A program made the translations under genes and the position numbers. A stretch of DNA of 64,000 bases from Thalassomonas sp. RHCl1 (GTDB taxonomy: Bacteria; Pseudomonadota; Gammaproteobacteria; Enterobacterales; Alteromonadaceae), in the NCBI RefSeq assembly GCF_947387555.1, contig NZ_CANDNZ010000005.1, positions 186,001-250,000 on the forward strand, given 5' to 3'. The notes beneath the pieces were generated by a model. It was given only the letters and a program-made list of their open reading frames with translations, searched no databases and was not told the origin of the DNA. Shown here piece after piece: positions 1 to 64,000 of the stretch (position 1 is the stretch's first letter; the number at the start of each line of letters is the position of its first letter).

Positions 1-189
1 TTTCACAATGACTTCCATATTCGGTTTACCGGCATTTTTCACCACGGTGACATCGTCTTCGCTAAAAACATTAAGCGGATTTTGCGCCAGTGCAATCAGC
101 AAAGCGGCGATGATCACCAAAAATACATCCACCAGGTTCACCGCACTGACAATAGGGTTGAGCTCTTCGTCTTCTTCTAAAAACCGCAT
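1..189 (-). CDS. DUF2149 family membrane protein (HmuV-like), partial
   Basis: Only the first 63 codons lie in the window; the gene runs off the left edge. The protein starts MRFLEEDEELNPIVSAVNLV, followed by one hydrophobic segment (about residues 17-37) and then a soluble part. This arrangement resembles ExbD/TolR and fits the DUF2149 family. The ATG overlaps the stop of the upstream ExbB-like gene by one base (TGATG) and has a strong GGGGAGG ribosome site, so the two are translationally coupled. ExbB-like plus DUF2149 beside a haem-type receptor matches the hmuU-hmuV pair of the Bacteroidetes hmu haem locus. The role as part of a proton-driven energising complex is inferred. Confidence 0.62.
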   Translation of the reverse strand, partial: MRFLEEDEELNPIVSAVNLVDVFLVIIAALLIALAQNPLNVFSEDDVTVVKNAGKPNMEVIVK

Positions 190-719
190 CAACACCTCCC
201 CTTAAGCTTGCGGATGTTGATCAATTCATCGGCACACCAGCGCTTTTTCACACTCGCCGGCCAGAAAGTTAATGAGGCAATCACCAACCCCCAGATAACA
301 GCAGCAAAAGCGATGATCAGGTTTTCACTGATCCCCTGGATATTGCCGTCCGCCAGTGCCTGCAATGCCGGTCCCATAGGGATCATGGTGGCAATCAGGC
401 CGAGCATAGGAGCGATACGGGTGACGATACGCAGAGTTTCCAGCTTTTTCAGGGCATATACTTCCAACTCATCTTCACTGGCCTCTGGGTTGTTAACAAA
501 ATAATTATGTACCGGATACCCCTTAAGCCAGTCGGTTTGCCCCGTCTGCACCTGCATCACATAAATAGGGGCATATTTTTTACGCAGCGAATATTGCCCG
601 AGAAATCCTCCCAGGGCATAAATGGCATAAATCAACAAAGCCACAATAATTAAAATAACCGGCGCCATCAGCAAATGTGACAACTGCGCCATGATATTTT
701 CCAGTGATTGAATGTTCAC
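189..719 (-). CDS. MotA/TolQ/ExbB proton channel family protein (HmuU-like)
   Basis: A 176-residue inner-membrane protein with three hydrophobic segments at about residues 16-41, 98-125 and 133-153. The last two carry the small-residue-rich pattern of the ExbB/TolQ channel (IAPMLGLIATMIPMGPAL). Proteins of this family use the proton gradient to energise TonB-linked or related outer-membrane transport. The start is GTG with AGAGGA seven bases upstream. It is co-transcribed with the DUF2149 gene and diverges from a haem-type TonB receptor. That suggests dedicated energising of haem uptake or processing, although the cobN/hmuS-like chelatase expected in such loci would lie outside the window. 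Confidence 0.75.
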   Translation of the reverse strand: MNIQSLENIMAQLSHLLMAPVILIIVALLIYAIYALGGFLGQYSLRKKYAPIYVMQVQTGQTDWLKGYPVHNYFVNNPEASEDELEVYALKKLETLRIVTRIAPMLGLIATMIPMGPALQALADGNIQGISENLIIAFAAVIWGLVIASLTFWPASVKKRWCADELINIRKLKGRC

Positions 720-805
720 AAAATGATCCTCTAAACGGTTTAAAATTCACTTACATCAATAATCTGTCGCGCACTTTAGACTATTTATGAAAAAACCTCA
801 ACGCA

Positions 806-898
806 AATACAAATAATTCTCATTTTAGTTTACATTCTCAAAATAATTTGTATTATTAAAAGCATCTGAAAGCCAAACCTGCCCGAAAATGTAAACTA
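806..898. promoter_or_regulatory. Fur-box-like site and inverted repeats in the divergent promoter region
   Basis: The 305-bp gap between the ExbB-like gene and the receptor contains AAATAATTCTCATTTT (811-826), whose reverse complement AAATGAGAATTATTT resembles a Fur box. Around it lie an imperfect inverted repeat (806-818 against 842-854, one mismatch) and a perfect 11-bp inverted repeat (TAGTTTACATT at 826-836, reverse complement at 888-898). Iron repression of both divergent units is the simple reading. The function of the 11-bp repeat is unknown. Confidence 0.5.
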
Positions 899-1024
899 GA
901 CCTTGTTTGTTATCACGCAAAAATCAGCGGCAACCTAGCCAGGTAACTGCACAATAGGTTACGCGACGGCGCAAAAAGCAAACCCGGTCATTGCGGGCTT
1001 TATTACCTTAAAAGGAAAAATCTC

Positions 1025-3217
1025 ATGTTTAAGCCAACACCTAAGGTGCTAGCTTGTGTTATCTCAACTGCATTGTTCACCAGCCCAAGTTATGCCGAAA
1101 TAGCTGACGATACCCAGGATATCGCACAGGATCTGGAAGTGATCGTCATCAGCGGCTCCCGCACTGAAAAAGCACTTAAAGACGTTGCCGGCAGTATCTC
1201 AGTCGTCAGCGCACAGGATATTGAAAAACAAGTGGTCACGGACATGAACCAGTTATTTAAATATGCGCCCGGGGTAGAGGTAACCGGCAGCGCCGGCGGT
1301 GCCCAAAATATCCTGGTGCGGGGCATGGGCAGCGATCGGGTATTGATGATCAAAGACGGCATGCGCATGAATGAAGGTTACGGCGCCGACGGCTTAAACG
1401 ACATTGTCGGCCGGGGCTTTATCGAAACCGATACCTTAAAACAGGTGGAGGTGGCCAAAGGAGCCGCATCATCCCTTTACGGCTCGGATGCCTTAGGCGG
1501 CATTATTGTTTTTACCACCAAAGATGCCAGTGACTACCTGGGACAGGGAGAAACCTTTGCCGGCTCGGTAAAAACCGGCTACGACCACAGCACAGAGCAG
1601 GAAAGTATCAGTACCACACTGGCTTTTGCCCATAGCGATTTCGAGCACCTGCTCAACCTTAACTACCGCGACGGTAAAGAACAGCAAAATTATGATGAAA
1701 GCGAACAGCCGTTTACCATCCAGTCCGACAATATTTTTTATAAGGCCAAATACAACATAAACGACCAGGATCACCTGACCTTCACCACAGAGCACTGGCA
1801 ACAGGAGAGCAAGGGCGATAGTGCCGACGGTTTGCTTGCCTATTTCCGCGGTCTGGGACAGTATGGCTACCAGATTGTTGACGAGAATATCAACAATGAT
1901 AAAACCACAGAGTCTTATCAGCTCAGCTACCACAGCGAAAGCGGCACCCGTTTTTATGATCTGCTCAATGTCAGCCTGTATAAGAATAAAACCATCCAAA
2001 GGGATCAGGAATACGGTCAATTAGATATCAATGCCCCTATGTTCGGCGTTATCGAAATACGGGATATGTGGAAAACCTCCAGATACCAGCAAGACACGGT
2101 TGGCTTCCTGTCAAATGCCAGCTTTGAGCTTAACCCAAGCCATACCCTGGGTTACGGCCTGGATATCGAAAAAACCCAAAGCAGCCGCCTGGTGCACGAA
2201 TACCGGGAAGTGGCCGGTGAATCTACCCGGGACTTAACCGACGAAAAATTCCCGAAAACAGATACCTCGCGCACCGGTATTTTCGTCAACGATGAAATAA
2301 CCCTGCTCGAAGGCCAGCTCACGTTAACGCCAGGTTTAAGGTTTGACCGCTACAGTATGGATCCCAACGGAGCATTAAAAGCCGACGGCATCAATACTTT
2401 CTCTAAAATCGATGAAAACCATACCTCCTTTAATTTCGGCGCCCTGTACCGCTTATCGGACGATATCAGTTTATTCGCCCAATATGGCCAGGGCTTTAAG
2501 GTACCCGCCTATGATCTGGCTTATATCGAGCATTATAACCAGGCAAGCTCCAGTTATATTTATGAAGTCATCCCCAGCGACGACCTGTCGCCGGAAGAAA
2601 GCGACAGTTATGAACTGGGCTTAAGGGGCACCTTAGGCGATTTTGCCTTTAATACCGCGGTTTACTACACCAAGTATGATCAGTTTCTGGCCACGACTTT
2701 AACCGACAGTGAGTCGGTCATGAATGACGATGGCAGCTTTGCTTACCAACACGATACCTTCCAGTATCAAAACATTGATGCCGTCACCATTAAAGGCATA
2801 GAAGCGGCCATAAATTATGATCTCAGTAATGAAATTAACGTCTTTTTCAATGCTTCCTACCAGCACGGCAAAGACGATGAAACCAATGAGTATATCGAAA
2901 CCATCAGCCCGTTATCGGGTATCGCCGGCATAGGATATCTGGGAGATAAACTCAACGCCGAACTGATTTTAAACTGGGCCAACAAAATGACTAAAGTGCC
3001 GGAAGGCAAGTCTGAAATTGCCGGTTACGGCAGCCTGGATTTATTAATGAGTTATCAGCTGAGCGATGAGATAATGATAAATTTATCTGCCACTAACCTC
3101 ACCGATAAAGAGTATATCCGTTATGCCAACGCTAACGGACACAGTGAAGGGGACTCCAAACAGCACCTGACCGAAGCTGGCCGGGCCTTCGCCATCAGTG
3201 CCAAAATGACTTTCTAA
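1025..3217 (+). CDS. TonB-dependent haem/haemoglobin-type receptor
   Basis: A 730-residue outer-membrane receptor. A signal peptide (about residues 1-24, ending PSYA) is followed by a TonB-box-like stretch EVIVISGS and a plug domain with the typical LVRGMGSDRVLMIKDGMR and SLYGSDALGG motifs. The 22-strand barrel ends in Phe (AKMTF). The barrel segment GFKVPAYDL...IPSDDLSPEESDSYELGLRG matches the block that typifies the haem/haemoglobin receptor families. It would bring haem iron across the outer membrane using TonB energy. It diverges from ExbB-like and DUF2149 genes over a Fur-like site, supporting iron-regulated haem uptake. The exact ligand is not proven. AAAAGGAAAAATCTC precedes the ATG. 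Confidence 0.8.
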   Translation: MFKPTPKVLACVISTALFTSPSYAEIADDTQDIAQDLEVIVISGSRTEKALKDVAGSISVVSAQDIEKQVVTDMNQLFKYAPGVEVTGSAGGAQNILVRGMGSDRVLMIKDGMRMNEGYGADGLNDIVGRGFIETDTLKQVEVAKGAASSLYGSDALGGIIVFTTKDASDYLGQGETFAGSVKTGYDHSTEQESISTTLAFAHSDFEHLLNLNYRDGKEQQNYDESEQPFTIQSDNIFYKAKYNINDQDHLTFTTEHWQQESKGDSADGLLAYFRGLGQYGYQIVDENINNDKTTESYQLSYHSESGTRFYDLLNVSLYKNKTIQRDQEYGQLDINAPMFGVIEIRDMWKTSRYQQDTVGFLSNASFELNPSHTLGYGLDIEKTQSSRLVHEYREVAGESTRDLTDEKFPKTDTSRTGIFVNDEITLLEGQLTLTPGLRFDRYSMDPNGALKADGINTFSKIDENHTSFNFGALYRLSDDISLFAQYGQGFKVPAYDLAYIEHYNQASSSYIYEVIPSDDLSPEESDSYELGLRGTLGDFAFNTAVYYTKYDQFLATTLTDSESVMNDDGSFAYQHDTFQYQNIDAVTIKGIEAAINYDLSNEINVFFNASYQHGKDDETNEYIETISPLSGIAGIGYLGDKLNAELILNWANKMTKVPEGKSEIAGYGSLDLLMSYQLSDEIMINLSATNLTDKEYIRYANANGHSEGDSKQHLTEAGRAFAISAKMTF

Positions 3218-3226
3218 GTCATAACT

Positions 3227-3265
3227 CACCGCTTTTTAACCGGCACACCTGGTTAAAAAGCGGTG
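3227..3265. terminator. Hairpin after the TonB receptor
   Basis: A perfect 15-bp inverted repeat (CACCGCTTTTTAACC at 3227-3241, complement at 3251-3265) with a 9-nt loop begins ten bases past the receptor stop. The T-rich tract lies inside the stem rather than after it. It could serve as a bidirectional terminator between convergent genes. Confidence 0.6.
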
Positions 3266-3332
3266 TTAACCTTGCCCTTGTACACCATAGTTTTTCAATA
3301 AAAGCCGTAACACAGCGAATGCCATCATCAGG

Positions 3333-4133
3333 CTAAGGCTTTTTCCGGTAGTTATTGAGCAAAAACAGTTCTTTAAACCCTAAGCTTAGATACAAACCTT
3401 TCCCCATGGCCGATGCCTGCAAACAGAAAAAATCCGTATCCGCTGCGCTTTGTGCAAGCAATAGCGACATCAGCTGGCGGGCAATGCCCCTGCCCCGGTA
3501 TTTTGCCGCGACCCCCAACTGGTGAATACCGGTAATGGCGGCCCCTTTGTATGAACTGTGAAACAATAACGCCGTTGCTACCACCTGCCCCTCTTCATAA
3601 GCCAGAATCACCCGGGCATCGCTATTCTCAGCCAGGGCCTGTACCACGGTAAAGTCGATTTCATAGCCAAATGCTTCACTACCGATGCGGCTCCAGCGTT
3701 TAATTTCATCATCACTGGCACAGGTTGTCAGCCTGAGTCCGCCGGCTGCATGATGCTGTTCGCCTTTGCCGATACCTTTGCCCATGTCTTCGCCAGGCGT
3801 CAAGGCCATAGCCACTAACTCAAGCGAATGCATATAGCCGGCATCCATTAAAGCCTGCTCCAGAGATTTATGACCGTCATAGAGTGAAGGCCACACAGGG
3901 ATCACGGTATTCACAGGTAAGCTTGCCAAATGATCAAGCCAGCCAGGAGGCTGTGATACTTCCCTGCCCGGTACAGCCACCGCCTGTTCATGCCAAAAAC
4001 GGTAAGGCCAACTGCGTGATAAAAACCCCTTATGCTCAGGCGACAACATCAGGCTATTGGCGCCCATGGCCTGCCATAAGCGGGTAAGGTTATCCAGGTT
4101 GGCCAGCTTTAGCTCCTGCTCGGTTAAGATCAT
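3333..4133 (-). CDS. GNAT family N-acetyltransferase
   Basis: A 266-residue protein. The C-terminal half carries the acetyl-CoA-binding signature of GNAT enzymes (LGVAAKYRGRGIARQLMSLL, about residues 208-227) followed by LYLSLGFKELFLLNNY. The N-terminal half (about residues 1-120) is less typical and probably gives the acceptor specificity, which cannot be read from sequence. It begins three bases after the stop of the DUF606 transporter, so the two form an operon. That pairing and the nearby CRP/FNR-type regulator suggest detoxification of a small molecule by acetylation and export, but this is inference. Confidence 0.8.
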   Translation of the reverse strand: MILTEQELKLANLDNLTRLWQAMGANSLMLSPEHKGFLSRSWPYRFWHEQAVAVPGREVSQPPGWLDHLASLPVNTVIPVWPSLYDGHKSLEQALMDAGYMHSLELVAMALTPGEDMGKGIGKGEQHHAAGGLRLTTCASDDEIKRWSRIGSEAFGYEIDFTVVQALAENSDARVILAYEEGQVVATALLFHSSYKGAAITGIHQLGVAAKYRGRGIARQLMSLLLAQSAADTDFFCLQASAMGKGLYLSLGFKELFLLNNYRKKP

Positions 4134-4136
4134 TTG

Positions 4137-4580
4137 TTACCCCTTGTTTATCAAAATAATACCGCTAATAAGTGCCGCTACCCCGGCCATTTTAGCCACA
4201 GTGATCGGTTTGACCGGCAAATCAAACCAACCGAAATGACCGGCCACTATCGCCAGTAACAGCTGCCCGGTTAAGGCGGCAGATAACATGGCCCCTATGC
4301 CCATTTTAGGAATAAGGTAATAAAAACAGCCCAGTCCGAAAGCACTGAACGCCCCGCCGGCAAACCAGAGATACACAGGTACTTCACGGATCACCTCGAC
4401 ACTGGGAATTTCCCGGTTCACCAGCAGCACACCGCATAAGGTAAAAAAGATGCTGCTGACAAACGCCACACTGGTGGCCAGTAACGGATTTTTCAGCATC
4501 ACCCCTAACTGGGCATTCATACTGGTCTGGGTCGCAATTGCCGCGCCTGCGATCAGCGCAAGTAAAGATAAATAAATCAT
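4137..4580 (-). CDS. DMT superfamily transporter, DUF606/YdcZ type
   Basis: A 147-residue integral membrane protein with about five hydrophobic helices and the start LSLLALIAGAAIATQTSMNA characteristic of the DUF606 (YdcZ) branch of the drug/metabolite transporter superfamily. Members are half-size compared with ten-helix DMT exporters and probably act as dimers. The substrate is unknown. It is first in a two-gene operon with the acetyltransferase downstream. A 12-bp palindrome sits about 50 bp upstream of its start, which may be the operator for the regulator encoded just beyond. Confidence 0.8.
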   Translation of the reverse strand: MIYLSLLALIAGAAIATQTSMNAQLGVMLKNPLLATSVAFVSSIFFTLCGVLLVNREIPSVEVIREVPVYLWFAGGAFSAFGLGCFYYLIPKMGIGAMLSAALTGQLLLAIVAGHFGWFDLPVKPITVAKMAGVAALISGIILINKG

Positions 4581-4613
4581 ACCGCCAGCATAAAGGGCAC
4601 TGAGCCTACCGTC

Positions 4614-4641
4614 ATTTACCTATGTTGATTTTACCGGTAAA
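4614..4641. promoter_or_regulatory. Candidate operator TTTACCGGTAAA upstream of the DMT/GNAT operon
   Basis: The perfect 12-bp palindrome TTTACCGGTAAA (4630-4641) is accompanied by another half-site, ATTTACCTA (4614-4622). The half-site (A)GGTAA(A/T)T recurs upstream of the neighbouring CRP/FNR-type regulator gene (5299-5352), suggesting both transcription units share that regulator. Binding is inferred only from the recurrence. Confidence 0.45.
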
Positions 4642-4649
4642 TAATAAAA

Positions 4650-5291
4650 CTATTCCCCGGCAAGCTGTTTGCGAATCCGGCTTAACTGGGTCGCGGTGAT
4701 ACCCAAATGCGAGGCAATATGGTATTGCGGCAGCCGGGATTCAAGCTTTGGATATTCGGCTAAAAACCGTAAATACCTCGCCTGCGCCTCTTCCTGCACC
4801 AGGGCAACCTCCCTTGCCTCTTTGGCAATCAACCAGTTCTGCTCCAGGTAATGAATATGGTACATTTTCAAATCTTCTTTGGCCGCCAATAACCGGCGAA
4901 AACCGTTAAAGTTAATGGTCACCACAGTCGATTCCTCCAGGGCTTCTATAGCAAAGCGTGACACCTGCCCCTTAAGCAGGGCCACCATAGAGCCGGGAAA
5001 GGTATCTTCATCAAAAAACATCTTGTTGTATTCGTTGCCTTTTTCATCGGCAATAAACAAGCGGAACAAACCGGAATAAACAAAGGCAAAAGAGTCTGGT
5101 AACTGGCCTTGCTGATAAAGGAATTGATTTTTTTCAACACTGAGCAGCTGGCAAATACCGGTAAACTCCAGCCAGGTTTGTTCAGAGAGAGGGTAATAGG
5201 CCGACATGGCTTGGCGCAGTGCTGAAAAAGCGGTTTTCCCTAAAGGGCTGCCAGCACTTATGATCTTCATGGGGTGGTTGGTCAAATTCAT
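4650..5291 (-). CDS. Crp/Fnr family transcriptional regulator
   Basis: A 213-residue protein with an N-terminal cyclic-nucleotide-binding-like beta-roll (about residues 45-135, including NQFLYQQGQLPDSFAFVYSG) and a C-terminal winged helix-turn-helix (HIASHLGITATQLSRIRKQL, about residues 190-209). It lacks the four Cys residues of an FNR iron-sulphur site and the complete cAMP-binding signature of CRP, so the effector is unknown. An internal ATG at codon 8 (MKIISAG) is an alternative start. The gene lies 69 bp upstream of the DUF606/acetyltransferase operon on the same strand. Repeated GGTAA half-sites upstream of both units suggest auto-regulation and control of that operon. Confidence 0.85.
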   Translation of the reverse strand: MNLTNHPMKIISAGSPLGKTAFSALRQAMSAYYPLSEQTWLEFTGICQLLSVEKNQFLYQQGQLPDSFAFVYSGLFRLFIADEKGNEYNKMFFDEDTFPGSMVALLKGQVSRFAIEALEESTVVTINFNGFRRLLAAKEDLKMYHIHYLEQNWLIAKEAREVALVQEEAQARYLRFLAEYPKLESRLPQYHIASHLGITATQLSRIRKQLAGE

Positions 5292-5298
5292 GATTCCA

Positions 5299-5352
5299 CA
5301 GGTAATTTGAAATATTACTTATAAATCAGGTAATTTAATCAAATATACCTGT
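5299..5352. promoter_or_regulatory. Repeated CAGGTAATTT half-sites before the Crp/Fnr-type gene
   Basis: CAGGTAATTT occurs at 5299-5308 and again at 5327-5336 (28-bp spacing), with an inverted TACCTGT at 5346-5352. The first copy lies eight bases upstream of the gene's start codon. The cluster looks like an operator for auto-regulation and shares its core with the palindrome at 4630-4641. Confidence 0.45.
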
Positions 5353-5567
5353 AAACGTCCATGTAAACCTGCCTGCCCTTAATGCTGTTTTATTTCTGTT
5401 TAAGCGCGACCACCGCCAGCCTTTGCAAAAATACAGGCAGCAAATTTGCCCTGGCTTAAACCGCGGGCTATCGCCAATAACAAACACGCCAGGGAATATG
5501 TGAATCAGATATCCGGGGGAAACATGACTTATTTTTTATCAAATGACTTTTGCGTAAACACCAAGTG

Positions 5568-6041
5568 CTAAATATCCCGGGTCAGGGAAAACAGTAAAGT
5601 CTTGTGCTCATAGCTGTTGTTACACCAATTGTGCTTTTCAAGGACAACCCTGGGCACCTTAGTTAACTCCTGCTCGGGAGCAAAACCAAACTTTTGGTAG
5701 AATGCCTGCAGGTGGGCAAAAGGTAAACAGTATATTTTCTGATAGTCTGTGGCATTTTTTACCAGGTAATCAACGATACGTCCGGCAACACCCAAACCGC
5801 GAAAGCTATCCTTTACATACATGCCGCCAAGCTCGGCGATGCCTTTCTCTATCAATTGCAGGCGGCCCAGTCCGGCTTTTTCGCCGTTAACCTCGGCAAT
5901 GGCAATCAGCTCCCGCTCAAAATCAGACAATTTAAACCCTATGCTCAGGTATTGGTTATTAACCCAGGCCATGTCCTCTTTTTGGGCCATTCTTATGCTA
6001 ACCTGCTGTTGCGTTTTACTATTCAAAATCAGATTTTCCAC
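5568..6041 (-). CDS. GNAT family N-acetyltransferase
   Basis: A 157-residue protein with the acetyl-CoA-binding motif YVKDSFRGLGVAGRIVDYLV (about residues 74-93) and a C-terminal HLQAFYQKFGFAPEQEL stretch, both typical of GNAT enzymes of the N-acetylglutamate synthase/YhbS-like kind. The start is GTG at 6041; the ATG five bases upstream is in another frame. The acceptor is unknown. It stands alone on the minus strand, with no terminator or operon partner evident. Confidence 0.8.
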   Translation of the reverse strand: MENLILNSKTQQQVSIRMAQKEDMAWVNNQYLSIGFKLSDFERELIAIAEVNGEKAGLGRLQLIEKGIAELGGMYVKDSFRGLGVAGRIVDYLVKNATDYQKIYCLPFAHLQAFYQKFGFAPEQELTKVPRVVLEKHNWCNNSYEHKTLLFSLTRDI

Positions 6042-6097
6042 TTCATAAAACCTATATGCGCTTTATCATAACGCCACGCGGCCGCCCTTTCATCACC

Positions 6098-6553
6098 TTA
6101 TTGCTGTGATTTGAGTTCAACGGTATTACCATCGGGATCCTGGATATAAACCGAATCCCCAAATCCCTGGGCGCCGTAACGGGTATGAAACTGGCCGACT
6201 TTTATCCCTTTAGCAGTTAAATAATCATTAATTTCGCCGCTGGAAATGGCTTTTAGCTGCAGGCAAAAATGATCGAGGTTTTGCTCTGTTTTTGTCGGTG
6301 CTCCTCCTCCGGCCCTGCCCAGTTTGCTGCTGACATCAACTAAATCAATCAAGGCATTACCGGCGCGTAACTGGGTCAGAGCAGTTATTTTTTCATTACC
6401 GGCGACCCCCTCGGCTTCTTCGGTGATTTCTTCGGTGATTTCTTCGACAATGCGTTCCACACTGCAGCCGAGCACCTGACAGTAGAAGCTGACCATCTCA
6501 TCGACTTGTGCCGTTCTGAGCACCAGGTGATCAATTGCTGCAATTTCAAACAT
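6098..6553 (-). CDS. VOC family (glyoxalase/bleomycin resistance-fold) protein
   Basis: The start is placed at the ATG at 6553 (MFEIAAIDHLVLRTAQ) because AAGGAG lies seven bases upstream; an upstream in-frame ATG at 6577 has no such site. The 151-residue product shows the VOC pattern: an early beta strand with His (IDHLVLRT), a central NLDHFCLQL and the C-terminal QDPDGNTVELKS, whose Glu is the usual metal ligand. A glutamate-rich insertion (EEITEEITEEAEG), produced by a 12-bp tandem repeat, lengthens the loop after the first beta-alpha-beta unit. Substrate unknown. Confidence 0.8.
   Translation of the reverse strand: MFEIAAIDHLVLRTAQVDEMVSFYCQVLGCSVERIVEEITEEITEEAEGVAGNEKITALTQLRAGNALIDLVDVSSKLGRAGGGAPTKTEQNLDHFCLQLKAISSGEINDYLTAKGIKVGQFHTRYGAQGFGDSVYIQDPDGNTVELKSQQ
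6416..6439. repeat. Two tandem 12-bp repeats inside the VOC gene
   Basis: TTCTTCGGTGAT is present twice in tandem (6416-6427, 6428-6439) with a third degenerate copy following. In the protein this adds ITEE repeats to an acidic loop without breaking the frame. Confidence 0.85.
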
Positions 6554-6612
6554 AGTCCGCTCCTTGTAAGAAAACATGATTATTTAGCCGGTTTAGCTTT
6601 GTATAGCTGCAA

Positions 6613-7374
6613 TTAAGCTTTTTGGGCAACAAATATGACCGACAAAGGCGCACTATTGTTGCACCTTTTCGGCTCAATAATCTCCGGCGACGTTAAGCCA
6701 TTGTCCGTAAACAATGCCAGCCAGGAAGGCAAGGTTCTAAAATACCAGGGAGGCGGGTCAACAAAGTCTTCACTAAACCCTTGCCAGCTGCCGCTGCGCC
6801 AGCCATCCCGGTATGGCTGATCGCCGCAGGCGCTAACGGGATGCAGGGTTTGCACAACGAAAACCCCCTCATTGTTAAGTAAATCCTGCACCTGAGCAAA
6901 AACCCGGTTAACGGATTGCTCCCCCAGCAGGGAAAAGTTACAGACGATCACATCAAACTTTTCCTGAAGGTTTTCAAAAGACAAGGCTTCATAACTTAAG
7001 GTTTTAAAACGGCCGACTCCCTGTTTTTCTGCATTTGCGATAAGTTCAGGCACAACATCAGTACCTAACATATCAATAACACCGGCATCACCCGACTTTT
7101 GTAGGGCTTTATCCAGCGCCCGTATCAGCCAGCCCTCACCGCAGCCGAGATCCAGCAACTTCAACGACTGCCTCTTCGAACATTTTTGTGAGCATAATGT
7201 CAAAAGTAGCTCTATCACCGCCAGATTAGTCACCTCTACCCGGCTGGTAATCTCGTCATTATCAATCGCCGCAGTCCAGGGGGCGGCATTTTTCAGCCAG
7301 CTTTTAATAATTTGCTGATCCGATAATAACGCTTTTGACTGGCTTTGCTGATTTAACCTCGGGTTTTCTGTCAT
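6613..7374 (-). CDS. Class I SAM-dependent methyltransferase
   Basis: The chosen start is ATG 7374 (MTENPRLNQQ), preceded by GAAGGAG; the longer frame to 7464 lacks a ribosome site. The 253-residue product has motif I of Rossmann methyltransferases (LLDLGCGEGWLIRALDKA, about residues 68-85), an acidic motif II (MLGTDVVPELI) and a post-motif VIVCNFSLLGE. Methyl acceptor unknown. The 59-bp gap to the downstream VOC gene on the same strand suggests co-transcription. Confidence 0.82.
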   Translation of the reverse strand: MTENPRLNQQSQSKALLSDQQIIKSWLKNAAPWTAAIDNDEITSRVEVTNLAVIELLLTLCSQKCSKRQSLKLLDLGCGEGWLIRALDKALQKSGDAGVIDMLGTDVVPELIANAEKQGVGRFKTLSYEALSFENLQEKFDVIVCNFSLLGEQSVNRVFAQVQDLLNNEGVFVVQTLHPVSACGDQPYRDGWRSGSWQGFSEDFVDPPPWYFRTLPSWLALFTDNGLTSPEIIEPKRCNNSAPLSVIFVAQKA

Positions 7375-7555
7375 TCTCGGCTCCTTCACTGATATAAACA
7401 AGATAACATAAAGTTTTCTAAGCATATTACTGACCATTACACCAGCCTTGCGCAATATCAACAAATAATCCCAAACAGCCGGGAAGTTTTCATGTTGCTC
7501 AAGCGGCTTTACCGTTATAATCTGGGCCCTGTTAACCTGAAGTAGCTATTTATCA

Positions 7556-7849
7556 ATGACTCAAGTTTCGGCCGTCTGTGCTGAGCGGCAACTGGAAAAA
7601 AGCCATCAGTTAACGCATGCCATTACCCAGGCCCAAGTGGCACATTTCGTTCCCATGGTGGCTGAAAAAATCAACCAGGGTCCCTCCCCCGTTGCGGTGG
7701 CCGAGGCGGTACAGTCGGTATTGGAAAACGAGCAGGCGCCTATTGCAACTCCGGTGGGCACTGAAGCCGAAGCCTTCCTGCCTCAGGCAAAAGCGCTAAG
7801 CCCGGAAGATTTCGAACAGCATATCAAGCACACCTTTAACTTTGCCTGA
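7556..7849 (+). pseudogene. C-terminal remnant of a short-chain dehydrogenase/reductase
   Basis: The 97-codon frame encodes a peptide whose last 65 residues look like the C-terminus of classical SDR enzymes: a stretch of the type SPVAVAEAVQSVLE, then APIATPVGTEAEAFLPQAK and SPEDFEQHIKHTF. The Rossmann TGxxxGIG and YxxxK parts are absent, and nothing resembling them is seen upstream in the same frame. The leading residues may not be native. It abuts a LysR-type regulator gene on the opposite strand, a common SDR/LysR arrangement, so it is probably the decayed partner of that regulator. A small expressed protein cannot be excluded. Confidence 0.6.
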
Positions 7850-7895
7850 TAGGGCTTAGGGCAAACGAATAAATCAGCATTTATCGGGCATTGAC

Positions 7896-8789
7896 TCACC
7901 ACTTCTGGCAATGCTCGATAATAAAATCCAGTAATAACCGGGCTTTTTTCGCCTGCATCGCCCCTTTAGGGTAAACCCCGTAAAAACCGACATCCTGAAT
8001 ACTAAAATCCGCCAAAAGTGGCACCATAAGTCCCTGCCTGATAAAAGCATTAAACAGATGCGACGGCCCGAACATCACCCCCTGCCCTGCCAGCACAGCA
8101 TCCACCAGAAACCTGGGTTCATTGCTGTGCAGGTTGCCGGATACTTTAACACTGATACGTTTGCCGTTTTCATGCCTAAACGGCCAACGGGCAGAAAAAC
8201 TGCCGCCGGTAAAAATCAAACAATTGTGCCCGGTTAATTGTTCAGGCTCGGTAATATCTCCCCTGTCTGCCAGATAAGCCGGACTGGCGCACACCAGATA
8301 TTGGCTGTCGAGCAACTTTTTACAGATCAACTCAGAGTCTTTAAGCTGCCCGACCCTCAGCGCCAGATCTATCCCCTGGTCAATCATATCGAGCTGCTGC
8401 CCGCTGACATGAATATGCAAATCAACATCAGGGTGTTGCTGCTGAAACAGTCTGAGGGTCTCCCCGAAACCGGCGATTGCCATGCTCGCCGGTAAAGTCA
8501 CCGACAGTTTTCCGATAACTTCCTCCTTGACCTCTTTAACGGCGGCAAGCGCCCGGTGTAACTCACGGTCCAGCGTCTGACAATGGGGATACAGGCGCTC
8601 CCCCGCTTCCGTCAGCTGCAGTTTTCTGGCGTTACGGTAAAACAGGGCAATATCCAGCTCAGCTTCCAGGGCCGTTATTTGCTTACTCACTACCGACTTG
8701 GAAACAGACAAAACCTGGGCAGCCCCGGTAAAGCTACCGGTTTTCACCACCTGGGCAAACGTTAACATCAAACGGGAAAGATCTTTCAT
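7896..8789 (-). CDS. LysR family transcriptional regulator
   Basis: A 297-residue protein of normal LysR length. It has an N-terminal winged helix-turn-helix (GSFTGAAQVLSVSKSVVSKQ, about residues 18-37) and a periplasmic-binding-protein-like effector domain (about residues 90-295). It resembles the DsdC/PecT-like subgroup that pairs with oxidoreductases. It diverges from a small membrane protein gene (start 8885) and converges on the SDR remnant at 7556-7849. Either the dehydrogenase remnant or the membrane protein could be the ancestral target. Confidence 0.87.
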   Translation of the reverse strand: MKDLSRLMLTFAQVVKTGSFTGAAQVLSVSKSVVSKQITALEAELDIALFYRNARKLQLTEAGERLYPHCQTLDRELHRALAAVKEVKEEVIGKLSVTLPASMAIAGFGETLRLFQQQHPDVDLHIHVSGQQLDMIDQGIDLALRVGQLKDSELICKKLLDSQYLVCASPAYLADRGDITEPEQLTGHNCLIFTGGSFSARWPFRHENGKRISVKVSGNLHSNEPRFLVDAVLAGQGVMFGPSHLFNAFIRQGLMVPLLADFSIQDVGFYGVYPKGAMQAKKARLLLDFIIEHCQKW

Positions 8790-8884
8790 TTTGGAAACCC
8801 AGCGTTTCTTTTTCTTGCATTTATTTATTTAGGCTAATCTATAGACTAGTTGTCAGGATATCAACGCATTTATCGGAGTAAAAG

Positions 8885-9265
8885 ATGACATCATCACACT
8901 GGGCCAAGCTCGCAGCTGCCTTTTACTTTATCTGGGGACTATTGCATATCAAAGCCGCCTGGATTGTTTACCAGATGGGGGAAAACCTGCCAGCTGATAT
9001 GATACAGGGGCGGTTATTCCAAAGCGGCTGGAACCTGCTGTTTTTTGCCCTGGCCGCCATGGCCATAGCCGTATTTTATAACTGGAAAAACGACCGTCAG
9101 GGCTACTGGGCCAACCTGATCATGGTCAGCGCCACCGATATAGGTTTTATCCTCTTTATCCTGGTACCGGGGCATTTAGCCTTATGGCCCGGGATCATGG
9201 GGCCTGTATTCTGGCTACTGGCACTTGTTGCCAGCACCATCGCCCTTAAGCAAAACACCAATTAA
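8885..9265 (+). CDS. Small four-helix membrane protein, unknown function
   Basis: A 126-residue hydrophobic protein with four predicted membrane segments (about residues 8-28, 46-64, 75-95 and 99-120). The start is supported by GGAG six bases upstream of the ATG. No catalytic motif was recognised. It is transcribed divergently from the LysR gene with a 95-bp gap that would hold both promoters, so LysR control is plausible. Confidence 0.7.
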   Translation: MTSSHWAKLAAAFYFIWGLLHIKAAWIVYQMGENLPADMIQGRLFQSGWNLLFFALAAMAIAVFYNWKNDRQGYWANLIMVSATDIGFILFILVPGHLALWPGIMGPVFWLLALVASTIALKQNTN

Positions 9266-9373
9266 CCACCGGCTGATTTATTTAGCCTAAATCATTCCAC
9301 TCACTTTTTAACCTGATGTGCCGACACCTAAGTGCCGACATACGTTTAACCCTGCATATTACACGGAGAATTT

Positions 9374-10345
9374 ATGATGTTATTTCGTCAACTTATTATC
9401 CCGGCCCTGGCCGGATTATTCAGCCTGCAGGCACATGCCGCCGATCCCGTTTGGGACGCCAACACCGTTAACCTCGCCATAGAAAAGATCGATAACGGCG
9501 TTTATACCGTTTATGACGACAGGGCCCACGATTTCGCCCCTAAAGGTCTGCCGCTTGCCACCAGCGCCGGGGTAATTGTCGGCGACAAAGGTGTAATGCT
9601 GGTAGAAACCATGTTGAATAAAAGATTACACCAGCAATTATTGACCCTGGTGAAAACCGTTACCGACAAGCCGATACTTTACGCCGTTAATACCAGCTTT
9701 CACGGCGATCACTCCTACGGCAATTACCTGCTGGACGATTCTGTGACCTTGATTCAGCATAAAAATACCCAGGCCTATATCCAGCAGCATTTTGCCAAAG
9801 ACGTTGATTTTATGATCAACACCTTCGGTAAGAACCGCGGCATGGAGCAGGTTACCCCGACAACAGCGGATATCTTAATAGAAGAGAAAGGCGCCCTGAC
9901 CATAGACTTAGGCAATAAACAGGTGCAAATCAAAGACTTCGGCTTTGCCCAGACCGGTGGCGATTTATTTGTCTATTTGCCAAAAGAACACGTTGTCTGG
10001 ACCGGCAATGCCATAGTGGCACAAAAACCCGGCCTGCCCTGGCTGCTGGACGGGCACTTAAGCGATACTTTAACCACCTTAACCTCCCTGTATCAGGCGC
10101 TGCCACAAGATACCAAGGTAATACCGGGACACAGCCATGTAGTGGATAAAAGCGCAATAAAATGGAATATTGATTATCTGGCAGAAGTTAAGCAGCAGGT
10201 CACTCAAGCGGTTAGCAAAGGCCTGAGCCAGGAGCAGGTTATCCAAAAAGTAAAAATGGATAACTTTCGCGGATATGCCCTGTTTGACTGGGTACATCCA
10301 GCCCTCAATGTCCCCGCTGCTTATCAAGAGCTGAACACTCACTAA
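9374..10345 (+). CDS. Exported metallo-beta-lactamase-fold protein with altered metal ligands
   Basis: A 323-residue protein with a signal peptide (about residues 1-22, cut after QAHA). The fold markers of the MBL superfamily are present, but the first His of HxHxDH is Ser (TSFHGDHSYGN). The later HT.GD motif reads QTGGDLFVYLP, the bridging Asp of TGD is Asn (VVWTGNAI), and the final His is kept (VIPGHSHV). So three of the six usual zinc ligands are replaced. It may bind a single metal or use a modified mechanism. It resembles the periplasmic MBL hydrolases of the quinoprotein-relay type. No substrate is inferred. GGAG lies five bases before the start. Confidence 0.78.
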   Translation: MMLFRQLIIPALAGLFSLQAHAADPVWDANTVNLAIEKIDNGVYTVYDDRAHDFAPKGLPLATSAGVIVGDKGVMLVETMLNKRLHQQLLTLVKTVTDKPILYAVNTSFHGDHSYGNYLLDDSVTLIQHKNTQAYIQQHFAKDVDFMINTFGKNRGMEQVTPTTADILIEEKGALTIDLGNKQVQIKDFGFAQTGGDLFVYLPKEHVVWTGNAIVAQKPGLPWLLDGHLSDTLTTLTSLYQALPQDTKVIPGHSHVVDKSAIKWNIDYLAEVKQQVTQAVSKGLSQEQVIQKVKMDNFRGYALFDWVHPALNVPAAYQELNTH

Positions 10346-10354
10346 TCTCTAACC

Positions 10355-10385
10355 GCCCGGGAAAAAGACTCTCGGGCATTTTATC
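10355..10385 (+). terminator. Terminator of the MBL-fold gene
   Basis: A GCCCG...CGGGC stem (10355-10359 and 1073-77 of the same block, that is 10373-10377) followed by ATTTTAT lies ten bases past the stop codon. It is a short Rho-independent terminator. Confidence 0.55.
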
Positions 10386-10501
10386 ACTATATGCTTTTAT
10401 CAGTTTTTAAAGATTAAGACAAAGCTTTAACTGAAGACCCTTGCCTCAAATCCTTTACTTAAAAACCCAAATATTCCCCTCAAGAAATATCTTTATCTAT
10501 C

Positions 10502-10550
10502 CCCAAAAAAAAGACCATTCCCTGTTGCTTTATCCAGTGGAATAGTCTTT
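10502..10550 (-). terminator. Strong Rho-independent terminator reading leftwards
   Basis: Read on the minus strand, AAAGACTATTCC (10550-10539), a 17-nt loop and GGAATGGTCTTT (10521-10510) form a 12-bp stem with one mismatch, followed at once by a run of T residues ending near 10505. No minus-strand protein gene that looks real ends here, so it marks the end of a non-coding transcript antisense to the symE-like leader. Confidence 0.65.
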
Positions 10551-10729
10551 ATTTATAGTGCGATCCACTCACAAAAGGAGAGCGCCCACTTCAATATTTC
10601 TCTTTCATTAACAGTATTAACAGCAACCTCTATATCTGCCGTTAATACATAACAAGTCGCAACCCCTGAGTGCACCAACACCCAGAGGCCGCTAACCACA
10701 ACGAACTTCACAGGAGTACGCCATGGCTG
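10505..10729 (-). ncRNA. Putative SymR-like antisense RNA opposite the symE-like gene
   Basis: The minus strand opposite the 5' end of the SymE-like gene carries a -10-like TATGAT (10741-10736) with a weak TTTGCC/TTGCCG -35 region 15-16 bases upstream, and a strong terminator at 10550-10505. A transcript between them (about 225 nt) would cover the symE-like start codon and ribosome site (10710-10725). In E. coli, SymR is a cis-antisense RNA that represses symE translation. The similarity here is one of arrangement, not sequence. The 5' end is estimated. Confidence 0.45.
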
Positions 10730-11007
10730 AATATCATCATACGCCAGAGCTTGCCTCGGCAAAAGTAAAATATCCCATTTATCGGCAACTTACCGTGCTG
10801 GAAACCAGCTGCGAGTCGGCGGTAAAAACCCGCGGCATAGGCATTAACTATGTACCGGTTAATCTTGAACCCTGCATTGTGCTCAGGGGGAAGTGGCTAA
10901 GGCAGGCCGGTTTTACTGTCGGGCAAAAGCTGGCTATTCGGGTAAACCAGAGAGAAATACAGATCACGCCTAAACTGATTTGTTTCGACCAGGCAACGCA
11001 AGACTAA
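10723..11007 (+). CDS. SymE-like type I toxin (AbrB-type fold)
   Basis: A 94-residue protein. The segment VPVNLEPCIVLRGKWLRQAG followed by FTVGQKLAIRVNQREIQITP (about residues 46-85) matches the SymE family core, in which a GKWL.QAGF..G motif sits in a SpoVT/AbrB-like fold. SymE proteins are SOS-linked toxins or nucleoid-binding proteins repressed by an antisense RNA. Start ATG with GGAG nine bases upstream. No LexA box was seen in the upstream 200 bp. A terminator-ended antisense transcript is predicted across the leader. It lies alone between an MBL-fold gene and a membrane protein gene, consistent with a mobile accessory toxin. Confidence 0.72.
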   Translation: MAEYHHTPELASAKVKYPIYRQLTVLETSCESAVKTRGIGINYVPVNLEPCIVLRGKWLRQAGFTVGQKLAIRVNQREIQITPKLICFDQATQD

Positions 11008-11297
11008 AACGTAAACCTTTTATTGAAAAACAGCAAACCTGGCTGCTGCACCTTAAAGCAGGCGCAGCAGCTCCCGCCTCTTCCCGGATAACCCCCCCGG
11101 CAAATATTTTCCCAACAGAGTAATCGATTCACGCTAGTTATAATTCTCTTTGCAGGTGAGATATTTTCCCTTCTCAGTGCACTGAATAAAGAAGTAGTAG
11201 CAACGGCTGCTGCCTCTTGCAACCGGGTAATTGCCTTCCCCTTAACGGCAAGACAGCAACAAGAAATGAAACAACTTCTGCTAAACGGGAGGAGACA

Positions 11298-11744
11298 ATG
11301 ACCACTAACACCCAACCAGCCAACACAACCGGGGCACATCCCCTGGCCTATTTTCTTGTCGCCAGTGGCGGTGGTGTGGTAGGCATCGACTATGCTACCT
11401 GGCTGAAAGTAGACCCTGTCATTGGCGCTGTGATCGGCGGAGTAATAAGCCTGTTTATATTACATCTGGCTTACCATTTGTATGCCGATCCCGAAGGGGA
11501 AATTAAGAAAACCTGCACCGAAGCAGGCGGGATTCTTGGCGTTTTACTTGGCGCCTATATTACCCTGGAAAACTCCAGTGAAGAGCTGACTTGGATGATT
11601 GGCGCGATTATCGGTGGCGCTATCGGCGCGGGCATGGGACAACTGGCAGCGGCGATCATTTCCCTGGCGGGCTTTGCCATTTTATTTCTTAGCCAGGGTC
11701 CTGTAGGTATGGCGGTGCGCACCTATATCTTAAACATCAACTAG
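11298..11744 (+). CDS. Small glycine-rich membrane protein, unknown function
   Basis: The start is set at ATG 11298 because GGGAGGAGA lies directly upstream; the frame is open further back to 11217 without a ribosome site. The 148-residue product has about four hydrophobic segments. Two contain glycine-zipper patterns (VIGAVIGGVISLFIL and IGAIIGGAIGAGMG), which favour tight helix packing or oligomers. No known family was recognised. It has its own terminator at 11753-11796. Confidence 0.7.
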   Translation: MTTNTQPANTTGAHPLAYFLVASGGGVVGIDYATWLKVDPVIGAVIGGVISLFILHLAYHLYADPEGEIKKTCTEAGGILGVLLGAYITLENSSEELTWMIGAIIGGAIGAGMGQLAAAIISLAGFAILFLSQGPVGMAVRTYILNIN

Positions 11745-11752
11745 GCATCACA

Positions 11753-11796
11753 AACATCAGCAACCACAGCCCTGTCGCTACTGTGGTTTTGATGTT
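11753..11796 (+). terminator. Terminator of the glycine-rich membrane protein gene
   Basis: AACATCA (11753-11759) and AACCACAG (11762-11769) pair with CTGTGGTT (11781-11788) and TGATGTT (11790-11796), giving a long interrupted stem with a TTTT tract in its 3' arm just after the stop codon. Confidence 0.6.
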
Positions 11797-11969
11797 GTTG
11801 CATACCTTCAGACAGCTTATCCCTTTGCTTCTTAAAACCCCTGACAACTGGACTACCTGTTATTATTTGTTAACTGGCCCGACAAGCAATTGACTCAAAA
11901 AACAAACACGGATAGATTGTTTTTCGGGCACCAACCCCGGAAAAATAACAACCACAAGGAAATGGATAT

Positions 11970-12998
11970 ATGACTAAAAAACTTCCCCTGAAACTCGCCT
12001 TATCCGCGGCACTGCTTTGTAGCAGCAACCTTGCCTATGCAGCTTGTAGCATCAGCGGTTATGAGTTTACCCCCACAGGCACCAAAGACAGCCGCGGCCT
12101 GGATTATCAAACAGGTGCAGCCCCAGCCGATGCCAACAGCGGCAGCTTTGATGTCGTGGTGTATAACATCGACGGCTTCCCCAAGTGTATCGGCGGCAAC
12201 AGCAATACCGACTTCAAAAACCTGCTGAGTGAGCTCGACAATGCCAACTATAATATCGTGCTGATGCAGGAAATGTTCAGTAAAACCAAACATGGTTATC
12301 TACGCGACGAAAGCCGTCTCAGTATCGACAGCTACCCCTACCGCTCCAAAAACTGGCGCGGCGGTATGACCTCATACGGCGATGGCCTGATACGTTTATC
12401 CGATTTTCCCTTTAACATGGCAAATCGCGATGACGATGATTACACCCTGGCCACTCACGAGTTGGAAGAATTTGACAGCTGCCATGGTGACTTAACCGAC
12501 AGCAACCCCGATTGTTTAACGGAAAAAGGCTTTACCGTAGCGGTACATGAAATTACCGAAAACTTTTCCGTGCATATCTACAACACCCATATGGATGCCG
12601 GACGGGACGATGATGATGTCAAAGCCCGCCGCAAACAATTCGAGCAGCTGGCAGACTTTATCAATAATTATTCCAGCCACGCTACCGTGATCCTCGGCGG
12701 TGACTTCAACAACAAATGGTCGGATTATCCCCATGCCGACGAACAACTGGAGATCTGGCAGACCTTTCTGGCGACAACCGGCATGACCCTGGGTTGTCAG
12801 GATATGATCAGCGGCAGCGACAAAGCCATCAGCAACTGCGACGGCCATTTCAGCTCCAGCACAGATCAGCTAGGTTATATTAATCGCCAGCACAACCCTT
12901 ATAGCCTCACCCTGGCAGAATACGGGGAATTAACCAACTTTACCGGCTTAAGCGATCATGAGCCTTTACGGGCACGCTTTACCTGGGTGAAGAACTAG
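11970..12998 (+). CDS. Secreted endonuclease/exonuclease/phosphatase (EEP) family protein
   Basis: A 342-residue exported protein with a signal peptide (about residues 1-24, ending NLAYA). It carries the DNase I-like catalytic set: Asn in VVVYNIDGF, Glu in LMQEMF, NTHMDAG with its His, the GGDFNNKW motif and the terminal LSDHEPLRARF. The family hydrolyses phosphodiester bonds in nucleic acids or sphingomyelin. The extracellular location and sphingomyelinase-like layout leave both open. Several Cys residues (CHGD...NPDC and GCQD...NCDG) probably form disulphides. AAGGAAA lies upstream of the start. It could supply phosphate or nucleotides in a marine setting. Confidence 0.8.
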   Translation: MTKKLPLKLALSAALLCSSNLAYAACSISGYEFTPTGTKDSRGLDYQTGAAPADANSGSFDVVVYNIDGFPKCIGGNSNTDFKNLLSELDNANYNIVLMQEMFSKTKHGYLRDESRLSIDSYPYRSKNWRGGMTSYGDGLIRLSDFPFNMANRDDDDYTLATHELEEFDSCHGDLTDSNPDCLTEKGFTVAVHEITENFSVHIYNTHMDAGRDDDDVKARRKQFEQLADFINNYSSHATVILGGDFNNKWSDYPHADEQLEIWQTFLATTGMTLGCQDMISGSDKAISNCDGHFSSSTDQLGYINRQHNPYSLTLAEYGELTNFTGLSDHEPLRARFTWVKN

Positions 12999-13050
12999 CA
13001 AGATACTGCCTGGCGGTTAACCACCGACAGGCAGTTAAACACTCAGGTCA

Positions 13051-13527
13051 TTATTCACTACAAGGATACCGGGGAACTTTGGCGATAATGATCACTTGTT
13101 CGCCTTTTTTCTCCATTAAATAACAATTGTCATCTTTGCCCAACTGATAATACTTATTTTGCTCACTGTTGCTTTCGGCTTTCGGGGCGGTTTCAGCCTG
13201 GTTTTCACTTTCTCCCTTGCTTCCCCGGTCAGGTGTTTGCACGGCGGTCGGTTTGCTTTTTGTTCTTTTTCTGGCCGCTTCAGCTTCATGCTCGGCATCA
13301 TGTTCGTGGGCCGCCTCGGTAATAACATGACCAATAATACCACCGACGATCAACGCCCCTAAAATAGCCCCGCCGTTGCTGTGATAACCGCTATGAATAG
13401 AAACATGCCCTGAAACTGGGGGATAATGTCCGTGATGACCGGAGCGGTGATGACCGCCATGATGAGATGCACAACCGGCACTCAGCAAAATTGCCGGTAC
13501 CAGTAACCAGGTTGCTGACTTTTTCAT
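13051..13527 (-). CDS. Histidine-rich lipoprotein with a glycine zipper
   Basis: A 158-residue predicted lipoprotein: signal peptide with lipobox LSAG-C (Cys19), then a His/Gly-rich stretch (about residues 21-45) that could bind metal ions. A hydrophobic glycine-rich segment follows (GAILGALIVGGIIGHVI, about residues 53-69), then a charged, low-complexity linker and a C-terminal domain with two Cys (CYLMEKKGEQVIIIAK...PC). No enzyme family was recognised. It converges with the EEP gene. A role in metal binding or envelope stress is only a guess. Confidence 0.7.
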   Translation of the reverse strand: MKKSATWLLVPAILLSAGCASHHGGHHRSGHHGHYPPVSGHVSIHSGYHSNGGAILGALIVGGIIGHVITEAAHEHDAEHEAEAARKRTKSKPTAVQTPDRGSKGESENQAETAPKAESNSEQNKYYQLGKDDNCYLMEKKGEQVIIIAKVPRYPCSE

Positions 13528-13755
13528 ATTAAACCCTGGTGTCGCGGATTGTACTTTAAGTATAAAGACTGAACCTGAACCTAAGCTGAACAGAAACCGG
13601 AAATATCCCGGTTACCGCATAAAAACATAATGGCCAAAACTTATTTGCCAAGCGCATTCCCAAAAAAGAACGCAAGTGGTAAAATCGCCGGAAAATATGG
13701 CCCCAACAAGGGGTTATCTGCGGAATCACCAGGATATTTCAGCACCAGGACTTAT

Positions 13756-14823
13756 ATGAAACGATATCTCTTTTTTGTCTCCCAGCTTTATTCTTTATCT
13801 ATTGTTCGCCCCTTGCAAAAGGCCATTCGCGAACGGGGAGATGAGGTCGCCTGGTTCCTGAACCAAAAGCAATATGCCGATTACCTTAACGAAGATGAAA
13901 AACAGCTGGCCACGGTGCAGGAAGTCATGGATTACAACCCAAGTGCGGTGTTTGTTGCCAGTAATACCGTGCCGGATTTTTTCCCGGGTATTAAAGTGCA
14001 ACTGTTCCACGGATTTAACGCGCAAAAACGCGATGAAAACAAAGGCCATTTCCGCTTAAGAGGTTTTTTTGATCTCTATTGTACCCAGGGGCCGTCTACC
14101 ACAGAGCCGTTTAAAGAACTGGCCAAAGAACACCAAAACTTTGAAGTGGTAGAAACCGGCTGGAGTAAAATGGATCCCCTATTTGAGCCTTTTACCGCCA
14201 AACCGTTTTTCCCCGGTAATAGTGACGCACAGACACCGCAAGCCAAGAAGCCGGTGATCCTGATGACTTCCACCTTCACCCCGGCATTAAGCGCCGCCTA
14301 CCACTTGTTTGAGCAGGTCAAGCGCATGTCAAAGCGGGAAGACTGGAACTGGCTGATCACCTTCCATCCAAAAATGGACCCAGAGATTGTCAGCCAATAT
14401 AAATCGCTTCAAAGCGACAATTTACACTTTGTCGAGACCGACGATATTATCCCGCTATTGCAGGAAGCTGATTTAATGTTATCGGACACTTCCTCGATTA
14501 TTTCCGAGTTTTTATTACAGCAAAAACCCGCGGTCACCTTTAAAAACCGTGTGCCCGGTCCGCACCTGGCCAACATCACAGACGCCGATGACATTGAGCA
14601 GGCGATTGAGCAGGCACTTACTAAGCCTGCAGAGTTGATGTCGGCGATAGAAGATTATATCAATCTTATTCACCCTTATATGGACGGTAAATCCAGCCAC
14701 CGGGTAATCGATGCTACCGACGCTTTGGTTGACAGCGGCATGAAACATTTAAAACGCAAGCCCCTGAACCTGTTTCGCCGTTTAAAGGTGCGTCATAAAT
14801 ACGGTTATTACAAATTCTGGTAA
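13756..14823 (+). CDS. CDP-glycerol glycerophosphotransferase family protein
   Basis: The preferred start is ATG 13756 (MKRYLFFVSQLYSLS), giving 355 residues; the frame extends upstream to an ATG at 13630, but that stretch (rich in Lys, Ser and Gly) lacks a ribosome site and looks non-native. The sequence fits a two-domain TagB/TagF-like transferase, including FHGFNAQKRDENKG, a C-terminal ITFHPKMDPE and the LMLSDTSSIISEFLLQQKPA block that binds the CDP-glycerol phosphate. In Gram-negatives such enzymes add glycerol-phosphate or related groups to surface polysaccharide. No polysaccharide cluster surrounds it. Confidence 0.82.
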   Translation: MKRYLFFVSQLYSLSIVRPLQKAIRERGDEVAWFLNQKQYADYLNEDEKQLATVQEVMDYNPSAVFVASNTVPDFFPGIKVQLFHGFNAQKRDENKGHFRLRGFFDLYCTQGPSTTEPFKELAKEHQNFEVVETGWSKMDPLFEPFTAKPFFPGNSDAQTPQAKKPVILMTSTFTPALSAAYHLFEQVKRMSKREDWNWLITFHPKMDPEIVSQYKSLQSDNLHFVETDDIIPLLQEADLMLSDTSSIISEFLLQQKPAVTFKNRVPGPHLANITDADDIEQAIEQALTKPAELMSAIEDYINLIHPYMDGKSSHRVIDATDALVDSGMKHLKRKPLNLFRRLKVRHKYGYYKFW

Positions 14824-14861
14824 CCTGCCCTTCGCCGGGAACGTTTTGCTTAGGTATAAGC

Positions 14862-15479
14862 TTAACGGCTGGCAAGTAAAGGTGATGAACTGAAGCTGTG
14901 CTTGATAAATTGCTCTTTACCGGCATCGAGAAACACAGAAGCCACTACTTGCTTTTTATCCCGGCTCCAGATCTTATGATCATGGTTGTTTAAGGTCACC
15001 ATCACCTGATTAATACCTTGTTTGAATAACGTGGCGGGCAAATGCAGGTATTGCCCGTAAACACGCTGGATTTTTTGACCGTTAATGAACAAGTGCGCAT
15101 GCCCCTGTACATAACTTAACGGTTTTTTGGAGGCAAATTCAGGCGCTTCCAGTTCAAAGTCTGCCAATTGCAGATGTAAGTTAAAACCGGATTTTTCATC
15201 TTTGTATAAGGCGACCTCCAGTTTAGGCACAGGTAAATTGGCAGGAATAGCCACAGGTTCATGGCTGTGATCCATCATAGCTTCGTGCCCTGGCATTGCC
15301 TGAGGCATAGTCTGCGTCATAGCACCTGCCATCGGCATTTTATGCTGCATACCCAAAGCCATTTTCTTACCTGGCTGTGATACTGCCTTTACTGCCTCTT
15401 GCTCAGTTACTTGTGTGCTTTCTTGTGCGGCCAGGGCAACAGAGCTTATCAAGGCAAACAGCCATACATAGTTTTTCAT
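14862..15479 (-). CDS. Exported Met/His-rich protein, partner of the YHYH lipoprotein
   Basis: A 205-residue exported protein (signal peptide about residues 1-17). A Met/His-rich section (MPMAGAMTQTMPQAMPGHE, then MMDHSHE, about residues 48-76) resembles copper-binding tracts. The C-terminal domain (about residues 85-190) contains GHAHLFINGQKIQRVYG and LNNHDHKIW. AAAGG precedes the ATG. It lies 87 bp downstream of the YHYH lipoprotein gene on the same strand, so the pair is probably one unit. Copper or other metal handling is plausible but unproven. Confidence 0.65.
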   Translation of the reverse strand: MKNYVWLFALISSVALAAQESTQVTEQEAVKAVSQPGKKMALGMQHKMPMAGAMTQTMPQAMPGHEAMMDHSHEPVAIPANLPVPKLEVALYKDEKSGFNLHLQLADFELEAPEFASKKPLSYVQGHAHLFINGQKIQRVYGQYLHLPATLFKQGINQVMVTLNNHDHKIWSRDKKQVVASVFLDAGKEQFIKHSFSSSPLLASR

Positions 15480-15566
15480 ATGAATACCTTTCGTTAATAA
15501 AGTTGAAAAACCGGCTATCCGTTAGCTGAGATAGCCGGATTAATCGCTTGGATAATTATCACTCCT

Positions 15567-17192
15567 TTAGCGAGGTGGTGGACCACCCGGGCCGCCACCG
15601 GTAAAGCCACAGGCGGCAACCGAGTTATCTGCCAGTTCACCGTAATACTCAGGCCCGAAGATAAACGGGAAACTTGGAGTCTGCTTGCCATCACTGTCCT
15701 CGGTCAGGGTAACGTGATAATGATAACCACGGGTTTCATCGCTATGTCCGTTGTGCTGATCTAATACTTCGTCACCGCTAAGGCTTGAATCCCAGTAATA
15801 ATCTTCAAAGTAGAAGCCGGATACAGCAGTAAATTCCACCAGGCCGGTCAGATTAGGTACAAGGTCGCTTGTCGTCGGCCCGGTGGTAACCGCTGTGGTG
15901 CCCGCACTGGGATCTAAACTGTCCACCAGCTGACAACTACGCTCTCCGGCAACACCGCAACCGGTGATGGAGTCGGCACTCTCATAATCCCGCGCAACCC
16001 AGCTGCTTTTTGCCAGCACACCATCAGCCTGCCAGGGACCGTAAATGGGATAACCATCGGCAGCATAACCATAAATGGGTGAATGGCCATTGCCGGTATC
16101 GCCGACCAAATCAGCCAGACAACTGGAGTACTGATGCTGGTGATAAGTGCCGTTGGCAGCATGGCCGCCACAGATATCGACATCATACACTTCCTGGATC
16201 GGCGCCAATGACTGCCACACGCCCTGGTTGTTATAACTTTGACCATCACTCCAGGTAAAGACCGCAGCGCCGTTTACCCAAAGCCCCTGGGTCGACATGC
16301 CGGTTTCACAATTTTCTGCTGCAGGCTCAGGCTCTTTTGGCAGATAAACTTCGGCATTGATATCCTCAGGACAAACCGGCCCCGGCGGCCAGTAGCCGTA
16401 ACCTGCCCCGGTAGTACATCCGGCTTCATTGCCGTCGTAACCGATATCCTGGCCGAATTCAATCACATCACCAGCACTGGCACTGGTGGCCCCGCTGATA
16501 AAAGCCTGATCGGCATCTGGCCGGTTATTGAGGCTGTCTACCATCTCTTGGGTCATGGTGACCCGGTAAGCCGGTACACCGCTGGTTTGGATATAGGTGT
16601 AATCTTTATCATCTACCGTAGTGGTGGTGACACTCCCGACATTCACTAAAATATCGGCGCCATTGGTGGTAAGCACAGCTGACGCTTCACCGCTTTCATT
16701 AACAACCCAGACATCATTGCTGCTCACCGGATCTGTGTTGTCTGAGCTTTGTGTGGCACTGCTAATGGTGACGCTATCGACACTACTGTCTTCGCTGCCG
16801 TCATTAACCACTAAGGCAATGACATAATCACCATCGACATCGGCAATAAAACTGGCGCTTTCACTGCTGGCATTGCTTAAACTGATATTGCTGCCAGAGG
16901 GCATAGAGCTGACAGACCAGCTATAGGTCAGGTTGTCACCGTCGGCATCTGAGCTGCCACTGGCATTGAGGGTTATGGTTTCTCCGGTGACAACACTTTG
17001 ATCGCTACCGGCATTTGCCACCGGCGCCGTATTGGTAGTTGTCGGGGTTGAAGTGTTAGTTTCTGTTGTACTGTCACTGCCGGCATCATCACTGGATGAA
17101 CTGCCGCAAGCGGTTAATACACTTACCATCACCAGCGGACACACACTTTGCCGGATCAAGCCGGTCAACGAAATTGTATTTTTATTTATCAC
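15567..17192 (-). CDS. YHYH-domain lipoprotein with a PKD-like domain
   Basis: A 541-residue predicted lipoprotein (lipobox LTAC-G, Cys29), then a Ser/Thr-rich linker and a PKD/REJ-like beta domain (PVANAGSDQSVVTGETITLN to about residue 145). The large C-terminal region contains the YHYH motif (TRGYHYHVTL) plus HAANGTYHQHQ, DGYPIYGPW and paired Cys residues. The YHYH family is a widespread exported domain of unknown activity with His-rich, possibly metal-binding sites. The C-terminus ends in GGGPGGPPPR. The start is GTG. It is followed by the Met/His-rich protein gene on the same strand. Confidence 0.78.
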   Translation of the reverse strand: MINKNTISLTGLIRQSVCPLVMVSVLTACGSSSSDDAGSDSTTETNTSTPTTTNTAPVANAGSDQSVVTGETITLNASGSSDADGDNLTYSWSVSSMPSGSNISLSNASSESASFIADVDGDYVIALVVNDGSEDSSVDSVTISSATQSSDNTDPVSSNDVWVVNESGEASAVLTTNGADILVNVGSVTTTTVDDKDYTYIQTSGVPAYRVTMTQEMVDSLNNRPDADQAFISGATSASAGDVIEFGQDIGYDGNEAGCTTGAGYGYWPPGPVCPEDINAEVYLPKEPEPAAENCETGMSTQGLWVNGAAVFTWSDGQSYNNQGVWQSLAPIQEVYDVDICGGHAANGTYHQHQYSSCLADLVGDTGNGHSPIYGYAADGYPIYGPWQADGVLAKSSWVARDYESADSITGCGVAGERSCQLVDSLDPSAGTTAVTTGPTTSDLVPNLTGLVEFTAVSGFYFEDYYWDSSLSGDEVLDQHNGHSDETRGYHYHVTLTEDSDGKQTPSFPFIFGPEYYGELADNSVAACGFTGGGPGGPPPR

Positions 17193-17377
17193 ACCTATCT
17201 TCCATCTATCTTGGTTAAGATGAAAAAATTATGCCAAGGGAATGTGCAACGAATATGCAAACTTTATGTATTAATGTGAATCTGCAGGTTAGCCTGGCTG
17301 CAACAGATAATTACCGGCAAACCGGCAATTTAGTGACGAATTGCCGGTATTGTATATTTACCGCCAAACCTCCCTGG

Positions 17378-17665
17378 TTAGTGAACGATATGCGCCATTT
17401 TTTCATGCAAAACGACTATCTTCTGGGCGTAATGTTCAGCTTCGACTTCTGATAGTTTAGATATGATAGAATGCTTACCTCGCGGCAAAAGCGTCTCAAC
17501 AATATTGCGGTAATCATCAGACAATTCTTTTGGAATATCGGCTTCAACACAGATATGCAGCAAGTGACTAGTCACGGCATTTTCCAAACGACTTTTCATC
17601 GAGCCCGGCCCGACCAAATTAAACACCGCCATGTGTGTTTTTTCCAGACCATAAATATGAGACAT
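17378..17665 (-). CDS. Small protein of unknown function
   Basis: A 95-residue soluble protein; the start at ATG 17665 (MSHIYGLEKTHMAVF) is preferred because AAAGG is eight bases upstream, while the longer frame would begin with GTG at 17674 inside that site. No motif was recognised. The C-terminal half is predicted helical (ISKLSEVEAEHYAQKIVVLH). It shares its strand with the next unknown gene at 17800-18234 and may belong to the same accessory set. Confidence 0.55.
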   Translation of the reverse strand: MSHIYGLEKTHMAVFNLVGPGSMKSRLENAVTSHLLHICVEADIPKELSDDYRNIVETLLPRGKHSIISKLSEVEAEHYAQKIVVLHEKMAHIVH

Positions 17666-17799
17666 AGCGACCACCTTTAGTCTCGTTTACCTGATGTAAT
17701 TGTAGTCTGCTTAGTGATAGATACCTAGTATCCACCAGGGCTACTGGAGGCCCAATCGATATACAACACAAGAAAGTATCAAGCAACTTATATGGATGA

Positions 17800-18234
17800 T
17801 TAATAATATTGCTGTGTGACCGGGGAGTGAATGGTTGGCTCTTCCTGCTGGGCTTTTTTCATCGCCATAAGCGCCTTGGTATGAGAAATTTTTTGCAATT
17901 CCTGCACATACATCAGCAACTGTGCAGCGGTAATGAAGGGCATGACATTTTCATGAGTCACGGGGATACCGTCGTCCCCCCATTTTTGTGAAAATACCGA
18001 AAGTTTAAACTGACCGTTTTCCGCGTAGGCCACACACCATTCAGGTAAATAATCAATTAGAAAACGTTTTTGATAACCTGTACCCTGAGAGGTGGCAGGT
18101 GCACCGTTTTTATACATTAAACGGCCAAAAGAATAGGAGACACTGGCATCACCCCGGGCTTGATACTCGGTATTGTCGACAAAACCGACCATCTTAAGTA
18201 AGGTGAAAAATTCAGTTATTTTTGCAGGTGTCAC
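17800..18234 (-). CDS. Protein of unknown function, 144 residues
   Basis: A GTG start at 18234 is supported by AAGGA seven bases upstream. The product is soluble, with aromatic-rich central segments (FLIDYLPEWCVAYAENG) and a C-terminal helical region (FITAAQLLMYVQELQKISH). No family was recognised. It stands between two other minus-strand accessory genes. Confidence 0.6.
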   Translation of the reverse strand: MTPAKITEFFTLLKMVGFVDNTEYQARGDASVSYSFGRLMYKNGAPATSQGTGYQKRFLIDYLPEWCVAYAENGQFKLSVFSQKWGDDGIPVTHENVMPFITAAQLLMYVQELQKISHTKALMAMKKAQQEEPTIHSPVTQQYY

Positions 18235-18368
18235 GACTACATCCTTTTAATCACATAGGTACTAACTTAGCTGTAACAGAGCTCTGAAAGCCGCACTAAA
18301 TAAGTAATGCCAGAGTTGGTTGAAGATGTTGTGAGTAAGTTACGACTCATTATCAAACAAACCTGTCG

Positions 18369-18406
18369 ATAGTACTCCAGCATCCTCGCTGATAGTGGAG
18401 TACTAT
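18369..18406. terminator. Hairpin downstream of the repeat-protein gene
   Basis: A perfect 11-bp inverted repeat, ATAGTACTCCA (18369-18379) and its complement (18396-18406), with a 16-nt loop, about 120 bp past the stop of the repeat gene. There is no T-run on either side. It may be a terminator or an mRNA 3' stabiliser. Nothing else is seen in the 18235-18526 gap except a decayed repeat unit at its right end. Confidence 0.4.
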
Positions 18407-18526
18407 ACATTATACAAAGTGGAATGTGCTGCACATTTTGTTTTTCTATGTTTTTTAACTTATTAGCATTACAAAAAACACCTAGCCAAGCGAAGTTTCT
18501 GTAGCCTTTGGTAATACACGTTTACC

Positions 18527-19075
18527 CTATGTATTGAATGTTAGTGGCGGTACACGTTTACCACCGACATTAACTGCCAGCGGTGGTACTCGCTTACCAC
18601 CGACATTAACTGCCAGTGGCGGTACACGCTTGCCGCCGACATTAACCGCCAGTGGCGGTACACGTTTACCGCCGACATTAACTGCCAGCGGTGGTACTCG
18701 CTTGCCGCCGACATTAACCGCCAGTGGCGGTACACGCTTACCGCCGACATTAACCGCCAGCGGCGGTACACGCTTACCGCCGACATTAACCGCCAGCGGC
18801 GGTACACGCTTGCCGCCGACATTAACCGCCAGCGGCGGTACACGCTTGCCGCCGACATTAACTGCCAGTGGCGGTACACGCTTACCGCCGACATTAACCG
18901 CCAGTGGCGGTACACGCTTGCCGCCGACATTAACCGCCAGCGGTGGTACTCGCTTTCCGCCGACATTAAACGTTAGCGGTGATACGCATTTATCTCCCAC
19001 ACTTAAGGAAAAAGCTGTAGCCGAGGTAGATATAACTAAACATAAAAGTAAAGTAGCCAATTTAGGTAGGTTCAT
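18527..19075 (-). CDS. Secreted tandem-repeat protein (12 x VGGKRVPPLAVN), unknown function
   Basis: A 182-residue protein: signal peptide (about residues 1-21, ending STSATA), one degenerate unit (VGDKCVSPLTFN, 26-37), then twelve units VGGKRVPPLAVN, the last ending TFN. Ribosome site GGAG eight bases upstream of the ATG. DNA differences between units fall on third codon positions and leave the protein unchanged, so the sequence is under selection. Each unit has a dibasic KR. The periodicity could build a beta-solenoid or fibre, or the protein could be a precursor cut into identical peptides. No known family was recognised. The stop TAG falls inside a further decayed unit (in-frame GKRVLP beyond it). 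Confidence 0.72.
   Translation of the reverse strand: MNLPKLATLLLCLVISTSATAFSLSVGDKCVSPLTFNVGGKRVPPLAVNVGGKRVPPLAVNVGGKRVPPLAVNVGGKRVPPLAVNVGGKRVPPLAVNVGGKRVPPLAVNVGGKRVPPLAVNVGGKRVPPLAVNVGGKRVPPLAVNVGGKRVPPLAVNVGGKRVPPLAVNVGGKRVPPLTFNT
18533..18964. repeat. 36-bp coding tandem repeat, 12 units
   Basis: Twelve head-to-tail 36-bp units, with a degenerate unit at 18965-19000 and a decayed partial one at 18509-18526. Variant positions within the unit (for example TTA/TTG, CCA/CCG, ACT/ACC on the plus strand) are spaced by multiples of three. There are no unique spacers. Such an array is prone to unit gain and loss by slippage or recombination. Confidence 0.95.
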
Positions 19076-19197
19076 TATTTTTTCTCCAGTAATAGTGATA
19101 AAGAGTGGAATTCAATCCACTTCAACTATTATCTGAGTAAAAAATAACAAGGCAAAGACATGCCCTATGAGACCCGTTTTTTCCGTTTACTCCCGGA

Positions 19198-19899
19198 TCA
19201 AGCGGTTAAAATAAAACGAGATCGTAAGTAATCTTCGGTGAGATAAAAAAGTGAAGTAACGGCAATAGCATGCATAAAAACAGGATAAACCTGATAAACA
19301 TGTAACGGGTTTAAAACGGTCAAATGTCTAATCAAATACTCCGCCAGCATGGCGGCAAGAATGAAAACACTCCATTTTGATAGCCCATAAAACTTCCAGT
19401 CTAACGGTAAAGACTTCCCTCCCTTAAGCAAACGGTCGGTTAGGGGAACACGCATAAACAACAAATGCCGAGTGACTAAACTAAGCAAAAGCATACAAAC
19501 ATAGAAGTATATTTTTGGCGCAGGATAACCGGTAAAAAACCAAAAGAACTCAACCAGTACGATTAAAGTTAATAAGGGCGCACAGAAGAGAAGTACTAAT
19601 TTATCGTACTTTAACTTGTATAGGACAGCGACGGCCAATAAGTAAATGATGAGTTTAACATCAAAGTCGATTATCAAATAAGCTATCTCATCAAGAGAGC
19701 GTACAAGAATAATAATGAGAATCAGACCCGCCATATTGACGTCACGATTTTTTATTTTTATCAGGCCCCAAAGCATCAGGGCAACTAAAAACCAACGATC
19801 AAAATATTCGGCATAACCAAAGGTATAGACACCTATTAGCGCAAAAGTAATAACCAGTATCGGAGTAAATAACTTGCGCAGATATAAATTCAGTATCAT
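19198..19899 (-). CDS. Multi-pass membrane protein, unknown function
   Basis: A 233-residue highly hydrophobic protein with about seven membrane helices and no recognisable transporter signature. Its start overlaps the stop of the upstream XRE regulator gene (ATGA), so the two are translated together. Small XRE regulator plus membrane protein is a recurring two-gene arrangement, but the function of this one is not known. Confidence 0.7.
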   Translation of the reverse strand: MILNLYLRKLFTPILVITFALIGVYTFGYAEYFDRWFLVALMLWGLIKIKNRDVNMAGLILIIILVRSLDEIAYLIIDFDVKLIIYLLAVAVLYKLKYDKLVLLFCAPLLTLIVLVEFFWFFTGYPAPKIYFYVCMLLLSLVTRHLLFMRVPLTDRLLKGGKSLPLDWKFYGLSKWSVFILAAMLAEYLIRHLTVLNPLHVYQVYPVFMHAIAVTSLFYLTEDYLRSRFILTA

Positions 19900-20153
19900 G
19901 AATTTTGAAAGTTGAAAAACCTTAAGATCTGGCTTTTAAAAGATTCCTTGGTTTTTGCAGAAACTGTGCGGCGGCACACTGCCCACCAGGAGTTGACAAC
20001 TTCTATACTGAGCTTATCGATAGAGCCGACATATTCATTTTCAATGGCAACAACGGTTTCACGACTGAGGCCGATTCTCGACGCCAGCTCTTTTTGTGTT
20101 AACCCCGCCTCTTTGCGCAGACTTTTTAAATGCGCTCCTGAAAAATTTGCCAT
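19896..20153 (-). CDS. XRE family helix-turn-helix regulator
   Basis: An 85-residue protein with a clear Cro/CI-type helix-turn-helix in its N-terminal half (LRKEAGLTQKELASRIGLSR, about residues 12-31, then ETVVAIENEY). The C-terminal half is unusual and basic. It is coupled by a 4-bp ATGA overlap to the membrane protein gene, so it probably controls that protein or senses through it. Confidence 0.82.
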   Translation of the reverse strand: MANFSGAHLKSLRKEAGLTQKELASRIGLSRETVVAIENEYVGSIDKLSIEVVNSWWAVCRRTVSAKTKESFKSQILRFFNFQNS

Positions 20154-20339
20154 ATTAAAATCATACCTCTACAACTCATCCCTTTATTTTGGGGATCATG
20201 GTTATTTTTTATGCCTAAGTCAAGCGCTATGTTCAAACGCCTGTGCTTAGTTTTAACCTAGTATCTTCTATATCACAACAACTTGAGGACAAGCTCAAAA
20301 AACGCCCCCCATAAAAAAGTAATGGCTTCATTACCTTAA

Positions 20340-21680
20340 TTAACCGTTGACCAACTCCAGTTTTGCCATTTTACTTTTACAGCCCAAATATAAAACCAGG
20401 GTTTTAAGCATCAAATAAAATAAGCCGCTAAATTCAATCAGCAGTAACAGTGCAAACAGCCAGTAAAAGGCAGGATAAAGCACTGTCACCAGTAAACCCA
20501 AACCGCTGAATATATGGCTGATAAAAAGCAGGCGGCCATACTTTTTCGGTAACAACTCATGCATATTAGGCAAATACTGCATCGCCTGAAAATTCATTAA
20601 ACACTGTTGCTGCAAATGGTTATAACTTAAAAAAGGCAAGATCTTTAACAGCAATCCCTGAATAACCGAGAGCACATAAAAATAAAGGTACGCCGCCATC
20701 AGCCACATGTGTTTTTTGCTGTTAAACAGTTCAGGAAGAGCATCTTCTGGGATCAGGAAAACGGCGGTGATCACAAATAAACTCACCGACGATAAGCGCC
20801 AATAATCCAGGGTATTGTCAGGCACCTTACGTTTACGCCGGGCTATTACCCGCAATAAAACAGCAGCAAACAGACAGTTAAGCAGTAATAACAGCTGTAC
20901 GGGTTGATTCAGCACACCACTACCTTCACCACTGTTAACGCTGTTTAATCCCCGCTCAAATAACCAAAACAAAAGGACTAAAATCAGCAAGGGAAACGAT
21001 CGGCTCAGCCATTTGGGAAAATCAGGAGCAACATGGAACATGGGGATCACCTGAAAACTGACCCCGATAATCAACATGGCTACCCATCCCGCCAGCCCGG
21101 CGAACACATGTAAATTGGTGTAAACCTTGTGTCCGGAAATAAACTCAATGCCTAAATTGCGGCTAAGCAGCAAGCCCCCCAAGATCACGGTAACGGCTAA
21201 AGCTAATACCGCCAGGCGGATGGCATTTATCGTTGCCCCCTGGCTCAGCTTTTGCGATAACACCCAGGCCACCGCTGCCAAATATAAGAAAAACCCCGTA
21301 AGCAAAAGTGCCAGCGCCGTTTGCATCAAAAAAAACTGCTGCGGCTGCGGCCAGATAAAAGCTAACATCAAAGTCACACTGCCGCAGACATGCAACACAT
21401 GACAGGCTCCGCCAACTAAGCGTACCTTGGGAATACCTACCCCGCCGACCACAGGCAGCAACTGCAATAATGCTCCCATCATCACCGTGGTAATAAAACC
21501 TAAGGTAAAACCATGGGTGATGGTCAGCATGGCCGGATGCCAGCGGCTAAGCCAGGGATCCGGTCCGGCAAAAAAAATAAAACCCGCCAGCAAAATCACC
21601 ATCAACGCCGCGCTAATAAAATAACGAAACGGGACAGTTAACGGCGGCATCACAGAAAAAGATAAACCGCTGAGTTTCAT
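20340..21680 (-). CDS. Multi-pass membrane protein with conserved His, NnrS/haem-copper-like
   Basis: A 446-residue protein with about twelve hydrophobic helices. His residues sit in helices in a way reminiscent of haem-ligating membrane proteins (RWHPAMLTITHGFTLGF, GHKVYTNLHVFAGLAGW, VIPMFHVAPDF). The overall look is of NnrS-like or haem-copper-oxidase-subunit-I-like proteins. It overlaps the DUF2249 gene by 4 bp (ATGA) and is preceded by a haemerythrin gene. That combination is often linked to nitric oxide or low-oxygen metabolism. Family assignment is tentative. Confidence 0.6.
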   Translation of the reverse strand: MKLSGLSFSVMPPLTVPFRYFISAALMVILLAGFIFFAGPDPWLSRWHPAMLTITHGFTLGFITTVMMGALLQLLPVVGGVGIPKVRLVGGACHVLHVCGSVTLMLAFIWPQPQQFFLMQTALALLLTGFFLYLAAVAWVLSQKLSQGATINAIRLAVLALAVTVILGGLLLSRNLGIEFISGHKVYTNLHVFAGLAGWVAMLIIGVSFQVIPMFHVAPDFPKWLSRSFPLLILVLLFWLFERGLNSVNSGEGSGVLNQPVQLLLLLNCLFAAVLLRVIARRKRKVPDNTLDYWRLSSVSLFVITAVFLIPEDALPELFNSKKHMWLMAAYLYFYVLSVIQGLLLKILPFLSYNHLQQQCLMNFQAMQYLPNMHELLPKKYGRLLFISHIFSGLGLLVTVLYPAFYWLFALLLLIEFSGLFYLMLKTLVLYLGCKSKMAKLELVNG

Positions 21681-21997
21681 AGCCGTGTTTTATCCGTTGC
21701 CAACAGATAATCCAGCAGCCTATCCTGCTCGGCTAAACGGTAGATATAAATAAAATAGCGGATAGCTGTGTTTTGTTTCGCTCCGCCCTGATTGACAACA
21801 TCGGCGCTATTCGCCTGGCACGAATAACCCCAGCCCGCAGGCTGCAACTTTTCAAAAAGTGGCACCGGCTCGCGGCTGTGCGCGACCCTAAGATACTGGC
21901 CAGCTTGCAGCTCAGCCAGGGCCATGAGGATTTTACTCATGGGATCCGGCGGAGCCAATTCACTGACATCAAGATAAATTTCATCCATGGCTTGCAC
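21677..21997 (-). CDS. DUF2249 (TusA-like) domain protein
   Basis: A 106-residue protein with the DUF2249 pattern: LDVSELAPPDPMSKILMAL, then LQAGQYLRVAHSREPVPLFE and LQPAGW. This domain has the IF3-C-like fold of TusA, but here the usual catalytic CPxP cysteine position reads PPDP. The start is GTG at 21997, with AGGA nine bases upstream; an ATG at 21988 is possible. It lies between haemerythrin and membrane protein genes in one operon. Its role there (perhaps redox or sulphur-related) is unknown. Confidence 0.78.
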   Translation of the reverse strand: MQAMDEIYLDVSELAPPDPMSKILMALAELQAGQYLRVAHSREPVPLFEKLQPAGWGYSCQANSADVVNQGGAKQNTAIRYFIYIYRLAEQDRLLDYLLATDKTRL

Positions 21998-22014
21998 TCA
22001 AGTTATTCCTGCCC

Positions 22015-22473
22015 CTAAACCGCCATGGCTTCGCTTTGTTCGCAATATTCCTTAAGGTCATTTAACGTTTTATCACCATCGCTGATATGCTGCTGACTCA
22101 TGGGATACAACATCATTTCTTCTTTCATATTATGTTGCTGCATCAGCACCATTAGGGTTTCCGACAAGCCCAGGTAAACTTCCTGATCGGCGGCTGCCAA
22201 TGCCTGGTTTAATTGCTGCACCAGGGCGCGCATTTGCTCATGTTCGCCGCGCATCACCATAGTAGGCCCCTGGGTAATGCCGGTCGCCTGTTCAAAACGG
22301 GGGAATAAAATAGTTTCTTCCGCTTCAAGATGTGCCTCAAGCTCCCGGGTAAAGATTTGCCATTCTTCTTGTGCCAACGGCCAATTGCCGATGGCAACGG
22401 CAGATTCGGCAGCAGAAAAAACATCATCGCAGTGACGGTGCTGACAGGTCATATAATCTGGAATTGAGCTCAT
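22015..22473 (-). CDS. Haemerythrin HHE domain protein
   Basis: A 152-residue four-helix-bundle protein with the HHE-type metal ligands: His in YMTCQHRHCDDVF, HLEAEETILFPRFE, RGEHEQMRALV and QQHNMKEEMMLYP. Such proteins bind a di-iron centre and respond to oxygen, nitric oxide or reactive species, or assist iron-sulphur cluster repair. AAGGAG precedes the start. First gene of the operon with DUF2249 and the NnrS-like membrane protein, and divergent from a sigma factor gene. Confidence 0.85.
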   Translation of the reverse strand: MSSIPDYMTCQHRHCDDVFSAAESAVAIGNWPLAQEEWQIFTRELEAHLEAEETILFPRFEQATGITQGPTMVMRGEHEQMRALVQQLNQALAAADQEVYLGLSETLMVLMQQHNMKEEMMLYPMSQQHISDGDKTLNDLKEYCEQSEAMAV

Positions 22474-22646
22474 AGAGGTTTACTCCTTTACTTAATTTAA
22501 TCTTAGCGTTGGTGGCCCGGCTGTTGCCTTGGCTGTCACTTTCGCTATTACCTTAACTTTTACCTTAATGAAGCAAGTGTAAAGGGGAAAAAAGTTAGGG
22601 ATATTGACCTGAAATAAGAAACGCCTACTTTGGCGAAAAAGCAAGT

Positions 22647-22735
22647 TATGACATGATATCGGTTTTTACTATCCAAGTGGTTAATAATAAAATATGACAT
22701 TTGGCAGAGCACTTGTGGGGCTAAGGGTATGACAT
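22647..22735. repeat. Three direct TATGACAT repeats before the sigma-factor gene
   Basis: TATGACAT occurs at 22647-22654, 22693-22700 and 22728-22735, the last ending one base before the ATG of the sigma-factor gene. In the 263-bp divergent region these are the only obvious repeated words. They might be operator sites. The last one overlaps the translation start region, where the AAGG ribosome site is unusually distant (about 11 bases). Confidence 0.4.
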
Positions 22736-22736
22736 T

Positions 22737-23279
22737 ATGAATATCGAACAAATATGGAAAGCATATAAAAACCATCTCAAAGCATTTCTTCATGCCAACA
22801 TCAACAACCCCGCCGATGTCGATGATTTGTTACAGGAAATACTGATCAAGTCATACCTGAACTTGAAAACCATTAAAGATAACACCAGCATTAATGCCTG
22901 GCTGTTTCAAATCGCCCGGCGAACAATTATTGATTTTTACCGGCAAAAAAGCAGAGACCAAAAACTGGGGGACGATGAACTCTGGTACCGGCAAGAGCAG
23001 CCCGGCGTACATACACAATTGGCCAAGTGTCTAACCCCTTTTATCCAGTCGCTAACCGCTAAAGACGCCGAACTGTTAACGCAAATCGAGATCAACGGCC
23101 TGTCGCAAAAGAGTTATGCCGAGCAAAATCAACTGAAATACTCGACCCTGAAATCCAGGGTACAAAAAGCCCGGGAGCAACTGCACAAACGCTTTAGCGA
23201 CTGTTGCGAGTTATCCCTTGACGCTCAGGGGAATATCGCTGATTTCACCCCAAAAAATACCCAATGCAAAAAATGTTAA
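22737..23279 (+). CDS. sigZ: RNA polymerase sigma factor, SigZ-like ECF
   Basis: A 180-residue sigma-70-family factor with region 2 (DDLLQEILIKSYLNLKTIKD, then INAWLFQIARRTIIDFYRQK, about residues 29-74) and region 4 (GLSQKSYAEQNQLKYSTLKS, about residues 121-140). After region 4 comes a cysteine-containing tail (SDCCELSLDAQGNIADF ... CKKC) like that of SigZ proteins, which could bind metal or sense redox state. No anti-sigma gene is adjacent. It diverges from the haemerythrin operon, a possible target. Confidence 0.8.
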   Translation: MNIEQIWKAYKNHLKAFLHANINNPADVDDLLQEILIKSYLNLKTIKDNTSINAWLFQIARRTIIDFYRQKSRDQKLGDDELWYRQEQPGVHTQLAKCLTPFIQSLTAKDAELLTQIEINGLSQKSYAEQNQLKYSTLKSRVQKAREQLHKRFSDCCELSLDAQGNIADFTPKNTQCKKC

Positions 23280-23480
23280 ATGAATTTCATCCTTTTCATC
23301 CGTTTTAAGCTTTATCCGGGCAAACCTACCCGGGCTTAGGGCAAAACGTTACCGACTGAGGAAAAAGGTGAGTTTATCTAGCCATCTTTTCCTTCATCTG
23401 TTTGTATAACCTCAATATTAACGGCTAAAAGTCCAGTCAAACTGTAAATTTTCAATACCTGACCACGGGTTATTACCTAT

Positions 23481-23504
23481 AATCAGGTCAGCGTTCCCCT
23501 GATT
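23481..23504 (+). promoter_or_regulatory. Hairpin directly upstream of the Frag1-like gene start
   Basis: AATCAGG (23481-23487) and CCTGATT (23498-23504) form a 7-bp stem ending exactly at the ATG at 23505. No good ribosome site is visible. The hairpin may limit translation initiation, or the true start may be a downstream in-frame ATG. Confidence 0.35.
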
Positions 23505-24200
23505 ATGTTTGCAGATATGCAGCCAAAAACACTCGCTATCGTTGTCACGTTTTTACCCCTTATCGTGATGAACCTGGTTTATGTCATGAGCGCCACCGCC
23601 GAGTTAGTGCCAAGCTGTATTCCCTACCTTGACGGTTGCACTTCTATCAGCCGGGCAGCACGGCGCGGCAATGCCATTTTTGTTTTTCGCGCCTGCATGA
23701 TAGTCCAGGCGGTATTTTTAGCCGGGTACTGGCTCATTGCCCGGCAATGGCTGAATCAGCTGGCCGGAAAAGCCTTAAGGCCGGCAACCATTATGTGCAG
23801 CCTAGGCATCATAGCGTCCTTATTTCTGATCCTCTATGCCGACTTTTTGGGGACCGACGGTCGTATCTACCGATATATGCGCCAATACGGCATCATCTTT
23901 TTTTTCACCCTCACCCCCTTTGCACAAATGATCATGGTAAATGAGCTGTTTAAATTAACGAAACAACAGCATTTCTCCCCCCTTTATATCGCCGTGATAC
24001 GCTACCAGATAGGGGTAGTGATCTGTATTTTAACCCTGGGCTTGATCAGCCTGTTCCTTTCCTACAGTGGCAATAGCACCTTTGAACGAGAAAATATCCT
24101 GGAATGGAACTATGCTGTGTTGATGTCGATTTTCCACTTAGGTTCCTGCCTGCTGTGGGGGGATGTGAAGATTCATATTTCCGTTAAGCAGAGAGAGTAA
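23505..24200 (+). CDS. Frag1/DRAM/Sfk1-like membrane protein
   Basis: A 231-residue protein with about six membrane helices. After the first helix it has CIPYLDGCTSISRAARRGNA, typical of the Frag1/DRAM/Sfk1 family, whose bacterial role is unknown. It is followed after 13 bp by the Omp85-type barrel gene, so the two are co-transcribed. The start is uncertain: MFADMQPK at 23505 or the Met four codons later. Confidence 0.68.
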   Translation: MFADMQPKTLAIVVTFLPLIVMNLVYVMSATAELVPSCIPYLDGCTSISRAARRGNAIFVFRACMIVQAVFLAGYWLIARQWLNQLAGKALRPATIMCSLGIIASLFLILYADFLGTDGRIYRYMRQYGIIFFFTLTPFAQMIMVNELFKLTKQQHFSPLYIAVIRYQIGVVICILTLGLISLFLSYSGNSTFERENILEWNYAVLMSIFHLGSCLLWGDVKIHISVKQRE

Positions 24201-24213
24201 TGGTGAGGCCCGA

Positions 24214-25821
24214 ATGTTTCCGGCCAGAATTGGTTATTATTTATCTTACTTAAATTTTTTCCTCTTACCGCTGGTAAGTTATCCCCTTTTGGCCAACACA
24301 GACACAGCCCCCTGCCCCAAACCTGAGTTTATTTTTATCAGCCACCCTATCTTCGATGAGAACCAGCCGCAAACCTACTTCTTCCATCGCTGGGCCAATT
24401 TTTTACATATCAAAACCAAAGAAGTCACCTTAAAAAACGAGTCGGCATTTTTCACAAAAAAATGCCGTTTCTTACAAGATGACCTGGACCAGCTGGAGCG
24501 GCACTTGCGGGATAAAAAGTACCTCCATAAAGCCAAAGTTTCCATGGATAAAGCCGGCAACCAGGTGAGGATTGAAGTCTGGGATAACTGGTCATTATTA
24601 CCCTCTCTCGACTTAGGCCGTAAAGGCGGTGAAAATCGCTTTTCCATAGGGCTTAAAGACAGGAATCTTCTGGGGTTAGGCATAGACGCCGAAATCAAGT
24701 CTTTCTCCAACTCACAGCGCAGCGGTTTTAAATTTGACGGCCATGTACCGCTGTTTTTACACAATCACAGCCAGGCCAGTTACCGGATATCAGACAATGA
24801 TGACGGCAAACAGTTATCCCTTTTTTTAGCTAAACCTTTTGTCAGTCTCAGCAGCAGTAATGCCTTTACACTTGGTTTCAACGATGAGGAAAGGGAAGAT
24901 ACCATTTACCAAAACGGTGAAAACGACACGGTTTTTCGCCATGACATCAACTATAAAACCGCTAGTTTCGGCTGGCTAAAAAAACAGACACCGGGCTACT
25001 CCCTCAGGTATAAGCTGGGCATCACCCGGGATAAGCACAGCTTCAGCCAACGGGAAGACCCGGCGAAGCATATCCCGGACAATGAATTACCCCAAGACAG
25101 ATATTTTTTATATCCCTGGCTGGGTCTTGAATATATCGAAAATGACTACCGGACACTGAGAAACCTGCAACTGATCAGCCAGCACGAAGATGTCAACCTG
25201 GGCTGGCAGCTAACATCGAGCTTAGGTATCAGCACCACAGATAAGCAAAATAGCGCCGATATTTTATGGCGGGCCGACCTACATAAAGGTTATAAACTGT
25301 TTAAAGATTCCCATTTATTGTTATCGGCCAGGCATGAAGGGCACCATGGCAGCAACACCCGGTTATTAACCCAAGTCTCCGGCGAACTTTTTCATGTCTT
25401 ATCAGATCGCTGGACACTGTATTTTAAAAGCATCTCCAAATTCAGCCATAACCAGTATTTAGATCTGCCCGTCGCCTTAGGTGGCGGCAAGGGGCTTAGG
25501 GGCTATCCGCTGCAATATCAGCACGGCAAAAACAGTACTTTATTTACCGGTGAGCTCAGGTATTACCCGGGGATCAACCTTTACCGGTTATTTGATATGG
25601 GAGCGGCACTATTTATCGACAGCGGCAAAACCAGCGGCAGTACACCGCGGGAAAACATAGAACCGGGCTGGCTGCAATCTGTCGGTCTGGGGTTGAGGCT
25701 TTTTACCCCGCATGCCCGACGGGATGGCCAGGTCATACATGTCGATTTAGCCTATCCGCTAACCGATAACCCCAAGATTGACGGTTGGGAAATTCGCCTG
25801 GAAAGTAAACGGGCATTCTGA
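24214..25821 (+). CDS. BamA/TamA (Omp85) family outer-membrane protein
   Basis: A 535-residue protein with an N-terminal signal region, a POTRA-like segment (about residues 90-130, DLDQLERHLRDKKYLHKAKV...RIEVWDNWSL split across it) and a C-terminal barrel. The Omp85 hallmark GGGKGLRGYPLQYQ and the late ALFIDSGKTSG are present. Much shorter than BamA (five POTRA domains), it carries one POTRA at most, like lipid- or substrate-handling Omp85 proteins with a patatin or TpsB partner. GGTGAGG precedes the ATG. Co-transcribed with the Frag1-like gene. Confidence 0.8.
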   Translation: MFPARIGYYLSYLNFFLLPLVSYPLLANTDTAPCPKPEFIFISHPIFDENQPQTYFFHRWANFLHIKTKEVTLKNESAFFTKKCRFLQDDLDQLERHLRDKKYLHKAKVSMDKAGNQVRIEVWDNWSLLPSLDLGRKGGENRFSIGLKDRNLLGLGIDAEIKSFSNSQRSGFKFDGHVPLFLHNHSQASYRISDNDDGKQLSLFLAKPFVSLSSSNAFTLGFNDEEREDTIYQNGENDTVFRHDINYKTASFGWLKKQTPGYSLRYKLGITRDKHSFSQREDPAKHIPDNELPQDRYFLYPWLGLEYIENDYRTLRNLQLISQHEDVNLGWQLTSSLGISTTDKQNSADILWRADLHKGYKLFKDSHLLLSARHEGHHGSNTRLLTQVSGELFHVLSDRWTLYFKSISKFSHNQYLDLPVALGGGKGLRGYPLQYQHGKNSTLFTGELRYYPGINLYRLFDMGAALFIDSGKTSGSTPRENIEPGWLQSVGLGLRLFTPHARRDGQVIHVDLAYPLTDNPKIDGWEIRLESKRAF

Positions 25822-25905
25822 TTTCAGGCAATCTGGCCGTTAACACTGACTATTGACCGCTTTGTCCGTATAATTGCTCCTGATTTCAATTGATATGAGC
25901 AGATT

Positions 25906-26289
25906 ATGAGCGACAACAAGCAGGAAAATGCAGCAGAACATCCGGTACTGGCCGAGTTTCTTAGCACAGTAAAGCCAGAGCAGGTACTGTGGGCCTTGCA
26001 GGATAAGGACAGTGAAGACTGGGTTGTCCTGGCTTCGGTCAACTTTGAAGAAACCGATGTTATGCCGGTATGGTCAACAGAACAACTTGCCGGGCAGCAT
26101 TGCATTGACGAATGGCAGGATTATCAACCGGCACAAATCAGCGTATCCGACTGGCTGGAATTCTGGATTGAAGATCTCAATGAAGACGGCATTATTATCG
26201 GGGTTAACTGGCCTGTAGAAGGAGATTGCCTGGAGCTGGAACTGGCAGACTTTAGCCAGGCCATCGCCGCTATCGAAGATTTGGCTTAA
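25906..26289 (+). CDS. DUF2750 domain protein
   Basis: A 127-residue acidic cytosolic protein. It matches the DUF2750 pattern: an N-terminal helix (FLSTVKPEQVLWALQDKD), WVVLASVNFEETDVMPVWS, CIDEWQDYQPAQISVSDWLE and GIIIGVNWPVEGDCLELEL. The family has no assigned function. A Rho-independent terminator follows. Confidence 0.78.
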   Translation: MSDNKQENAAEHPVLAEFLSTVKPEQVLWALQDKDSEDWVVLASVNFEETDVMPVWSTEQLAGQHCIDEWQDYQPAQISVSDWLEFWIEDLNEDGIIIGVNWPVEGDCLELELADFSQAIAAIEDLA

Positions 26290-26309
26290 AGCCATTAGCC
26301 CTCCCAAAA

Positions 26310-26359
26310 AACCGGCGCTGCCTTTTCCTCCCCCGATAAAGGCGCGCCGGTTATTTTTT
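26310..26359 (+). terminator. Terminator of the DUF2750 gene
   Basis: AACCGGCG (26310-26317) pairs with CGCCGGTT (26345-26352), followed by a six-base T-run (26354-26359). The loop is long (27 nt). It lies between convergent genes. Confidence 0.65.
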
Positions 26360-26387
26360 CCTCAGAGAAAAATATAACGACATCACC

Positions 26388-29300
26388 TTAGTTCTGCTTC
26401 ATCAAAAGTGCTAAAGCTTCTTCATAATCAAAATTATCCAGGGCATCCATAATTAACGTCAGTATTTCAGCATTAAGGTGCTGGCCAGCGCTGGTTCTGA
26501 ATTCAAGCAGCAAAGATTCTGGAATCAGCTCACTTTTAGTTAACAAGTCGATCAAGAGTTGTTTGACCTCTTGATAATCACGCACCTGAATATCCCCCTT
26601 CTCCACTTCGTTAAACAGGAGTATCTGCCGGGCATCACCAAGGGATTGCTGGAGTAAATGACAAAATTGCTCAAGTGCTGCCTGCTCGATACTGCCGCTT
26701 TCAACAATCATCTGCTCAAGGGTGAGGGCTTGTTCATAGACAAGATACATACCTAAATTACCACTGGTGCCTTTCACCGCATGGATGATTTTTTCAATCC
26801 CCTCCTCAGGCGCCCGGGCGGTGTCACCGGCCAGTTGCTCCAGCACCTCTTGCCCCTGGCGGACATAAAGGGATAAGGCTTTGAGATATACTTTAGGGCT
26901 TTCCACAGCCTCAGGCCGCTTATGGGTAAAATCAACGGCTTTAAGGCCGGGAGGCAAATGCAATAAAATTTTCTCCGGCAGTTTACGCGAACACACCACC
27001 TCTGCCCGGGACACGGCCAATCCCCCCTGATGTTCACTGGCAACTTTATCTTCTGCGTGTTCCACAGACAGCCAGCGACAAAGCGCCTGTACTATGGCCT
27101 CTCTGGCTAAAGGCTTTGTCAGGTAATCGTCCATACCGGCATTGAGACATTTTTCCCGATCACCTTTCATGGCATTGGCGGTCATGGCAATCACGGGAAC
27201 CTTGAGGTACCTTTCGCCGGCTTTCCCCCCCCGGATACGGCGAGTGGTTTCATAACCATCAAGCTCCGGCATCTGACAATCCATAAAAATCAGGGTATAG
27301 GCAGCATCTTGCGGCGATTCTCTTAACCCGGCAATGGCTTCAAAGCCGTTACCGGCAAAATCACAATCGAGAGACAATTCCTGCAACAGCCCCTGAACCA
27401 CCAGTTGATTTACCTGATTATCTTCCACCAGTAAAATCCGGGTATCGCTGGGCCAAAGCGGTAAGGGCTGAGCAGACACATGATCCCGGCCAAAAGTATT
27501 CAGGTAAGCGCGGGTGACTATCCTTGCCGGCTCAGGGCTGATTTCCGCTTCAGCCGTGACCACAGACAAGGCATCAAATAAGTCGGCCGTGGCTACCGGC
27601 TTGCTAAAAAAGCCGCTAAAGCCCATTTCATATAATACCTGATGATCACTGTGCTCCGGCATAGAAGTCATCAGGATCATTTTCATGCCGTCAAACTTGG
27701 GCTGTTGGCGGATGGCTTTTGCCAGAGACTCGCCGTCCATTTCAGGCATATGCATATCTATCAGGGCAATATCAAATAAATGATCTTGATGTTGCCGGCA
27801 CAAGACCAGTGCCGCCTCACCGCTTTGTGCTTCAACGACAGAGGCTCCCCAGTGCTCCAGCTGATGGTGATAGATCTCCCGGTTGGTGGCATTATCATCA
27901 ACAATCAAGATATTCAAACGGCTGATATCAACCTTTGGCATCACTTTAACCGAACGGGCACTGGGCTTAAGTAAGACATCAAAGGTAAAGCAACTGCCTT
28001 TGCCAAGCTCACTTGTCACCCCGATATCCCCCGACATCTGTTGGCATAACCTTTTGCAGATAGTCAGCCCCAACCCGGTACCGCCGTATTTTCGGGTCGT
28101 GGAAACATCCGCCTGGGTAAAGGAATCGAACAGGATCGCAATAGCATCCTCAGCGATGCCATCGCCGGTATCACGTACGCTGCAAACAAATTTTAACGTC
28201 TCAGCGTTTAATTGCTCCAGCGAAGCAGTGATCACCACTTCTCCTTCATGGGTAAACTTGATGGCATTACTGATCAAGTTAATCACTATCTGGCGCAAGC
28301 GGCTCTGATCGCCTATCACCATCGAATAATCAATATCGGTTACATCCAGCAACAGCTCCAGGCTTTTTTCATCGGCGCGAAACGCCATACTCAGGGCTAT
28401 TTCTTCCAGCAGGTGACGTAAGTCGAAGTCCAGCTCTTCCAATTCGATTTTACCCGCTTCGATTTTAGAAAAATCAAGAATATCATTAATCAAAGACAAC
28501 AAGGCCTTAGCACTGTTTTCTGCCACCATCACCCGATGTTTCTGCTCTGTGGTCAGGGAGCTGTTGGCCAGTAACCCCAGCATGCCGAGCACGCCATTCA
28601 TCGGGGTGCGGATCTCATGGCTCATACTGGCCAGGAAATCGCTTTTCGCCCGGTTGGCGGTTTCCGCCTGCTGCCTGGCCTGCTCCAGCTCTGCCTCATA
28701 ACGTTTCCTTTCGCTGATATCGGTATGAATGGCAACATAGGCCCGCGGATTGCCGGTATCACTGGTAAAGGTGGCAATAGTGGCTTCAACCCAGTATAAA
28801 TGGCCGTCTTTGGCGCGATTGCAAACTTCGTTATGCCAAACCTCTCCTGCATTAACCGTACGGTACATTTGCTGCCAAAAGGCCTGGTCATGCTGATCGG
28901 AAGAAAGTAACCTATGATTTTTCCCCAGCAGTTCATCACTGGCATAACCGCTTATTTCAACAAATTTTTCATTCACATAACTGATGTTGCCGTCCAGATC
29001 GGTTACGGCAACGATGGCATGCTGATCCAGAATGAATTTCTGCTCCTTTAGATCAAGCAGCGCCTGCCTTAACTGTCTTTCTGCCTGTTTTCTTTTACTG
29101 ATATCCAGGGCAACGCCGACCAAACCCAAAGTTTCGTTTTCGCTGGAAAGGATAGGCACTTTGGTAATTAGGAAGTCGTGCTCACTGACGCTATCATGCA
29201 AGCCCTGCTCTTCAAACTGCACCGCTTCACCGCTGCTCATCACTTGCCGGTCAACCTTCATTAACCGCTCGGCAATGTCTCTGGAAAACATCTGCAGGTC

Positions 29301-31766
29301 GGTTTTACCCAAGACTTCTTTTTGCGATAAGCCGACCACCTGCTCAAACATATTATTGACCAGTTGGTGACGCCCTGAGGCATCTTTAAAAAAAATTGCC
29401 GCCGGCACATTATCGACAACTATCTGCAAACGCTGTTCGTTGCTGGCCAGTTCTTGCAGCGCCTGTTCCAGCTCTTGGGTACGGGTAAAAACCCTGTCTT
29501 CCAGGGTATCATGGGCGAGCTGCAAAGCCCGGTTTGCCCGACTGCCAAGCACCATAGTAAATAAGGTAAAAGCAATAGAAATGATCACCATCACGGCAAG
29601 CACGGAAAACACCGTGAGCCGGGCAGTGTAATAAGCTTCCATGGCTTCATCGGCATCTATTTCCGTGGTCATGCCGATCCCCAGCACGGGATCCCAGAGC
29701 CAGGCCCCCATCACCTTAATACCGCGATAATCGCGATAACTGCGAATATCAGAGCCGGTTTCACCGGCAATGGCACTCCGGGCCATACGGGTTAACGGAC
29801 GCTCTTTAACCGGCAGCGCCTGATCAAAGCCCCGGATCAGGTCGCCGCCGGGATCGCGGATTTCAATGGAAAGTATACTTTGGGTATTTTCCTGCAGCAG
29901 TCCGCTTTTTAATAAGTTGGCCTCGAACCGGCTCTTAGATAACAGCTGCCCCCGGCTGTCAAAAGAATAGGTTTCACCGCTGGTGCCCATTCTGCCCAGG
30001 TAGTGTATCCGGGCAAATTCCCCCTGGGGGTCAAAACGCTCGGCCAGCGCCGCTATCACCCTGCCGTGACTGTCCTTCACCGGAACGACAAAAAACATGG
30101 TCGGCGGATAATCATGTCCGGCAACATTGGCAACACCCGCCAAAGCCACATCGGATATTATCGGCGGCACCATCAAAGCCTCCCCTGTAAAGACGCGCCT
30201 GAGCAGCTTAGGCCTTTGCCGGGAGATCAAGTTCACCTGCCCGAAATCAGACAGTTGCATCGACGCAAGGTTAGTACCGTCTTTAGCGATCACAAAGAAA
30301 CCGATATAATTACCTTTTGCCTGCAACCCGGCAAACAACAGCTGAAGTTTTTCAGCAGTTATGGCCGCTGCCTGCCTGTTTCCCCGGTTGATCAAAGAGA
30401 CCTGGCTGGTCACAAGGGAGAGTAACTCAGGATTGGCCGCAAATTCCTGCAGTCCATTGATTTGGTCTGTCGCCCAAATATTCATCGCCTCCTGACTGGT
30501 AGTGACCACGGTTTGTAAAGAGTCGCGTACCTGCTCTTCAATTTTAGCGCGGACATTATCCAACGCCCACCACGCCAGAAACAAAGCGATAGCCAGTAAA
30601 AAGGTATTTAACATCACCGCAATTTGCTTGCCGCCGGCAGAAGCAAATGGATAAGCCAGCGGATTCTTTTTAGAGCGATCCAATAAGCGAAACAACAACA
30701 AGGTGATCAAAATAACCAGAAACAAAATAACCGTAAGCATCGCCAGGTTGCGCCATTTTTGCTCAGACCAAAAAGACACATCCTCATCACTTCGCCGCTC
30801 CCGGACCGCAGGCGCAAGCCAGCGGTTATCCAAAACAGCCAACTCCTCCGGTTTAACGCTGGCCATGGCTTTGTTTAACAGTGATGCCAGTTCAGGCCAG
30901 TCGCTACGCACCGCCAGATGATAACTATGGGCCGTTCCCTGGCGTGCTTGCAGCTCTGCGGCAATATGAAGGTTGTTCAGTAACAGCTTGCGACTCAGAT
31001 AATTCACTACCGCAAGTTCACTGACAGTGGCATCTGCCTTGCCTAAAGCTACGGCCTTTAATGCTGATTCGTTATTCTCGACCAAAAGAAGAGCAAGATC
31101 CGGAAATTCTTTTGTTAATAAGGAGATGGAGGCATCTCCTTTAACGACAGCCACTTTTCTACCGCCAAGATCTGTCAACCCTGCAACCTTACTTTCATCC
31201 CGGCGGGTCACAATAACACTGACCGAAGCTTTATAAGCCTGGCTAAAAAGAAAAAACTGCTCTCGCTCCGGCGGGTAACGAAACAGGGTATGGAGCAGGT
31301 CTATTTCTTTTTGTTTGCCCCTGTTGAGCAAACCAGCAAAGTTGTCCTGAATATATTCGGCCCGGATCCCCAAGCGCTTAAATAACATTTCAATATAATC
31401 AACCGAATAACCCACAGCTTGGCCATTAAGATCAAAAGCATAGGGGGCATAATCGACTTCATTGCCAACACGGATCACCGGATGTGCCGTTAACCAGGCT
31501 AATTCTTTCTCGCTCAGTTCAAGCCCGCCAGCGCTGGACTTTTTCAGGAGAGGAACTGGTGCCAAGGCAGGGGGAATAATAGATTTGCCAGCTTGCGTAC
31601 CCGAGACAAGAAAATTGCCGTTAACGCCGGATTGTGCCACTTTTATCAGGGAAGTGAAGTTATTTTCAGGTTCAGGCGGCAAACTTTCCTGTGCCCACAG
31701 GTGAAAATAGCTAAAGACCAGAAGTACGCAGACAATAAATTTAGATAGGGTTTTAGCACCACTCAC
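26388..31766 (-). CDS. BvgS/EvgS-like hybrid histidine kinase with two periplasmic sensors
   Basis: A 1792-residue hybrid kinase. Order: signal peptide (1-25); solute-binding SBP_bac_3-type sensor (about 88-320); membrane helices at about 340-360 and 381-402; a second periplasmic, double-Cache-like sensor (about 410-705); membrane helix 718-741; coiled coil; PAS (about 780-895) and PAS (about 903-1020); HisKA with His1050 in SMSHEIRTP; HATPase (NLISNAIKF, DTGDGI, GGTGLGL); two receiver domains with Asp1337 and Asp1496; and a C-terminal HPt with His1662 (IIHAVKGTSGN). It can thus run a full phosphorelay. The GTG start has GAGG upstream. It diverges from a REC-GGDEF protein, its likely output. 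Confidence 0.93.
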   Translation of the reverse strand: MSGAKTLSKFIVCVLLVFSYFHLWAQESLPPEPENNFTSLIKVAQSGVNGNFLVSGTQAGKSIIPPALAPVPLLKKSSAGGLELSEKELAWLTAHPVIRVGNEVDYAPYAFDLNGQAVGYSVDYIEMLFKRLGIRAEYIQDNFAGLLNRGKQKEIDLLHTLFRYPPEREQFFLFSQAYKASVSVIVTRRDESKVAGLTDLGGRKVAVVKGDASISLLTKEFPDLALLLVENNESALKAVALGKADATVSELAVVNYLSRKLLLNNLHIAAELQARQGTAHSYHLAVRSDWPELASLLNKAMASVKPEELAVLDNRWLAPAVRERRSDEDVSFWSEQKWRNLAMLTVILFLVILITLLLFRLLDRSKKNPLAYPFASAGGKQIAVMLNTFLLAIALFLAWWALDNVRAKIEEQVRDSLQTVVTTSQEAMNIWATDQINGLQEFAANPELLSLVTSQVSLINRGNRQAAAITAEKLQLLFAGLQAKGNYIGFFVIAKDGTNLASMQLSDFGQVNLISRQRPKLLRRVFTGEALMVPPIISDVALAGVANVAGHDYPPTMFFVVPVKDSHGRVIAALAERFDPQGEFARIHYLGRMGTSGETYSFDSRGQLLSKSRFEANLLKSGLLQENTQSILSIEIRDPGGDLIRGFDQALPVKERPLTRMARSAIAGETGSDIRSYRDYRGIKVMGAWLWDPVLGIGMTTEIDADEAMEAYYTARLTVFSVLAVMVIISIAFTLFTMVLGSRANRALQLAHDTLEDRVFTRTQELEQALQELASNEQRLQIVVDNVPAAIFFKDASGRHQLVNNMFEQVVGLSQKEVLGKTDLQMFSRDIAERLMKVDRQVMSSGEAVQFEEQGLHDSVSEHDFLITKVPILSSENETLGLVGVALDISKRKQAERQLRQALLDLKEQKFILDQHAIVAVTDLDGNISYVNEKFVEISGYASDELLGKNHRLLSSDQHDQAFWQQMYRTVNAGEVWHNEVCNRAKDGHLYWVEATIATFTSDTGNPRAYVAIHTDISERKRYEAELEQARQQAETANRAKSDFLASMSHEIRTPMNGVLGMLGLLANSSLTTEQKHRVMVAENSAKALLSLINDILDFSKIEAGKIELEELDFDLRHLLEEIALSMAFRADEKSLELLLDVTDIDYSMVIGDQSRLRQIVINLISNAIKFTHEGEVVITASLEQLNAETLKFVCSVRDTGDGIAEDAIAILFDSFTQADVSTTRKYGGTGLGLTICKRLCQQMSGDIGVTSELGKGSCFTFDVLLKPSARSVKVMPKVDISRLNILIVDDNATNREIYHHQLEHWGASVVEAQSGEAALVLCRQHQDHLFDIALIDMHMPEMDGESLAKAIRQQPKFDGMKMILMTSMPEHSDHQVLYEMGFSGFFSKPVATADLFDALSVVTAEAEISPEPARIVTRAYLNTFGRDHVSAQPLPLWPSDTRILLVEDNQVNQLVVQGLLQELSLDCDFAGNGFEAIAGLRESPQDAAYTLIFMDCQMPELDGYETTRRIRGGKAGERYLKVPVIAMTANAMKGDREKCLNAGMDDYLTKPLAREAIVQALCRWLSVEHAEDKVASEHQGGLAVSRAEVVCSRKLPEKILLHLPPGLKAVDFTHKRPEAVESPKVYLKALSLYVRQGQEVLEQLAGDTARAPEEGIEKIIHAVKGTSGNLGMYLVYEQALTLEQMIVESGSIEQAALEQFCHLLQQSLGDARQILLFNEVEKGDIQVRDYQEVKQLLIDLLTKSELIPESLLLEFRTSAGQHLNAEILTLIMDALDNFDYEEALALLMKQN

Positions 31767-31983
31767 GATCAGCCTCAGGCTTTATCCGGCATCTTAGTTA
31801 AAACCGTCTTATCTCCATAACACTTGATCCGCCGATGTTATATCAAGATTTTATGTCAGTATAGTCAATGCCCCTGATATTCTCCGCTCTGCTTTTTATT
31901 TCCAGACCATGGCCGAATTGACATTCGCGCCGAACTTACTTCTGCTATACTGTAGTCGACAGCTCTTGTAACATCATGAAATA

Positions 31984-32913
31984 ATGAAAGAAAAAAATAA
32001 GATAGTCAGACAATACCGAATTTTGCTGGTGGAAGACGAACCTGCTAACATTCAAATGATTACCGGGTATTTAAGCTCTGATTATATTCTTGCCATTGCC
32101 AAAACCAGAAAAAGGGCCCTGGAGCTGCTCAGTAGCTCCCCGTTCGACCTGATGTTGCTTGATATTCAGCTACCTGATGGCAACGGCTTCGAAATATGCC
32201 AGCATGTGGTCAGCAACCGGGAAAAGTATGGCGATATCAGTATTATTTTTATGACCAGCCTGGATTCTCCTGATGATGAAGCCCGGGGCTTAAGCCTTGG
32301 CGGTAACGACTATATCCATAAACCCATCAATGATGTGGTGCTGCGCGCCAGGGTAAAACTTCAAATCCAGTTGATCCGAAAAAACGAATTACTCGAACAT
32401 CTCACCTGTTTCGACGGCCTGACAGAAATCCCCAATCGCAGGGCATTTGATGACCAGCTGAAAAAAGAGTGGCATCGGGCCCGGCGTGAGCATAAAAACT
32501 TATCGTTAGCCATACTCGATATTGATTATTTCAAGCAATACAATGATCTCTACGGACACCCGGCAGGCGATCAGTGCCTGAGAATTATGGCCGCCAATTT
32601 AACCACCTCTTTTGTCAGAAATTCTGACTTTATTGCCCGTTACGGCGGAGAGGAATTTGCGGTACTGCTTTACGATACCGATCTGGAAACCTCGATACAG
32701 CTCATGGAAAAATCACTGACAACTTTCGTTGAAAAAAATATAGAACATCAAGGTTCCAGTGTGAAATCCTGCGTCACCTTTAGCGCCGGCATATGCACCG
32801 CCGCTCCGAAAACAGATGTATTCAGCGACTTTGTCAACACCGCAGATAAAGAGTTATACCAGGCAAAAAATCTTGGCCGGGCACAAATTTGCGGCAAATA
32901 CTTAACCTCATAA
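31984..32913 (+). CDS. Response regulator with GGDEF (diguanylate cyclase) output
   Basis: A 309-residue protein. The receiver domain (about 12-130) has ILLVEDEPANIQ, the phospho-acceptor Asp in MLLDIQLPDGNG and the Lys in IHKPI. The GGDEF domain (about 145-305) begins FDGLTEIPNRRAFD and has an intact active site RYGGEEFAVLL. An inhibitory I-site RxxD (RNSD) lies five residues before it, so it should make cyclic di-GMP with product feedback. It diverges from the hybrid kinase gene over 217 bp and is probably activated by its HPt domain. No strong ribosome site precedes the ATG. Confidence 0.9.
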   Translation: MKEKNKIVRQYRILLVEDEPANIQMITGYLSSDYILAIAKTRKRALELLSSSPFDLMLLDIQLPDGNGFEICQHVVSNREKYGDISIIFMTSLDSPDDEARGLSLGGNDYIHKPINDVVLRARVKLQIQLIRKNELLEHLTCFDGLTEIPNRRAFDDQLKKEWHRARREHKNLSLAILDIDYFKQYNDLYGHPAGDQCLRIMAANLTTSFVRNSDFIARYGGEEFAVLLYDTDLETSIQLMEKSLTTFVEKNIEHQGSSVKSCVTFSAGICTAAPKTDVFSDFVNTADKELYQAKNLGRAQICGKYLTS

Positions 32914-33078
32914 CCCTTGTCACCTGTTGTAAGTTAAATAAACTGCGTTAGCGCTTTATCAAGGTTGAGAGCCGGACCATCTTGCGTTAACTTATCCTTT
33001 AGCAGAGATAATTTACCAACTGATAGCTAAGTACTTAATTTAGAATACTCAAGCATGAATGTCTTATTGGGAGTGGCA

Positions 33079-33429
33079 ATGGATACGGTTTTTACAACAT
33101 TAGCAAACATCATGAAAAAGCATGCCGCACAACTGGAAATCACCACAGATAAACCCGGCAACCTCTACATCAATACCGGCAAACTCGATGCCAAAAAGAA
33201 AGCCATTTTCTTTGGCATGGTGAAGCAGTCTAAGGATAAAGTAGCCTATCACCTGATGCCTGTTTATTGTAATCCAGAGTTACTCTCAAACATCTCTGCC
33301 GAATTAAAAAAGAAAATGCAGGGAAAGTCCTGTTTTAACTTTAAAGCACTCGATACGGACCTGTTTACAGAGCTTGATGCTTTAACAAACGCCGGCTTAG
33401 CAGACTACCAAAAAGCGGACAAGGTCTAA
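33079..33429 (+). CDS. Protein of unknown function, DUF1801-like
   Basis: The start at ATG 33079 (MDTVFTTLANIM) is chosen because GGGAG lies five bases upstream; an ATG at 33055 has none. The 116-residue protein contains KLDAKKKAIFFGMVKQSKDK, then YHLMPVYCNPELL and MQGKSCFNFKALD. It faintly resembles DUF1801/YdhG-like proteins that occur near GNAT genes. The assignment is weak. Confidence 0.6.
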   Translation: MDTVFTTLANIMKKHAAQLEITTDKPGNLYINTGKLDAKKKAIFFGMVKQSKDKVAYHLMPVYCNPELLSNISAELKKKMQGKSCFNFKALDTDLFTELDALTNAGLADYQKADKV

Positions 33430-33521
33430 TAGGCATAACAGTGCAATCAGTCAAGCACTACGCCAAATTTGCAGAATAAACGGGAATAGGAGCATTTACG
33501 GTTAAAAAGACTTCTTTAAGC

Positions 33522-34424
33522 TCACGCTAAACCCAGCTGGTATTTAATTTGTTGCGCTAAGCGCTCAACACTGGCATGGCCTTCATCAATCAATTCCTGT
33601 GCACGGTGATATTCCATCATGCCAAAATCCCCTAACTGGGGTTCAATCAAAATTTCCGGCGGCTCTCCCGCCAGCTTGGCCCGGGTCACCCTGGCCTGCA
33701 TAATTTCCAATGCCCCGGTGAAAGTTCCCAGCATACTCGGGGACTGGGGTTGTACTTTTTCCTCAGGATCCCGTTTGAGCCACTGATTAACCAGGGTTTT
33801 GCTTTTAGCAAAGAAATTATCGGTTTTTTCCTGGTTATGCTGATGCTCCCGGGTATGGCTTTCCCGCAAATGCGGCCGGTGATCCGAATTTAAATTGACC
33901 CCAATGATAAAATCCGCCCCCAGGTGGCGGCATAAGGACACCGGTACGGGATTGACCAAGGCACCGTCCACCAGCCAGCGATTTTGCCCGTGATGCCACA
34001 CCGAGGGAAATAATGCCGGGGTAGCGCAAGATGCCCTGACCGCTTCAATAACATCGCCATGGGTAAACCATACTTCCTTGCCGCTGTATAAGTCCGTGGC
34101 CACCACACCAAAGGGCTTTTCCAGCAGTTCAAACGATGGCATGGAAAACTCCTGCAGTTGTCTGAAAACTTTTTCACCATTGGCGATACCACCGCGGTTA
34201 AAACCGACCCCCATTAAACCGGCCACTTGCCATTCACTCAGGCTTTTCACCCAGGTTTTTAAGTTGCCAAGGTTATCATTGGCATATACTGCGCCAACAT
34301 AAGAGCCTACCGAACAACCGGCAATCACATCAGCACGAATGCCCATCCGCTCCAGGGCTTCAATCACGCCGATATGTGCCCATCCACGTGCAGAGCCGCT
34401 GCCCAGCGCCAAGCCTATTTTCAT
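33522..34424 (-). CDS. rssA: Patatin-like phospholipase, RssA-like
   Basis: A 300-residue cytoplasmic protein with the patatin set: oxyanion loop GSGSARGWAHIG (about residues 8-19), nucleophile elbow GCSVG (Ser about 43), and catalytic Asp in DGALVNPVP (about 154-162). The length and these motifs match the RssA group. The family hydrolyses acyl esters of phospholipids. The physiological role of RssA proteins is unclear. The insertion after residue 190 (His/Glu-rich, SDHRPHLRESHTREHQHN) is charged and probably a flexible loop. Confidence 0.87.
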   Translation of the reverse strand: MKIGLALGSGSARGWAHIGVIEALERMGIRADVIAGCSVGSYVGAVYANDNLGNLKTWVKSLSEWQVAGLMGVGFNRGGIANGEKVFRQLQEFSMPSFELLEKPFGVVATDLYSGKEVWFTHGDVIEAVRASCATPALFPSVWHHGQNRWLVDGALVNPVPVSLCRHLGADFIIGVNLNSDHRPHLRESHTREHQHNQEKTDNFFAKSKTLVNQWLKRDPEEKVQPQSPSMLGTFTGALEIMQARVTRAKLAGEPPEILIEPQLGDFGMMEYHRAQELIDEGHASVERLAQQIKYQLGLA

Positions 34425-34735
34425 AACATAACGCCCCTGTCATTTTTCATACCCTATGCTATTAATATTGTTAAATTTTATTAATAAATCAAACCTGTCG
34501 TTAAAAACCCGTCTCAGGCCTGTAGCCATCAAAAGCAAAGCTGAGCAGATGATATTGCTCACCCTTTATTCCCTGAGCGGCAAAATGTTGCTCAGTGGCG
34601 AAGATAATTTTCATCCGCAGCAATCAAGCTCCCAACCGATAAAATAATGCAAACGCAAACCATTTCCCGATAGCAGAGAAGAAAAAATCAAGGTAAAGTT
34701 AACAGTCCAAACATTTGTTATCATTGAGGAGTATT
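34425..34735. other. Intergenic region without a clear gene
   Basis: A 311-bp divergent gap between the patatin-like gene and an acetyltransferase gene. A 63-codon open frame (34456-34647) has no ribosome site and no recognisable product. No strong hairpin or operator was seen; it presumably holds the two promoters. Confidence 0.5.
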
Positions 34736-35230
34736 ATGATAACGGTCCGTCAATTTACCAAAAACGATTTCCCTGCCGTACAAGAGATATACCGACAAGG
34801 TATCAATAGCGGCAATGCCACCTTTGAAACCCGGGTAAAATCCTGGCAGCAATGGCATCAGGCGATGCTGGAGCCTTGCCGCTTAGTAGCGGAAAAAGAC
34901 GGAAACATTCTTGGCTGGGCCTCCCTTTCCCCTATTTCGGCCCGAGCCGTCTACAGCGGTGTTGCAGAAGTCAGCATTTATATTGCTGACAGCGCTCAAG
35001 GACAGGGCATAGGCCGGCAACTGATGTCACAGTTAATAACAATGTCAGAAGCGCATAATCTCTGGACGTTGCAGGCAGCCATTTTTCCGGAAAATAAAGC
35101 CAGCATTCACTTACACCAAAAACATGGTTTTAAAGTTTTAGGGGTAAGAAAGCACTTAGGGAAATTAAAAGGGGTCTGGCGCGATGTCGTGTTAATGGAA
35201 AGGCGCAGTACGCAAGTCGGCATAGACTGA
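34736..35230 (+). CDS. GNAT acetyltransferase, phosphinothricin N-acetyltransferase-like
   Basis: The start at ATG 34736 has GAGGAG six bases upstream. The 164-residue product matches the Pat/Bar/YncA group: ILGWASLSPISARAVYSGVA, SIYIADSAQGQGIGRQLMSQ (acetyl-CoA loop), WTLQAAIFPENKASIHLHQK and GVWRDVVLMERRS. Members acetylate small amines such as L-phosphinothricin or methionine derivatives. The actual substrate is unknown. A second GNAT gene follows 54 bp later on the same strand. Confidence 0.85.
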   Translation: MITVRQFTKNDFPAVQEIYRQGINSGNATFETRVKSWQQWHQAMLEPCRLVAEKDGNILGWASLSPISARAVYSGVAEVSIYIADSAQGQGIGRQLMSQLITMSEAHNLWTLQAAIFPENKASIHLHQKHGFKVLGVRKHLGKLKGVWRDVVLMERRSTQVGID

Positions 35231-35284
35231 ATATGCCCTTTCATATAGCAAAAGTTATAAAACAGTAAAAAATCGGGGATACCA

Positions 35285-35794
35285 TTGAACAAGTTTGAAC
35301 TGCACACACCAAGACTCAAAATCCGGGAGATATCAAACCAGGATCAGGATAACTTAACCCGGGTATTAGCCGATCCGCAAGTGATGTTATATTCCACCGT
35401 TGGCGTACATAACCGCGAACAAATCCAGGCCTATATCGAAAATTGCCAACAACAATACCAGGTACCGGGATATGGTACCCGTGCCATAGTTGATAAAGTA
35501 ACAAATGAGTTTATCGGTATTTGTGGTTTACACAAAGAAAATTTGGATGACCGGGCCCTCAGCCACCTTAACTACCGCCTGGCGGTTAAACACCAGGGAA
35601 AAGGTTATGCCAGCGAAGCCGTAAACGGCCTGCTGACCATGGCAAAAGACACCCTGAACCTTGATTGTGTATCGGCCCTGATTGAACCGGAAAATCGCGC
35701 TTCAGTGAATGTCGTGACCCGCCAGGGCTTTGCTTATCGCAACACGACCTCTTTTCGCGGCTTTAAAGTGGATGTTTACCAAATAGAGATTTAA
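35285..35794 (+). CDS. GNAT acetyltransferase, RimJ/RimL type
   Basis: A 169-residue protein: LHTPRLKIREISNQDQDNLT at the start, LNYRLAVKHQGKGYASEAVN with the acetyl-CoA-binding Gly-rich loop, and the closing IEPENRASVNVVTRQGFAYR, typical of ribosomal-protein acetyltransferases and their many relatives. The start codon appears to be TTG at 35285, with GGGGA five bases upstream; no ATG is near. Probably co-transcribed with the preceding GNAT gene. Confidence 0.8.
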   Translation: MNKFELHTPRLKIREISNQDQDNLTRVLADPQVMLYSTVGVHNREQIQAYIENCQQQYQVPGYGTRAIVDKVTNEFIGICGLHKENLDDRALSHLNYRLAVKHQGKGYASEAVNGLLTMAKDTLNLDCVSALIEPENRASVNVVTRQGFAYRNTTSFRGFKVDVYQIEI

Positions 35795-36064
35795 CCCAAG
35801 GTATTTCGGCGCCTGAATCACAATGATACCGCTTCAAAACACCGGCGATTTGAGCCGCTAAAACACAATAACCACCAAAAGCACCTGCCCGGGTAATTTT
35901 CACACTATAGCTGATGAAATACCGGGCAAACCTTCGCTGCAAGCCCCATTACACTGTGTGTAATACCATGTAATACCGTTTTTGAGTGAAACCCCCTAAC
36001 ATAGCCTTGTTGAATTAAATTGATGCAAATGGATTTTCTTCATAATAAAAATCGGGGAAATAAC

Positions 36065-36349
36065 ATGGTTTCCATTAACAAAAACAAGGGTAGTAGGGTG
36101 TATTTCGAAATATTGAACAAGACACAGCAGCAAATGTCTCAAATTGAAAAAGCAATGGCGGGTGAATATAAAAACGCCGATTTTATGCTGGAAATCACCG
36201 AATCAGATAGCCCGTTTTCCCCCATGGAAACTGAAAATACAGATACAGACAGCCAGATCTTAGCTGACAGTGAAGATAGCTGCCACTCACTCGATCAAGT
36301 GTTTAATGCCGTACTGATGAAGCGCCTGGCAAGCTTGAAAAACAAATAA
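36065..36349 (+). CDS. Small acidic protein, unknown function
   Basis: A 94-residue protein; ATG 36065 (MVSINKNKGSRVYF) is preferred since GGGGA precedes it, although the frame opens at 36020. The middle is rich in Asp, Glu, Ser and Thr (about residues 47-75) and probably disordered; both ends look helical. No family was recognised. It has its own strong terminator, supporting a real short transcription unit. Confidence 0.6.
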   Translation: MVSINKNKGSRVYFEILNKTQQQMSQIEKAMAGEYKNADFMLEITESDSPFSPMETENTDTDSQILADSEDSCHSLDQVFNAVLMKRLASLKNK

Positions 36350-36373
36350 GCCAAAAACAGGTAAACCGGTCAG

Positions 36374-36414
36374 AAAAAACCGATAAACAGCAGACACTGT
36401 TTATCGGTTTTTTT
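36374..36414 (+). terminator. Rho-independent terminator after the small acidic protein
   Basis: AAAACCGATAAACAG (ending 36390), a 6-nt loop and CTGTTTATCGGTTTT (from 36397) give a 15-bp stem that runs into a T-tract ending at 36414. This is one of the clearest terminators in the window. Confidence 0.85.
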
Positions 36415-36461
36415 GTTAGCAATAAAATTTTTTTCTTTATTTATTGTGATGTTACTTGGCC

Positions 36462-36503
36462 TTGATTCAGATCAAAAAAAATCGTCAGTCACTGGCTTAG
36501 AAT
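36462..36503 (+). promoter_or_regulatory. Consensus FNR/ANR box with a class II promoter
   Basis: TTGATTCAGATCAA (36462-36475) is an exact match to the FNR consensus TTGAT-N4-ATCAA. A -10-like TAGAAT lies at 36498-36503, about 32 bp from the box centre. That is the spacing of class II FNR-activated promoters (box centred at -41.5), which puts transcription start near 36510. No protein gene with a normal leader follows; a hairpin with a T-tract comes 100-160 bp later. Confidence 0.7.
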
Positions 36504-36509
36504 AACTTC

Positions 36510-36675
36510 ATGGCATTAACCTCAACTCGTGCCATTTTCATATTACAGGAAGGAAATGATCAGCAGTTTTGGACACACAAATTGATCTATTTCGTATTGC
36601 CTATAAAAGAAAGATCAAACGGAAAAGCATTGCTGGATACTGGCTTTGAAGTTATTTTTGATCTTTCTTTTTTTT
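36510..36675 (+). ncRNA. Putative FNR-activated small RNA
   Basis: The transcript predicted from the FNR-type promoter runs from about 36510 to a perfect 15-bp inverted repeat (AAAAGAAAGATCAAA at 36605-36619, complement at 36657-36671) ending in a run of T residues, about 165 nt in all. An overlapping 63-codon frame starts exactly at the predicted transcript 5' end and reads through the terminator, which argues against a protein. A short MISSFGHTN frame with GGAAGG just upstream also exists. The layout recalls FnrS of enteric bacteria, without sequence resemblance. The hairpin may also terminate the minus-strand gene beyond. Confidence 0.5.
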
Positions 36676-36713
36676 ATTCTCCCTTTCCTGCTTTAGCTTA
36701 ATGTACTTGCTTC

Positions 36714-37223
36714 TCACCTGGCATTAGCCGGTAATTCACTAAAATTGGACAATAAAAACAAAGCTGAACTGTCTTTAACGCAACAGTTGATAAATTGCGG
36801 CTGATAATCCGATTCAGCAACATAACCCACCATATCAAAGTCGGGTTGATCCATCTGGTTAATGATGTCTTCCGGTACTGCCAGCCGGGTGGCGAGCATC
36901 ATGCGGTAACTATACCTTTGATGATATATTTCCTTAAGAAAGAACATATCATAGCTTATCCCTTCCCCTTCCAAGCGACTTGGGGTAAGAATAAATTCGG
37001 CGATGGCAATCGCCACTAAAGTAAATTTGGTTTTTCTGTCGTTATTCGGACTCAGCTTGATCACCGGATTTTTATCTTCATCACTGATATAGATCCGGCA
37101 TAAATCCGTCATCTGACGGTCCAGTTCAATCTTGATATTAAAGAACTCGGTAATTTCCTTTAAATTGACATTACCATCATGGGTGCTTTCTTTGATTAAT
37201 TTTTCAAGAACCGACGGGATCAT
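36714..37223 (-). CDS. IrrE/ImmA-like protein lacking the HExxH zinc motif
   Basis: A 169-residue protein with GGAG upstream of the ATG. The layout of ImmA/IrrE metallopeptidases is visible: an N-terminal helical part, NPVIKLSPNNDRKTKFTLVA where the family has N...R.RFTLAHE, and later SYRMMLATRLAVPEDIINQM resembling the A..LLMP block. The HExxH zinc site reads AIAIAEF, so no protease activity is expected. No XRE partner is adjacent. It may be a regulatory or immunity-like derivative. The family call is tentative. Confidence 0.55.
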   Translation of the reverse strand: MIPSVLEKLIKESTHDGNVNLKEITEFFNIKIELDRQMTDLCRIYISDEDKNPVIKLSPNNDRKTKFTLVAIAIAEFILTPSRLEGEGISYDMFFLKEIYHQRYSYRMMLATRLAVPEDIINQMDQPDFDMVGYVAESDYQPQFINCCVKDSSALFLLSNFSELPANAR

Positions 37224-37462
37224 CTATGCTCTCCGCTAAAGCTAAACTGTATCCTTTGCTGTAATTTTAGCAGAACTGAGCTATTCGCTGATTTTATTAA
37301 CAGAAAGTTACCCTTGTCAGTGAAGCAATAGATAAATCATCATATTGAACTAGGATAAAAGAGTTGCCCCGAAAAACGGCATACAGGCTGCCAACCTGGA
37401 TATTGAAGCCGTCAGCAACAGGTGTCTTCGCCACTTTTTATGCTGATATCAAGGAGAGAAAA

Positions 37463-38317
37463 ATGAAACCGGGATTTATGATAGGTTATCTAGAAAGCTG
37501 GGGAAATATCACTTTTACCGAAGCCGCCGCACAAGGTTACGATACGCTGATCATGGCGTTTGGCAGTATCGACGGAGCCAATATCGGCATTTATAACGGC
37601 GTATTTAATCCCTCCCCTACCCCGGCTGAGCTTATTACCGATATCAAAAACGCCAAAGCCTGCGGAGCCAAAAACCTGCTGTTTTCCGTTGGCGGCAAGA
37701 ATAACAGCTACACCCCCGGAAATACTCCTGCGGGCGATATTGCCCGGTCACTGGTCAATTTTCTTAGAAGATACGGTTTTACCGGTGTTGATTTTGATCT
37801 GGAAGTTAACTGCGACCCCAATTACCTTTGCCTACTGTGCCGGGAAATTAAAAAGCGCGATAGCAGCTTAATGCTTACCGCAGCACCGCAAATTAATCAG
37901 ACGGAGCAAGGAGGCGATCTGTTTCTGGTTGCCGGTGGTAATCACAGAGTGTATGACTTGGCCATCAAAAGCCGCCTGTTTGACCGCTTGTTGATCCAGG
38001 CATATAACAACCCCTGGCCGGAAATATCCGGATACAATGAAACCGAACTGGGCTTTATCCAGGCGGCCTTTAAAAACCTGAAACGCACCATCCCCAAAGA
38101 AACCTTAATCGCCATCGGCCAGCCCGCCTGCATTAAAGGCGCCGGTACCAGCATCTTCAACGGCCCTAATGCCGGAGATAATATCTATCAGGGGATCAGT
38201 AAGCAATATCAAATGATCTGTGATGATCCGCAGTTTGGCGGCATTATGGAATGGAGCATCAACTGGGATAAGGCAGCGGGTTACCCTTTTATCGATGCGG
38301 TAAGAAATATCAATTAA
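37463..38317 (+). CDS. Glycoside hydrolase family 18 (chitinase-like) protein
   Basis: The start at ATG 37463 (MKPGFMIGYLESWGN) has AAGGAG six bases upstream; the upstream frame to 37364 is unlikely. The 284-residue TIM-barrel enzyme shows the GH18 hallmarks: NLLFSVGGKNN (the SxGG strand), FTGVDFDLEV with the catalytic Glu of DxDxE, LLIQAYNNPW and a final GGIMEWSINWDKAAG. No signal peptide and no chitin-binding domain are seen, unusual for a chitinase acting on external chitin. It may act on chito-oligosaccharides inside the cell or leave by another route. Confidence 0.85.
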   Translation: MKPGFMIGYLESWGNITFTEAAAQGYDTLIMAFGSIDGANIGIYNGVFNPSPTPAELITDIKNAKACGAKNLLFSVGGKNNSYTPGNTPAGDIARSLVNFLRRYGFTGVDFDLEVNCDPNYLCLLCREIKKRDSSLMLTAAPQINQTEQGGDLFLVAGGNHRVYDLAIKSRLFDRLLIQAYNNPWPEISGYNETELGFIQAAFKNLKRTIPKETLIAIGQPACIKGAGTSIFNGPNAGDNIYQGISKQYQMICDDPQFGGIMEWSINWDKAAGYPFIDAVRNIN

Positions 38318-38399
38318 GGACGATAAGTTATTAAGACAAGGCAAACTCAGGTGTTAACAGCCCGGTTTGCCCTGTCGGCACTAAGCCAGGTAAAAGCGG

Positions 38400-39224
38400 T
38401 TAAACCTTCTGTTTGAGCAAGGCCTTTATTTCAGCCAGCTCCTGTTCCAGTTTATCTATTTGCGCCCTGCTTGCCGGCTCTCCCCCTTCCGGGGTTTCGC
38501 CATGGGCCTGGGCACGGAAGTTTTCATGCTCCTGTCCCATCACTTCCAGTACAGTACCTACCATCATATTCAGGAAAATAAAGGCGGTGAGGAAGATAAA
38601 ACTCAGGTAGTAAATCCAGCTCATAGGGTGGACCGCCATGGTTTCATACATAACATCGGTCCAGTCTTCAAAGGTTGCCACCCTAAATAAGGTCAGCATG
38701 GAGATGGAAAGATCTCCCCATAGCACCTCATTAATCTGATTAAACAAAATGCTGCCGATGGCGGCATAAATATAGAAGATCACAAACATTAATAACCCGA
38801 TATAACCCATGCGCGGGATGGCTTTAAGTAAAGCATTTATCAGGATACGCAGTTCCGGCACCATAGACACCAGACGTAACACCCGAAACACCCTTAACAG
38901 GCGCGCCAGCAACACGCCCGAGCCGCCTGTGGGAATAAGGCTACCAATAACAATCACGGTATCAAAAATATTCCAGCCGCTTTTGAAAAACTTCTTTTTC
39001 TCGGGAAACGCCAGATAGCGGATCACTATCTCGATAACAAAAAACACCGTCACCCCAACATCCAGTATGGATAACAGGGCAAATACCTGCGGGGGTAAGT
39101 CATGGGTCTTGGCACCGATTAACAGCGCAGATAAAATAATGACGGCAATCACTATGCCTTGAAAAATATTACTCGAATCCAGTTTTTTAAGACTGCGTTG
39201 TATACGAAAAACTTGTGAATTCAT
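38400..39224 (-). CDS. Voltage-gated cation channel (single-domain VIC family)
   Basis: A 274-residue protein with six membrane helices. The S4-like segment has Arg every third residue (LLARLLRVFRVLRLVSMVPE, about residues 103-122). The pore loop carries the selectivity filter TFEDWTD (about 181-187), instead of the TLESWS-like filter of NaChBac sodium channels. The additional acidic residues suggest calcium or mixed selectivity. After S6 comes a C-terminal coiled coil (RAQIDKLEQELAEIKALLKQ) that would hold the tetramer. It stands alone, with no partner gene evident. Confidence 0.87.
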   Translation of the reverse strand: MNSQVFRIQRSLKKLDSSNIFQGIVIAVIILSALLIGAKTHDLPPQVFALLSILDVGVTVFFVIEIVIRYLAFPEKKKFFKSGWNIFDTVIVIGSLIPTGGSGVLLARLLRVFRVLRLVSMVPELRILINALLKAIPRMGYIGLLMFVIFYIYAAIGSILFNQINEVLWGDLSISMLTLFRVATFEDWTDVMYETMAVHPMSWIYYLSFIFLTAFIFLNMMVGTVLEVMGQEHENFRAQAHGETPEGGEPASRAQIDKLEQELAEIKALLKQKV

Positions 39225-39300
39225 CTCTTACTCGGGATCTCTCTTTCGGTAAATGGGTTAATCTGTAGATGGTTGTTATGGCAGTGGGCAAAACCCGGGG

Positions 39301-39945
39301 TTAACGCACACCTTCCCCGACATAAGGGTTATGGATGCGCTCTTCACCGAAGGTGCCCATAGGGCCATGTCCGGGAATAAAGCGAACATCATCCCCCAGC
39401 GGAAACAGGTTTTCTTTTATGGATTTGATCAGGGTTGCGCTATCGCCACGGGGAAAATCGGTACGTCCGACAGAGCCGCGAAATAAAACATCCCCGACCT
39501 GGGCCAGTTTTGAGGGACGGTGGAAAAAGACCACATGCCCGGGCGTATGTCCGGGGCAAAAGTACACTTCCAGTTCGATATTGCCAAAGTGCACTTTATC
39601 CCCCTGCTCGAGCCAGCGATCCGTTTGAAAAGCTTCGGCGTGGCTAAAGCCAAAGCGCTCTTTTTGCTCGGGAATAAGGTCTATCCAGAACTGATCTTCG
39701 CTGTGGGGCCCCTCAATTTTGACACCAAAATGATCAACCATGGCCTGGGTCGCCCCGGCATGGTCAATGTGGGCATGGGTCAGCAACACTTTAGCTAAGG
39801 TCAGTTTTTTTTCACCGATGAAGGCGATTAATTTTTCGATATCACCGCCGGGATCAACTACCGCTGCCTGCATGGTTTCATCACACCAGAAAATGGTGCA
39901 ATTTTGCTGGAACGGCGTCACCGGGATTATTTGATATTGCAGCAT
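39301..39945 (-). CDS. gloC: Metallo-beta-lactamase-fold hydrolase, GloC/YcbL-like glyoxalase II
   Basis: A 214-residue protein with a complete metal site: THAHIDHAG (HxHxDH), CPGHTPGHVVFF, a bridging Asp in QVGDVLFRGSVGRTDFPRGD and the final IPGHGPMG. Length and the GRTDFPRGD block match YcbL-type (GloC) hydrolases, which cleave S-D-lactoylglutathione in methylglyoxal detoxification. Unlike the exported MBL protein at 9374-10345, all ligands are intact and there is no signal peptide. Confidence 0.87.
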   Translation of the reverse strand: MLQYQIIPVTPFQQNCTIFWCDETMQAAVVDPGGDIEKLIAFIGEKKLTLAKVLLTHAHIDHAGATQAMVDHFGVKIEGPHSEDQFWIDLIPEQKERFGFSHAEAFQTDRWLEQGDKVHFGNIELEVYFCPGHTPGHVVFFHRPSKLAQVGDVLFRGSVGRTDFPRGDSATLIKSIKENLFPLGDDVRFIPGHGPMGTFGEERIHNPYVGEGVR

Positions 39946-40141
39946 AAGGAGCCCCTTTAAAAAAAGAGCCAGTATAAATAAATATCAGGGTAAGCGAAAG
40001 CATCTTACTGCCGGATATGATTGCAAATATCAAGAAGCATAAGCTTTAAAGGAGCTGATAGGCTAAGTTATTGCCTGCAGGTTTCAAAGATAAGTAAATG
40101 GCTTTAACAATTAGAGGATGAAAGAATAAAAGTCATTGGAT

Positions 40142-40172
40142 AAAAAAATGCCCGGGCTTTGCCCGGGCATTT
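40142..40172 (-). terminator. Rho-independent terminator of the 957-residue TonB receptor gene
   Basis: AAATGCCCGGGC (40146-40157), loop TTT and GCCCGGGCATTT (40161-40172) form a perfect 12-bp stem. Read leftwards it runs into a T-tract (A-run at 40142-40148 on the given strand). No other feature was seen in the 282-bp gap 39946-40227. Confidence 0.85.
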
Positions 40173-40227
40173 CATTACTTGTTTATCTCTAATTTCTTAT
40201 TAACTTATTGCTAAGTTAACGCTCAAA

Positions 40228-43101
40228 TTAGAATTTAACGTTAACACCGGCAGTAATACGACGACCGATTACGTCAAAGTAAGCACCTTCATCAAACGCA
40301 TATGGGTTGATTGGCGGTGTTCTGTCTGCAATGTTTTGCATACCAACACGTACTTCTACGTCATCAATTACATTATAATTTACAGTTAAATCAAATGTAG
40401 TGTATGAAGGAATGTCGTTGTAGTTATTCACTTCAGGCGTCCAGTCATTTCTGTCATATACAGTGCTATGTCTGTAGTTACCGATCAGAGCTATACGCAG
40501 ATCTTCATTATACTGGTAAGCCGAAGTGAAACGAGCTCTCCAGCGAGGTCTGTCGATTTCACCTGTGTAAGTTTTGTTATCGGCAGAAAGACCAGTGGCG
40601 TTTACTTCACGATTTTCTAAGTAAGTCGCAACCAATTTAAAGTCAAACGTACCGAAAGATGTATCTAGCTTATAGCGAGACTCAATATCAACACCGCTGA
40701 TTTTTTCAATCGCAGCGTTTAATGAAGTCTCATAGTAACCGTTTACTTCATGAGTATTCGGGTCACGAGTGAACTTGCTACAGAACGGGTTGTCAAGACT
40801 ATCAGACTGGTAACAGAATGCATTGGCATCTTCATACTCATAGAAGCGGATAGCATCTTCAATTTCAAACTTCCAGTAATCCACTGTAATATCGAAATTT
40901 TCTAAGTAGCTAGGCGAGTAAACAAAACCAACTGTGATATCGTCAGATACTTCGTTTTGAAGATCCGGGTTACCACCTAAGTCACCTTCAAGTGAACCAC
41001 CGTTGTACCAGTCATCAGACGGCGTCCAACCGGCAGGAATACCATCGGCAGCACAGTTACGGGTTAACTGCTCTTTGTATTCGCTCTTTTCAATAAAGTC
41101 GGCAGCACAAACTTCTGCACGAGTAGCAAACTGTGTACCGGCAGGTGAGTATAACTCTTCAATGTTTGGAGCACGTACTGATTGAGCTTTCGCGGCACGA
41201 ATTCTCAAATCGTCGTTAAGCTGCCAGTTAAGAGATACTTTATAGGCACTATCGGTACCGGTAGAGCTGTAATCCATGTGGCGGTAAGCCATTTCAAGAC
41301 TTAAGTCTTGTGCCAGGTACTGATCGGCCAGTAACGGAACAATAACCTCAGCTGAGTATTCTTTTACTTTAACTTCACCCTTGTAAGAATCGCCTGAGTT
41401 ACCAAAGATAATACCGGTACGGATACCTGTACCAGGAGTTTCAAACGCTCTTTCTTTACGCCAGTCATAACTGAAAGCTGCCTGAACCGCGCCTGCAGGT
41501 AAGTCGTATACATCACCACTTACTGTAACGCCCCAGCTAGTTTGATAGTGACCACGCTCAGCTGTAGCGACAGTAGAGATATAGTCATTCGCTTCTGGAG
41601 AAACTTCATTTTTACCTAAGAAGTTAACCGGAGAACAACCCGCCAAAGCACCAACAACTTCACCGTCATCGTTACGGTCGGCACAAACGATTTGACCGTC
41701 AACTTCAACTGCATCAATAGCGTTGATCAGGTTCTCAAGGATAACTTCCCCTTTCCATGCCGTGTCTTGTTTCATTTGACCGTGCTGGAAGTAGGCAGAG
41801 TATGCCCAGTCATCGTTAATGATACCGTCAAGGCCTAAAGAAGCACGAACCGTAGCACGCTCTTGTACATATTTACGAGGACCGAAATCATCACTTAAAC
41901 GACGCATGCTGATGCTGCTAACGCCAGCTTCATCCATAGCTGCTGCTAAGTCATCTTTAATATAGGCATTGTCACGCTGAATAACCAACTGGCTAGAACG
42001 CAAGAAAATAGGCGTGCTCTGACCGTGTGCTTTACTGTCTGAGTAAGTCATATCCCAGGTCAGTTCATGGTCGTCGTTAAGCGCCTGATGACCGGCAAGG
42101 TTAACAGTGAAACGTTTTAACGGCGTACGGAAGAACTCATCGGCACCGTATTCAATACCATCACCGAATGGACCTGTGTAGTACCAAGGTCGAGAAGAAC
42201 CTTCGATGCCGCCAGCTTCTTGACGGGCATTATTATTGTTAAATGGACGTAAGTTGCCGTTTTCATCAAACGTCCAGTGATCGCCGCCTAAGAAAAATTC
42301 ACTTGATTCATCATAAAGACCGTAATGCTCGGCTTCACCGTGTTGAATCATACCTGGGATGCCATCGTCACCACTGGTATCATCCGGGTTAGGACGTGAT
42401 TCAGACGGGTTGTTGCGGTACCAGGCTTTATCCAGCATGGCCATTTGATCTTGCTCAGCATAATCAATGTTGAAGATGTAACCGCTGTCTTTTTCTTCTT
42501 TACCGAAAGTTAATGAAGCAAAGTCTTGATCACCGCCACCTTCATTTGGACGAGTGGTTGCTACGTCAATTTCAATGCCATCAAAAGACTTACGAGTGAT
42601 GATGTTAACAACACCGGCTACGGCATCGGCACCGTATACAGCAGAAGCACCACCAGTAGTGATCTCGATACGCTCAATGAAAGATGTCGCGATGTTGTTT
42701 AAGTCAACTGAGTTACCACCGGCAGAACCAGGGATAAAGCGTCGGCCATTAACCAATACCAAAGTACGGTCACTGCCCAGGCCACGAAGGTCTGTAGTGT
42801 TTAAGCCGTTGGCATAGATGAAGTTGTTTGAGTTTTCAGGGCTTAAGCCAACATCAGCAGAAGGCATTTCTGCTAAGAAGTCGTTGACGTTACTGATACC
42901 GGCATCTTGTAATTCAACGCGGCTGATAACTGTAACAGGAACAGGAGAGACCGCCCCGATACGTTTAATTTTTGAACCGGTAACTGAGATACGCTCAACA
43001 GTTTCTGCTTCTTCAGCGAATGCCGGTAACGAAATTGCAGTGCTCGCGCCAACTAACATGGCTAAACGAACAGCTTTAGCGATTTTGCTATTGCTATACA
43101 T
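40228..43101 (-). CDS. TonB-dependent receptor
   Basis: ATG 43101 (MYSNSKIAKAVRLAML) is preferred as AGGGA precedes it; an in-frame ATG at 43125 has no ribosome site. The 957-residue protein has a signal peptide ending SLPAFA, a TonB-box-like VERISVTGSKIKR, and a plug with NDFLAEMPSADVG, TDLRGLGSDRTLVLVNGRR and GGASAVYGADAVAGVVNIIT. The large barrel ends AGVNVKF. It belongs to the big Alteromonadales/sphingomonad-type receptor group whose substrates include peptides and oligosaccharides. Substrate unknown. It diverges from a second receptor gene. Confidence 0.87.
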   Translation of the reverse strand: MYSNSKIAKAVRLAMLVGASTAISLPAFAEEAETVERISVTGSKIKRIGAVSPVPVTVISRVELQDAGISNVNDFLAEMPSADVGLSPENSNNFIYANGLNTTDLRGLGSDRTLVLVNGRRFIPGSAGGNSVDLNNIATSFIERIEITTGGASAVYGADAVAGVVNIITRKSFDGIEIDVATTRPNEGGGDQDFASLTFGKEEKDSGYIFNIDYAEQDQMAMLDKAWYRNNPSESRPNPDDTSGDDGIPGMIQHGEAEHYGLYDESSEFFLGGDHWTFDENGNLRPFNNNNARQEAGGIEGSSRPWYYTGPFGDGIEYGADEFFRTPLKRFTVNLAGHQALNDDHELTWDMTYSDSKAHGQSTPIFLRSSQLVIQRDNAYIKDDLAAAMDEAGVSSISMRRLSDDFGPRKYVQERATVRASLGLDGIINDDWAYSAYFQHGQMKQDTAWKGEVILENLINAIDAVEVDGQIVCADRNDDGEVVGALAGCSPVNFLGKNEVSPEANDYISTVATAERGHYQTSWGVTVSGDVYDLPAGAVQAAFSYDWRKERAFETPGTGIRTGIIFGNSGDSYKGEVKVKEYSAEVIVPLLADQYLAQDLSLEMAYRHMDYSSTGTDSAYKVSLNWQLNDDLRIRAAKAQSVRAPNIEELYSPAGTQFATRAEVCAADFIEKSEYKEQLTRNCAADGIPAGWTPSDDWYNGGSLEGDLGGNPDLQNEVSDDITVGFVYSPSYLENFDITVDYWKFEIEDAIRFYEYEDANAFCYQSDSLDNPFCSKFTRDPNTHEVNGYYETSLNAAIEKISGVDIESRYKLDTSFGTFDFKLVATYLENREVNATGLSADNKTYTGEIDRPRWRARFTSAYQYNEDLRIALIGNYRHSTVYDRNDWTPEVNNYNDIPSYTTFDLTVNYNVIDDVEVRVGMQNIADRTPPINPYAFDEGAYFDVIGRRITAGVNVKF

Positions 43102-43597
43102 ATTATTTTCCCTGGAAAATTTCATGATTTATATAAAGATTTATTATTAAAATTATTTCTTGTTTCTGTTTGATGATTTTTTGTAAATTAAAATTACAAA
43201 ATTCACGCCCAATAGTAAACGGATCCCAGTAACACGGTCAATATAATTAGGCAAATTCTTTTACATTACTTTTACAAGTATCGTAAATATCCAGTAAAGT
43301 ATGTAAACAAGTCATTATAATTAAAGGACTTAGCAAGAACTGGACCTTTTTTAACCAGATAAAACAAAGCCCAACGAGGAGCCTCGTACTTTAGTATTGA
43401 TCCCCTTATCTTTCCCTTGCTATAGTCTGCTAGCCTAATTTGTGTACCAGATAACAATCCATCAAGAGATGAAATGGTGACTTTCTTTAGTTGAACGAAA
43501 TTTAACCCCGGTTAAATAAGTTGAGGATGCCTGCTATCGAAGCTTATTACTGATTCATAGCGGCAAGCGTTAATACCAATAAAAATAAGGTAGGGAA
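43102..43597. promoter_or_regulatory. Divergent promoter region between two TonB receptors
   Basis: A 496-bp AT-rich gap. It contains the inverted repeat TTTTGTAA/TTACAAAA (43179-43186 and 43194-43201) and a longer imperfect dyad between about 43260 and 43307 (TTTACATTAC... against ...GTAAAGTATGTAAA). Both look like operator material. A 61-codon open frame on the minus strand (43272-43457) has no clear ribosome site or homology and was not called. Confidence 0.4.
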
Positions 43598-46138
43598 ATG
43601 AAAAAAAAATTCATCACAAGGACATTAACAGTAGCCATCTCTCTGGCACTCGGCCATAACACTGTATCCGCACAACAAAATCCTGCACCACAGGCAGAAG
43701 AAATCGAGAAAATATCCATTCTCGGCTCCCGGGTGTCCAGCCGCACCGCCACCGAATCTTCGGTACCGGTCGATATTATCAGCGCCGAATCTCTGACCAA
43801 AGGCGGCTTTACCGAGCTGGGGCAGAGCTTACAGGCCACCGCGCCGTCATTTAACTTTAGCCGCACCCAGGTTTCCGACGGCTCAGACTTGTTCCGTCCA
43901 GCGACCCTGCGCGGCCTGCAACCGGATCAAACCCTGGTCTTGATCAATGGCAAACGTCGCCATAACCAGGCGATATTTGGCTTAAACGGTACTGTCGGCG
44001 CCGGCGCCGCCGGTACAGATATGAATGCCATTCCGATGACGGCGCTGAAAAACGTCCAGGTGCTGCGTGACGGCGCCGCGGCGCAATATGGCTCAGACGC
44101 TATTGCCGGTGTTATCAACCTCAGCTTAAAAGACACTACAGATATCACCTCAGGTTATTTCCAGGGCGGGGCTACCGGTGAAGGTGACGGGGAAGTATTT
44201 TCCATGGGCCTGAACACCGGCTTTGATATCGGCAAGGATGGCGGCTTTATCAACCTCAGCGTTGAACTGCGCGACGGCGAAGGCACCAACCGTGCGCAGC
44301 GGGATATCGGCGGCTCTTCCACCACGGCCCGCGGCACGCTTTCCGATAAAGTGCGCTGGGGACAAGGTAATGCCGAGTCTGAATTTATCTCCACCTTTTA
44401 TAATATGATGGTCCCGGTTAACGAGCTGGAAATTTATTCTTTCGGCGGCTTCTCCAACCGCACCGCTTTGGGCAACGGTTTTTTCAGAAATTATGATGAA
44501 GCGGCCAAAAACGTGCCCCAGGTTTATGCCGACGGCTTCCTGCCCTACATAGACAATGAAGCAGAAGATATTTCTGTCTCCTTGGGCCTCAGGGGTGATA
44601 TCAACGACGACTGGCAGTTTGATCTTTCCGCCGTTTACGGGGAAAACAAATATGATTTTGACTCGAAAAACACCATCAATGCTTCTTACGCCGCCGAATA
44701 CCTGACTAATAACCCGGATGCCACGGACGAAGAAATTGCCGCCAATGCCGGTCCGACTTCCGGTTACTCCGGCGGTTTCCGCTTTGACCAGCTAACCTTT
44801 AATGCCGATGTTTCCGGTATCGTCGAAATCGGTTTTGATGAACCCCTCTATGTTTCCTTCGGCGCTGAATACCGGGAAGAAAACTATGAAATCGTCGCCG
44901 GTGAAGAAGCCTCTTACGCCTGTGGCCTTGCCAATAGCGATACCTCTTTCGCCTCGGTTATCGATCCAGATACCTTTGCCGAGTGTGGTTTTCAGGCCTA
45001 CCCCGGCCTCAGACCCGATGCCTCAGGCGAGGCCGACCGCGACAGTTATGCCTTTTACCTGGATTTAGAGCTCCAGTTGACCGAACAATGGAATGTCGGC
45101 ACCGCCTTTCGCTATGAAGACTTTTCCGATGCCGGCGATGACTTAGTCGCGAAACTGTCCAGCCGCTATGACTTTAGCGACGATTTCGCCCTGCGCGGCG
45201 CCGTCTCTACCGGCTTTAGGGCGCCGTCGTTGCAGCAAAGCGCCTATACCGCCTACACCACTAACTTAGGCGCCGGAGGGGTGTTATCTCCTTCATTCAC
45301 CGCCACCGCAGGCTCCCCCTTCCCTTCGGCGCTTGGCGTAGACGGTTTGGATCTGGAAACATCAGAAAGCATCAGCTTAGGAGCGGTCTTTAATATTAAC
45401 GATGAGATTTCTGTCACCTTAGACGGTTACCATATCGAAATAGAAGACAGGATCACCTTAGGCAGCATGTTGTCTCCTGAAGATGTTGCTTTTAACCAGG
45501 CCGCCGTCGATGCCTTAGCAGCAACAGGCGCAGATCAGGCGAACTATTTTGCCAACTCGGTCAATTCCACCACCAAAGGACTGGATTTGATCATCACCTA
45601 TAACACAGATATCGCAGACGGCAGCCTGGCGGTCACCCTCGCCGGGAATATCAATGAAACTGAGATCGACAGCGTGAATGCCCCCGACGGTATTCCCAAG
45701 TCAGTAGCGCTGGATGATTTGCAACGCAGTTTCCTCACCGACGGCCAACCGCAAGAGCGTGCCACCCTGACCTTTGATTATTCACGGGATAAATGGGGCG
45801 CTATTGTCCGGGCGAACTACTATGGCGAAACCGATGTGATTTATTTCGGTAACGACCATATCGGATTGCCGGATTCAATATTGGTGAACGACACCTTCAA
45901 AGATACCAGTGTGGTGGAATCTGCGGTATTGATCGATATTAACTTCGATTACCAGATTAATGATAACTTCACCCTGGCCGCCGGCATCAATAACCTGTTT
46001 GATGTGACCCCGGATGAACTGGGGGAAAATGAAGCATTAGACTTTATCACCAACCAGGCATTTAAATATCCGGTGCGTGCCCTGCCCTACGGCTTTGACG
46101 GTATGAGTTATTATGCCCGGGTCAACTTCAGCTTTTAA
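43598..46138 (+). CDS. TonB-dependent receptor
   Basis: An 846-residue receptor: signal peptide (about 1-25, ending NTVSA), TonB-box-like EKISILGSRVSSR, plug motifs LGQSLQATAPSFNFSRTQVS, ATLRGLQPDQTLVLINGKRR and VLRDGAAAQYGSDAIAGVIN, and a barrel ending in RVNFSF. GGTAGGGAA precedes the ATG. It resembles the receptors that use a conserved GKRRH motif. Substrate unknown. It lies directly before the tryptophan-degradation genes, but a terminator and a 192-bp gap separate them, so no functional link is claimed. Confidence 0.87.
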   Translation: MKKKFITRTLTVAISLALGHNTVSAQQNPAPQAEEIEKISILGSRVSSRTATESSVPVDIISAESLTKGGFTELGQSLQATAPSFNFSRTQVSDGSDLFRPATLRGLQPDQTLVLINGKRRHNQAIFGLNGTVGAGAAGTDMNAIPMTALKNVQVLRDGAAAQYGSDAIAGVINLSLKDTTDITSGYFQGGATGEGDGEVFSMGLNTGFDIGKDGGFINLSVELRDGEGTNRAQRDIGGSSTTARGTLSDKVRWGQGNAESEFISTFYNMMVPVNELEIYSFGGFSNRTALGNGFFRNYDEAAKNVPQVYADGFLPYIDNEAEDISVSLGLRGDINDDWQFDLSAVYGENKYDFDSKNTINASYAAEYLTNNPDATDEEIAANAGPTSGYSGGFRFDQLTFNADVSGIVEIGFDEPLYVSFGAEYREENYEIVAGEEASYACGLANSDTSFASVIDPDTFAECGFQAYPGLRPDASGEADRDSYAFYLDLELQLTEQWNVGTAFRYEDFSDAGDDLVAKLSSRYDFSDDFALRGAVSTGFRAPSLQQSAYTAYTTNLGAGGVLSPSFTATAGSPFPSALGVDGLDLETSESISLGAVFNINDEISVTLDGYHIEIEDRITLGSMLSPEDVAFNQAAVDALAATGADQANYFANSVNSTTKGLDLIITYNTDIADGSLAVTLAGNINETEIDSVNAPDGIPKSVALDDLQRSFLTDGQPQERATLTFDYSRDKWGAIVRANYYGETDVIYFGNDHIGLPDSILVNDTFKDTSVVESAVLIDINFDYQINDNFTLAAGINNLFDVTPDELGENEALDFITNQAFKYPVRALPYGFDGMSYYARVNFSF

Positions 46139-46164
46139 GTGCTAGCAGCCATGTAAAACCAAGA

Positions 46165-46190
46165 TTCAGCCAGGTCTTTTCCTGGCTGAA
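46165..46190 (+). terminator. Terminator of the 846-residue TonB receptor gene
   Basis: TTCAGCCAGG (46165-46174), loop TCTTTT and CCTGGCTGAA (46181-46190): a perfect 10-bp stem 27 bases past the stop codon, without a marked T-run. Confidence 0.6.
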
Positions 46191-46330
46191 TACCCTCCGG
46201 TCATACAGACTTTTGATTCTCATTTTAAATTACTTTTTTGAATGTAAAACAACAAGAAAATGAATTAATCTTTTCCTGTCGTAAACGTTATATTGGTGAG
46301 CGGAACAATACCGAAAAATAAAGATAATAA

Positions 46331-47266
46331 ATGACCATGTACCGAGACTTTGATTTAGCCAGCTTAGAGCGGGAATACTCGCCCAGCAGCTGTATTGATG
46401 ATATCAACCTGTATATCAAGCAATACATAGACTTAAGCCAGGCGGCAACAACAAAAGCACAAAAAGAGCAAAAACTGATCGCCGATATCCCCTATGGCCT
46501 GCTGCCGGATGAACGCCTGGATCTCTATTTGCCCACCCGAAAAAATCATAAAAAACTCTTTGTTTATATTCATGGCGGTTACTGGCAAGAGCTGAGCAAG
46601 GCCGAGTCTTCTTTTGCTGCCAGCAACTTCCAGCAACAAGGCTACAGCTTTGCCGCCGTTAATTACACCCTGGCCCCGGATGCCAGCCTCAGTGAAATCG
46701 TAAACCAAAACCGTAAAGCCATTGCCTACCTGATAACGTCGGCCGCCGAATTTGGTTATGAAGCGGATGAAATCTATCTGTGCGGCAGCTCAGCCGGCGC
46801 CCATCTGGCGATGATGATGTTATATACCCGCTGGCAGGATTTCATTCCCCAAAATCAACTGCCGCCGGGGGGCTTGCCGGAAAATCCCATCAAGGGCATA
46901 TGCGCCGTCAGCGGCATTTATGATCTGACCCCTATTGCCGAAACCTACATCAATGAACCGCTGCAATTAACCGAGGCGGAAATCGAGCACAACAGTCCGT
47001 TATTTCACCTGCCAACCACCAAAATACCGGTGATCTTTGCCTACGGCGAGCAGGAAACGTCAGAATTTAAAAGGCAAAGCCATGAGATGTGTCAAAAGCT
47101 CGAACAGGCAGGCTTTCCCGTCACCCTAAAGGAAGTCAGCAAACGCAATCACTTCGATGTTATTTTGGACTTAGCGGACAGCAACAGCTGGTTATGTCGG
47201 CAGGTTTTTGCCCAGATGCAACTTGAGTCCCCGCTTAACGCAACGGCTGAAAGCATGGAGACTTAA
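46331..47266 (+). CDS. Kynurenine formamidase, alpha/beta-hydrolase (AFMID) type
   Basis: A 311-residue alpha/beta hydrolase with the arylformamidase oxyanion motif HGGYW (FVYIHGGYWQELSKAESS, about residues 77-94), the nucleophile elbow CGSSAG (about 153-158) and a C-terminal His in RNHFDVI. It would hydrolyse N-formylkynurenine, the product of tryptophan dioxygenase, to kynurenine and formate. This is the fold of the animal and yeast enzymes, not of the common bacterial metal-dependent KynB. Its stop is directly adjacent to the stop of the LysR gene, and the rest of the kynurenine operon lies beyond. Confidence 0.85.
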   Translation: MTMYRDFDLASLEREYSPSSCIDDINLYIKQYIDLSQAATTKAQKEQKLIADIPYGLLPDERLDLYLPTRKNHKKLFVYIHGGYWQELSKAESSFAASNFQQQGYSFAAVNYTLAPDASLSEIVNQNRKAIAYLITSAAEFGYEADEIYLCGSSAGAHLAMMMLYTRWQDFIPQNQLPPGGLPENPIKGICAVSGIYDLTPIAETYINEPLQLTEAEIEHNSPLFHLPTTKIPVIFAYGEQETSEFKRQSHEMCQKLEQAGFPVTLKEVSKRNHFDVILDLADSNSWLCRQVFAQMQLESPLNATAESMET

Positions 47267-48208
47267 CTAACGTTGCAGGATTTTTGTCAGTAATTTTACC
47301 GGGCTATCTAAGTGCGGCTGTTTAACATACACCAGATGCCAGTATATTTTCACCCCTAATTTACCGAGGCGAACGGTTTGAATCTGCCCTTCGCCGTCAA
47401 GGGCATTGGTCCCCGTCTTACCGGCAAGGTGGGGCTCAATCAGGTTTTTCGACATTATGGTGACGCCGATATTCGCCTTTACCAGCTCCACTATCGCTTC
47501 ATTAAAGCCCACCTGCAGCACTTTACGCGGCATGATATTTTCCGGCTGGAAAAAAAGCTCATATTCACGATCTTTTTCCGGTACAACAGAGTTGGTGATA
47601 TAGGTTTCATCAACAAAGTCCTGCGCCGTTAAAAATGCCTGCCCGGCTTTGCTGTGTTTAGCCGACAAACAGGCCAGCAATTCGTCTTCGAGCAGAAACT
47701 CGCTGCCATAAAGGTTATTGTCCAGCGTCAGCTGCTGATTGGCGCTGGAGACGATGGCAATATCCACTTCCCCGTGAAATAACGCCGTTAACGGCTGTTT
47801 CGCGGCATTGGCGGTGATCTCCAGTTCAATGCCCGGCAAATGTTCGCTAAACTGGCGCATCACATCCGGCAGCCAGCGAAACGAGGCATAATGGGGCAAA
47901 CCTAGACGTAATACCAGCTCGATGCCGCTGCTCAGCCTGGCAATGTCATGCTCGGCACGCGCCAGTTCTTCAAGAATTTTTTTCGCCGAATGCAGCAGGC
48001 GCTCACCGACGGTAGTAATGATCAACTTGCGGCCGCGGCGGTTAAATAACTTGGTCTTTAACCGCCGCTCGGCTTCACGGATACGGTTAGATAAGGCCGG
48101 CTGAGTAATAAACAGGCTCTCGGCCGCCTCTTTCACCGTTTCCGCCTGCGCTATGGTACAGATCATTTTCAGGTGGCTGATATTGAGCTGGCTTTTGCTA
48201 AAATCCAT
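47267..48208 (-). CDS. LysR family regulator of the kynurenine locus
   Basis: A 313-residue LysR protein: helix-turn-helix in TVKEAAESLFITQPALSNRI (about residues 24-43), then an effector domain with AIVSSANQQL and VGFNEAIVELVKANIGVTIM. The N-terminal part is MetR-like. It shares the minus strand with the kyn operon and lies 107 bp downstream of the tryptophan dioxygenase gene, and it converges on the formamidase with no gap. Its position makes it the best candidate local regulator. The effector may be tryptophan or kynurenine (inference). Confidence 0.85.
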   Translation of the reverse strand: MDFSKSQLNISHLKMICTIAQAETVKEAAESLFITQPALSNRIREAERRLKTKLFNRRGRKLIITTVGERLLHSAKKILEELARAEHDIARLSSGIELVLRLGLPHYASFRWLPDVMRQFSEHLPGIELEITANAAKQPLTALFHGEVDIAIVSSANQQLTLDNNLYGSEFLLEDELLACLSAKHSKAGQAFLTAQDFVDETYITNSVVPEKDREYELFFQPENIMPRKVLQVGFNEAIVELVKANIGVTIMSKNLIEPHLAGKTGTNALDGEGQIQTVRLGKLGVKIYWHLVYVKQPHLDSPVKLLTKILQR

Positions 48209-48315
48209 TAAAAACCCGTTAAAAGCATGAAAAAAACTACCTTAATCAAGCGATTCATGTCATGCAACTAAATTTCAAGGTTTAGCTATTATCACAGACA
48301 AGTATGACCGCCGGG

Positions 48316-49161
48316 TTATAAATGGGTGCGCAATTCAAATAACTCAGGGAAAAAGCTGATATCCAGGGCTTTTTTCAAAAACTCCACCCCGGAAGAGCCG
48401 CCGGTGCCCATCTTGTTGCCGATAATGCGCTGTACGGTATACATATGTTTAAACCGCCACTGCTGGAAAGCATCTTCAATATCAATGAGCTTTTCCGCCA
48501 GCTCATACAAATCGAAATGTTGCTCGGCATTTTGGTAAACATGAATCCAGGCTTTTAACACCGACTCATTACGGCTATAAGGCTGGCTGAAATCCCTGTC
48601 GGTGACCGCCGGATCGATTGCCATGCCGTTTTGGCTCAGTAAAATCAACACCTCATCATATAAGCTGGGTTTATGTAAAATATCAGACAGCTCCTGATGT
48701 ACTTGCGGCTTGCTTTCATGCACCTGCAAAAACGAGGCATTTTTATTGCCCAATAAAAACTCCATTTTCCGGTAACCGTATGACTGGAACCCGGAAGAGT
48801 GCCCCAGGGCATCACGGAATTTCAGGTAATCCACCGGGGTTAAGGTGGAGAGCACATTCCACGACTGGGTCAGCTGATTTAAGATATGTTTAACCCGGGA
48901 AATCACCTTAAAGGCATGGCTGTAATTCGCCTCTTTGAGGTTATTGACCGCCGCCGTCAATTCATGTCCCGCTAGTTTCAGCCATAACTCGCTGGCCTGG
49001 TGGATAACAATAAACAGCATTTCATCGTGCTCACCGGTAAGCGGTGTTTGCGCCGATAAGATCTGATCAAGATTGAGATAATCCCCGTAAGACATATCAT
49101 CATTAAAATCAGTATGAATGGAGCCTTCAAACTCCCTCTGGTTGTAATGGGGGCAACTCAT
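48316..49161 (-). CDS. kynA: Tryptophan 2,3-dioxygenase
   Basis: A 281-residue haem dioxygenase that opens the indole ring of L-tryptophan to N-formylkynurenine. It shows the family blocks: MLFIVIHQASELWLK with the substrate-contacting His, FRDALGHSSGFQSYGYR, the haem-ligand His in RFKHMYTVQRIIG, and the GTGGSSGV loop near the C-terminus. Length and motifs match bacterial TDO. Its ATG overlaps the stop of the kynurenine monooxygenase gene (ATGA), so translation is coupled. It is the last gene of the operon by position, but the first step of the pathway. Confidence 0.95.
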   Translation of the reverse strand: MSCPHYNQREFEGSIHTDFNDDMSYGDYLNLDQILSAQTPLTGEHDEMLFIVIHQASELWLKLAGHELTAAVNNLKEANYSHAFKVISRVKHILNQLTQSWNVLSTLTPVDYLKFRDALGHSSGFQSYGYRKMEFLLGNKNASFLQVHESKPQVHQELSDILHKPSLYDEVLILLSQNGMAIDPAVTDRDFSQPYSRNESVLKAWIHVYQNAEQHFDLYELAEKLIDIEDAFQQWRFKHMYTVQRIIGNKMGTGGSSGVEFLKKALDISFFPELFELRTHL

Positions 49162-50612
49162 GCTTTGACTTCCTTTTTCTTCGATAAGGTTGGTGATAGA
49201 CCAGGTGATAAGGGATTAGATACCGTTTCAGGTAAGATGTTCGCCGTTAATTTTTCTTGTGCTAACTGATATAACAGCCGGTAAGTACAGTCCGCTTGCC
49301 AGTTCTGCTCGATATCCGGTAAATTCATGACCTCATCCATAATTTCTTTTTGCACTTCCCCTATGGCCAGTGCCTGGGCATAGGGCAGTTCGGGTGAGAA
49401 AGTTACCATAGAATACAAGGGGATCCAAAGCTCGGGATGCATTTCACTGAATTTGGCTTCTATTTTTTTCCTCAGCAAAAACCTGGCATCGCCGGCTAAA
49501 TCACTCATTTCCACGAAATTACGTTTCGCCAGCTCGATAATGGCATCGCAATTTTCCTTACGCGCCTGCTGATAGGCGGGCAAGATCTCCCCCCAGTGAT
49601 GTTGATGTTCTTCTACCAGCTCGGCTAAAACCCGGCAGTCCTCAAAACCGCAATTCATGCCCTGACCGTAAAAAGGCACCATGGCATGGGCGGCATCGCC
49701 GATAAGCGCAACTTTATCCCGGATCACCCAGGGATCTATATGCACCAGACACAGCGGCGACGGCGCTTTTGCCATAAAAGTCGCCACCGGATCTATTAAT
49801 AAAGGCATGGCATCGGGAAAATATTCCCGGAAAAAATGACTGACCTTAACTTCATCATCCAGGGACTGAAAAGATAATTCCCCCTGCAAGTCCATAAACA
49901 AGGTACAAGTAAAAGAGCCATCGGGATTGGGCAAAGCAATCAGCATAAAGTTTTTCCGTGGCCAGATATGCAGGGCATTTTTCTCCATCATAAAACTGCC
50001 GTCGCTGTTTGCCGGGATCGTCAGTTCGATATAGGTCTGCGGCATATAATCCAGGCTGTAGCTGATCCGCTCTCCGGGCAGCTCCTGTGCCAGGCGCCTG
50101 ACCTTGGAAAAGGTGCCGTCGGCGCCAAAGATCAATTCACGGTGATAATCAACACTCTCCTTCCCTGAAATATCAAAAGAGCAGGTGCCACTGTCAAAAT
50201 CAAGCCCGGTAAGTTTATGCTCGAAATGTACCTCCACTCCGGCTTGCTGCTCTGCCAGGGTGATCAGCTGCTCATTGATACCGGCACGGGAGACCGACCA
50301 GATGGCCTGGTTGTCCCGGCCATAAGGCTGCCGGGTCAGGCTGCCGTCTAGTGCATGTATCATGCGACAGGTCATCGGGATGGCCTGCGCCCGTATCTCC
50401 TCATCCAACCCTATGGCTTTTAGGGCAAGCCAGCCGCGATCCGACAACGCCAGGTTAATGGATTTTCCCTGATAAAGCGCCTTGCTACGTGAGTCAGGCC
50501 TGGATTCAAACAAATCGATTTTATAACCTTTCCTGGCCAACATCACCGCCAGCAGCGACCCGACAGGACCGGCGCCGACAATAGCAATATCTTCTTTTAC
50601 CTGATTTGTCAT
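49158..50612 (-). CDS. kmo: Kynurenine 3-monooxygenase
   Basis: A 484-residue FAD-dependent hydroxylase converting kynurenine to 3-hydroxykynurenine with NADPH and O2. The N-terminal FAD-binding motif is IAIVGAGPVGSLLAVMLARK, the middle has HFEHKL...FGADGTFSKVRR, and DKVALIGDAAHAMVPFYGQG is the second FAD contact. Strongly KMO-like is GMNCGFEDCRVLAELV. The last 30 residues (after LTANILPE) are a charged extension of no known role. It lies 12 bp downstream of kynureninase and overlaps kynA. Confidence 0.94.
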   Translation of the reverse strand: MTNQVKEDIAIVGAGPVGSLLAVMLARKGYKIDLFESRPDSRSKALYQGKSINLALSDRGWLALKAIGLDEEIRAQAIPMTCRMIHALDGSLTRQPYGRDNQAIWSVSRAGINEQLITLAEQQAGVEVHFEHKLTGLDFDSGTCSFDISGKESVDYHRELIFGADGTFSKVRRLAQELPGERISYSLDYMPQTYIELTIPANSDGSFMMEKNALHIWPRKNFMLIALPNPDGSFTCTLFMDLQGELSFQSLDDEVKVSHFFREYFPDAMPLLIDPVATFMAKAPSPLCLVHIDPWVIRDKVALIGDAAHAMVPFYGQGMNCGFEDCRVLAELVEEHQHHWGEILPAYQQARKENCDAIIELAKRNFVEMSDLAGDARFLLRKKIEAKFSEMHPELWIPLYSMVTFSPELPYAQALAIGEVQKEIMDEVMNLPDIEQNWQADCTYRLLYQLAQEKLTANILPETVSNPLSPGLSPTLSKKKEVKA

Positions 50613-50624
50613 CTTTATCGCCCC

Positions 50625-51911
50625 CTAGTGATGGCTTTGTGAAAGTAAATTTCTTAAGGTTTCACCGAAACGATAGACATCTTCAAAGCTGTTATACAAA
50701 GGTGTCGGCGATAAACGAATAACATCCGGCTCACGGAAATCTGCAATCACCCCTGCTTGGGTTAAAGCTTCAAAGAATTTTTTATCACTGCCGATAAGCT
50801 TTATCGACAGCTGGCAACCGCGCTTTTCTGGCTCTGTAGGAGTAATAATTTGCAGCTGGTAGTCGGGAAACATGGCCACAACCTGATTGAAAATATATTC
50901 CAGGTAAGCGGTGAGTTTCAGGCTTTTTTCCCTCAGTCGTGCCATACCCGCCTCAGCGAAGATATCCAATGAGGCTTTTAATATCGCCATGCCCATCACG
51001 GGTGCATTGCTGATCTGCCAGCCCTCGGCCCCTGTCATCGGCTGAAAATTGTTTTCCATCAGAAAACGGCGTTCTTTATCATGGCCCCACCAGCCGCCGA
51101 AACGTTTAATATCGGTATTGTTACCATGGCGGTCATGAACAAAGATCCCGGCCACATTACCGGCGCTGCCGTTAAGGTATTTGTAACTGCACCAGGCGGC
51201 AAAATCGACATCCCAGTCGTGCAAATATAAAGGTACATTACCTGCTGCATGGGCGAGATCAAACCCCGCCATGGCCCCCGCCTGATGGGCGGCTTGTGTC
51301 AGGGTTTTCATATCAAACAGCTGACCAGTGAAATAGTTGACTCCGCCAAAAAACACTAATGCCAGTTCATCTTTGTGCTCTTCAATGGCCGCAAGGATAT
51401 CCTCTTCCTGGATCAAAAACTCCCCTTCTCGCGGGGCAATTTCGATAATGGCTTCATCGGGGTCAAAGCCGTGATGTCGCACCTGGGTTTCCAGCAGATA
51501 ACGATCGGAAGGGAACATTTTCGCTTCACTGATGATTTTAAAGCGTTTGCCGTCAGGCTGATAAAAAGAGACAAACAATAAATGCAGGTTGGTGGTCAGG
51601 GAGTTCATGCACACCACTTCAGACTCGTTCGCCCCGACCAGCTCGGCTGAAGCCGGCGTCAGAATTTCATGATAACTGACCCAGGGGTTTTTACCGTGAA
51701 AATGTCCTTCAACGCCCCACTTCGCCCACTCATCAAGCTCGCTGTTAATATAGTCTCTGGCAGATTTTGGCTGTAACCCCAAAGAATTGCCGGTAAAATA
51801 CAGCACTTGCTGGCCGTTTATCACCGGATGATGAAACTGTTGCCGGTAATGGGCCAAGGGGTCGAGTTTGTCCTGCTCCTGGGCAAATGCCAGGGAATTT
51901 TCAAATGTCAT
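50625..51911 (-). CDS. kynU: Kynureninase
   Basis: A 428-residue fold-type I PLP enzyme that cleaves 3-hydroxykynurenine (or kynurenine) to 3-hydroxyanthranilate and alanine. Signature blocks: [46 protein letters not shown] and [13 protein letters not shown], in which the Lys forms the Schiff base with PLP. The length is typical. AAAGGATAACC precedes the ATG. It follows the ACMSD gene after a 97-bp gap on the same strand, so the downstream kynU-kmo-kynA group may also have its own promoter. Confidence 0.95.
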
Positions 51912-52008
51912 GGTTATCCTTTTTAGCTCTAATTCTGTTGCTGTTTGCTCACCCTAAGGGGCTTTGTCTTCACCCGGGGTTAACTTTCACTGAAATTACC
52001 CGCCGAAG

Positions 52009-53013
52009 TTAGACACAAAAAAAACTTTCGGCATTATTTGCCAGCAACTTCTGCCGGGTATTGTCGGTTAATCCCGGAGTAGTTTTGATTAACTGCCCCA
52101 TTTGTTGCTCGCCCAAGGGAAAGGGATAGTCGGTACCGAACATCAAGCGGTCCTCACCCATTTTTTTTATTAAAAATTGCAGGGCATCACCATCGAATAC
52201 CGCGGTATCTAAATAAAAACGATCCAGGTAATGGCTGGGGGGATGTTCGGACTTTCCGCGGGCAATATCTCTGTGCAGCCAGGCATTTTCCAGCCGCCCC
52301 AATAAAAAGGCAAACGAGCCGCCACCATGGGCAAAACAGATTTTTAACTTATCACTTAAACGGTCAAAACCGCCGCCGAGGATCAGGGAAACAATCGACA
52401 GCTGGGTTTCAGCCGGCATGCCGACGGTCCAGCCCATCATATAATCTTTGGTGCGCTCACTCGCCATCATGTCCCAGGGGTGAACAAAAACCGCAATATC
52501 TTCTTCGGCGCAGTGCTGCAAAAAGGTCAGCACCGCGCTGTCATCCATGTTCTTTAAACCGACGTGATTGCCGATTTGCACCCCGACATGACCATTTTTC
52601 TTCGCCCGGCTCACTTCTTCACAGGCGGTATCGGCATCCTGAAGCGGTACCTGGGCCATGGCAAATAATTTTCCCTGACCAGCGGCGCATATCTCCAGGG
52701 CGGCATCATTAAATAACTGCGCGCAGTAAAGGGCCTGGGCAACGGGCTTTTCATAAGCAAATAAAATAGGCGTCGCGGAAATAATCTGCTTGTCTACGCC
52801 GTCACGTGCCATTTCTTCAAGACGTACCTGGGGGTCCCAGCAAGCAGAATAGATCGGCCGAAATTCCTGCTCTCCCTTCATCAACATCGCCTTGCCATCA
52901 CCGGCATGTCTGAGCCAGGGCCAGTCGCCACCATGAGGCAAACCGCCGAATTTCAGGGATAAGTCTTCCCAAGATTTTGGAAAAAAATGTGAATGAATAT
53001 CTACAACTTTCAT
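52009..53013 (-). CDS. nbaD: 2-Amino-3-carboxymuconate-6-semialdehyde decarboxylase
   Basis: A 334-residue amidohydrolase-fold zinc enzyme. The N-terminal HxH metal site is in VVDIHSHFFPKSW, further ligands lie in VFVHPWDMM and FAHGGGSFAFLLGR, and the catalytic-site Asp in LMFGTDYPFPLGE. It decarboxylates ACMS, the product of 3-hydroxyanthranilate dioxygenase, to 2-aminomuconate semialdehyde. That directs carbon to catabolism rather than spontaneous quinolinate (NAD) formation. It lies 15 bp from the dioxygenase gene, which fits a consecutive step. Confidence 0.93.
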   Translation of the reverse strand: MKVVDIHSHFFPKSWEDLSLKFGGLPHGGDWPWLRHAGDGKAMLMKGEQEFRPIYSACWDPQVRLEEMARDGVDKQIISATPILFAYEKPVAQALYCAQLFNDAALEICAAGQGKLFAMAQVPLQDADTACEEVSRAKKNGHVGVQIGNHVGLKNMDDSAVLTFLQHCAEEDIAVFVHPWDMMASERTKDYMMGWTVGMPAETQLSIVSLILGGGFDRLSDKLKICFAHGGGSFAFLLGRLENAWLHRDIARGKSEHPPSHYLDRFYLDTAVFDGDALQFLIKKMGEDRLMFGTDYPFPLGEQQMGQLIKTTPGLTDNTRQKLLANNAESFFCV

Positions 53014-53027
53014 TATGCGTGTTTCCT

Positions 53028-53642
<615 letters not shown>

Positions 53643-53651
53643 TCAAGGCTG

Positions 53652-54089
53652 TTAATCGCTGCCTTTTTTCCCTATGCCGGGCTTATAGGCCACCGCCTTG
53701 CATTCAATCAATAAATGCGGGTGAGGCAGCTGGTGTACGGCAACGGTAGTGCGTGTTGGCCCGGTTTCATCAAAATATTCGCCATAAACCTGGTTATAAC
53801 CACCAAAATCATTCATGTTCACCAAAAAACTGCTGATCTCAACCAAGTCACTTAACTCAGCGCCGACCGAATTGAGGATGTCGCCAATGTTCTCAATTAC
53901 CGCCCGGGTTTGTGCTTGAATATCCAGGTTTGTGGTGCCCATTTCATCTACGTCAACACCGGCAAAGCTGTTATCCGGTAACCGTGAACTGGTGCCGGAA
54001 ATAAAGATAAAATCACCGGCGACTTTCACATGGGGAAATGCTCCCCTGGGTTTTGCTTTTCCCGCCACCAATTTAGCTGTTGTGCTCAT
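53652..54089 (-). CDS. nbaF: RidA family protein, probable 2-aminomuconate deaminase
   Basis: A 145-residue YjgF/YER057c/UK114 (RidA) family protein. Family features include [15 protein letters not shown] near the start, [20 protein letters not shown], and the closing [20 protein letters not shown], in which the Arg (binding the carboxylate of imine substrates) is preserved. Between the aldehyde dehydrogenase and dioxygenase genes of this pathway, it is best read as the deaminase turning 2-aminomuconate into 4-oxalocrotonate, as NbaF does in the 2-nitrobenzoate pathway. A generic RidA role is the alternative. Confidence 0.82.
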
Positions 54090-54170
54090 TTCGTTTATTC
54101 ATCCTATTGATTGTGATGCTTATTTTTATGCCAATAAGTATTTAGCTTGCTTAATGTTTACAGCAGCAAG

Positions 54171-55628
54171 TTAATCATCAATTTTTATACAAATATTGCT
54201 GGGCTCACTGTAGAAGGCGAGTGAATGCTCTCCCCCTTCCCTGCCAATGCCAGATAATTTAACCCCGCCAAAGGGTGCGCGCAGATCCCGTAAGAACCAG
54301 GTGTTCACCCATACCAGGCCAACATCTATTTGTGCCGCCACCCTATGGGCCTGTGCCAGATGTTCGGTCCAGATAGAAGCCGCCAGGCCATAAGAGGTGT
54401 TATTGACCCGGTTAATCACTTCATCTTCATCGTCAAAAACCGATACATGACACACGGGACCGAATATCTCTTCCTGGTTTACCCTGGCTTCATCTTCCAG
54501 GCCGGTAAGTATGGTCGGCTGAATAAAACAGCCGCTGTCTCTTTCATCGTTGAACACAGGAACACCGCCGCCGGTGACAACCTCGGCTCCTTCATCCCGG
54601 GCCAGTTGATAATAGGCCAGGACTTTTTGCTGGTGCACCTTTGAGACCAAGGGGCCCATAAATACATCCTGCTCCAGCGGATAACCGATCTTGATGTTTT
54701 CTGCCGCCTGCTTCAGGCCTTCAAGGAAAGGGGGAAATAATGAACGGTGCACATAGACTTTTTCGGTACACAAACAAACCTGACCGCAGTTGGTAAAGGT
54801 TGACCGTGCAATGCCGGTAATGGCTTTTTCGAGATCCGCTTCGGCAAAAACGATGGCGGCATTTTTGCCGCCTAATTCAAAAGAAATAGGTTTGACCGTA
54901 TCCGCCACAGATTTCATGATTTGTTTGCCGGTTGCCGATGCGCCGGTGAAAGTCACCGCATCGATACCGGGGGCCGAGGTGAGTTTGTCGCCAACGGCCT
55001 TACCACGTCCCAAAATAAGATTGAAGACGCCTTTGGGCACCCCTACTTCGTCCATTACCTGTGCCAGCAATACTGCGGTAGAGGAGGTTTCTTCAGAAGG
55101 TTTTAAGATCACGCAGTTACCACAGGCCAGTGCCGGGGCAACTTTCCAAGTGGCCAGCAATAAAGGGAGATTCCAGGGAGAGATCACCGCCACCACCCCC
55201 AGCGGTTTGTTCACGCTGTAATTAAGGGCTTTTTCCCCGTTGGCGGTTTCTGTGATAAAACTCTCACCTCCCTGGTATTTCACCTGGTCGGCAAAAAAGC
55301 GAAAATTAGCGGTACCGCGGGGAATATCTATGGTTTTAACCTGAAATAACGACTTACCGGTATCGGCAATTTCCGCATCAATGAACTCCTGCTCACGTTC
55401 AGCCATGCGATCCGCAACTTTATGCAGCAAAGCGCTACGTTCATTAACACTTAGCCGCCCCCAGGGGCCTTTGAGTGCCGCGCGTGCACTGCTGATGGCA
55501 TGGTTGATCATGGCCTCATCGGCTTCAGAAATACCGGCGATGACCTCACCGTTAACCGGGTTGATATTGTCAAAGTATTCGCCGCTATCGACAAATTCAC
55601 CGTTAATATATGATTGAAGTATATCCAT
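54171..55628 (-). CDS. nbaE: 2-Aminomuconate 6-semialdehyde dehydrogenase
   Basis: A 485-residue NAD-dependent aldehyde dehydrogenase: NAD-binding GASATGKQIMKSVAD, the general-base Glu in FELGGKNAAIVFAEADLEK, and the catalytic Cys in FTNCGQVCLCTEK. PFGGVKLSGIGREGGEHSL stands near the C-terminus. It groups with the 2-hydroxymuconic/2-aminomuconic semialdehyde dehydrogenases by context and motifs. It oxidises the product of ACMSD to 2-aminomuconate. First gene of the operon; its promoter must lie in the 409-bp region up to the NSS transporter gene. Confidence 0.9.
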   Translation of the reverse strand: MDILQSYINGEFVDSGEYFDNINPVNGEVIAGISEADEAMINHAISSARAALKGPWGRLSVNERSALLHKVADRMAEREQEFIDAEIADTGKSLFQVKTIDIPRGTANFRFFADQVKYQGGESFITETANGEKALNYSVNKPLGVVAVISPWNLPLLLATWKVAPALACGNCVILKPSEETSSTAVLLAQVMDEVGVPKGVFNLILGRGKAVGDKLTSAPGIDAVTFTGASATGKQIMKSVADTVKPISFELGGKNAAIVFAEADLEKAITGIARSTFTNCGQVCLCTEKVYVHRSLFPPFLEGLKQAAENIKIGYPLEQDVFMGPLVSKVHQQKVLAYYQLARDEGAEVVTGGGVPVFNDERDSGCFIQPTILTGLEDEARVNQEEIFGPVCHVSVFDDEDEVINRVNNTSYGLAASIWTEHLAQAHRVAAQIDVGLVWVNTWFLRDLRAPFGGVKLSGIGREGGEHSLAFYSEPSNICIKIDD

Positions 55629-56037
55629 TCTTGCCTGCGCTTATCCGTTATCGGCTTTAATATCATTAGCTTAAGTATTACTTAGCATGGCTGTTCCCTA
55701 ACTTAACCTGCACTTTCTTAACTAACGTAAAAGCCTAAGTAAAAGTCAGGTTAAAGGGCTTAAAAGCAGCCGTTGATATTTCACTCTATCCCTATTATTT
55801 AGATAACAATAATTTTATTAATTTTACTTTTCAATAAAAAAAATGAATGTATATTCAGGGTGCTTAACTTTAAGTTAACTGCCTTAGTCATCTCAAGAGA
55901 CAGATAAGCCAAAGAGACTGGAATTTTGTTTTTGGCATAAAGCTTAAACAGATAGTCAATCACTTGTTAAAATTGCTTCCCTATCCCGCCTTAACTCGGT
56001 AAGCTCGACGCAAATTAAAAAAATAAACCATTAAAAG
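55629..56037. promoter_or_regulatory. Divergent control region between the kyn operon and the NSS transporter
   Basis: A 409-bp gap holding TTAACCTG/CAGGTTAA (55703-55710 and 55747-55754), and a perfect odd palindrome TTAACTTTAAGTTAA (55864-55878). The shared TTAAC core recurs (CTAACTTAACC, CTTAACTAACG), which suggests binding sites for one regulator acting on both units, perhaps the LysR protein at 47267-48208. No coding potential was seen. Confidence 0.45.
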
Positions 56038-57375
56038 ATGTCCATAAGCAGAGATTCCTTTCATTCACGTATCGGCTTTGTCCTGTCGGCAGCCGGCTCG
56101 GCCATAGGCCTGGGTAATATCTGGGGTTTTCCCACCAATGCTGCCAATAACGGCGGCGGCGCCTTTTTATTTGTTTATCTGGTAGTCACCCTGCTGCTGG
56201 CATTGCCGGCCCTATTTGCCGAAATTTATATCGGTAACCAGGCACAAAAAAACCCGGTCAGCGCTTTGGGAGAAGCCTGTGCCAACCGTATGCCGCGAGT
56301 TGGCCGCACGGTAGGTAAAATAGGCCTGTGCGGCGCGATCATGATGTTAAGTTTTTATACCATAGTTGCCGGCTGGATGCTGGCCCATGCCTTGTCGGCT
56401 ATCAGCGAATTAGCCGGTTTAGCCGAGCTATCTGCCTGGCTCTCCAGTGACAGCACAGTACGTAATATTATCTTTACCCCGGTATTTATCCTGCTAGGGG
56501 CTGCAATTGTTCATCAGGGGGTTCATGGCGGTATCGAAAAGTGGTCGGCCAGGCTAATGCCACTGTTACTGGTGATGCTCATCGGCCTGATTGTCTATAT
56601 CCTGCAACAAGAAGGCGCAGGACAAGGACTGGCTGTGTACCTGATCCCGGATTTTAGCCAGGTTACCGACCCCAAACTGGTAATTTCTGCCATGGGCCAG
56701 GCATTTTTCTCCCTGTCCATCGGGGTCGGCGGCATGATGGTCTATGGCTCCTATATGCAAAAGGACAAAGACTTAGGTAAATTGGTGCTCTCTATCGGCG
56801 TGCTGGATACCATGATCGCCTTTTTAGCCGGTTTGTTGATCATTCCGGCGTTATTCGTCGCCCAGCACGCAGGTCATGAAATCTTTAATAACGAAGAGCT
56901 GATCGGGGAAGGCCAGCTGATCTTCCAAATTCTGCCGGCGTTATTTAATTCCATGGGCACGGTCGGGTTGATCGTTGCAGCCGGCTTTTTCTCGCTGCTC
57001 TCTATTGCCGCCCTGACCTCTACCATCTCTTCCACTGAAGTGCCGGTATCGTACCTGGTAGAAGAAAAAGCCTTATCCCGTAAAAAAGCCACCTGGCTGG
57101 TTTCCTTTATTGTCTTATGCAGCAGTATGTTGCTGGTGGCCTTTTTCGATACTTTATTCGGCCTGGTGATCCGGGTATTAACCACAATTTTCCAGCCGCT
57201 GAGCTGTTTATTTTATTTCTTCGTGGTCGGCTGGATCTGGAACCGGGGTAATAAACTCACCGATAAAGCCGTGCTGGATAATAATATTTACTTGAAACTC
57301 TGGGGTAATTACCTGCGCTTTGTTTGCCCGGTATTGCTAACCATAGTTTTCATCAATGTCGCCTTTATTGCCTGA
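56038..57375 (+). CDS. Sodium-dependent amino-acid transporter (SLC6/NSS family)
   Basis: A 445-residue protein with about eleven membrane helices. It begins with the NSS signature RIGFVLSAAGSAIGLGNIWG, FPTNAANNGGGAFLFVYLV, whose backbone forms the substrate and sodium sites of LeuT-type transporters. Bacterial members import amino acids; TnaT of Symbiobacterium carries tryptophan. Divergent from the tryptophan-degradation operon across shared dyads, it is a candidate tryptophan or kynurenine importer (inference). No strong ribosome site precedes the ATG at 56038. A hairpin lies after the stop. Confidence 0.87.
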   Translation: MSISRDSFHSRIGFVLSAAGSAIGLGNIWGFPTNAANNGGGAFLFVYLVVTLLLALPALFAEIYIGNQAQKNPVSALGEACANRMPRVGRTVGKIGLCGAIMMLSFYTIVAGWMLAHALSAISELAGLAELSAWLSSDSTVRNIIFTPVFILLGAAIVHQGVHGGIEKWSARLMPLLLVMLIGLIVYILQQEGAGQGLAVYLIPDFSQVTDPKLVISAMGQAFFSLSIGVGGMMVYGSYMQKDKDLGKLVLSIGVLDTMIAFLAGLLIIPALFVAQHAGHEIFNNEELIGEGQLIFQILPALFNSMGTVGLIVAAGFFSLLSIAALTSTISSTEVPVSYLVEEKALSRKKATWLVSFIVLCSSMLLVAFFDTLFGLVIRVLTTIFQPLSCLFYFFVVGWIWNRGNKLTDKAVLDNNIYLKLWGNYLRFVCPVLLTIVFINVAFIA

Positions 57376-57393
57376 TTGACGGCGGCAAGATAA

Positions 57394-57429
57394 GTAACCC
57401 TTTTTTCACTCAAGTTAAAAAAGGGTTAC
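57394..57429. terminator. Terminator of the NSS transporter gene
   Basis: GTAACCCTTTTTT (57394-57406), a 10-nt loop and AAAAAAGGGTTAC (57417-57429) give a perfect 13-bp stem 18 bases past the stop codon. Confidence 0.65.
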
Positions 57430-57512
57430 TCTATTGTCAGTAATTTTTACATCAAAGATATTCCAGAAAACAAAAACAACATAACCATATGTTATGTAAG
57501 CCTTTATCTACC

Positions 57513-57529
57513 TTGGCACACCTTGTGCT
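57513..57529 (+). promoter_or_regulatory. Sigma-54 (-24/-12) promoter of the first PEP-CTERM gene
   Basis: TTGGCACACCTTGTGCT has the -24 TTGGCAC element, GG (57515-57516) and GC (57527-57528) separated by exactly ten bases, and a -12 TGTGCT. Transcription would start near 57540, leaving a leader of about 163 nt. TGTCAG at 57435 lies 80 bp upstream of the GG, a typical enhancer distance. Confidence 0.68.
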
Positions 57530-57702
57530 AATAGCAGAATATATACAAACCACTTAATCATTATAAAAAGAATTCAAAAACTACCGTCTTTCTCCTTGCT
57601 TAAGCATCAGTTGCAGTAACCATTAAGCCAGGGAGCAGATCAAGGATTAGATAAACGCAGGACAGGAGTCAAGCAGGTCGTTCATTTGAACAGAGACTCT
57701 TT

Positions 57703-58353
57703 ATGATAAAAATACTTATTAGCGCCATCCTCCTTTGTTTCACCATCACCAGTCAGGCAAGTATCATTACCTTTGATGATTGGCAATATAACAGCGATGA
57801 TCACATCGACTGGCAGGTAACCATTGACGATGAAAGCCATGAAGATTATTTTACTTTTAACATCAGTATCGGCGAAGTAAACCCCAGCGGTGATATTTTA
57901 GGCTTTGCCTTTGACAGCTCGGCTGACTTTAACCTGAGCACAGATCTCATCAATTACTCAACTTATGAGCTGTCTTCATTTGCTAGCGACTCTTTAAGTT
58001 GCGGCCGAGGCTGTAATTTCAACGGTGCAATCCGCAACGATTTTGATTATATTTTCCGGGTAGGTCAGCAAGGTTCAGGTAGTGATTATGTCAGCGAATT
58101 CTCTTTTGGGCTGGCCAAAAACGGCTTAACTCTGGACGAAAACTTATTTACCCGTGTCGGTATACGGGCACAGTCAGTCGGCAACAACTGCGACAGCAGC
58201 AGTTGTAATGGTAGCGTAAAAGACTACTCACAAACTCCGGGTACAGATATCCCTACTCCCCCAAGTGACGACGTAACCCAAGTGCCCGAGCCGGGCACCG
58301 CCTTTTTATTCGCCCTGACGTTAATAGGTTTCACGGTAAGAAGACTGAAATAA
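57703..58353 (+). CDS. PEP-CTERM exported protein, copy 1
   Basis: A 216-residue exported protein: signal peptide (about 1-19, ending SQAS) and the PEP-CTERM sorting signal at the C-terminus (VPEPGTAFLFALTLIGFTVR, then RLK), which is recognised and cut by an exosortase. The central domain has no known fold, but contains paired cysteines (CGRGCNF and CDSSSCNG). It is a close paralogue of the next gene, so the two arose by tandem duplication. The exosortase gene is not in the window. Role probably at the cell surface or in extracellular matrix. Confidence 0.83.
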   Translation: MIKILISAILLCFTITSQASIITFDDWQYNSDDHIDWQVTIDDESHEDYFTFNISIGEVNPSGDILGFAFDSSADFNLSTDLINYSTYELSSFASDSLSCGRGCNFNGAIRNDFDYIFRVGQQGSGSDYVSEFSFGLAKNGLTLDENLFTRVGIRAQSVGNNCDSSSCNGSVKDYSQTPGTDIPTPPSDDVTQVPEPGTAFLFALTLIGFTVRRLK

Positions 58354-58378
58354 CCCTCATTTATCTACCCGGATGAAA

Positions 58379-58416
58379 TACTTGCAGGCAAGTAAAATCA
58401 TAACAGCCTGCAAGTA
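58379..58416 (+). terminator. Hairpin after PEP-CTERM copy 1
   Basis: TACTTGCAGGC (58379-58389) and GCCTGCAAGTA (58406-58416) form a perfect 11-bp stem with a 16-nt loop, 26 bases past the stop. The rest of the 368-bp gap holds the sigma-54-type promoter of the second copy. Confidence 0.55.
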
Positions 58417-58538
58417 ACAAACTCCGCCTTTCTGCAATCCTCTCTGTTGAGCTCACAAATGTCAGCTAAATTTACACACTAAACCTCCAGCCTCCCCGAA
58501 AAACACATAATCCAATGATATATAACAATAAAAGCTAA

Positions 58539-58555
58539 CTGGCGTTATTTGTGCT
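58539..58555 (+). promoter_or_regulatory. Sigma-54 (-24/-12) promoter of the second PEP-CTERM gene
   Basis: CTGGCGTTATTTGTGCT has GG (58541-58542) and GC (58553-58554) ten bases apart and the same TGTGCT -12 element as the first promoter. TGTCAG at 58460 lies 81 bp upstream, matching the spacing found for the first gene. Confidence 0.62.
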
Positions 58556-58721
58556 TATGCTAGGCGCGAGATATGTTGACGCTCATACTAACGCTTTACC
58601 TGCTAGTGCAGATTAAAGCAAAACACAAATAAGCCGACGCAGGAAAAAGGCTTATAAATTAATAATAAAAACGAATACTCCACCGGGTAAGTCCTCCCGG
58701 AGAGTTGAGAAAGGAATCTAC

Positions 58722-59363
58722 ATGATAAAAGCACTACTCACCACACTTCTGCTATCTTTTACCGCCATCAGCCATGCCACGGTCATTACCTTCGAAGACT
58801 GGCAATATAACAGCGGTTACCAAATCGACTGGCGGGTCAGCATTGACGATGAAAGCAATGACGGCTTTTTTACCTTTAATATCGGCATAGGTACAGCAAA
58901 CCCGACCGGTGACATTTTAGGTTTTGCTTTTGATACCACGGCCGATTTTGATATTCCTGCCGACCTGGTCAATTACTCCACCTATGATTTTTCAAATTAC
59001 ACCACGGATTCATTAAGCTGCGGTCCCGGTTGTAATTTTAACGGTGCGACCCGCTATAACTTTGACAACCTTTTTAAAGTAGGAGATCAAGGCTCGGGCG
59101 GTGACTATGTCACCTTATTTTCTTTCGGGCTGGCAAAAGGCGATCTGATCTTAGATGAAACTTTGTTTACCCGGGTGGCAATACGCGCCCAATCGGTAGG
59201 TTATGACTGCGACACCAACAACTGCAACGGCAGCGTTAAAGATATCTCTGAAGATCCGACAGTCCAGCCCCCTGTGTCTGTACCTGAGCCAAGCACCGCT
59301 ATGTTGCTTGGATTGGCTTTACTGGGCATTTGCGCCAGAAGCAGAAAGCGTCAAAGCATTTAA
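58722..59363 (+). CDS. PEP-CTERM exported protein, copy 2
   Basis: A 213-residue paralogue of the preceding gene: signal peptide (about 1-19, ending SHAT), shared blocks such as ITFEDWQYNSGYQIDWRVSI, GDILGFAFDTTADFD and CGPGCNFNGA, and the sorting signal VPEPSTAMLLGLALLGICAR with a basic tail. The two copies differ throughout but keep the Cys pairs and the order of motifs. GAAAGGAATC stands before the ATG. Separate sigma-54-type promoters indicate that both copies are independently expressed. Confidence 0.83.
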   Translation: MIKALLTTLLLSFTAISHATVITFEDWQYNSGYQIDWRVSIDDESNDGFFTFNIGIGTANPTGDILGFAFDTTADFDIPADLVNYSTYDFSNYTTDSLSCGPGCNFNGATRYNFDNLFKVGDQGSGGDYVTLFSFGLAKGDLILDETLFTRVAIRAQSVGYDCDTNNCNGSVKDISEDPTVQPPVSVPEPSTAMLLGLALLGICARSRKRQSI

Positions 59364-59404
59364 TAATAAAAACCGGCATCAATCTTAGGTGCTGGTTCAA
59401 AGAT

Positions 59405-59446
59405 AAAATGGAAAGCGCAACTTCCCTTATTGCGGTTTCCATTTTT
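59405..59446 (+). terminator. Terminator of PEP-CTERM copy 2
   Basis: AAAATGGAAA-G-CGCAA pairs with TTGCG-G-TTTCCATTTT (one internal mismatch, loop CTTCCCTTA), with further T residues at the 3' end. It lies about 40 bp past the stop. Confidence 0.7.
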
Positions 59447-59516
59447 GCCCGCCAAGCGGCTCAGTAGCCATCACCTGATTACCTCTGTCTCAATAGCAAA
59501 ATTCTGACGCTTTTCA

Positions 59517-59532
59517 TGGCACGAATACTGCT
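59517..59532 (+). promoter_or_regulatory. Sigma-54 (-24/-12) promoter of the third PEP-CTERM gene
   Basis: TGGCACGAATACTGCT is nearly the full sigma-54 consensus TGGCACG-N4-TTGCW, with GG (59518-59519) and GC (59530-59531) ten bases apart. Transcription would begin near 59543, about 93 nt before the ATG. Confidence 0.78.
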
Positions 59533-59635
59533 AATTTTTTAAAGGAGTTCAAAAGCATTTTGAATGAATTCTGCGTTAGCCTCCATACCAACAGGAAACT
59601 AACTTGTAGTAATTAAGTATTAAAAAGGACAGACA

Positions 59636-60370
59636 ATGACGTTAAGAATAATAATAGCCCTAACCACTTTTTTCATTAGCAGCCTCAGCATCCAGGCATC
59701 CCAGATAGTCTTTACCGATAACTTTAATTCCGGCGATTTAAGCCACTGGAACGTCCTTGGCGGCCAATGGGGCGTACAAGACGGAACATTACACCAAAGT
59801 GCCAGCTCAAGCTATTACACGGCAACCCCGGGACAAGTGATTGCGCTTAACGGGGAATATAGTGATGATTTCATTTTCAGAACGGCGCTGGGAGCACAAG
59901 ACATCCGGGTCGGTTGGAGCGCTGTAGGGATCGCCTTTAACATCCAGGATGCGTCAAATTTTTATTCTATGCACTTTTTCCCCGGCTGGACCGGCGGCGC
60001 TTTTCGCTTTACCCGTTTTATTGATGGCCAGATTTCTTATGTCACCACAAGTGATGCCAATATAGGTTTTACACCGGCCACCGGCAGCAGCTATAGCATG
60101 CAGGTCCAAGGCCAGGGTAATGAGTTTACCGCCAGTATCTGGGACAACAGTGACTTTGAATCCTTGCCGGTTTTCGAGCAAAGCTACACTGATGATACCT
60201 TTAGCGGCGGTACGGCAGGCCTGTGGAGTCAGGAAGGCAAAGGCTACTTTGATAATGTCGGCGCCGATTTTCTTCCCTCAAGTACCGCTCCGGTGCCTGA
60301 GCCGGCAACCGCTATGCTGCTTGGCCTGGCATTAGTAGGGTTTGCCGTCAGAAAGAGAATCGGCAATTAA
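59636..60370 (+). CDS. PEP-CTERM protein with a LamG/concanavalin-like domain
   Basis: A 244-residue exported protein: signal peptide (about 1-21), then a jelly-roll-like beta domain of the kind found in carbohydrate-binding and DUF1080-type proteins (FTDNFNSGDLSHWNVLGGQW; later NFYSMHFFPGWTGGAFRFTR). The PEP-CTERM sorting signal is VPEPATAMLLGLALVGFAVR. It shares only the sorting signal with the two preceding proteins. The domain suggests binding of matrix polysaccharide at the cell surface. Confidence 0.8.
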   Translation: MTLRIIIALTTFFISSLSIQASQIVFTDNFNSGDLSHWNVLGGQWGVQDGTLHQSASSSYYTATPGQVIALNGEYSDDFIFRTALGAQDIRVGWSAVGIAFNIQDASNFYSMHFFPGWTGGAFRFTRFIDGQISYVTTSDANIGFTPATGSSYSMQVQGQGNEFTASIWDNSDFESLPVFEQSYTDDTFSGGTAGLWSQEGKGYFDNVGADFLPSSTAPVPEPATAMLLGLALVGFAVRKRIGN

Positions 60371-60412
60371 ATCGCTTGCGATAAAACGAAAAGGTAACAG
60401 CATAATAAAGCC

Positions 60413-60440
60413 CAGCCCCAACTATCGACACTTGGGGCTG
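60413..60440. terminator. Hairpin between convergent genes
   Basis: CAGCCCCAA (60413-60421) and TTGGGGCTG (60432-60440) form a 9-bp stem between the third PEP-CTERM gene and the GGDEF gene, probably serving both directions. Confidence 0.55.
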
Positions 60441-60452
60441 AAAAATCAAACA

Positions 60453-61640
60453 TCACTGACTGACATTATTACGGCCGTTTTTCTTGGCCCGGTACAGGGC
60501 CTCATCGGCAAGCTTAAGCACCCGGTCAAAGTTTTGCTTACTGCCACGCATGGCAACCCCGATAGAAATCGTGATACTGACGGTTTTCATGCCCTTATTT
60601 TTACTGCCGTTACGCGCCTGTTTAGTTTGCCGGTTAGGATCGCGGATCACCATTTTGTAGTCCGCTATGCTCTGGCGTAATATTTCCAGTTCAGCCACGG
60701 CGTGGGCGGCGGATTTCCCGGGAAAAACCACAGTAAATTCTTCACCGCCATAACGGTAAACCTTACCGCCGCCGCGTACTTTTGACAGTTTTGACGCCAC
60801 CAACTTTAACACCTGATCGCCGATATCATGGCCATAGGTATCATTGAATTTTTTAAAATGATCAATATCGAGCATGGCCACGGTATATTTACGTCCCAGG
60901 GACAAGGCCAGCTGGTTCAGCGCCCGGCGCGAGGGCAAAGCGGTGAGTTCATCCCGGTAGGCGAGAAAATAGGAGTCGATAACCACCACCAGCAGGTAAT
61001 GACATACCAGTACCGTTAAAATCACCTCCCAGGGCAAGGCAATTAACTGGTAATATTGCACGCACCAGATAATAAAACTGACCAGCAAAGCGCTTAACAG
61101 CAAGTTTGCCTTCACCAGGCTTTGCCACAGCAACACCATACTGGCAAGCACCACGGGTACTTCCAGGGACAGCAGCTGGACATAATCGTAAGCGGGATCG
61201 GTTTTAGGCACCTGGGCAAGGATCAAATCACTGGCCCATAACCAGACATGGGCTACCAGACCGCACATGGCAATGATCAGCAAACGCCCCGGACCGTGCA
61301 CGCTAAGCAGGCCGCGATCTTTGATCACGGAAAATAAGGCAAAAACCCCGACTCCGGTTAATAACATCCAGTCTTTGTGGCTTTTTAGCCAGGCGGACCA
61401 GGGCAAGGTATATTCTAAACTGAGGTAAAAAACCAGCCATAAGGCGGCCAACAGGGAGAAACGGCTACGGCTGAACTGGGCCGCAAAGATTATGGTAATA
61501 CCGATCAGCGCATATAAGACATTCACCATAATATGCTGCCACGGCTGCCAAAATGCCTGAAAATGTATCATCAGAGCAAAAACCAGCACAGAGCCGGCAA
61601 TACTCAATGCGGTAACATTAAAACCTTCTAACTTAAACAA
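60453..61640 (-). CDS. Membrane-bound GGDEF diguanylate cyclase
   Basis: A 395-residue protein with about seven or eight membrane helices (to about residue 225) and a C-terminal GGDEF domain (RDELTALPSRRALNQLALSL, DIDHFKKFNDTYGHDIGDQV, active site RYGGEEFTVVF). The RxxD inhibitory site is absent at the usual position (RGGG), so product feedback may be lacking. Expected to synthesise cyclic di-GMP in response to a membrane signal. The start codon appears to be TTG at 61640, with AGGG seven bases upstream; no in-frame ATG lies nearby. Convergent with the PEP-CTERM genes. Confidence 0.87.
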   Translation of the reverse strand: MFKLEGFNVTALSIAGSVLVFALMIHFQAFWQPWQHIMVNVLYALIGITIIFAAQFSRSRFSLLAALWLVFYLSLEYTLPWSAWLKSHKDWMLLTGVGVFALFSVIKDRGLLSVHGPGRLLIIAMCGLVAHVWLWASDLILAQVPKTDPAYDYVQLLSLEVPVVLASMVLLWQSLVKANLLLSALLVSFIIWCVQYYQLIALPWEVILTVLVCHYLLVVVIDSYFLAYRDELTALPSRRALNQLALSLGRKYTVAMLDIDHFKKFNDTYGHDIGDQVLKLVASKLSKVRGGGKVYRYGGEEFTVVFPGKSAAHAVAELEILRQSIADYKMVIRDPNRQTKQARNGSKNKGMKTVSITISIGVAMRGSKQNFDRVLKLADEALYRAKKNGRNNVSQ

Positions 61641-61900
61641 CTCACTACCCTACTTCTTTTTAAAGCATCCACTCAAAACAAGAGCGGTTAATCCGGATGG
61701 CGTTCTAAACACAGCGCCGGCAATAAATACAGTTATGTTTGCCGGGAGCTTATTCAAATCAAACACAGAATAACAGACTCTCAAGTTAGCAGGCGACCAT
61801 TTCATGTATTTTCATTAAATTATCTTTGTTTTTATCGCAGAAAATAAAAATTCTCCGATAATTGCCTGTCATGACAAATAAAGCAGCTGTCCCTTTCTTG

Positions 61901-63367
61901 CTATGACTTATGGGCCAGACTCTGTCCCGGGGCCAACTCAAGTGATGGCTCATGCTGGCCTTCCTGTAAGTCCACCTGCTCTATTTTTTCAAAACGGTTA
62001 GTGATCTTATCGGCAGAGGTATGAATTTGTTTAACATCCGATGCCGCCTGATCGATATGTTTCGCCAGGTTGGCAAAGCGGCCCTTAAAGCGGCCAAAAT
62101 CCTGCGACAACATGGAAAGATGCTGCTGGATCAGGTGAATTTGCTGCCTTGTGGCTTCATCTTTTAATACCGAACGCACGGTAGTTAAAATCGCCATCAA
62201 GGTGGTCGGGGATGCCAGCCATACCCGTTTCTTATTGGCAAATTCCACCAGTTCACTTTGGTGGGCATGGATTTCGGCAAAAATCGCCTCCGCCGGAATA
62301 AACATAATGGCGCCGTCGGAGGTTTCCCGGTCAATTAAATATTTGTCACTGATATCATTGATGTGTTTTTTAATATCGGCTTTAAACTGGCGCTCCGCCG
62401 CTTTGCGCTCGAGCTCCCCCAGTTCGTTGTCCATCATCTTACGGTAGCTTTCCAGCGGGAATTTGGAATCTATCACCACATCCCCGGTCGGCGGCGGTAA
62501 AAACAACACGCAATCGGCAATCTTGCCATTGGATAAAGTATGTTGCAGTGAAAAATGCTGCTCAGGCAATACATTCCTAATGAGTGCATTGAGCTGTACC
62601 TCACCAAAAGCCCCACGCGAGCGTTTATCCGCCAGCACTTCCTGCAGGCTGACCACATTGGTAGATAATTCGGTAATTTTCTTCTGAGCATCATCGATTA
62701 ACGCCAGCCTTTGCAAGATATCGTTAAAGGTCTTGGTGGTTTTATCAAAGCCGTCGCTTAAACGTTTTTCCACCTGGACACTGATATCAGCCAGGCGTTT
62801 ATCGGTGGCGCCGGTCAGCTCATTCATTTTAACCGACATTTGTTCGCTGCTGCTCGCCAGGGTCTTAGACAACTCTTCGCGGTTTTCCCGGGTGGTTTTC
62901 GTTAAATGCTCAATCAGCTGATCCACCGCTTTTAGCTGGTTGTGGTTAAACTGCTCTTTTTGCTCATTAAGCGACTGGGATAATTCCTGGAAAAACTGCC
63001 GGTTGCTGTATTCCTGTTTGCTGTTTTGCTCACTGATCTGGCGCAGCAGCTTAATGCGTAAATCGGCAATTTGCTGCTCAAAATACACTTTCACCTCTCC
63101 CAGTTGTTTCACCTGGTGCTGGTGCGAATACTGGAGTTGTTGCTGAAATTTATCAAAGGCTTTTTCCTGCGCCCGTCCCCATTGCGTCAGCTGGTTGTTT
63201 AAGGACTCGGTTCCATTTTCTTGCTGGCTTAACTGCTGCAACAAAGCAATTTGTGCAAGTTTTCGCCACAACAGCAAAAAAGCGATCAGAAAAAGACCAG
63301 CGAAAATAAGGAGAAAAATAAACAGGGGATGTTGAAAAAATGGCTCAGGTAAAAGGGAAGTTTCCAT
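61901..63367 (-). CDS. rmuC: DNA recombination protein RmuC
   Basis: A 488-residue protein: N-terminal membrane anchor (about residues 9-30), a long coiled coil (about 40-230, rich in Gln and Glu), then the RmuC nuclease-like domain. Typical blocks are RSRGAFGEVQLNALIRNVLP, DCVLFLPPPTGDVVIDSKFP and DRETSDGAIMFIPAEAIFAE. The family limits inversions at short inverted repeats and has a restriction-endonuclease-like fold. The length matches E. coli RmuC. The region 61641-61900 upstream of the GGDEF gene shows no feature. Confidence 0.93.
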   Translation of the reverse strand: METSLLPEPFFQHPLFIFLLIFAGLFLIAFLLLWRKLAQIALLQQLSQQENGTESLNNQLTQWGRAQEKAFDKFQQQLQYSHQHQVKQLGEVKVYFEQQIADLRIKLLRQISEQNSKQEYSNRQFFQELSQSLNEQKEQFNHNQLKAVDQLIEHLTKTTRENREELSKTLASSSEQMSVKMNELTGATDKRLADISVQVEKRLSDGFDKTTKTFNDILQRLALIDDAQKKITELSTNVVSLQEVLADKRSRGAFGEVQLNALIRNVLPEQHFSLQHTLSNGKIADCVLFLPPPTGDVVIDSKFPLESYRKMMDNELGELERKAAERQFKADIKKHINDISDKYLIDRETSDGAIMFIPAEAIFAEIHAHQSELVEFANKKRVWLASPTTLMAILTTVRSVLKDEATRQQIHLIQQHLSMLSQDFGRFKGRFANLAKHIDQAASDVKQIHTSADKITNRFEKIEQVDLQEGQHEPSLELAPGQSLAHKS

Positions 63368-63522
63368 ATTAGGGCTTTATCACTGTTTTTATTTACAGTT
63401 ATTAAACCATATATAAGGCTAAGAGGTAACTCCTGTTTGCGATTTTCTTCCCGGTTTGAATAAGTATTGAATAAATAAATGAATTTATCTGATAACAGCT
63501 TTGTCCGGGCCAGAAAGATTTT

Positions 63523-63903
63523 TTAGCCCTCGGCAGATGCCTTAATCAACTGCTCTTTATAAATGCAATTACCCGCCAGCGTATCTTTAATCTCCTGTTT
63601 AAAAGCCTGTAACCTGGCTATTTTTTTATCTATTTCCACTTCTTTCTTTTTCAGATAATCATTCATTGCCTGCGGCGGCAGTTTTTTTGACAAAAACAGC
63701 CCCGCCAGCTCCTTGATTTCATTGAGGGTAAAGCCCAATTCCTTAGCGTGTTTGAGTAATTTCAACTGTTCGACATGGCCTTGAGAATAATCTTTATAAC
63801 CGTTGGCTTTACGTTTAATGTCCCCCAACAGACCGATTTTTTCATAAAACCGTATAGTGTCTTTGCTCATACCTGTGCTTTGGCACAATGCCCCTATTTG
63901 CAT
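63523..63903 (-). CDS. MerR family transcriptional regulator
   Basis: The second of two adjacent ATGs (63903, MQIGALCQSTGMSKDTIRFY) is preferred, with GAGG five bases upstream; the frame extends to 63990 without support. The 126-residue protein has the MerR winged-helix (about residues 1-70, with TIRFYEKIGLL) and a dimerisation helix (about 80-115). A single Cys (GNCIYKEQ) makes a typical metal site unlikely. It diverges from the gene at the window edge, whose promoter carries a MerR-type elongated spacer. Confidence 0.87.
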   Translation of the reverse strand: MQIGALCQSTGMSKDTIRFYEKIGLLGDIKRKANGYKDYSQGHVEQLKLLKHAKELGFTLNEIKELAGLFLSKKLPPQAMNDYLKKKEVEIDKKIARLQAFKQEIKDTLAGNCIYKEQLIKASAEG

Positions 63904-63912
63904 CATTTCCTC

Positions 63913-63944
63913 TTGACCGTGGAGTATAGTCCAGGGTTTATGAT
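63913..63944 (+). promoter_or_regulatory. MerR-type promoter/operator
   Basis: TTGACC (-35, 63913-63918) and TATGAT (-10, 63939-63944) are separated by 20 bases, longer than the usual 17, with the dyad TGGAGTATAGTCCA (63920-63933) in the spacer. This is the layout of MerR-family-activated promoters. It drives the plus-strand gene at 63962 and overlaps the start region of the MerR gene. Confidence 0.72.
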
Positions 63945-63961
63945 AGGGAAGAGGTGAATTT

Positions 63962-64000
63962 ATGACAATCAAATTTAATGTAAAATGCAAGGATGGCCGG
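63962..64000 (+). CDS. Start of a MerR-controlled gene, cut by the window edge
   Basis: An ATG at 63962 with AGAGGTG eight bases upstream opens the frame MTIKFNVKCKDGR up to the window end. Only 13 codons are visible, so no product can be named. It lies behind the MerR-type promoter and is the probable regulatory target. Confidence 0.45.
   Translation, partial: MTIKFNVKCKDGR

Follow-up and report, generated by a model that had tools for sequence, protein, structure and literature searches.

What is the highly repetitive reading frame on the minus strand of this window (the whole stretch of 64,000 nucleotides analysed here), and what could keep a dozen copies of one short secreted element in a single gene?

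A secreted and coding repeat protein

The repeat ORF and its parts were placed as follows.

18527-19075, minus strand: amplified peptide gene encoding 182 aa, ATG start, with orthologues in the three other genomes of the genus (G001, G002 and G003)
19013-19075, minus strand: signal peptide MNLPKLATLLLCLVISTSATA, with the cut after ATA (residue 21) judged by eye
18965-19000, minus strand: degenerate first unit VGDKCVSPLTFN, preceding the array
18533-18964, minus strand: array of 11 x VGGKRVPPLAVN plus VGGKRVPPLTFN, unit 12 ending in LTFN
18482-18526, minus strand: in-frame remnant of a last core and C-terminal tail, beyond the TAG (18527-18529)

Tandem Repeats Finder delimits a 36-bp unit present 11.8 times (score 673) at 18546-18969; the window has a second tandem repeat, of 12 bp x 2.6, at 6416-6446. 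A sequence-only reading of the locus had described twelve perfect repeats whose DNA differs only at third codon positions. Eleven units are indeed identical at the protein level, but the twelfth departs from them and a degenerate unit lies ahead of the array. Likewise, all eight derived base changes (8/8) among the inner 11 units are synonymous and fall at third positions (expected synonymous fraction 0.32; P = 1e-4), whereas inclusion of the twelfth unit yields 10 synonymous and 2 non-synonymous changes (P = 4e-4). One antisense frame of the array is also mostly synonymous (9/11), so that the synonymous test alone cannot pick the strand; the minus strand was assigned because the start, the signal peptide and the ribosome-site region are conserved in three relatives. 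The description of the frame as a secreted, repetitive and coding ORF was borne out by its hydrophobic signal peptide, by a GGAG at 19084-19087 upstream of the ATG and by this conservation. The sequence-only reading had also seen a decayed unit after the TAG. In-frame sequence is present there (GKRVLPKATETSLG, closed by a stop), but its counterpart in G003 (L003) is a last core followed by an intact C-terminal tail (GGKRVPPKAIEPDTNSVRGGGVTEAFLG, also closed by a stop), and what was lost is therefore a C-terminus as much as a repeat.

The earlier statement that the protein belongs to no recognised family essentially holds, with no credible match in Pfam, no match among PDB sequences and all NCBIfam matches far below their cut-offs. 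Two candidates, Pfam DUF1952 (E 1e-4; 22.5 bits, the cut-off being 22) and phrog_30590 (E 0.003), lacked any individually significant stretch and were rejected as repeat artefacts. Plasmid tblastn matches (23 records) look like repeat-on-repeat alignments, the three of the 23 that were inspected being all antisense to an annotated CDS. Relatives were found neither by protein patterns in GTDB contigs and viral contigs nor by tblastn in phages, in searches that may omit near records. Codons resembling GGK[KR]VPP, searched as a DNA pattern in the four genomes of the genus, occur at 13 places outside the locus, and none of the nine that were translated is a comparable peptide gene.

The mature part turns over within the genus

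In all four genomes of the genus (G000, which holds the window, and G001 to G003) the repeat-gene locus is flanked by the same two neighbours. Conservation across the four species covers the promoter region, a hairpin or palindrome, the ribosome-site region and the signal peptide, in which M1, N2, L3, K5, L6, A7, T8, C12 and L13 are invariant, but it does not extend to the mature part. The sequence-only reading had proposed comparing unit number across relatives, and that comparison returned 12 cores in G000, 11 in G003 (units VGGKRVPPLAFN), 14 in G002 (units AGGKKVPPVEVLLA, with a 14-residue period) and 1 in G001, where a single SGRKDPP is followed by 36 residues. Since the mature part differs in this way between species, it is the short core that is retained while the unit and its number turn over.

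The repeat protein belongs to a three-gene module

A profile built from the four repeat proteins of the genus matched in 9 of 147 genomes of the family, representing 3 of 52 genera, and several of the new matches lay directly 3' of a homologue of the 233-aa membrane protein encoded next to the repeat gene. Upstream of the peptide gene, the window carries:

19896-20153, minus strand: first gene of the module, encoding an XRE/Cro-type HTH regulator of 85 aa (Pfam HTH_3, 1.1e-9) and overlapping the next gene by 4 nt
19198-19899, minus strand: polytopic membrane protein, 233 aa, second gene of the module, no family match
19128-19155, minus strand: putative peptide-gene promoter read from the sequence, with TTGCCT (19155-19150), 16 nt and GATAAT (19133-19128)
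19105-19120, no strand: palindrome GTGGATTGAATTCCAC (GTGGA-N6-TCCAC), between the membrane-protein and peptide genes

The membrane-protein profile reached further, matching in 44 of 395 genomes of the same family (11 of 52 genera); in wider samples it matched in 5 of 394 genomes of the order and 2 of 398 of the phylum, every match falling in the home family, whose members here are probably marine gammaproteobacteria. It gave 78 places, from which 72 rows were used, several of them near-identical species pairs, after leaving out L141 (an internal stop and no long ORF) and five places of one cluster, L152. The recurring gene order is an XRE-type HTH regulator, the membrane protein and a secreted peptide with a core of approximately [GS][GST][KR]xxPP.

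Sixty-nine distinct loci were testable for the peptide gene, having at least 250 nt downstream. An ORF with a signal peptide and a core lay on the same strand, no more than 700 nt downstream, in 56/69 under a first core pattern and in 64/69 under a looser final one; both patterns, and the HTH pattern, were composed after reading examples, the looser core pattern having been made for forms that the first had missed, and signal peptides were called by a crude script rule and not by SignalP. Neither pattern found such an ORF on the opposite strand (0/69). Shuffled DNA (shuffled in two-base blocks and not dinucleotide-exact) gave 14/1380 with the first pattern and 19/1380 with the looser one, and other genes gave 5/110, four of these being module peptides themselves. 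The looser pattern missed L117 (at a contig end), L096 (a deviating peptide that the first pattern catches), L109, L143 and L144; the last four have no pattern-positive peptide despite 700 nt being available, and count against the signalling circuit proposed below. The HTH motif was found upstream of 69 of the 72 membrane-protein homologues, and in 26 of these cases the HTH and membrane genes share 1 or 4 nt. It was not found upstream in L130, where the HTH gene is located after the peptide gene, nor in L138 and L144, exceptions that also weigh against the circuit.

The cluster L152 (G069 contig 13, 116000-126500) consists of six tandem genes that each encode an N-terminal HTH and a membrane domain in one protein, with Pfam HTH at E <= 0.01 in 5/6 and above the cut-off in 4. 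This fusion links the regulator and the membrane protein. No peptide candidate was seen there among ATG-started ORFs of 33-120 aa, so that the first two genes of the module can exist without the third, again a point against the circuit. The cluster is interrupted by what appears, by eye, to be a two-ORF transposase.

In Pfam, the HTH protein of the window has only HTH-type matches and one chance-level viral hit, and its PADLOC and PHROGs matches are generic. At 85 aa (relatives measure about 82-104 aa), it contains no recognised peptide-binding domain. Together, the genomic association makes it well supported that the repeat gene is the third gene of this module and encodes its small secreted peptide in multiplied form. 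No title or abstract opening among those listed from open-licence literature describes a module of XRE regulator, membrane protein and peptide.

Copy number changes by two genetic routes

Across the 72 membrane-protein rows, the peptide is a single gene in 29, an intragenic array in 27 and a set of tandem genes in 7, 5 rows being truncated at contig ends and 4 having no pattern-positive peptide; an array was defined as at least 3 pattern cores per ORF, and L102 and L129, with two cores, were counted as single. The repeat period spans 11-24 residues among 18 array families, and single-copy relatives within the genus are 49-65 aa long. A quick tree of the membrane protein implied at least 10 changes between array and non-array states, a rough number in view of long branches and near-copies, for which L060, L125 and L142 were labelled by eye and the five contig-end rows and the four without a pattern-positive peptide were omitted.

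Differences between close relatives take both forms. G000 carries a second complete module (contig 8, L058) with a single-copy 49-aa peptide, AVGGKTKPPVAAKCSWWDQLVMSVIG; this second module, matched across species by the membrane-protein tree with flanking genes read for L058 and L060 only, has one core each in G000, G001 and G002 and eight GGRTKPP units in G003. In another genus (L136 and L137), one species has three one-core genes where its sister has one three-core gene. The dose or valency of the core is thus the likely target of selection, as we infer it from these patterns. Whatever the function of the module, its loci constitute a clean natural experiment in which one secreted element has been multiplied by two genetic routes, and the differences between sister species make it directly testable why peptide copy number is selected.

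A candidate peptide-sensing circuit

Given an exported peptide, a dedicated membrane protein and a dedicated DNA-binding protein, the simplest arrangement would be a circuit of peptide ligand, membrane sensor and XRE regulator in which copy number sets the dose, a reading of the gene content to which we assign a probability of about 0.5. In such a circuit the peptide, judging from its signal peptide, would be exported by Sec and its GGKxxPP element displayed or released in the periplasm or beyond it; there, the membrane protein would sense this element and relay its state to the cytoplasmic XRE protein, which would act at GTGGA-N6-TCCAC ahead of the peptide gene and close an autoregulatory, pheromone-like loop. 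Multiplication of the core would raise the dose or valency of ligand per transcript, and repeat turnover would shift that dose quickly. The core is alike between paralogues, which would be unusual for a specificity-determining pheromone and counts against the circuit.

The palindrome could serve the XRE protein as an operator or form a hairpin in the 5' mRNA of the peptide gene, and its fixed spacing and near-invariant outer bases lead us to favour the operator. GTGGA-N2..10-TCCAC occurs between the membrane-protein and peptide genes in 28/72 loci, as against 2/3600 shuffles (of single bases, not dinucleotide-exact), and in 0/72 membrane-protein gene bodies. The looser form RTGG-N8-CCAY is present at that position in 36/72 loci, spread over 9 genera by tree labels, and absent from the other 36, an absence that argues against the circuit. 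So do three further results: a search of the 500 nt preceding the membrane gene, the region of the HTH gene, yielded no strict palindrome; it is absent from the second module of G000; and in G002 the sole strict palindrome lies elsewhere, the copy at the locus having one base changed in an outer half. In the 7.56-Mb genome G000 the exact GTGGA-N6-TCCAC form is a single site, at the peptide locus (reversed-pattern control 7), and G001, G002 and G003 have 4, 1 and 2 sites (controls 5, 13 and 4). Both promoter hexamers of the window are retained across the four species of the genus, and visual inspection showed ATAAT- or CATACT-like hexamers preceding the palindrome at many other loci; with such a -10-like hexamer frequently just upstream, the palindrome would sit near the transcription start.

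The membrane protein of the window has no family in Pfam, NCBIfam, PADLOC or PHROGs, and a Pfam scan of 71 members produced two weak single-member matches. AlphaFold2 models it, from 71 sequences, as all helical, with nine helices, eight of them long (pLDDT 91.1, pTM 0.85), and Foldseek found no fold match to this model in the PDB (best E 0.68). Residues conserved in at least 75% of the 71 rows include E71, E117, W120, R144, R150, D167, E187, Y188 and R191. Loop charges mostly fit an N-in/C-in topology with eight spanning helices; loop 190-203, which should lie outside, has 1.51 K/R per row and speaks against it. On this topology the HTH fused in L152 would be cytoplasmic, and E71, E117, E187 and R191 would face the periplasm, where the peptide would be.

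A broader proposal is more tentative, and we consider it somewhat less than an even bet: that the module represents a new class of peptide sensing in Gram-negative bacteria, with a membrane receptor of new fold that reads the secreted GGKxxPP peptide and is coupled to, or in one genome fused with, an XRE repressor or activator, and with selection tuning signal strength through peptide copy number, interchangeably by tandem genes or by arrays that grow and shrink between sister species. If true, a Gram-negative module present across many genera of one family, with an unfamiliar membrane partner, would amount to a new signalling class.

Core, tail and alternative functions

In many single-copy peptides the core begins a few residues past the likely, guessed signal-peptidase site, as in A/TGGKKEPP, A/SGGKKEPP, A/AVGGKTKPP, A/GSKQKPP and A/TSGTKPPP (the slash marking a cut guessed by script or by eye), and is followed by about 7-40 variable residues that often form an aromatic C-terminal tail. 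At least two W, F or Y occur in the last 16 residues of 26/38 non-array rows, two of which are truncated at contig ends, as compared with 6/27 array rows. The aromatic tail being mostly missing from arrays, it is the core, more than the tail, that arrays retain.

These features bear on an unlikely alternative, in which the peptide is an antimicrobial, the membrane protein provides immunity or export, the HTH protein is a local regulator, and arrays or gene copies raise the yield. Small exported peptides, often aromatic-tailed in their non-array form, beside a regulator and a membrane protein would fit such a system, as would the presence of more than one module in several genomes. Yet the arrays keep the KxxPP core while mostly dispensing with the tail, the script-cut mature non-array peptides have net charges of -7 to +4 and are not typically cationic, and PADLOC and PHROGs offer no match for the membrane protein and only generic ones for the HTH protein.

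It is unlikely, too, that the membrane protein cleaves, modifies or releases the peptide as a membrane enzyme or exporter, the array then being a polyprotein cut into equal peptides. The adjacency of the two genes and the charged residues among the conserved positions of the membrane protein (E71, E117, R144, R150, D167, E187 and R191) are consistent with this idea. In 10/18 array families, moreover, the linker has [VLITQ]A directly ahead of the following core, as at the end of the signal peptide (permutation P 0.008, for a motif picked post hoc), a resemblance that hints at repeated cleavage. Against it, alanine alone is not enriched at that linker position (P 0.31), the window's own array lacks the motif, and the sole Peptidase_M50B match is weak (E 0.006) and confined to 1/71 members. 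The array may still encode a multi-copy peptide, since its unrepeated counterpart is already a gene for a small secreted peptide.

A structural or adhesive repeat protein, such as a fibre, a solenoid or an elastin-like matrix, is improbable: secreted low-complexity repeats would suit one, but the genus has single-copy relatives, the period varies among array families, and the regulator and membrane protein would be left unexplained. The structure prediction that the sequence-only reading had called for was carried out and gave, from an alignment of 4 sequences, an unconfident model (pLDDT 36.6, pTM 0.16) that confirms no beta fold, and together with the 11-24-residue spread in period it leaves the beta-solenoid or fibre that had been suggested unsupported. 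The least probable reading is the multi-copy prohormone processed at dibasic sites that had also been put forward, for although KR recurs in each full unit here and KK in G002, two adjacent basic residues are found in the core at only 25/65 loci and are absent from 40 (homologous cores include GGKMVPP, GGKTKPP, GSKQKPP and SSRQIPP), and single-copy forms require no internal cleavage.

Judged by eye, the HTH protein has a C-terminus (19896-19990 in the window, and in homologues, for example ESFFSTVMDYFGF) resembling the aromatic tails of single-copy peptides (AWYEAILDFLGL and SWYDSILSFFSF), a likeness that could reflect a shared binding partner.

Comparison with known systems

Dedicated peptide-signal circuits are mostly known from Gram-positive bacteria, where ComR/ComS, Rgg/SHP, PlcR/PapR and PrgX/PrgY/iCF10 constitute peptide pheromone circuits. 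Like these, the module combines an XRE-type regulator with an adjacent gene for a small secreted peptide, and like PrgX/PrgY it also includes a membrane protein. It differs in the 85-aa HTH protein without a recognised peptide-binding domain, in the family-less membrane protein, in hosts that are probably gammaproteobacteria and in a peptide that may be arrayed. A small peptide gene with a dedicated adjoining regulator is thus found here (peptide ORF in 64/69 loci and HTH motif in 69/72, with export deduced from signal peptides), but neither the HTH nor the membrane protein matches a receptor of known type, be it a TPR regulator or a histidine kinase. The module resembles Gram-positive pheromone loci, and we do not file it as a member of them.

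Agr-type systems (AgrB/AgrD/AgrC) likewise pair the gene of a small peptide with a polytopic membrane protein dedicated to it; they have a histidine kinase and a response regulator, whereas the adjoining regulator of the module is an HTH protein and its membrane protein has no Pfam family. The repeat protein shares with fungal alpha-factor-like precursors the secretion of a variable number of near-identical units, but it is bacterial, lacks a conserved dibasic site and is multiplied through tandem genes as well. Multi-core RiPP precursors, such as those of cyanobactins and graspetides, also hold several near-identical cores each; here, a signal peptide stands in place of a recognised leader, and a Pfam search of the HTH and membrane proteins, covering these two genes of the module, found no modifying-enzyme family. 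The leading readings are known kinds of system built from unfamiliar parts.

Sequence downstream of the peptide gene

The peptide gene is followed by a GTG-started gene of 144 aa (17800-18234) that matches at 90-99% in the four genomes of the genus and has no match in the other 143 of the 147 family genomes searched. A scan of 17300-20400 with Rfam gave nothing near a gathering score, leaving 18235-18450 without an Rfam family. This stretch of some 210 nt, upstream of the 144-aa gene, is near-invariant in the four species while the adjoining repeat gene turns over; it contains a promoter-like TATAAT and inverted repeats, and is possibly a regulatory leader or a small RNA.
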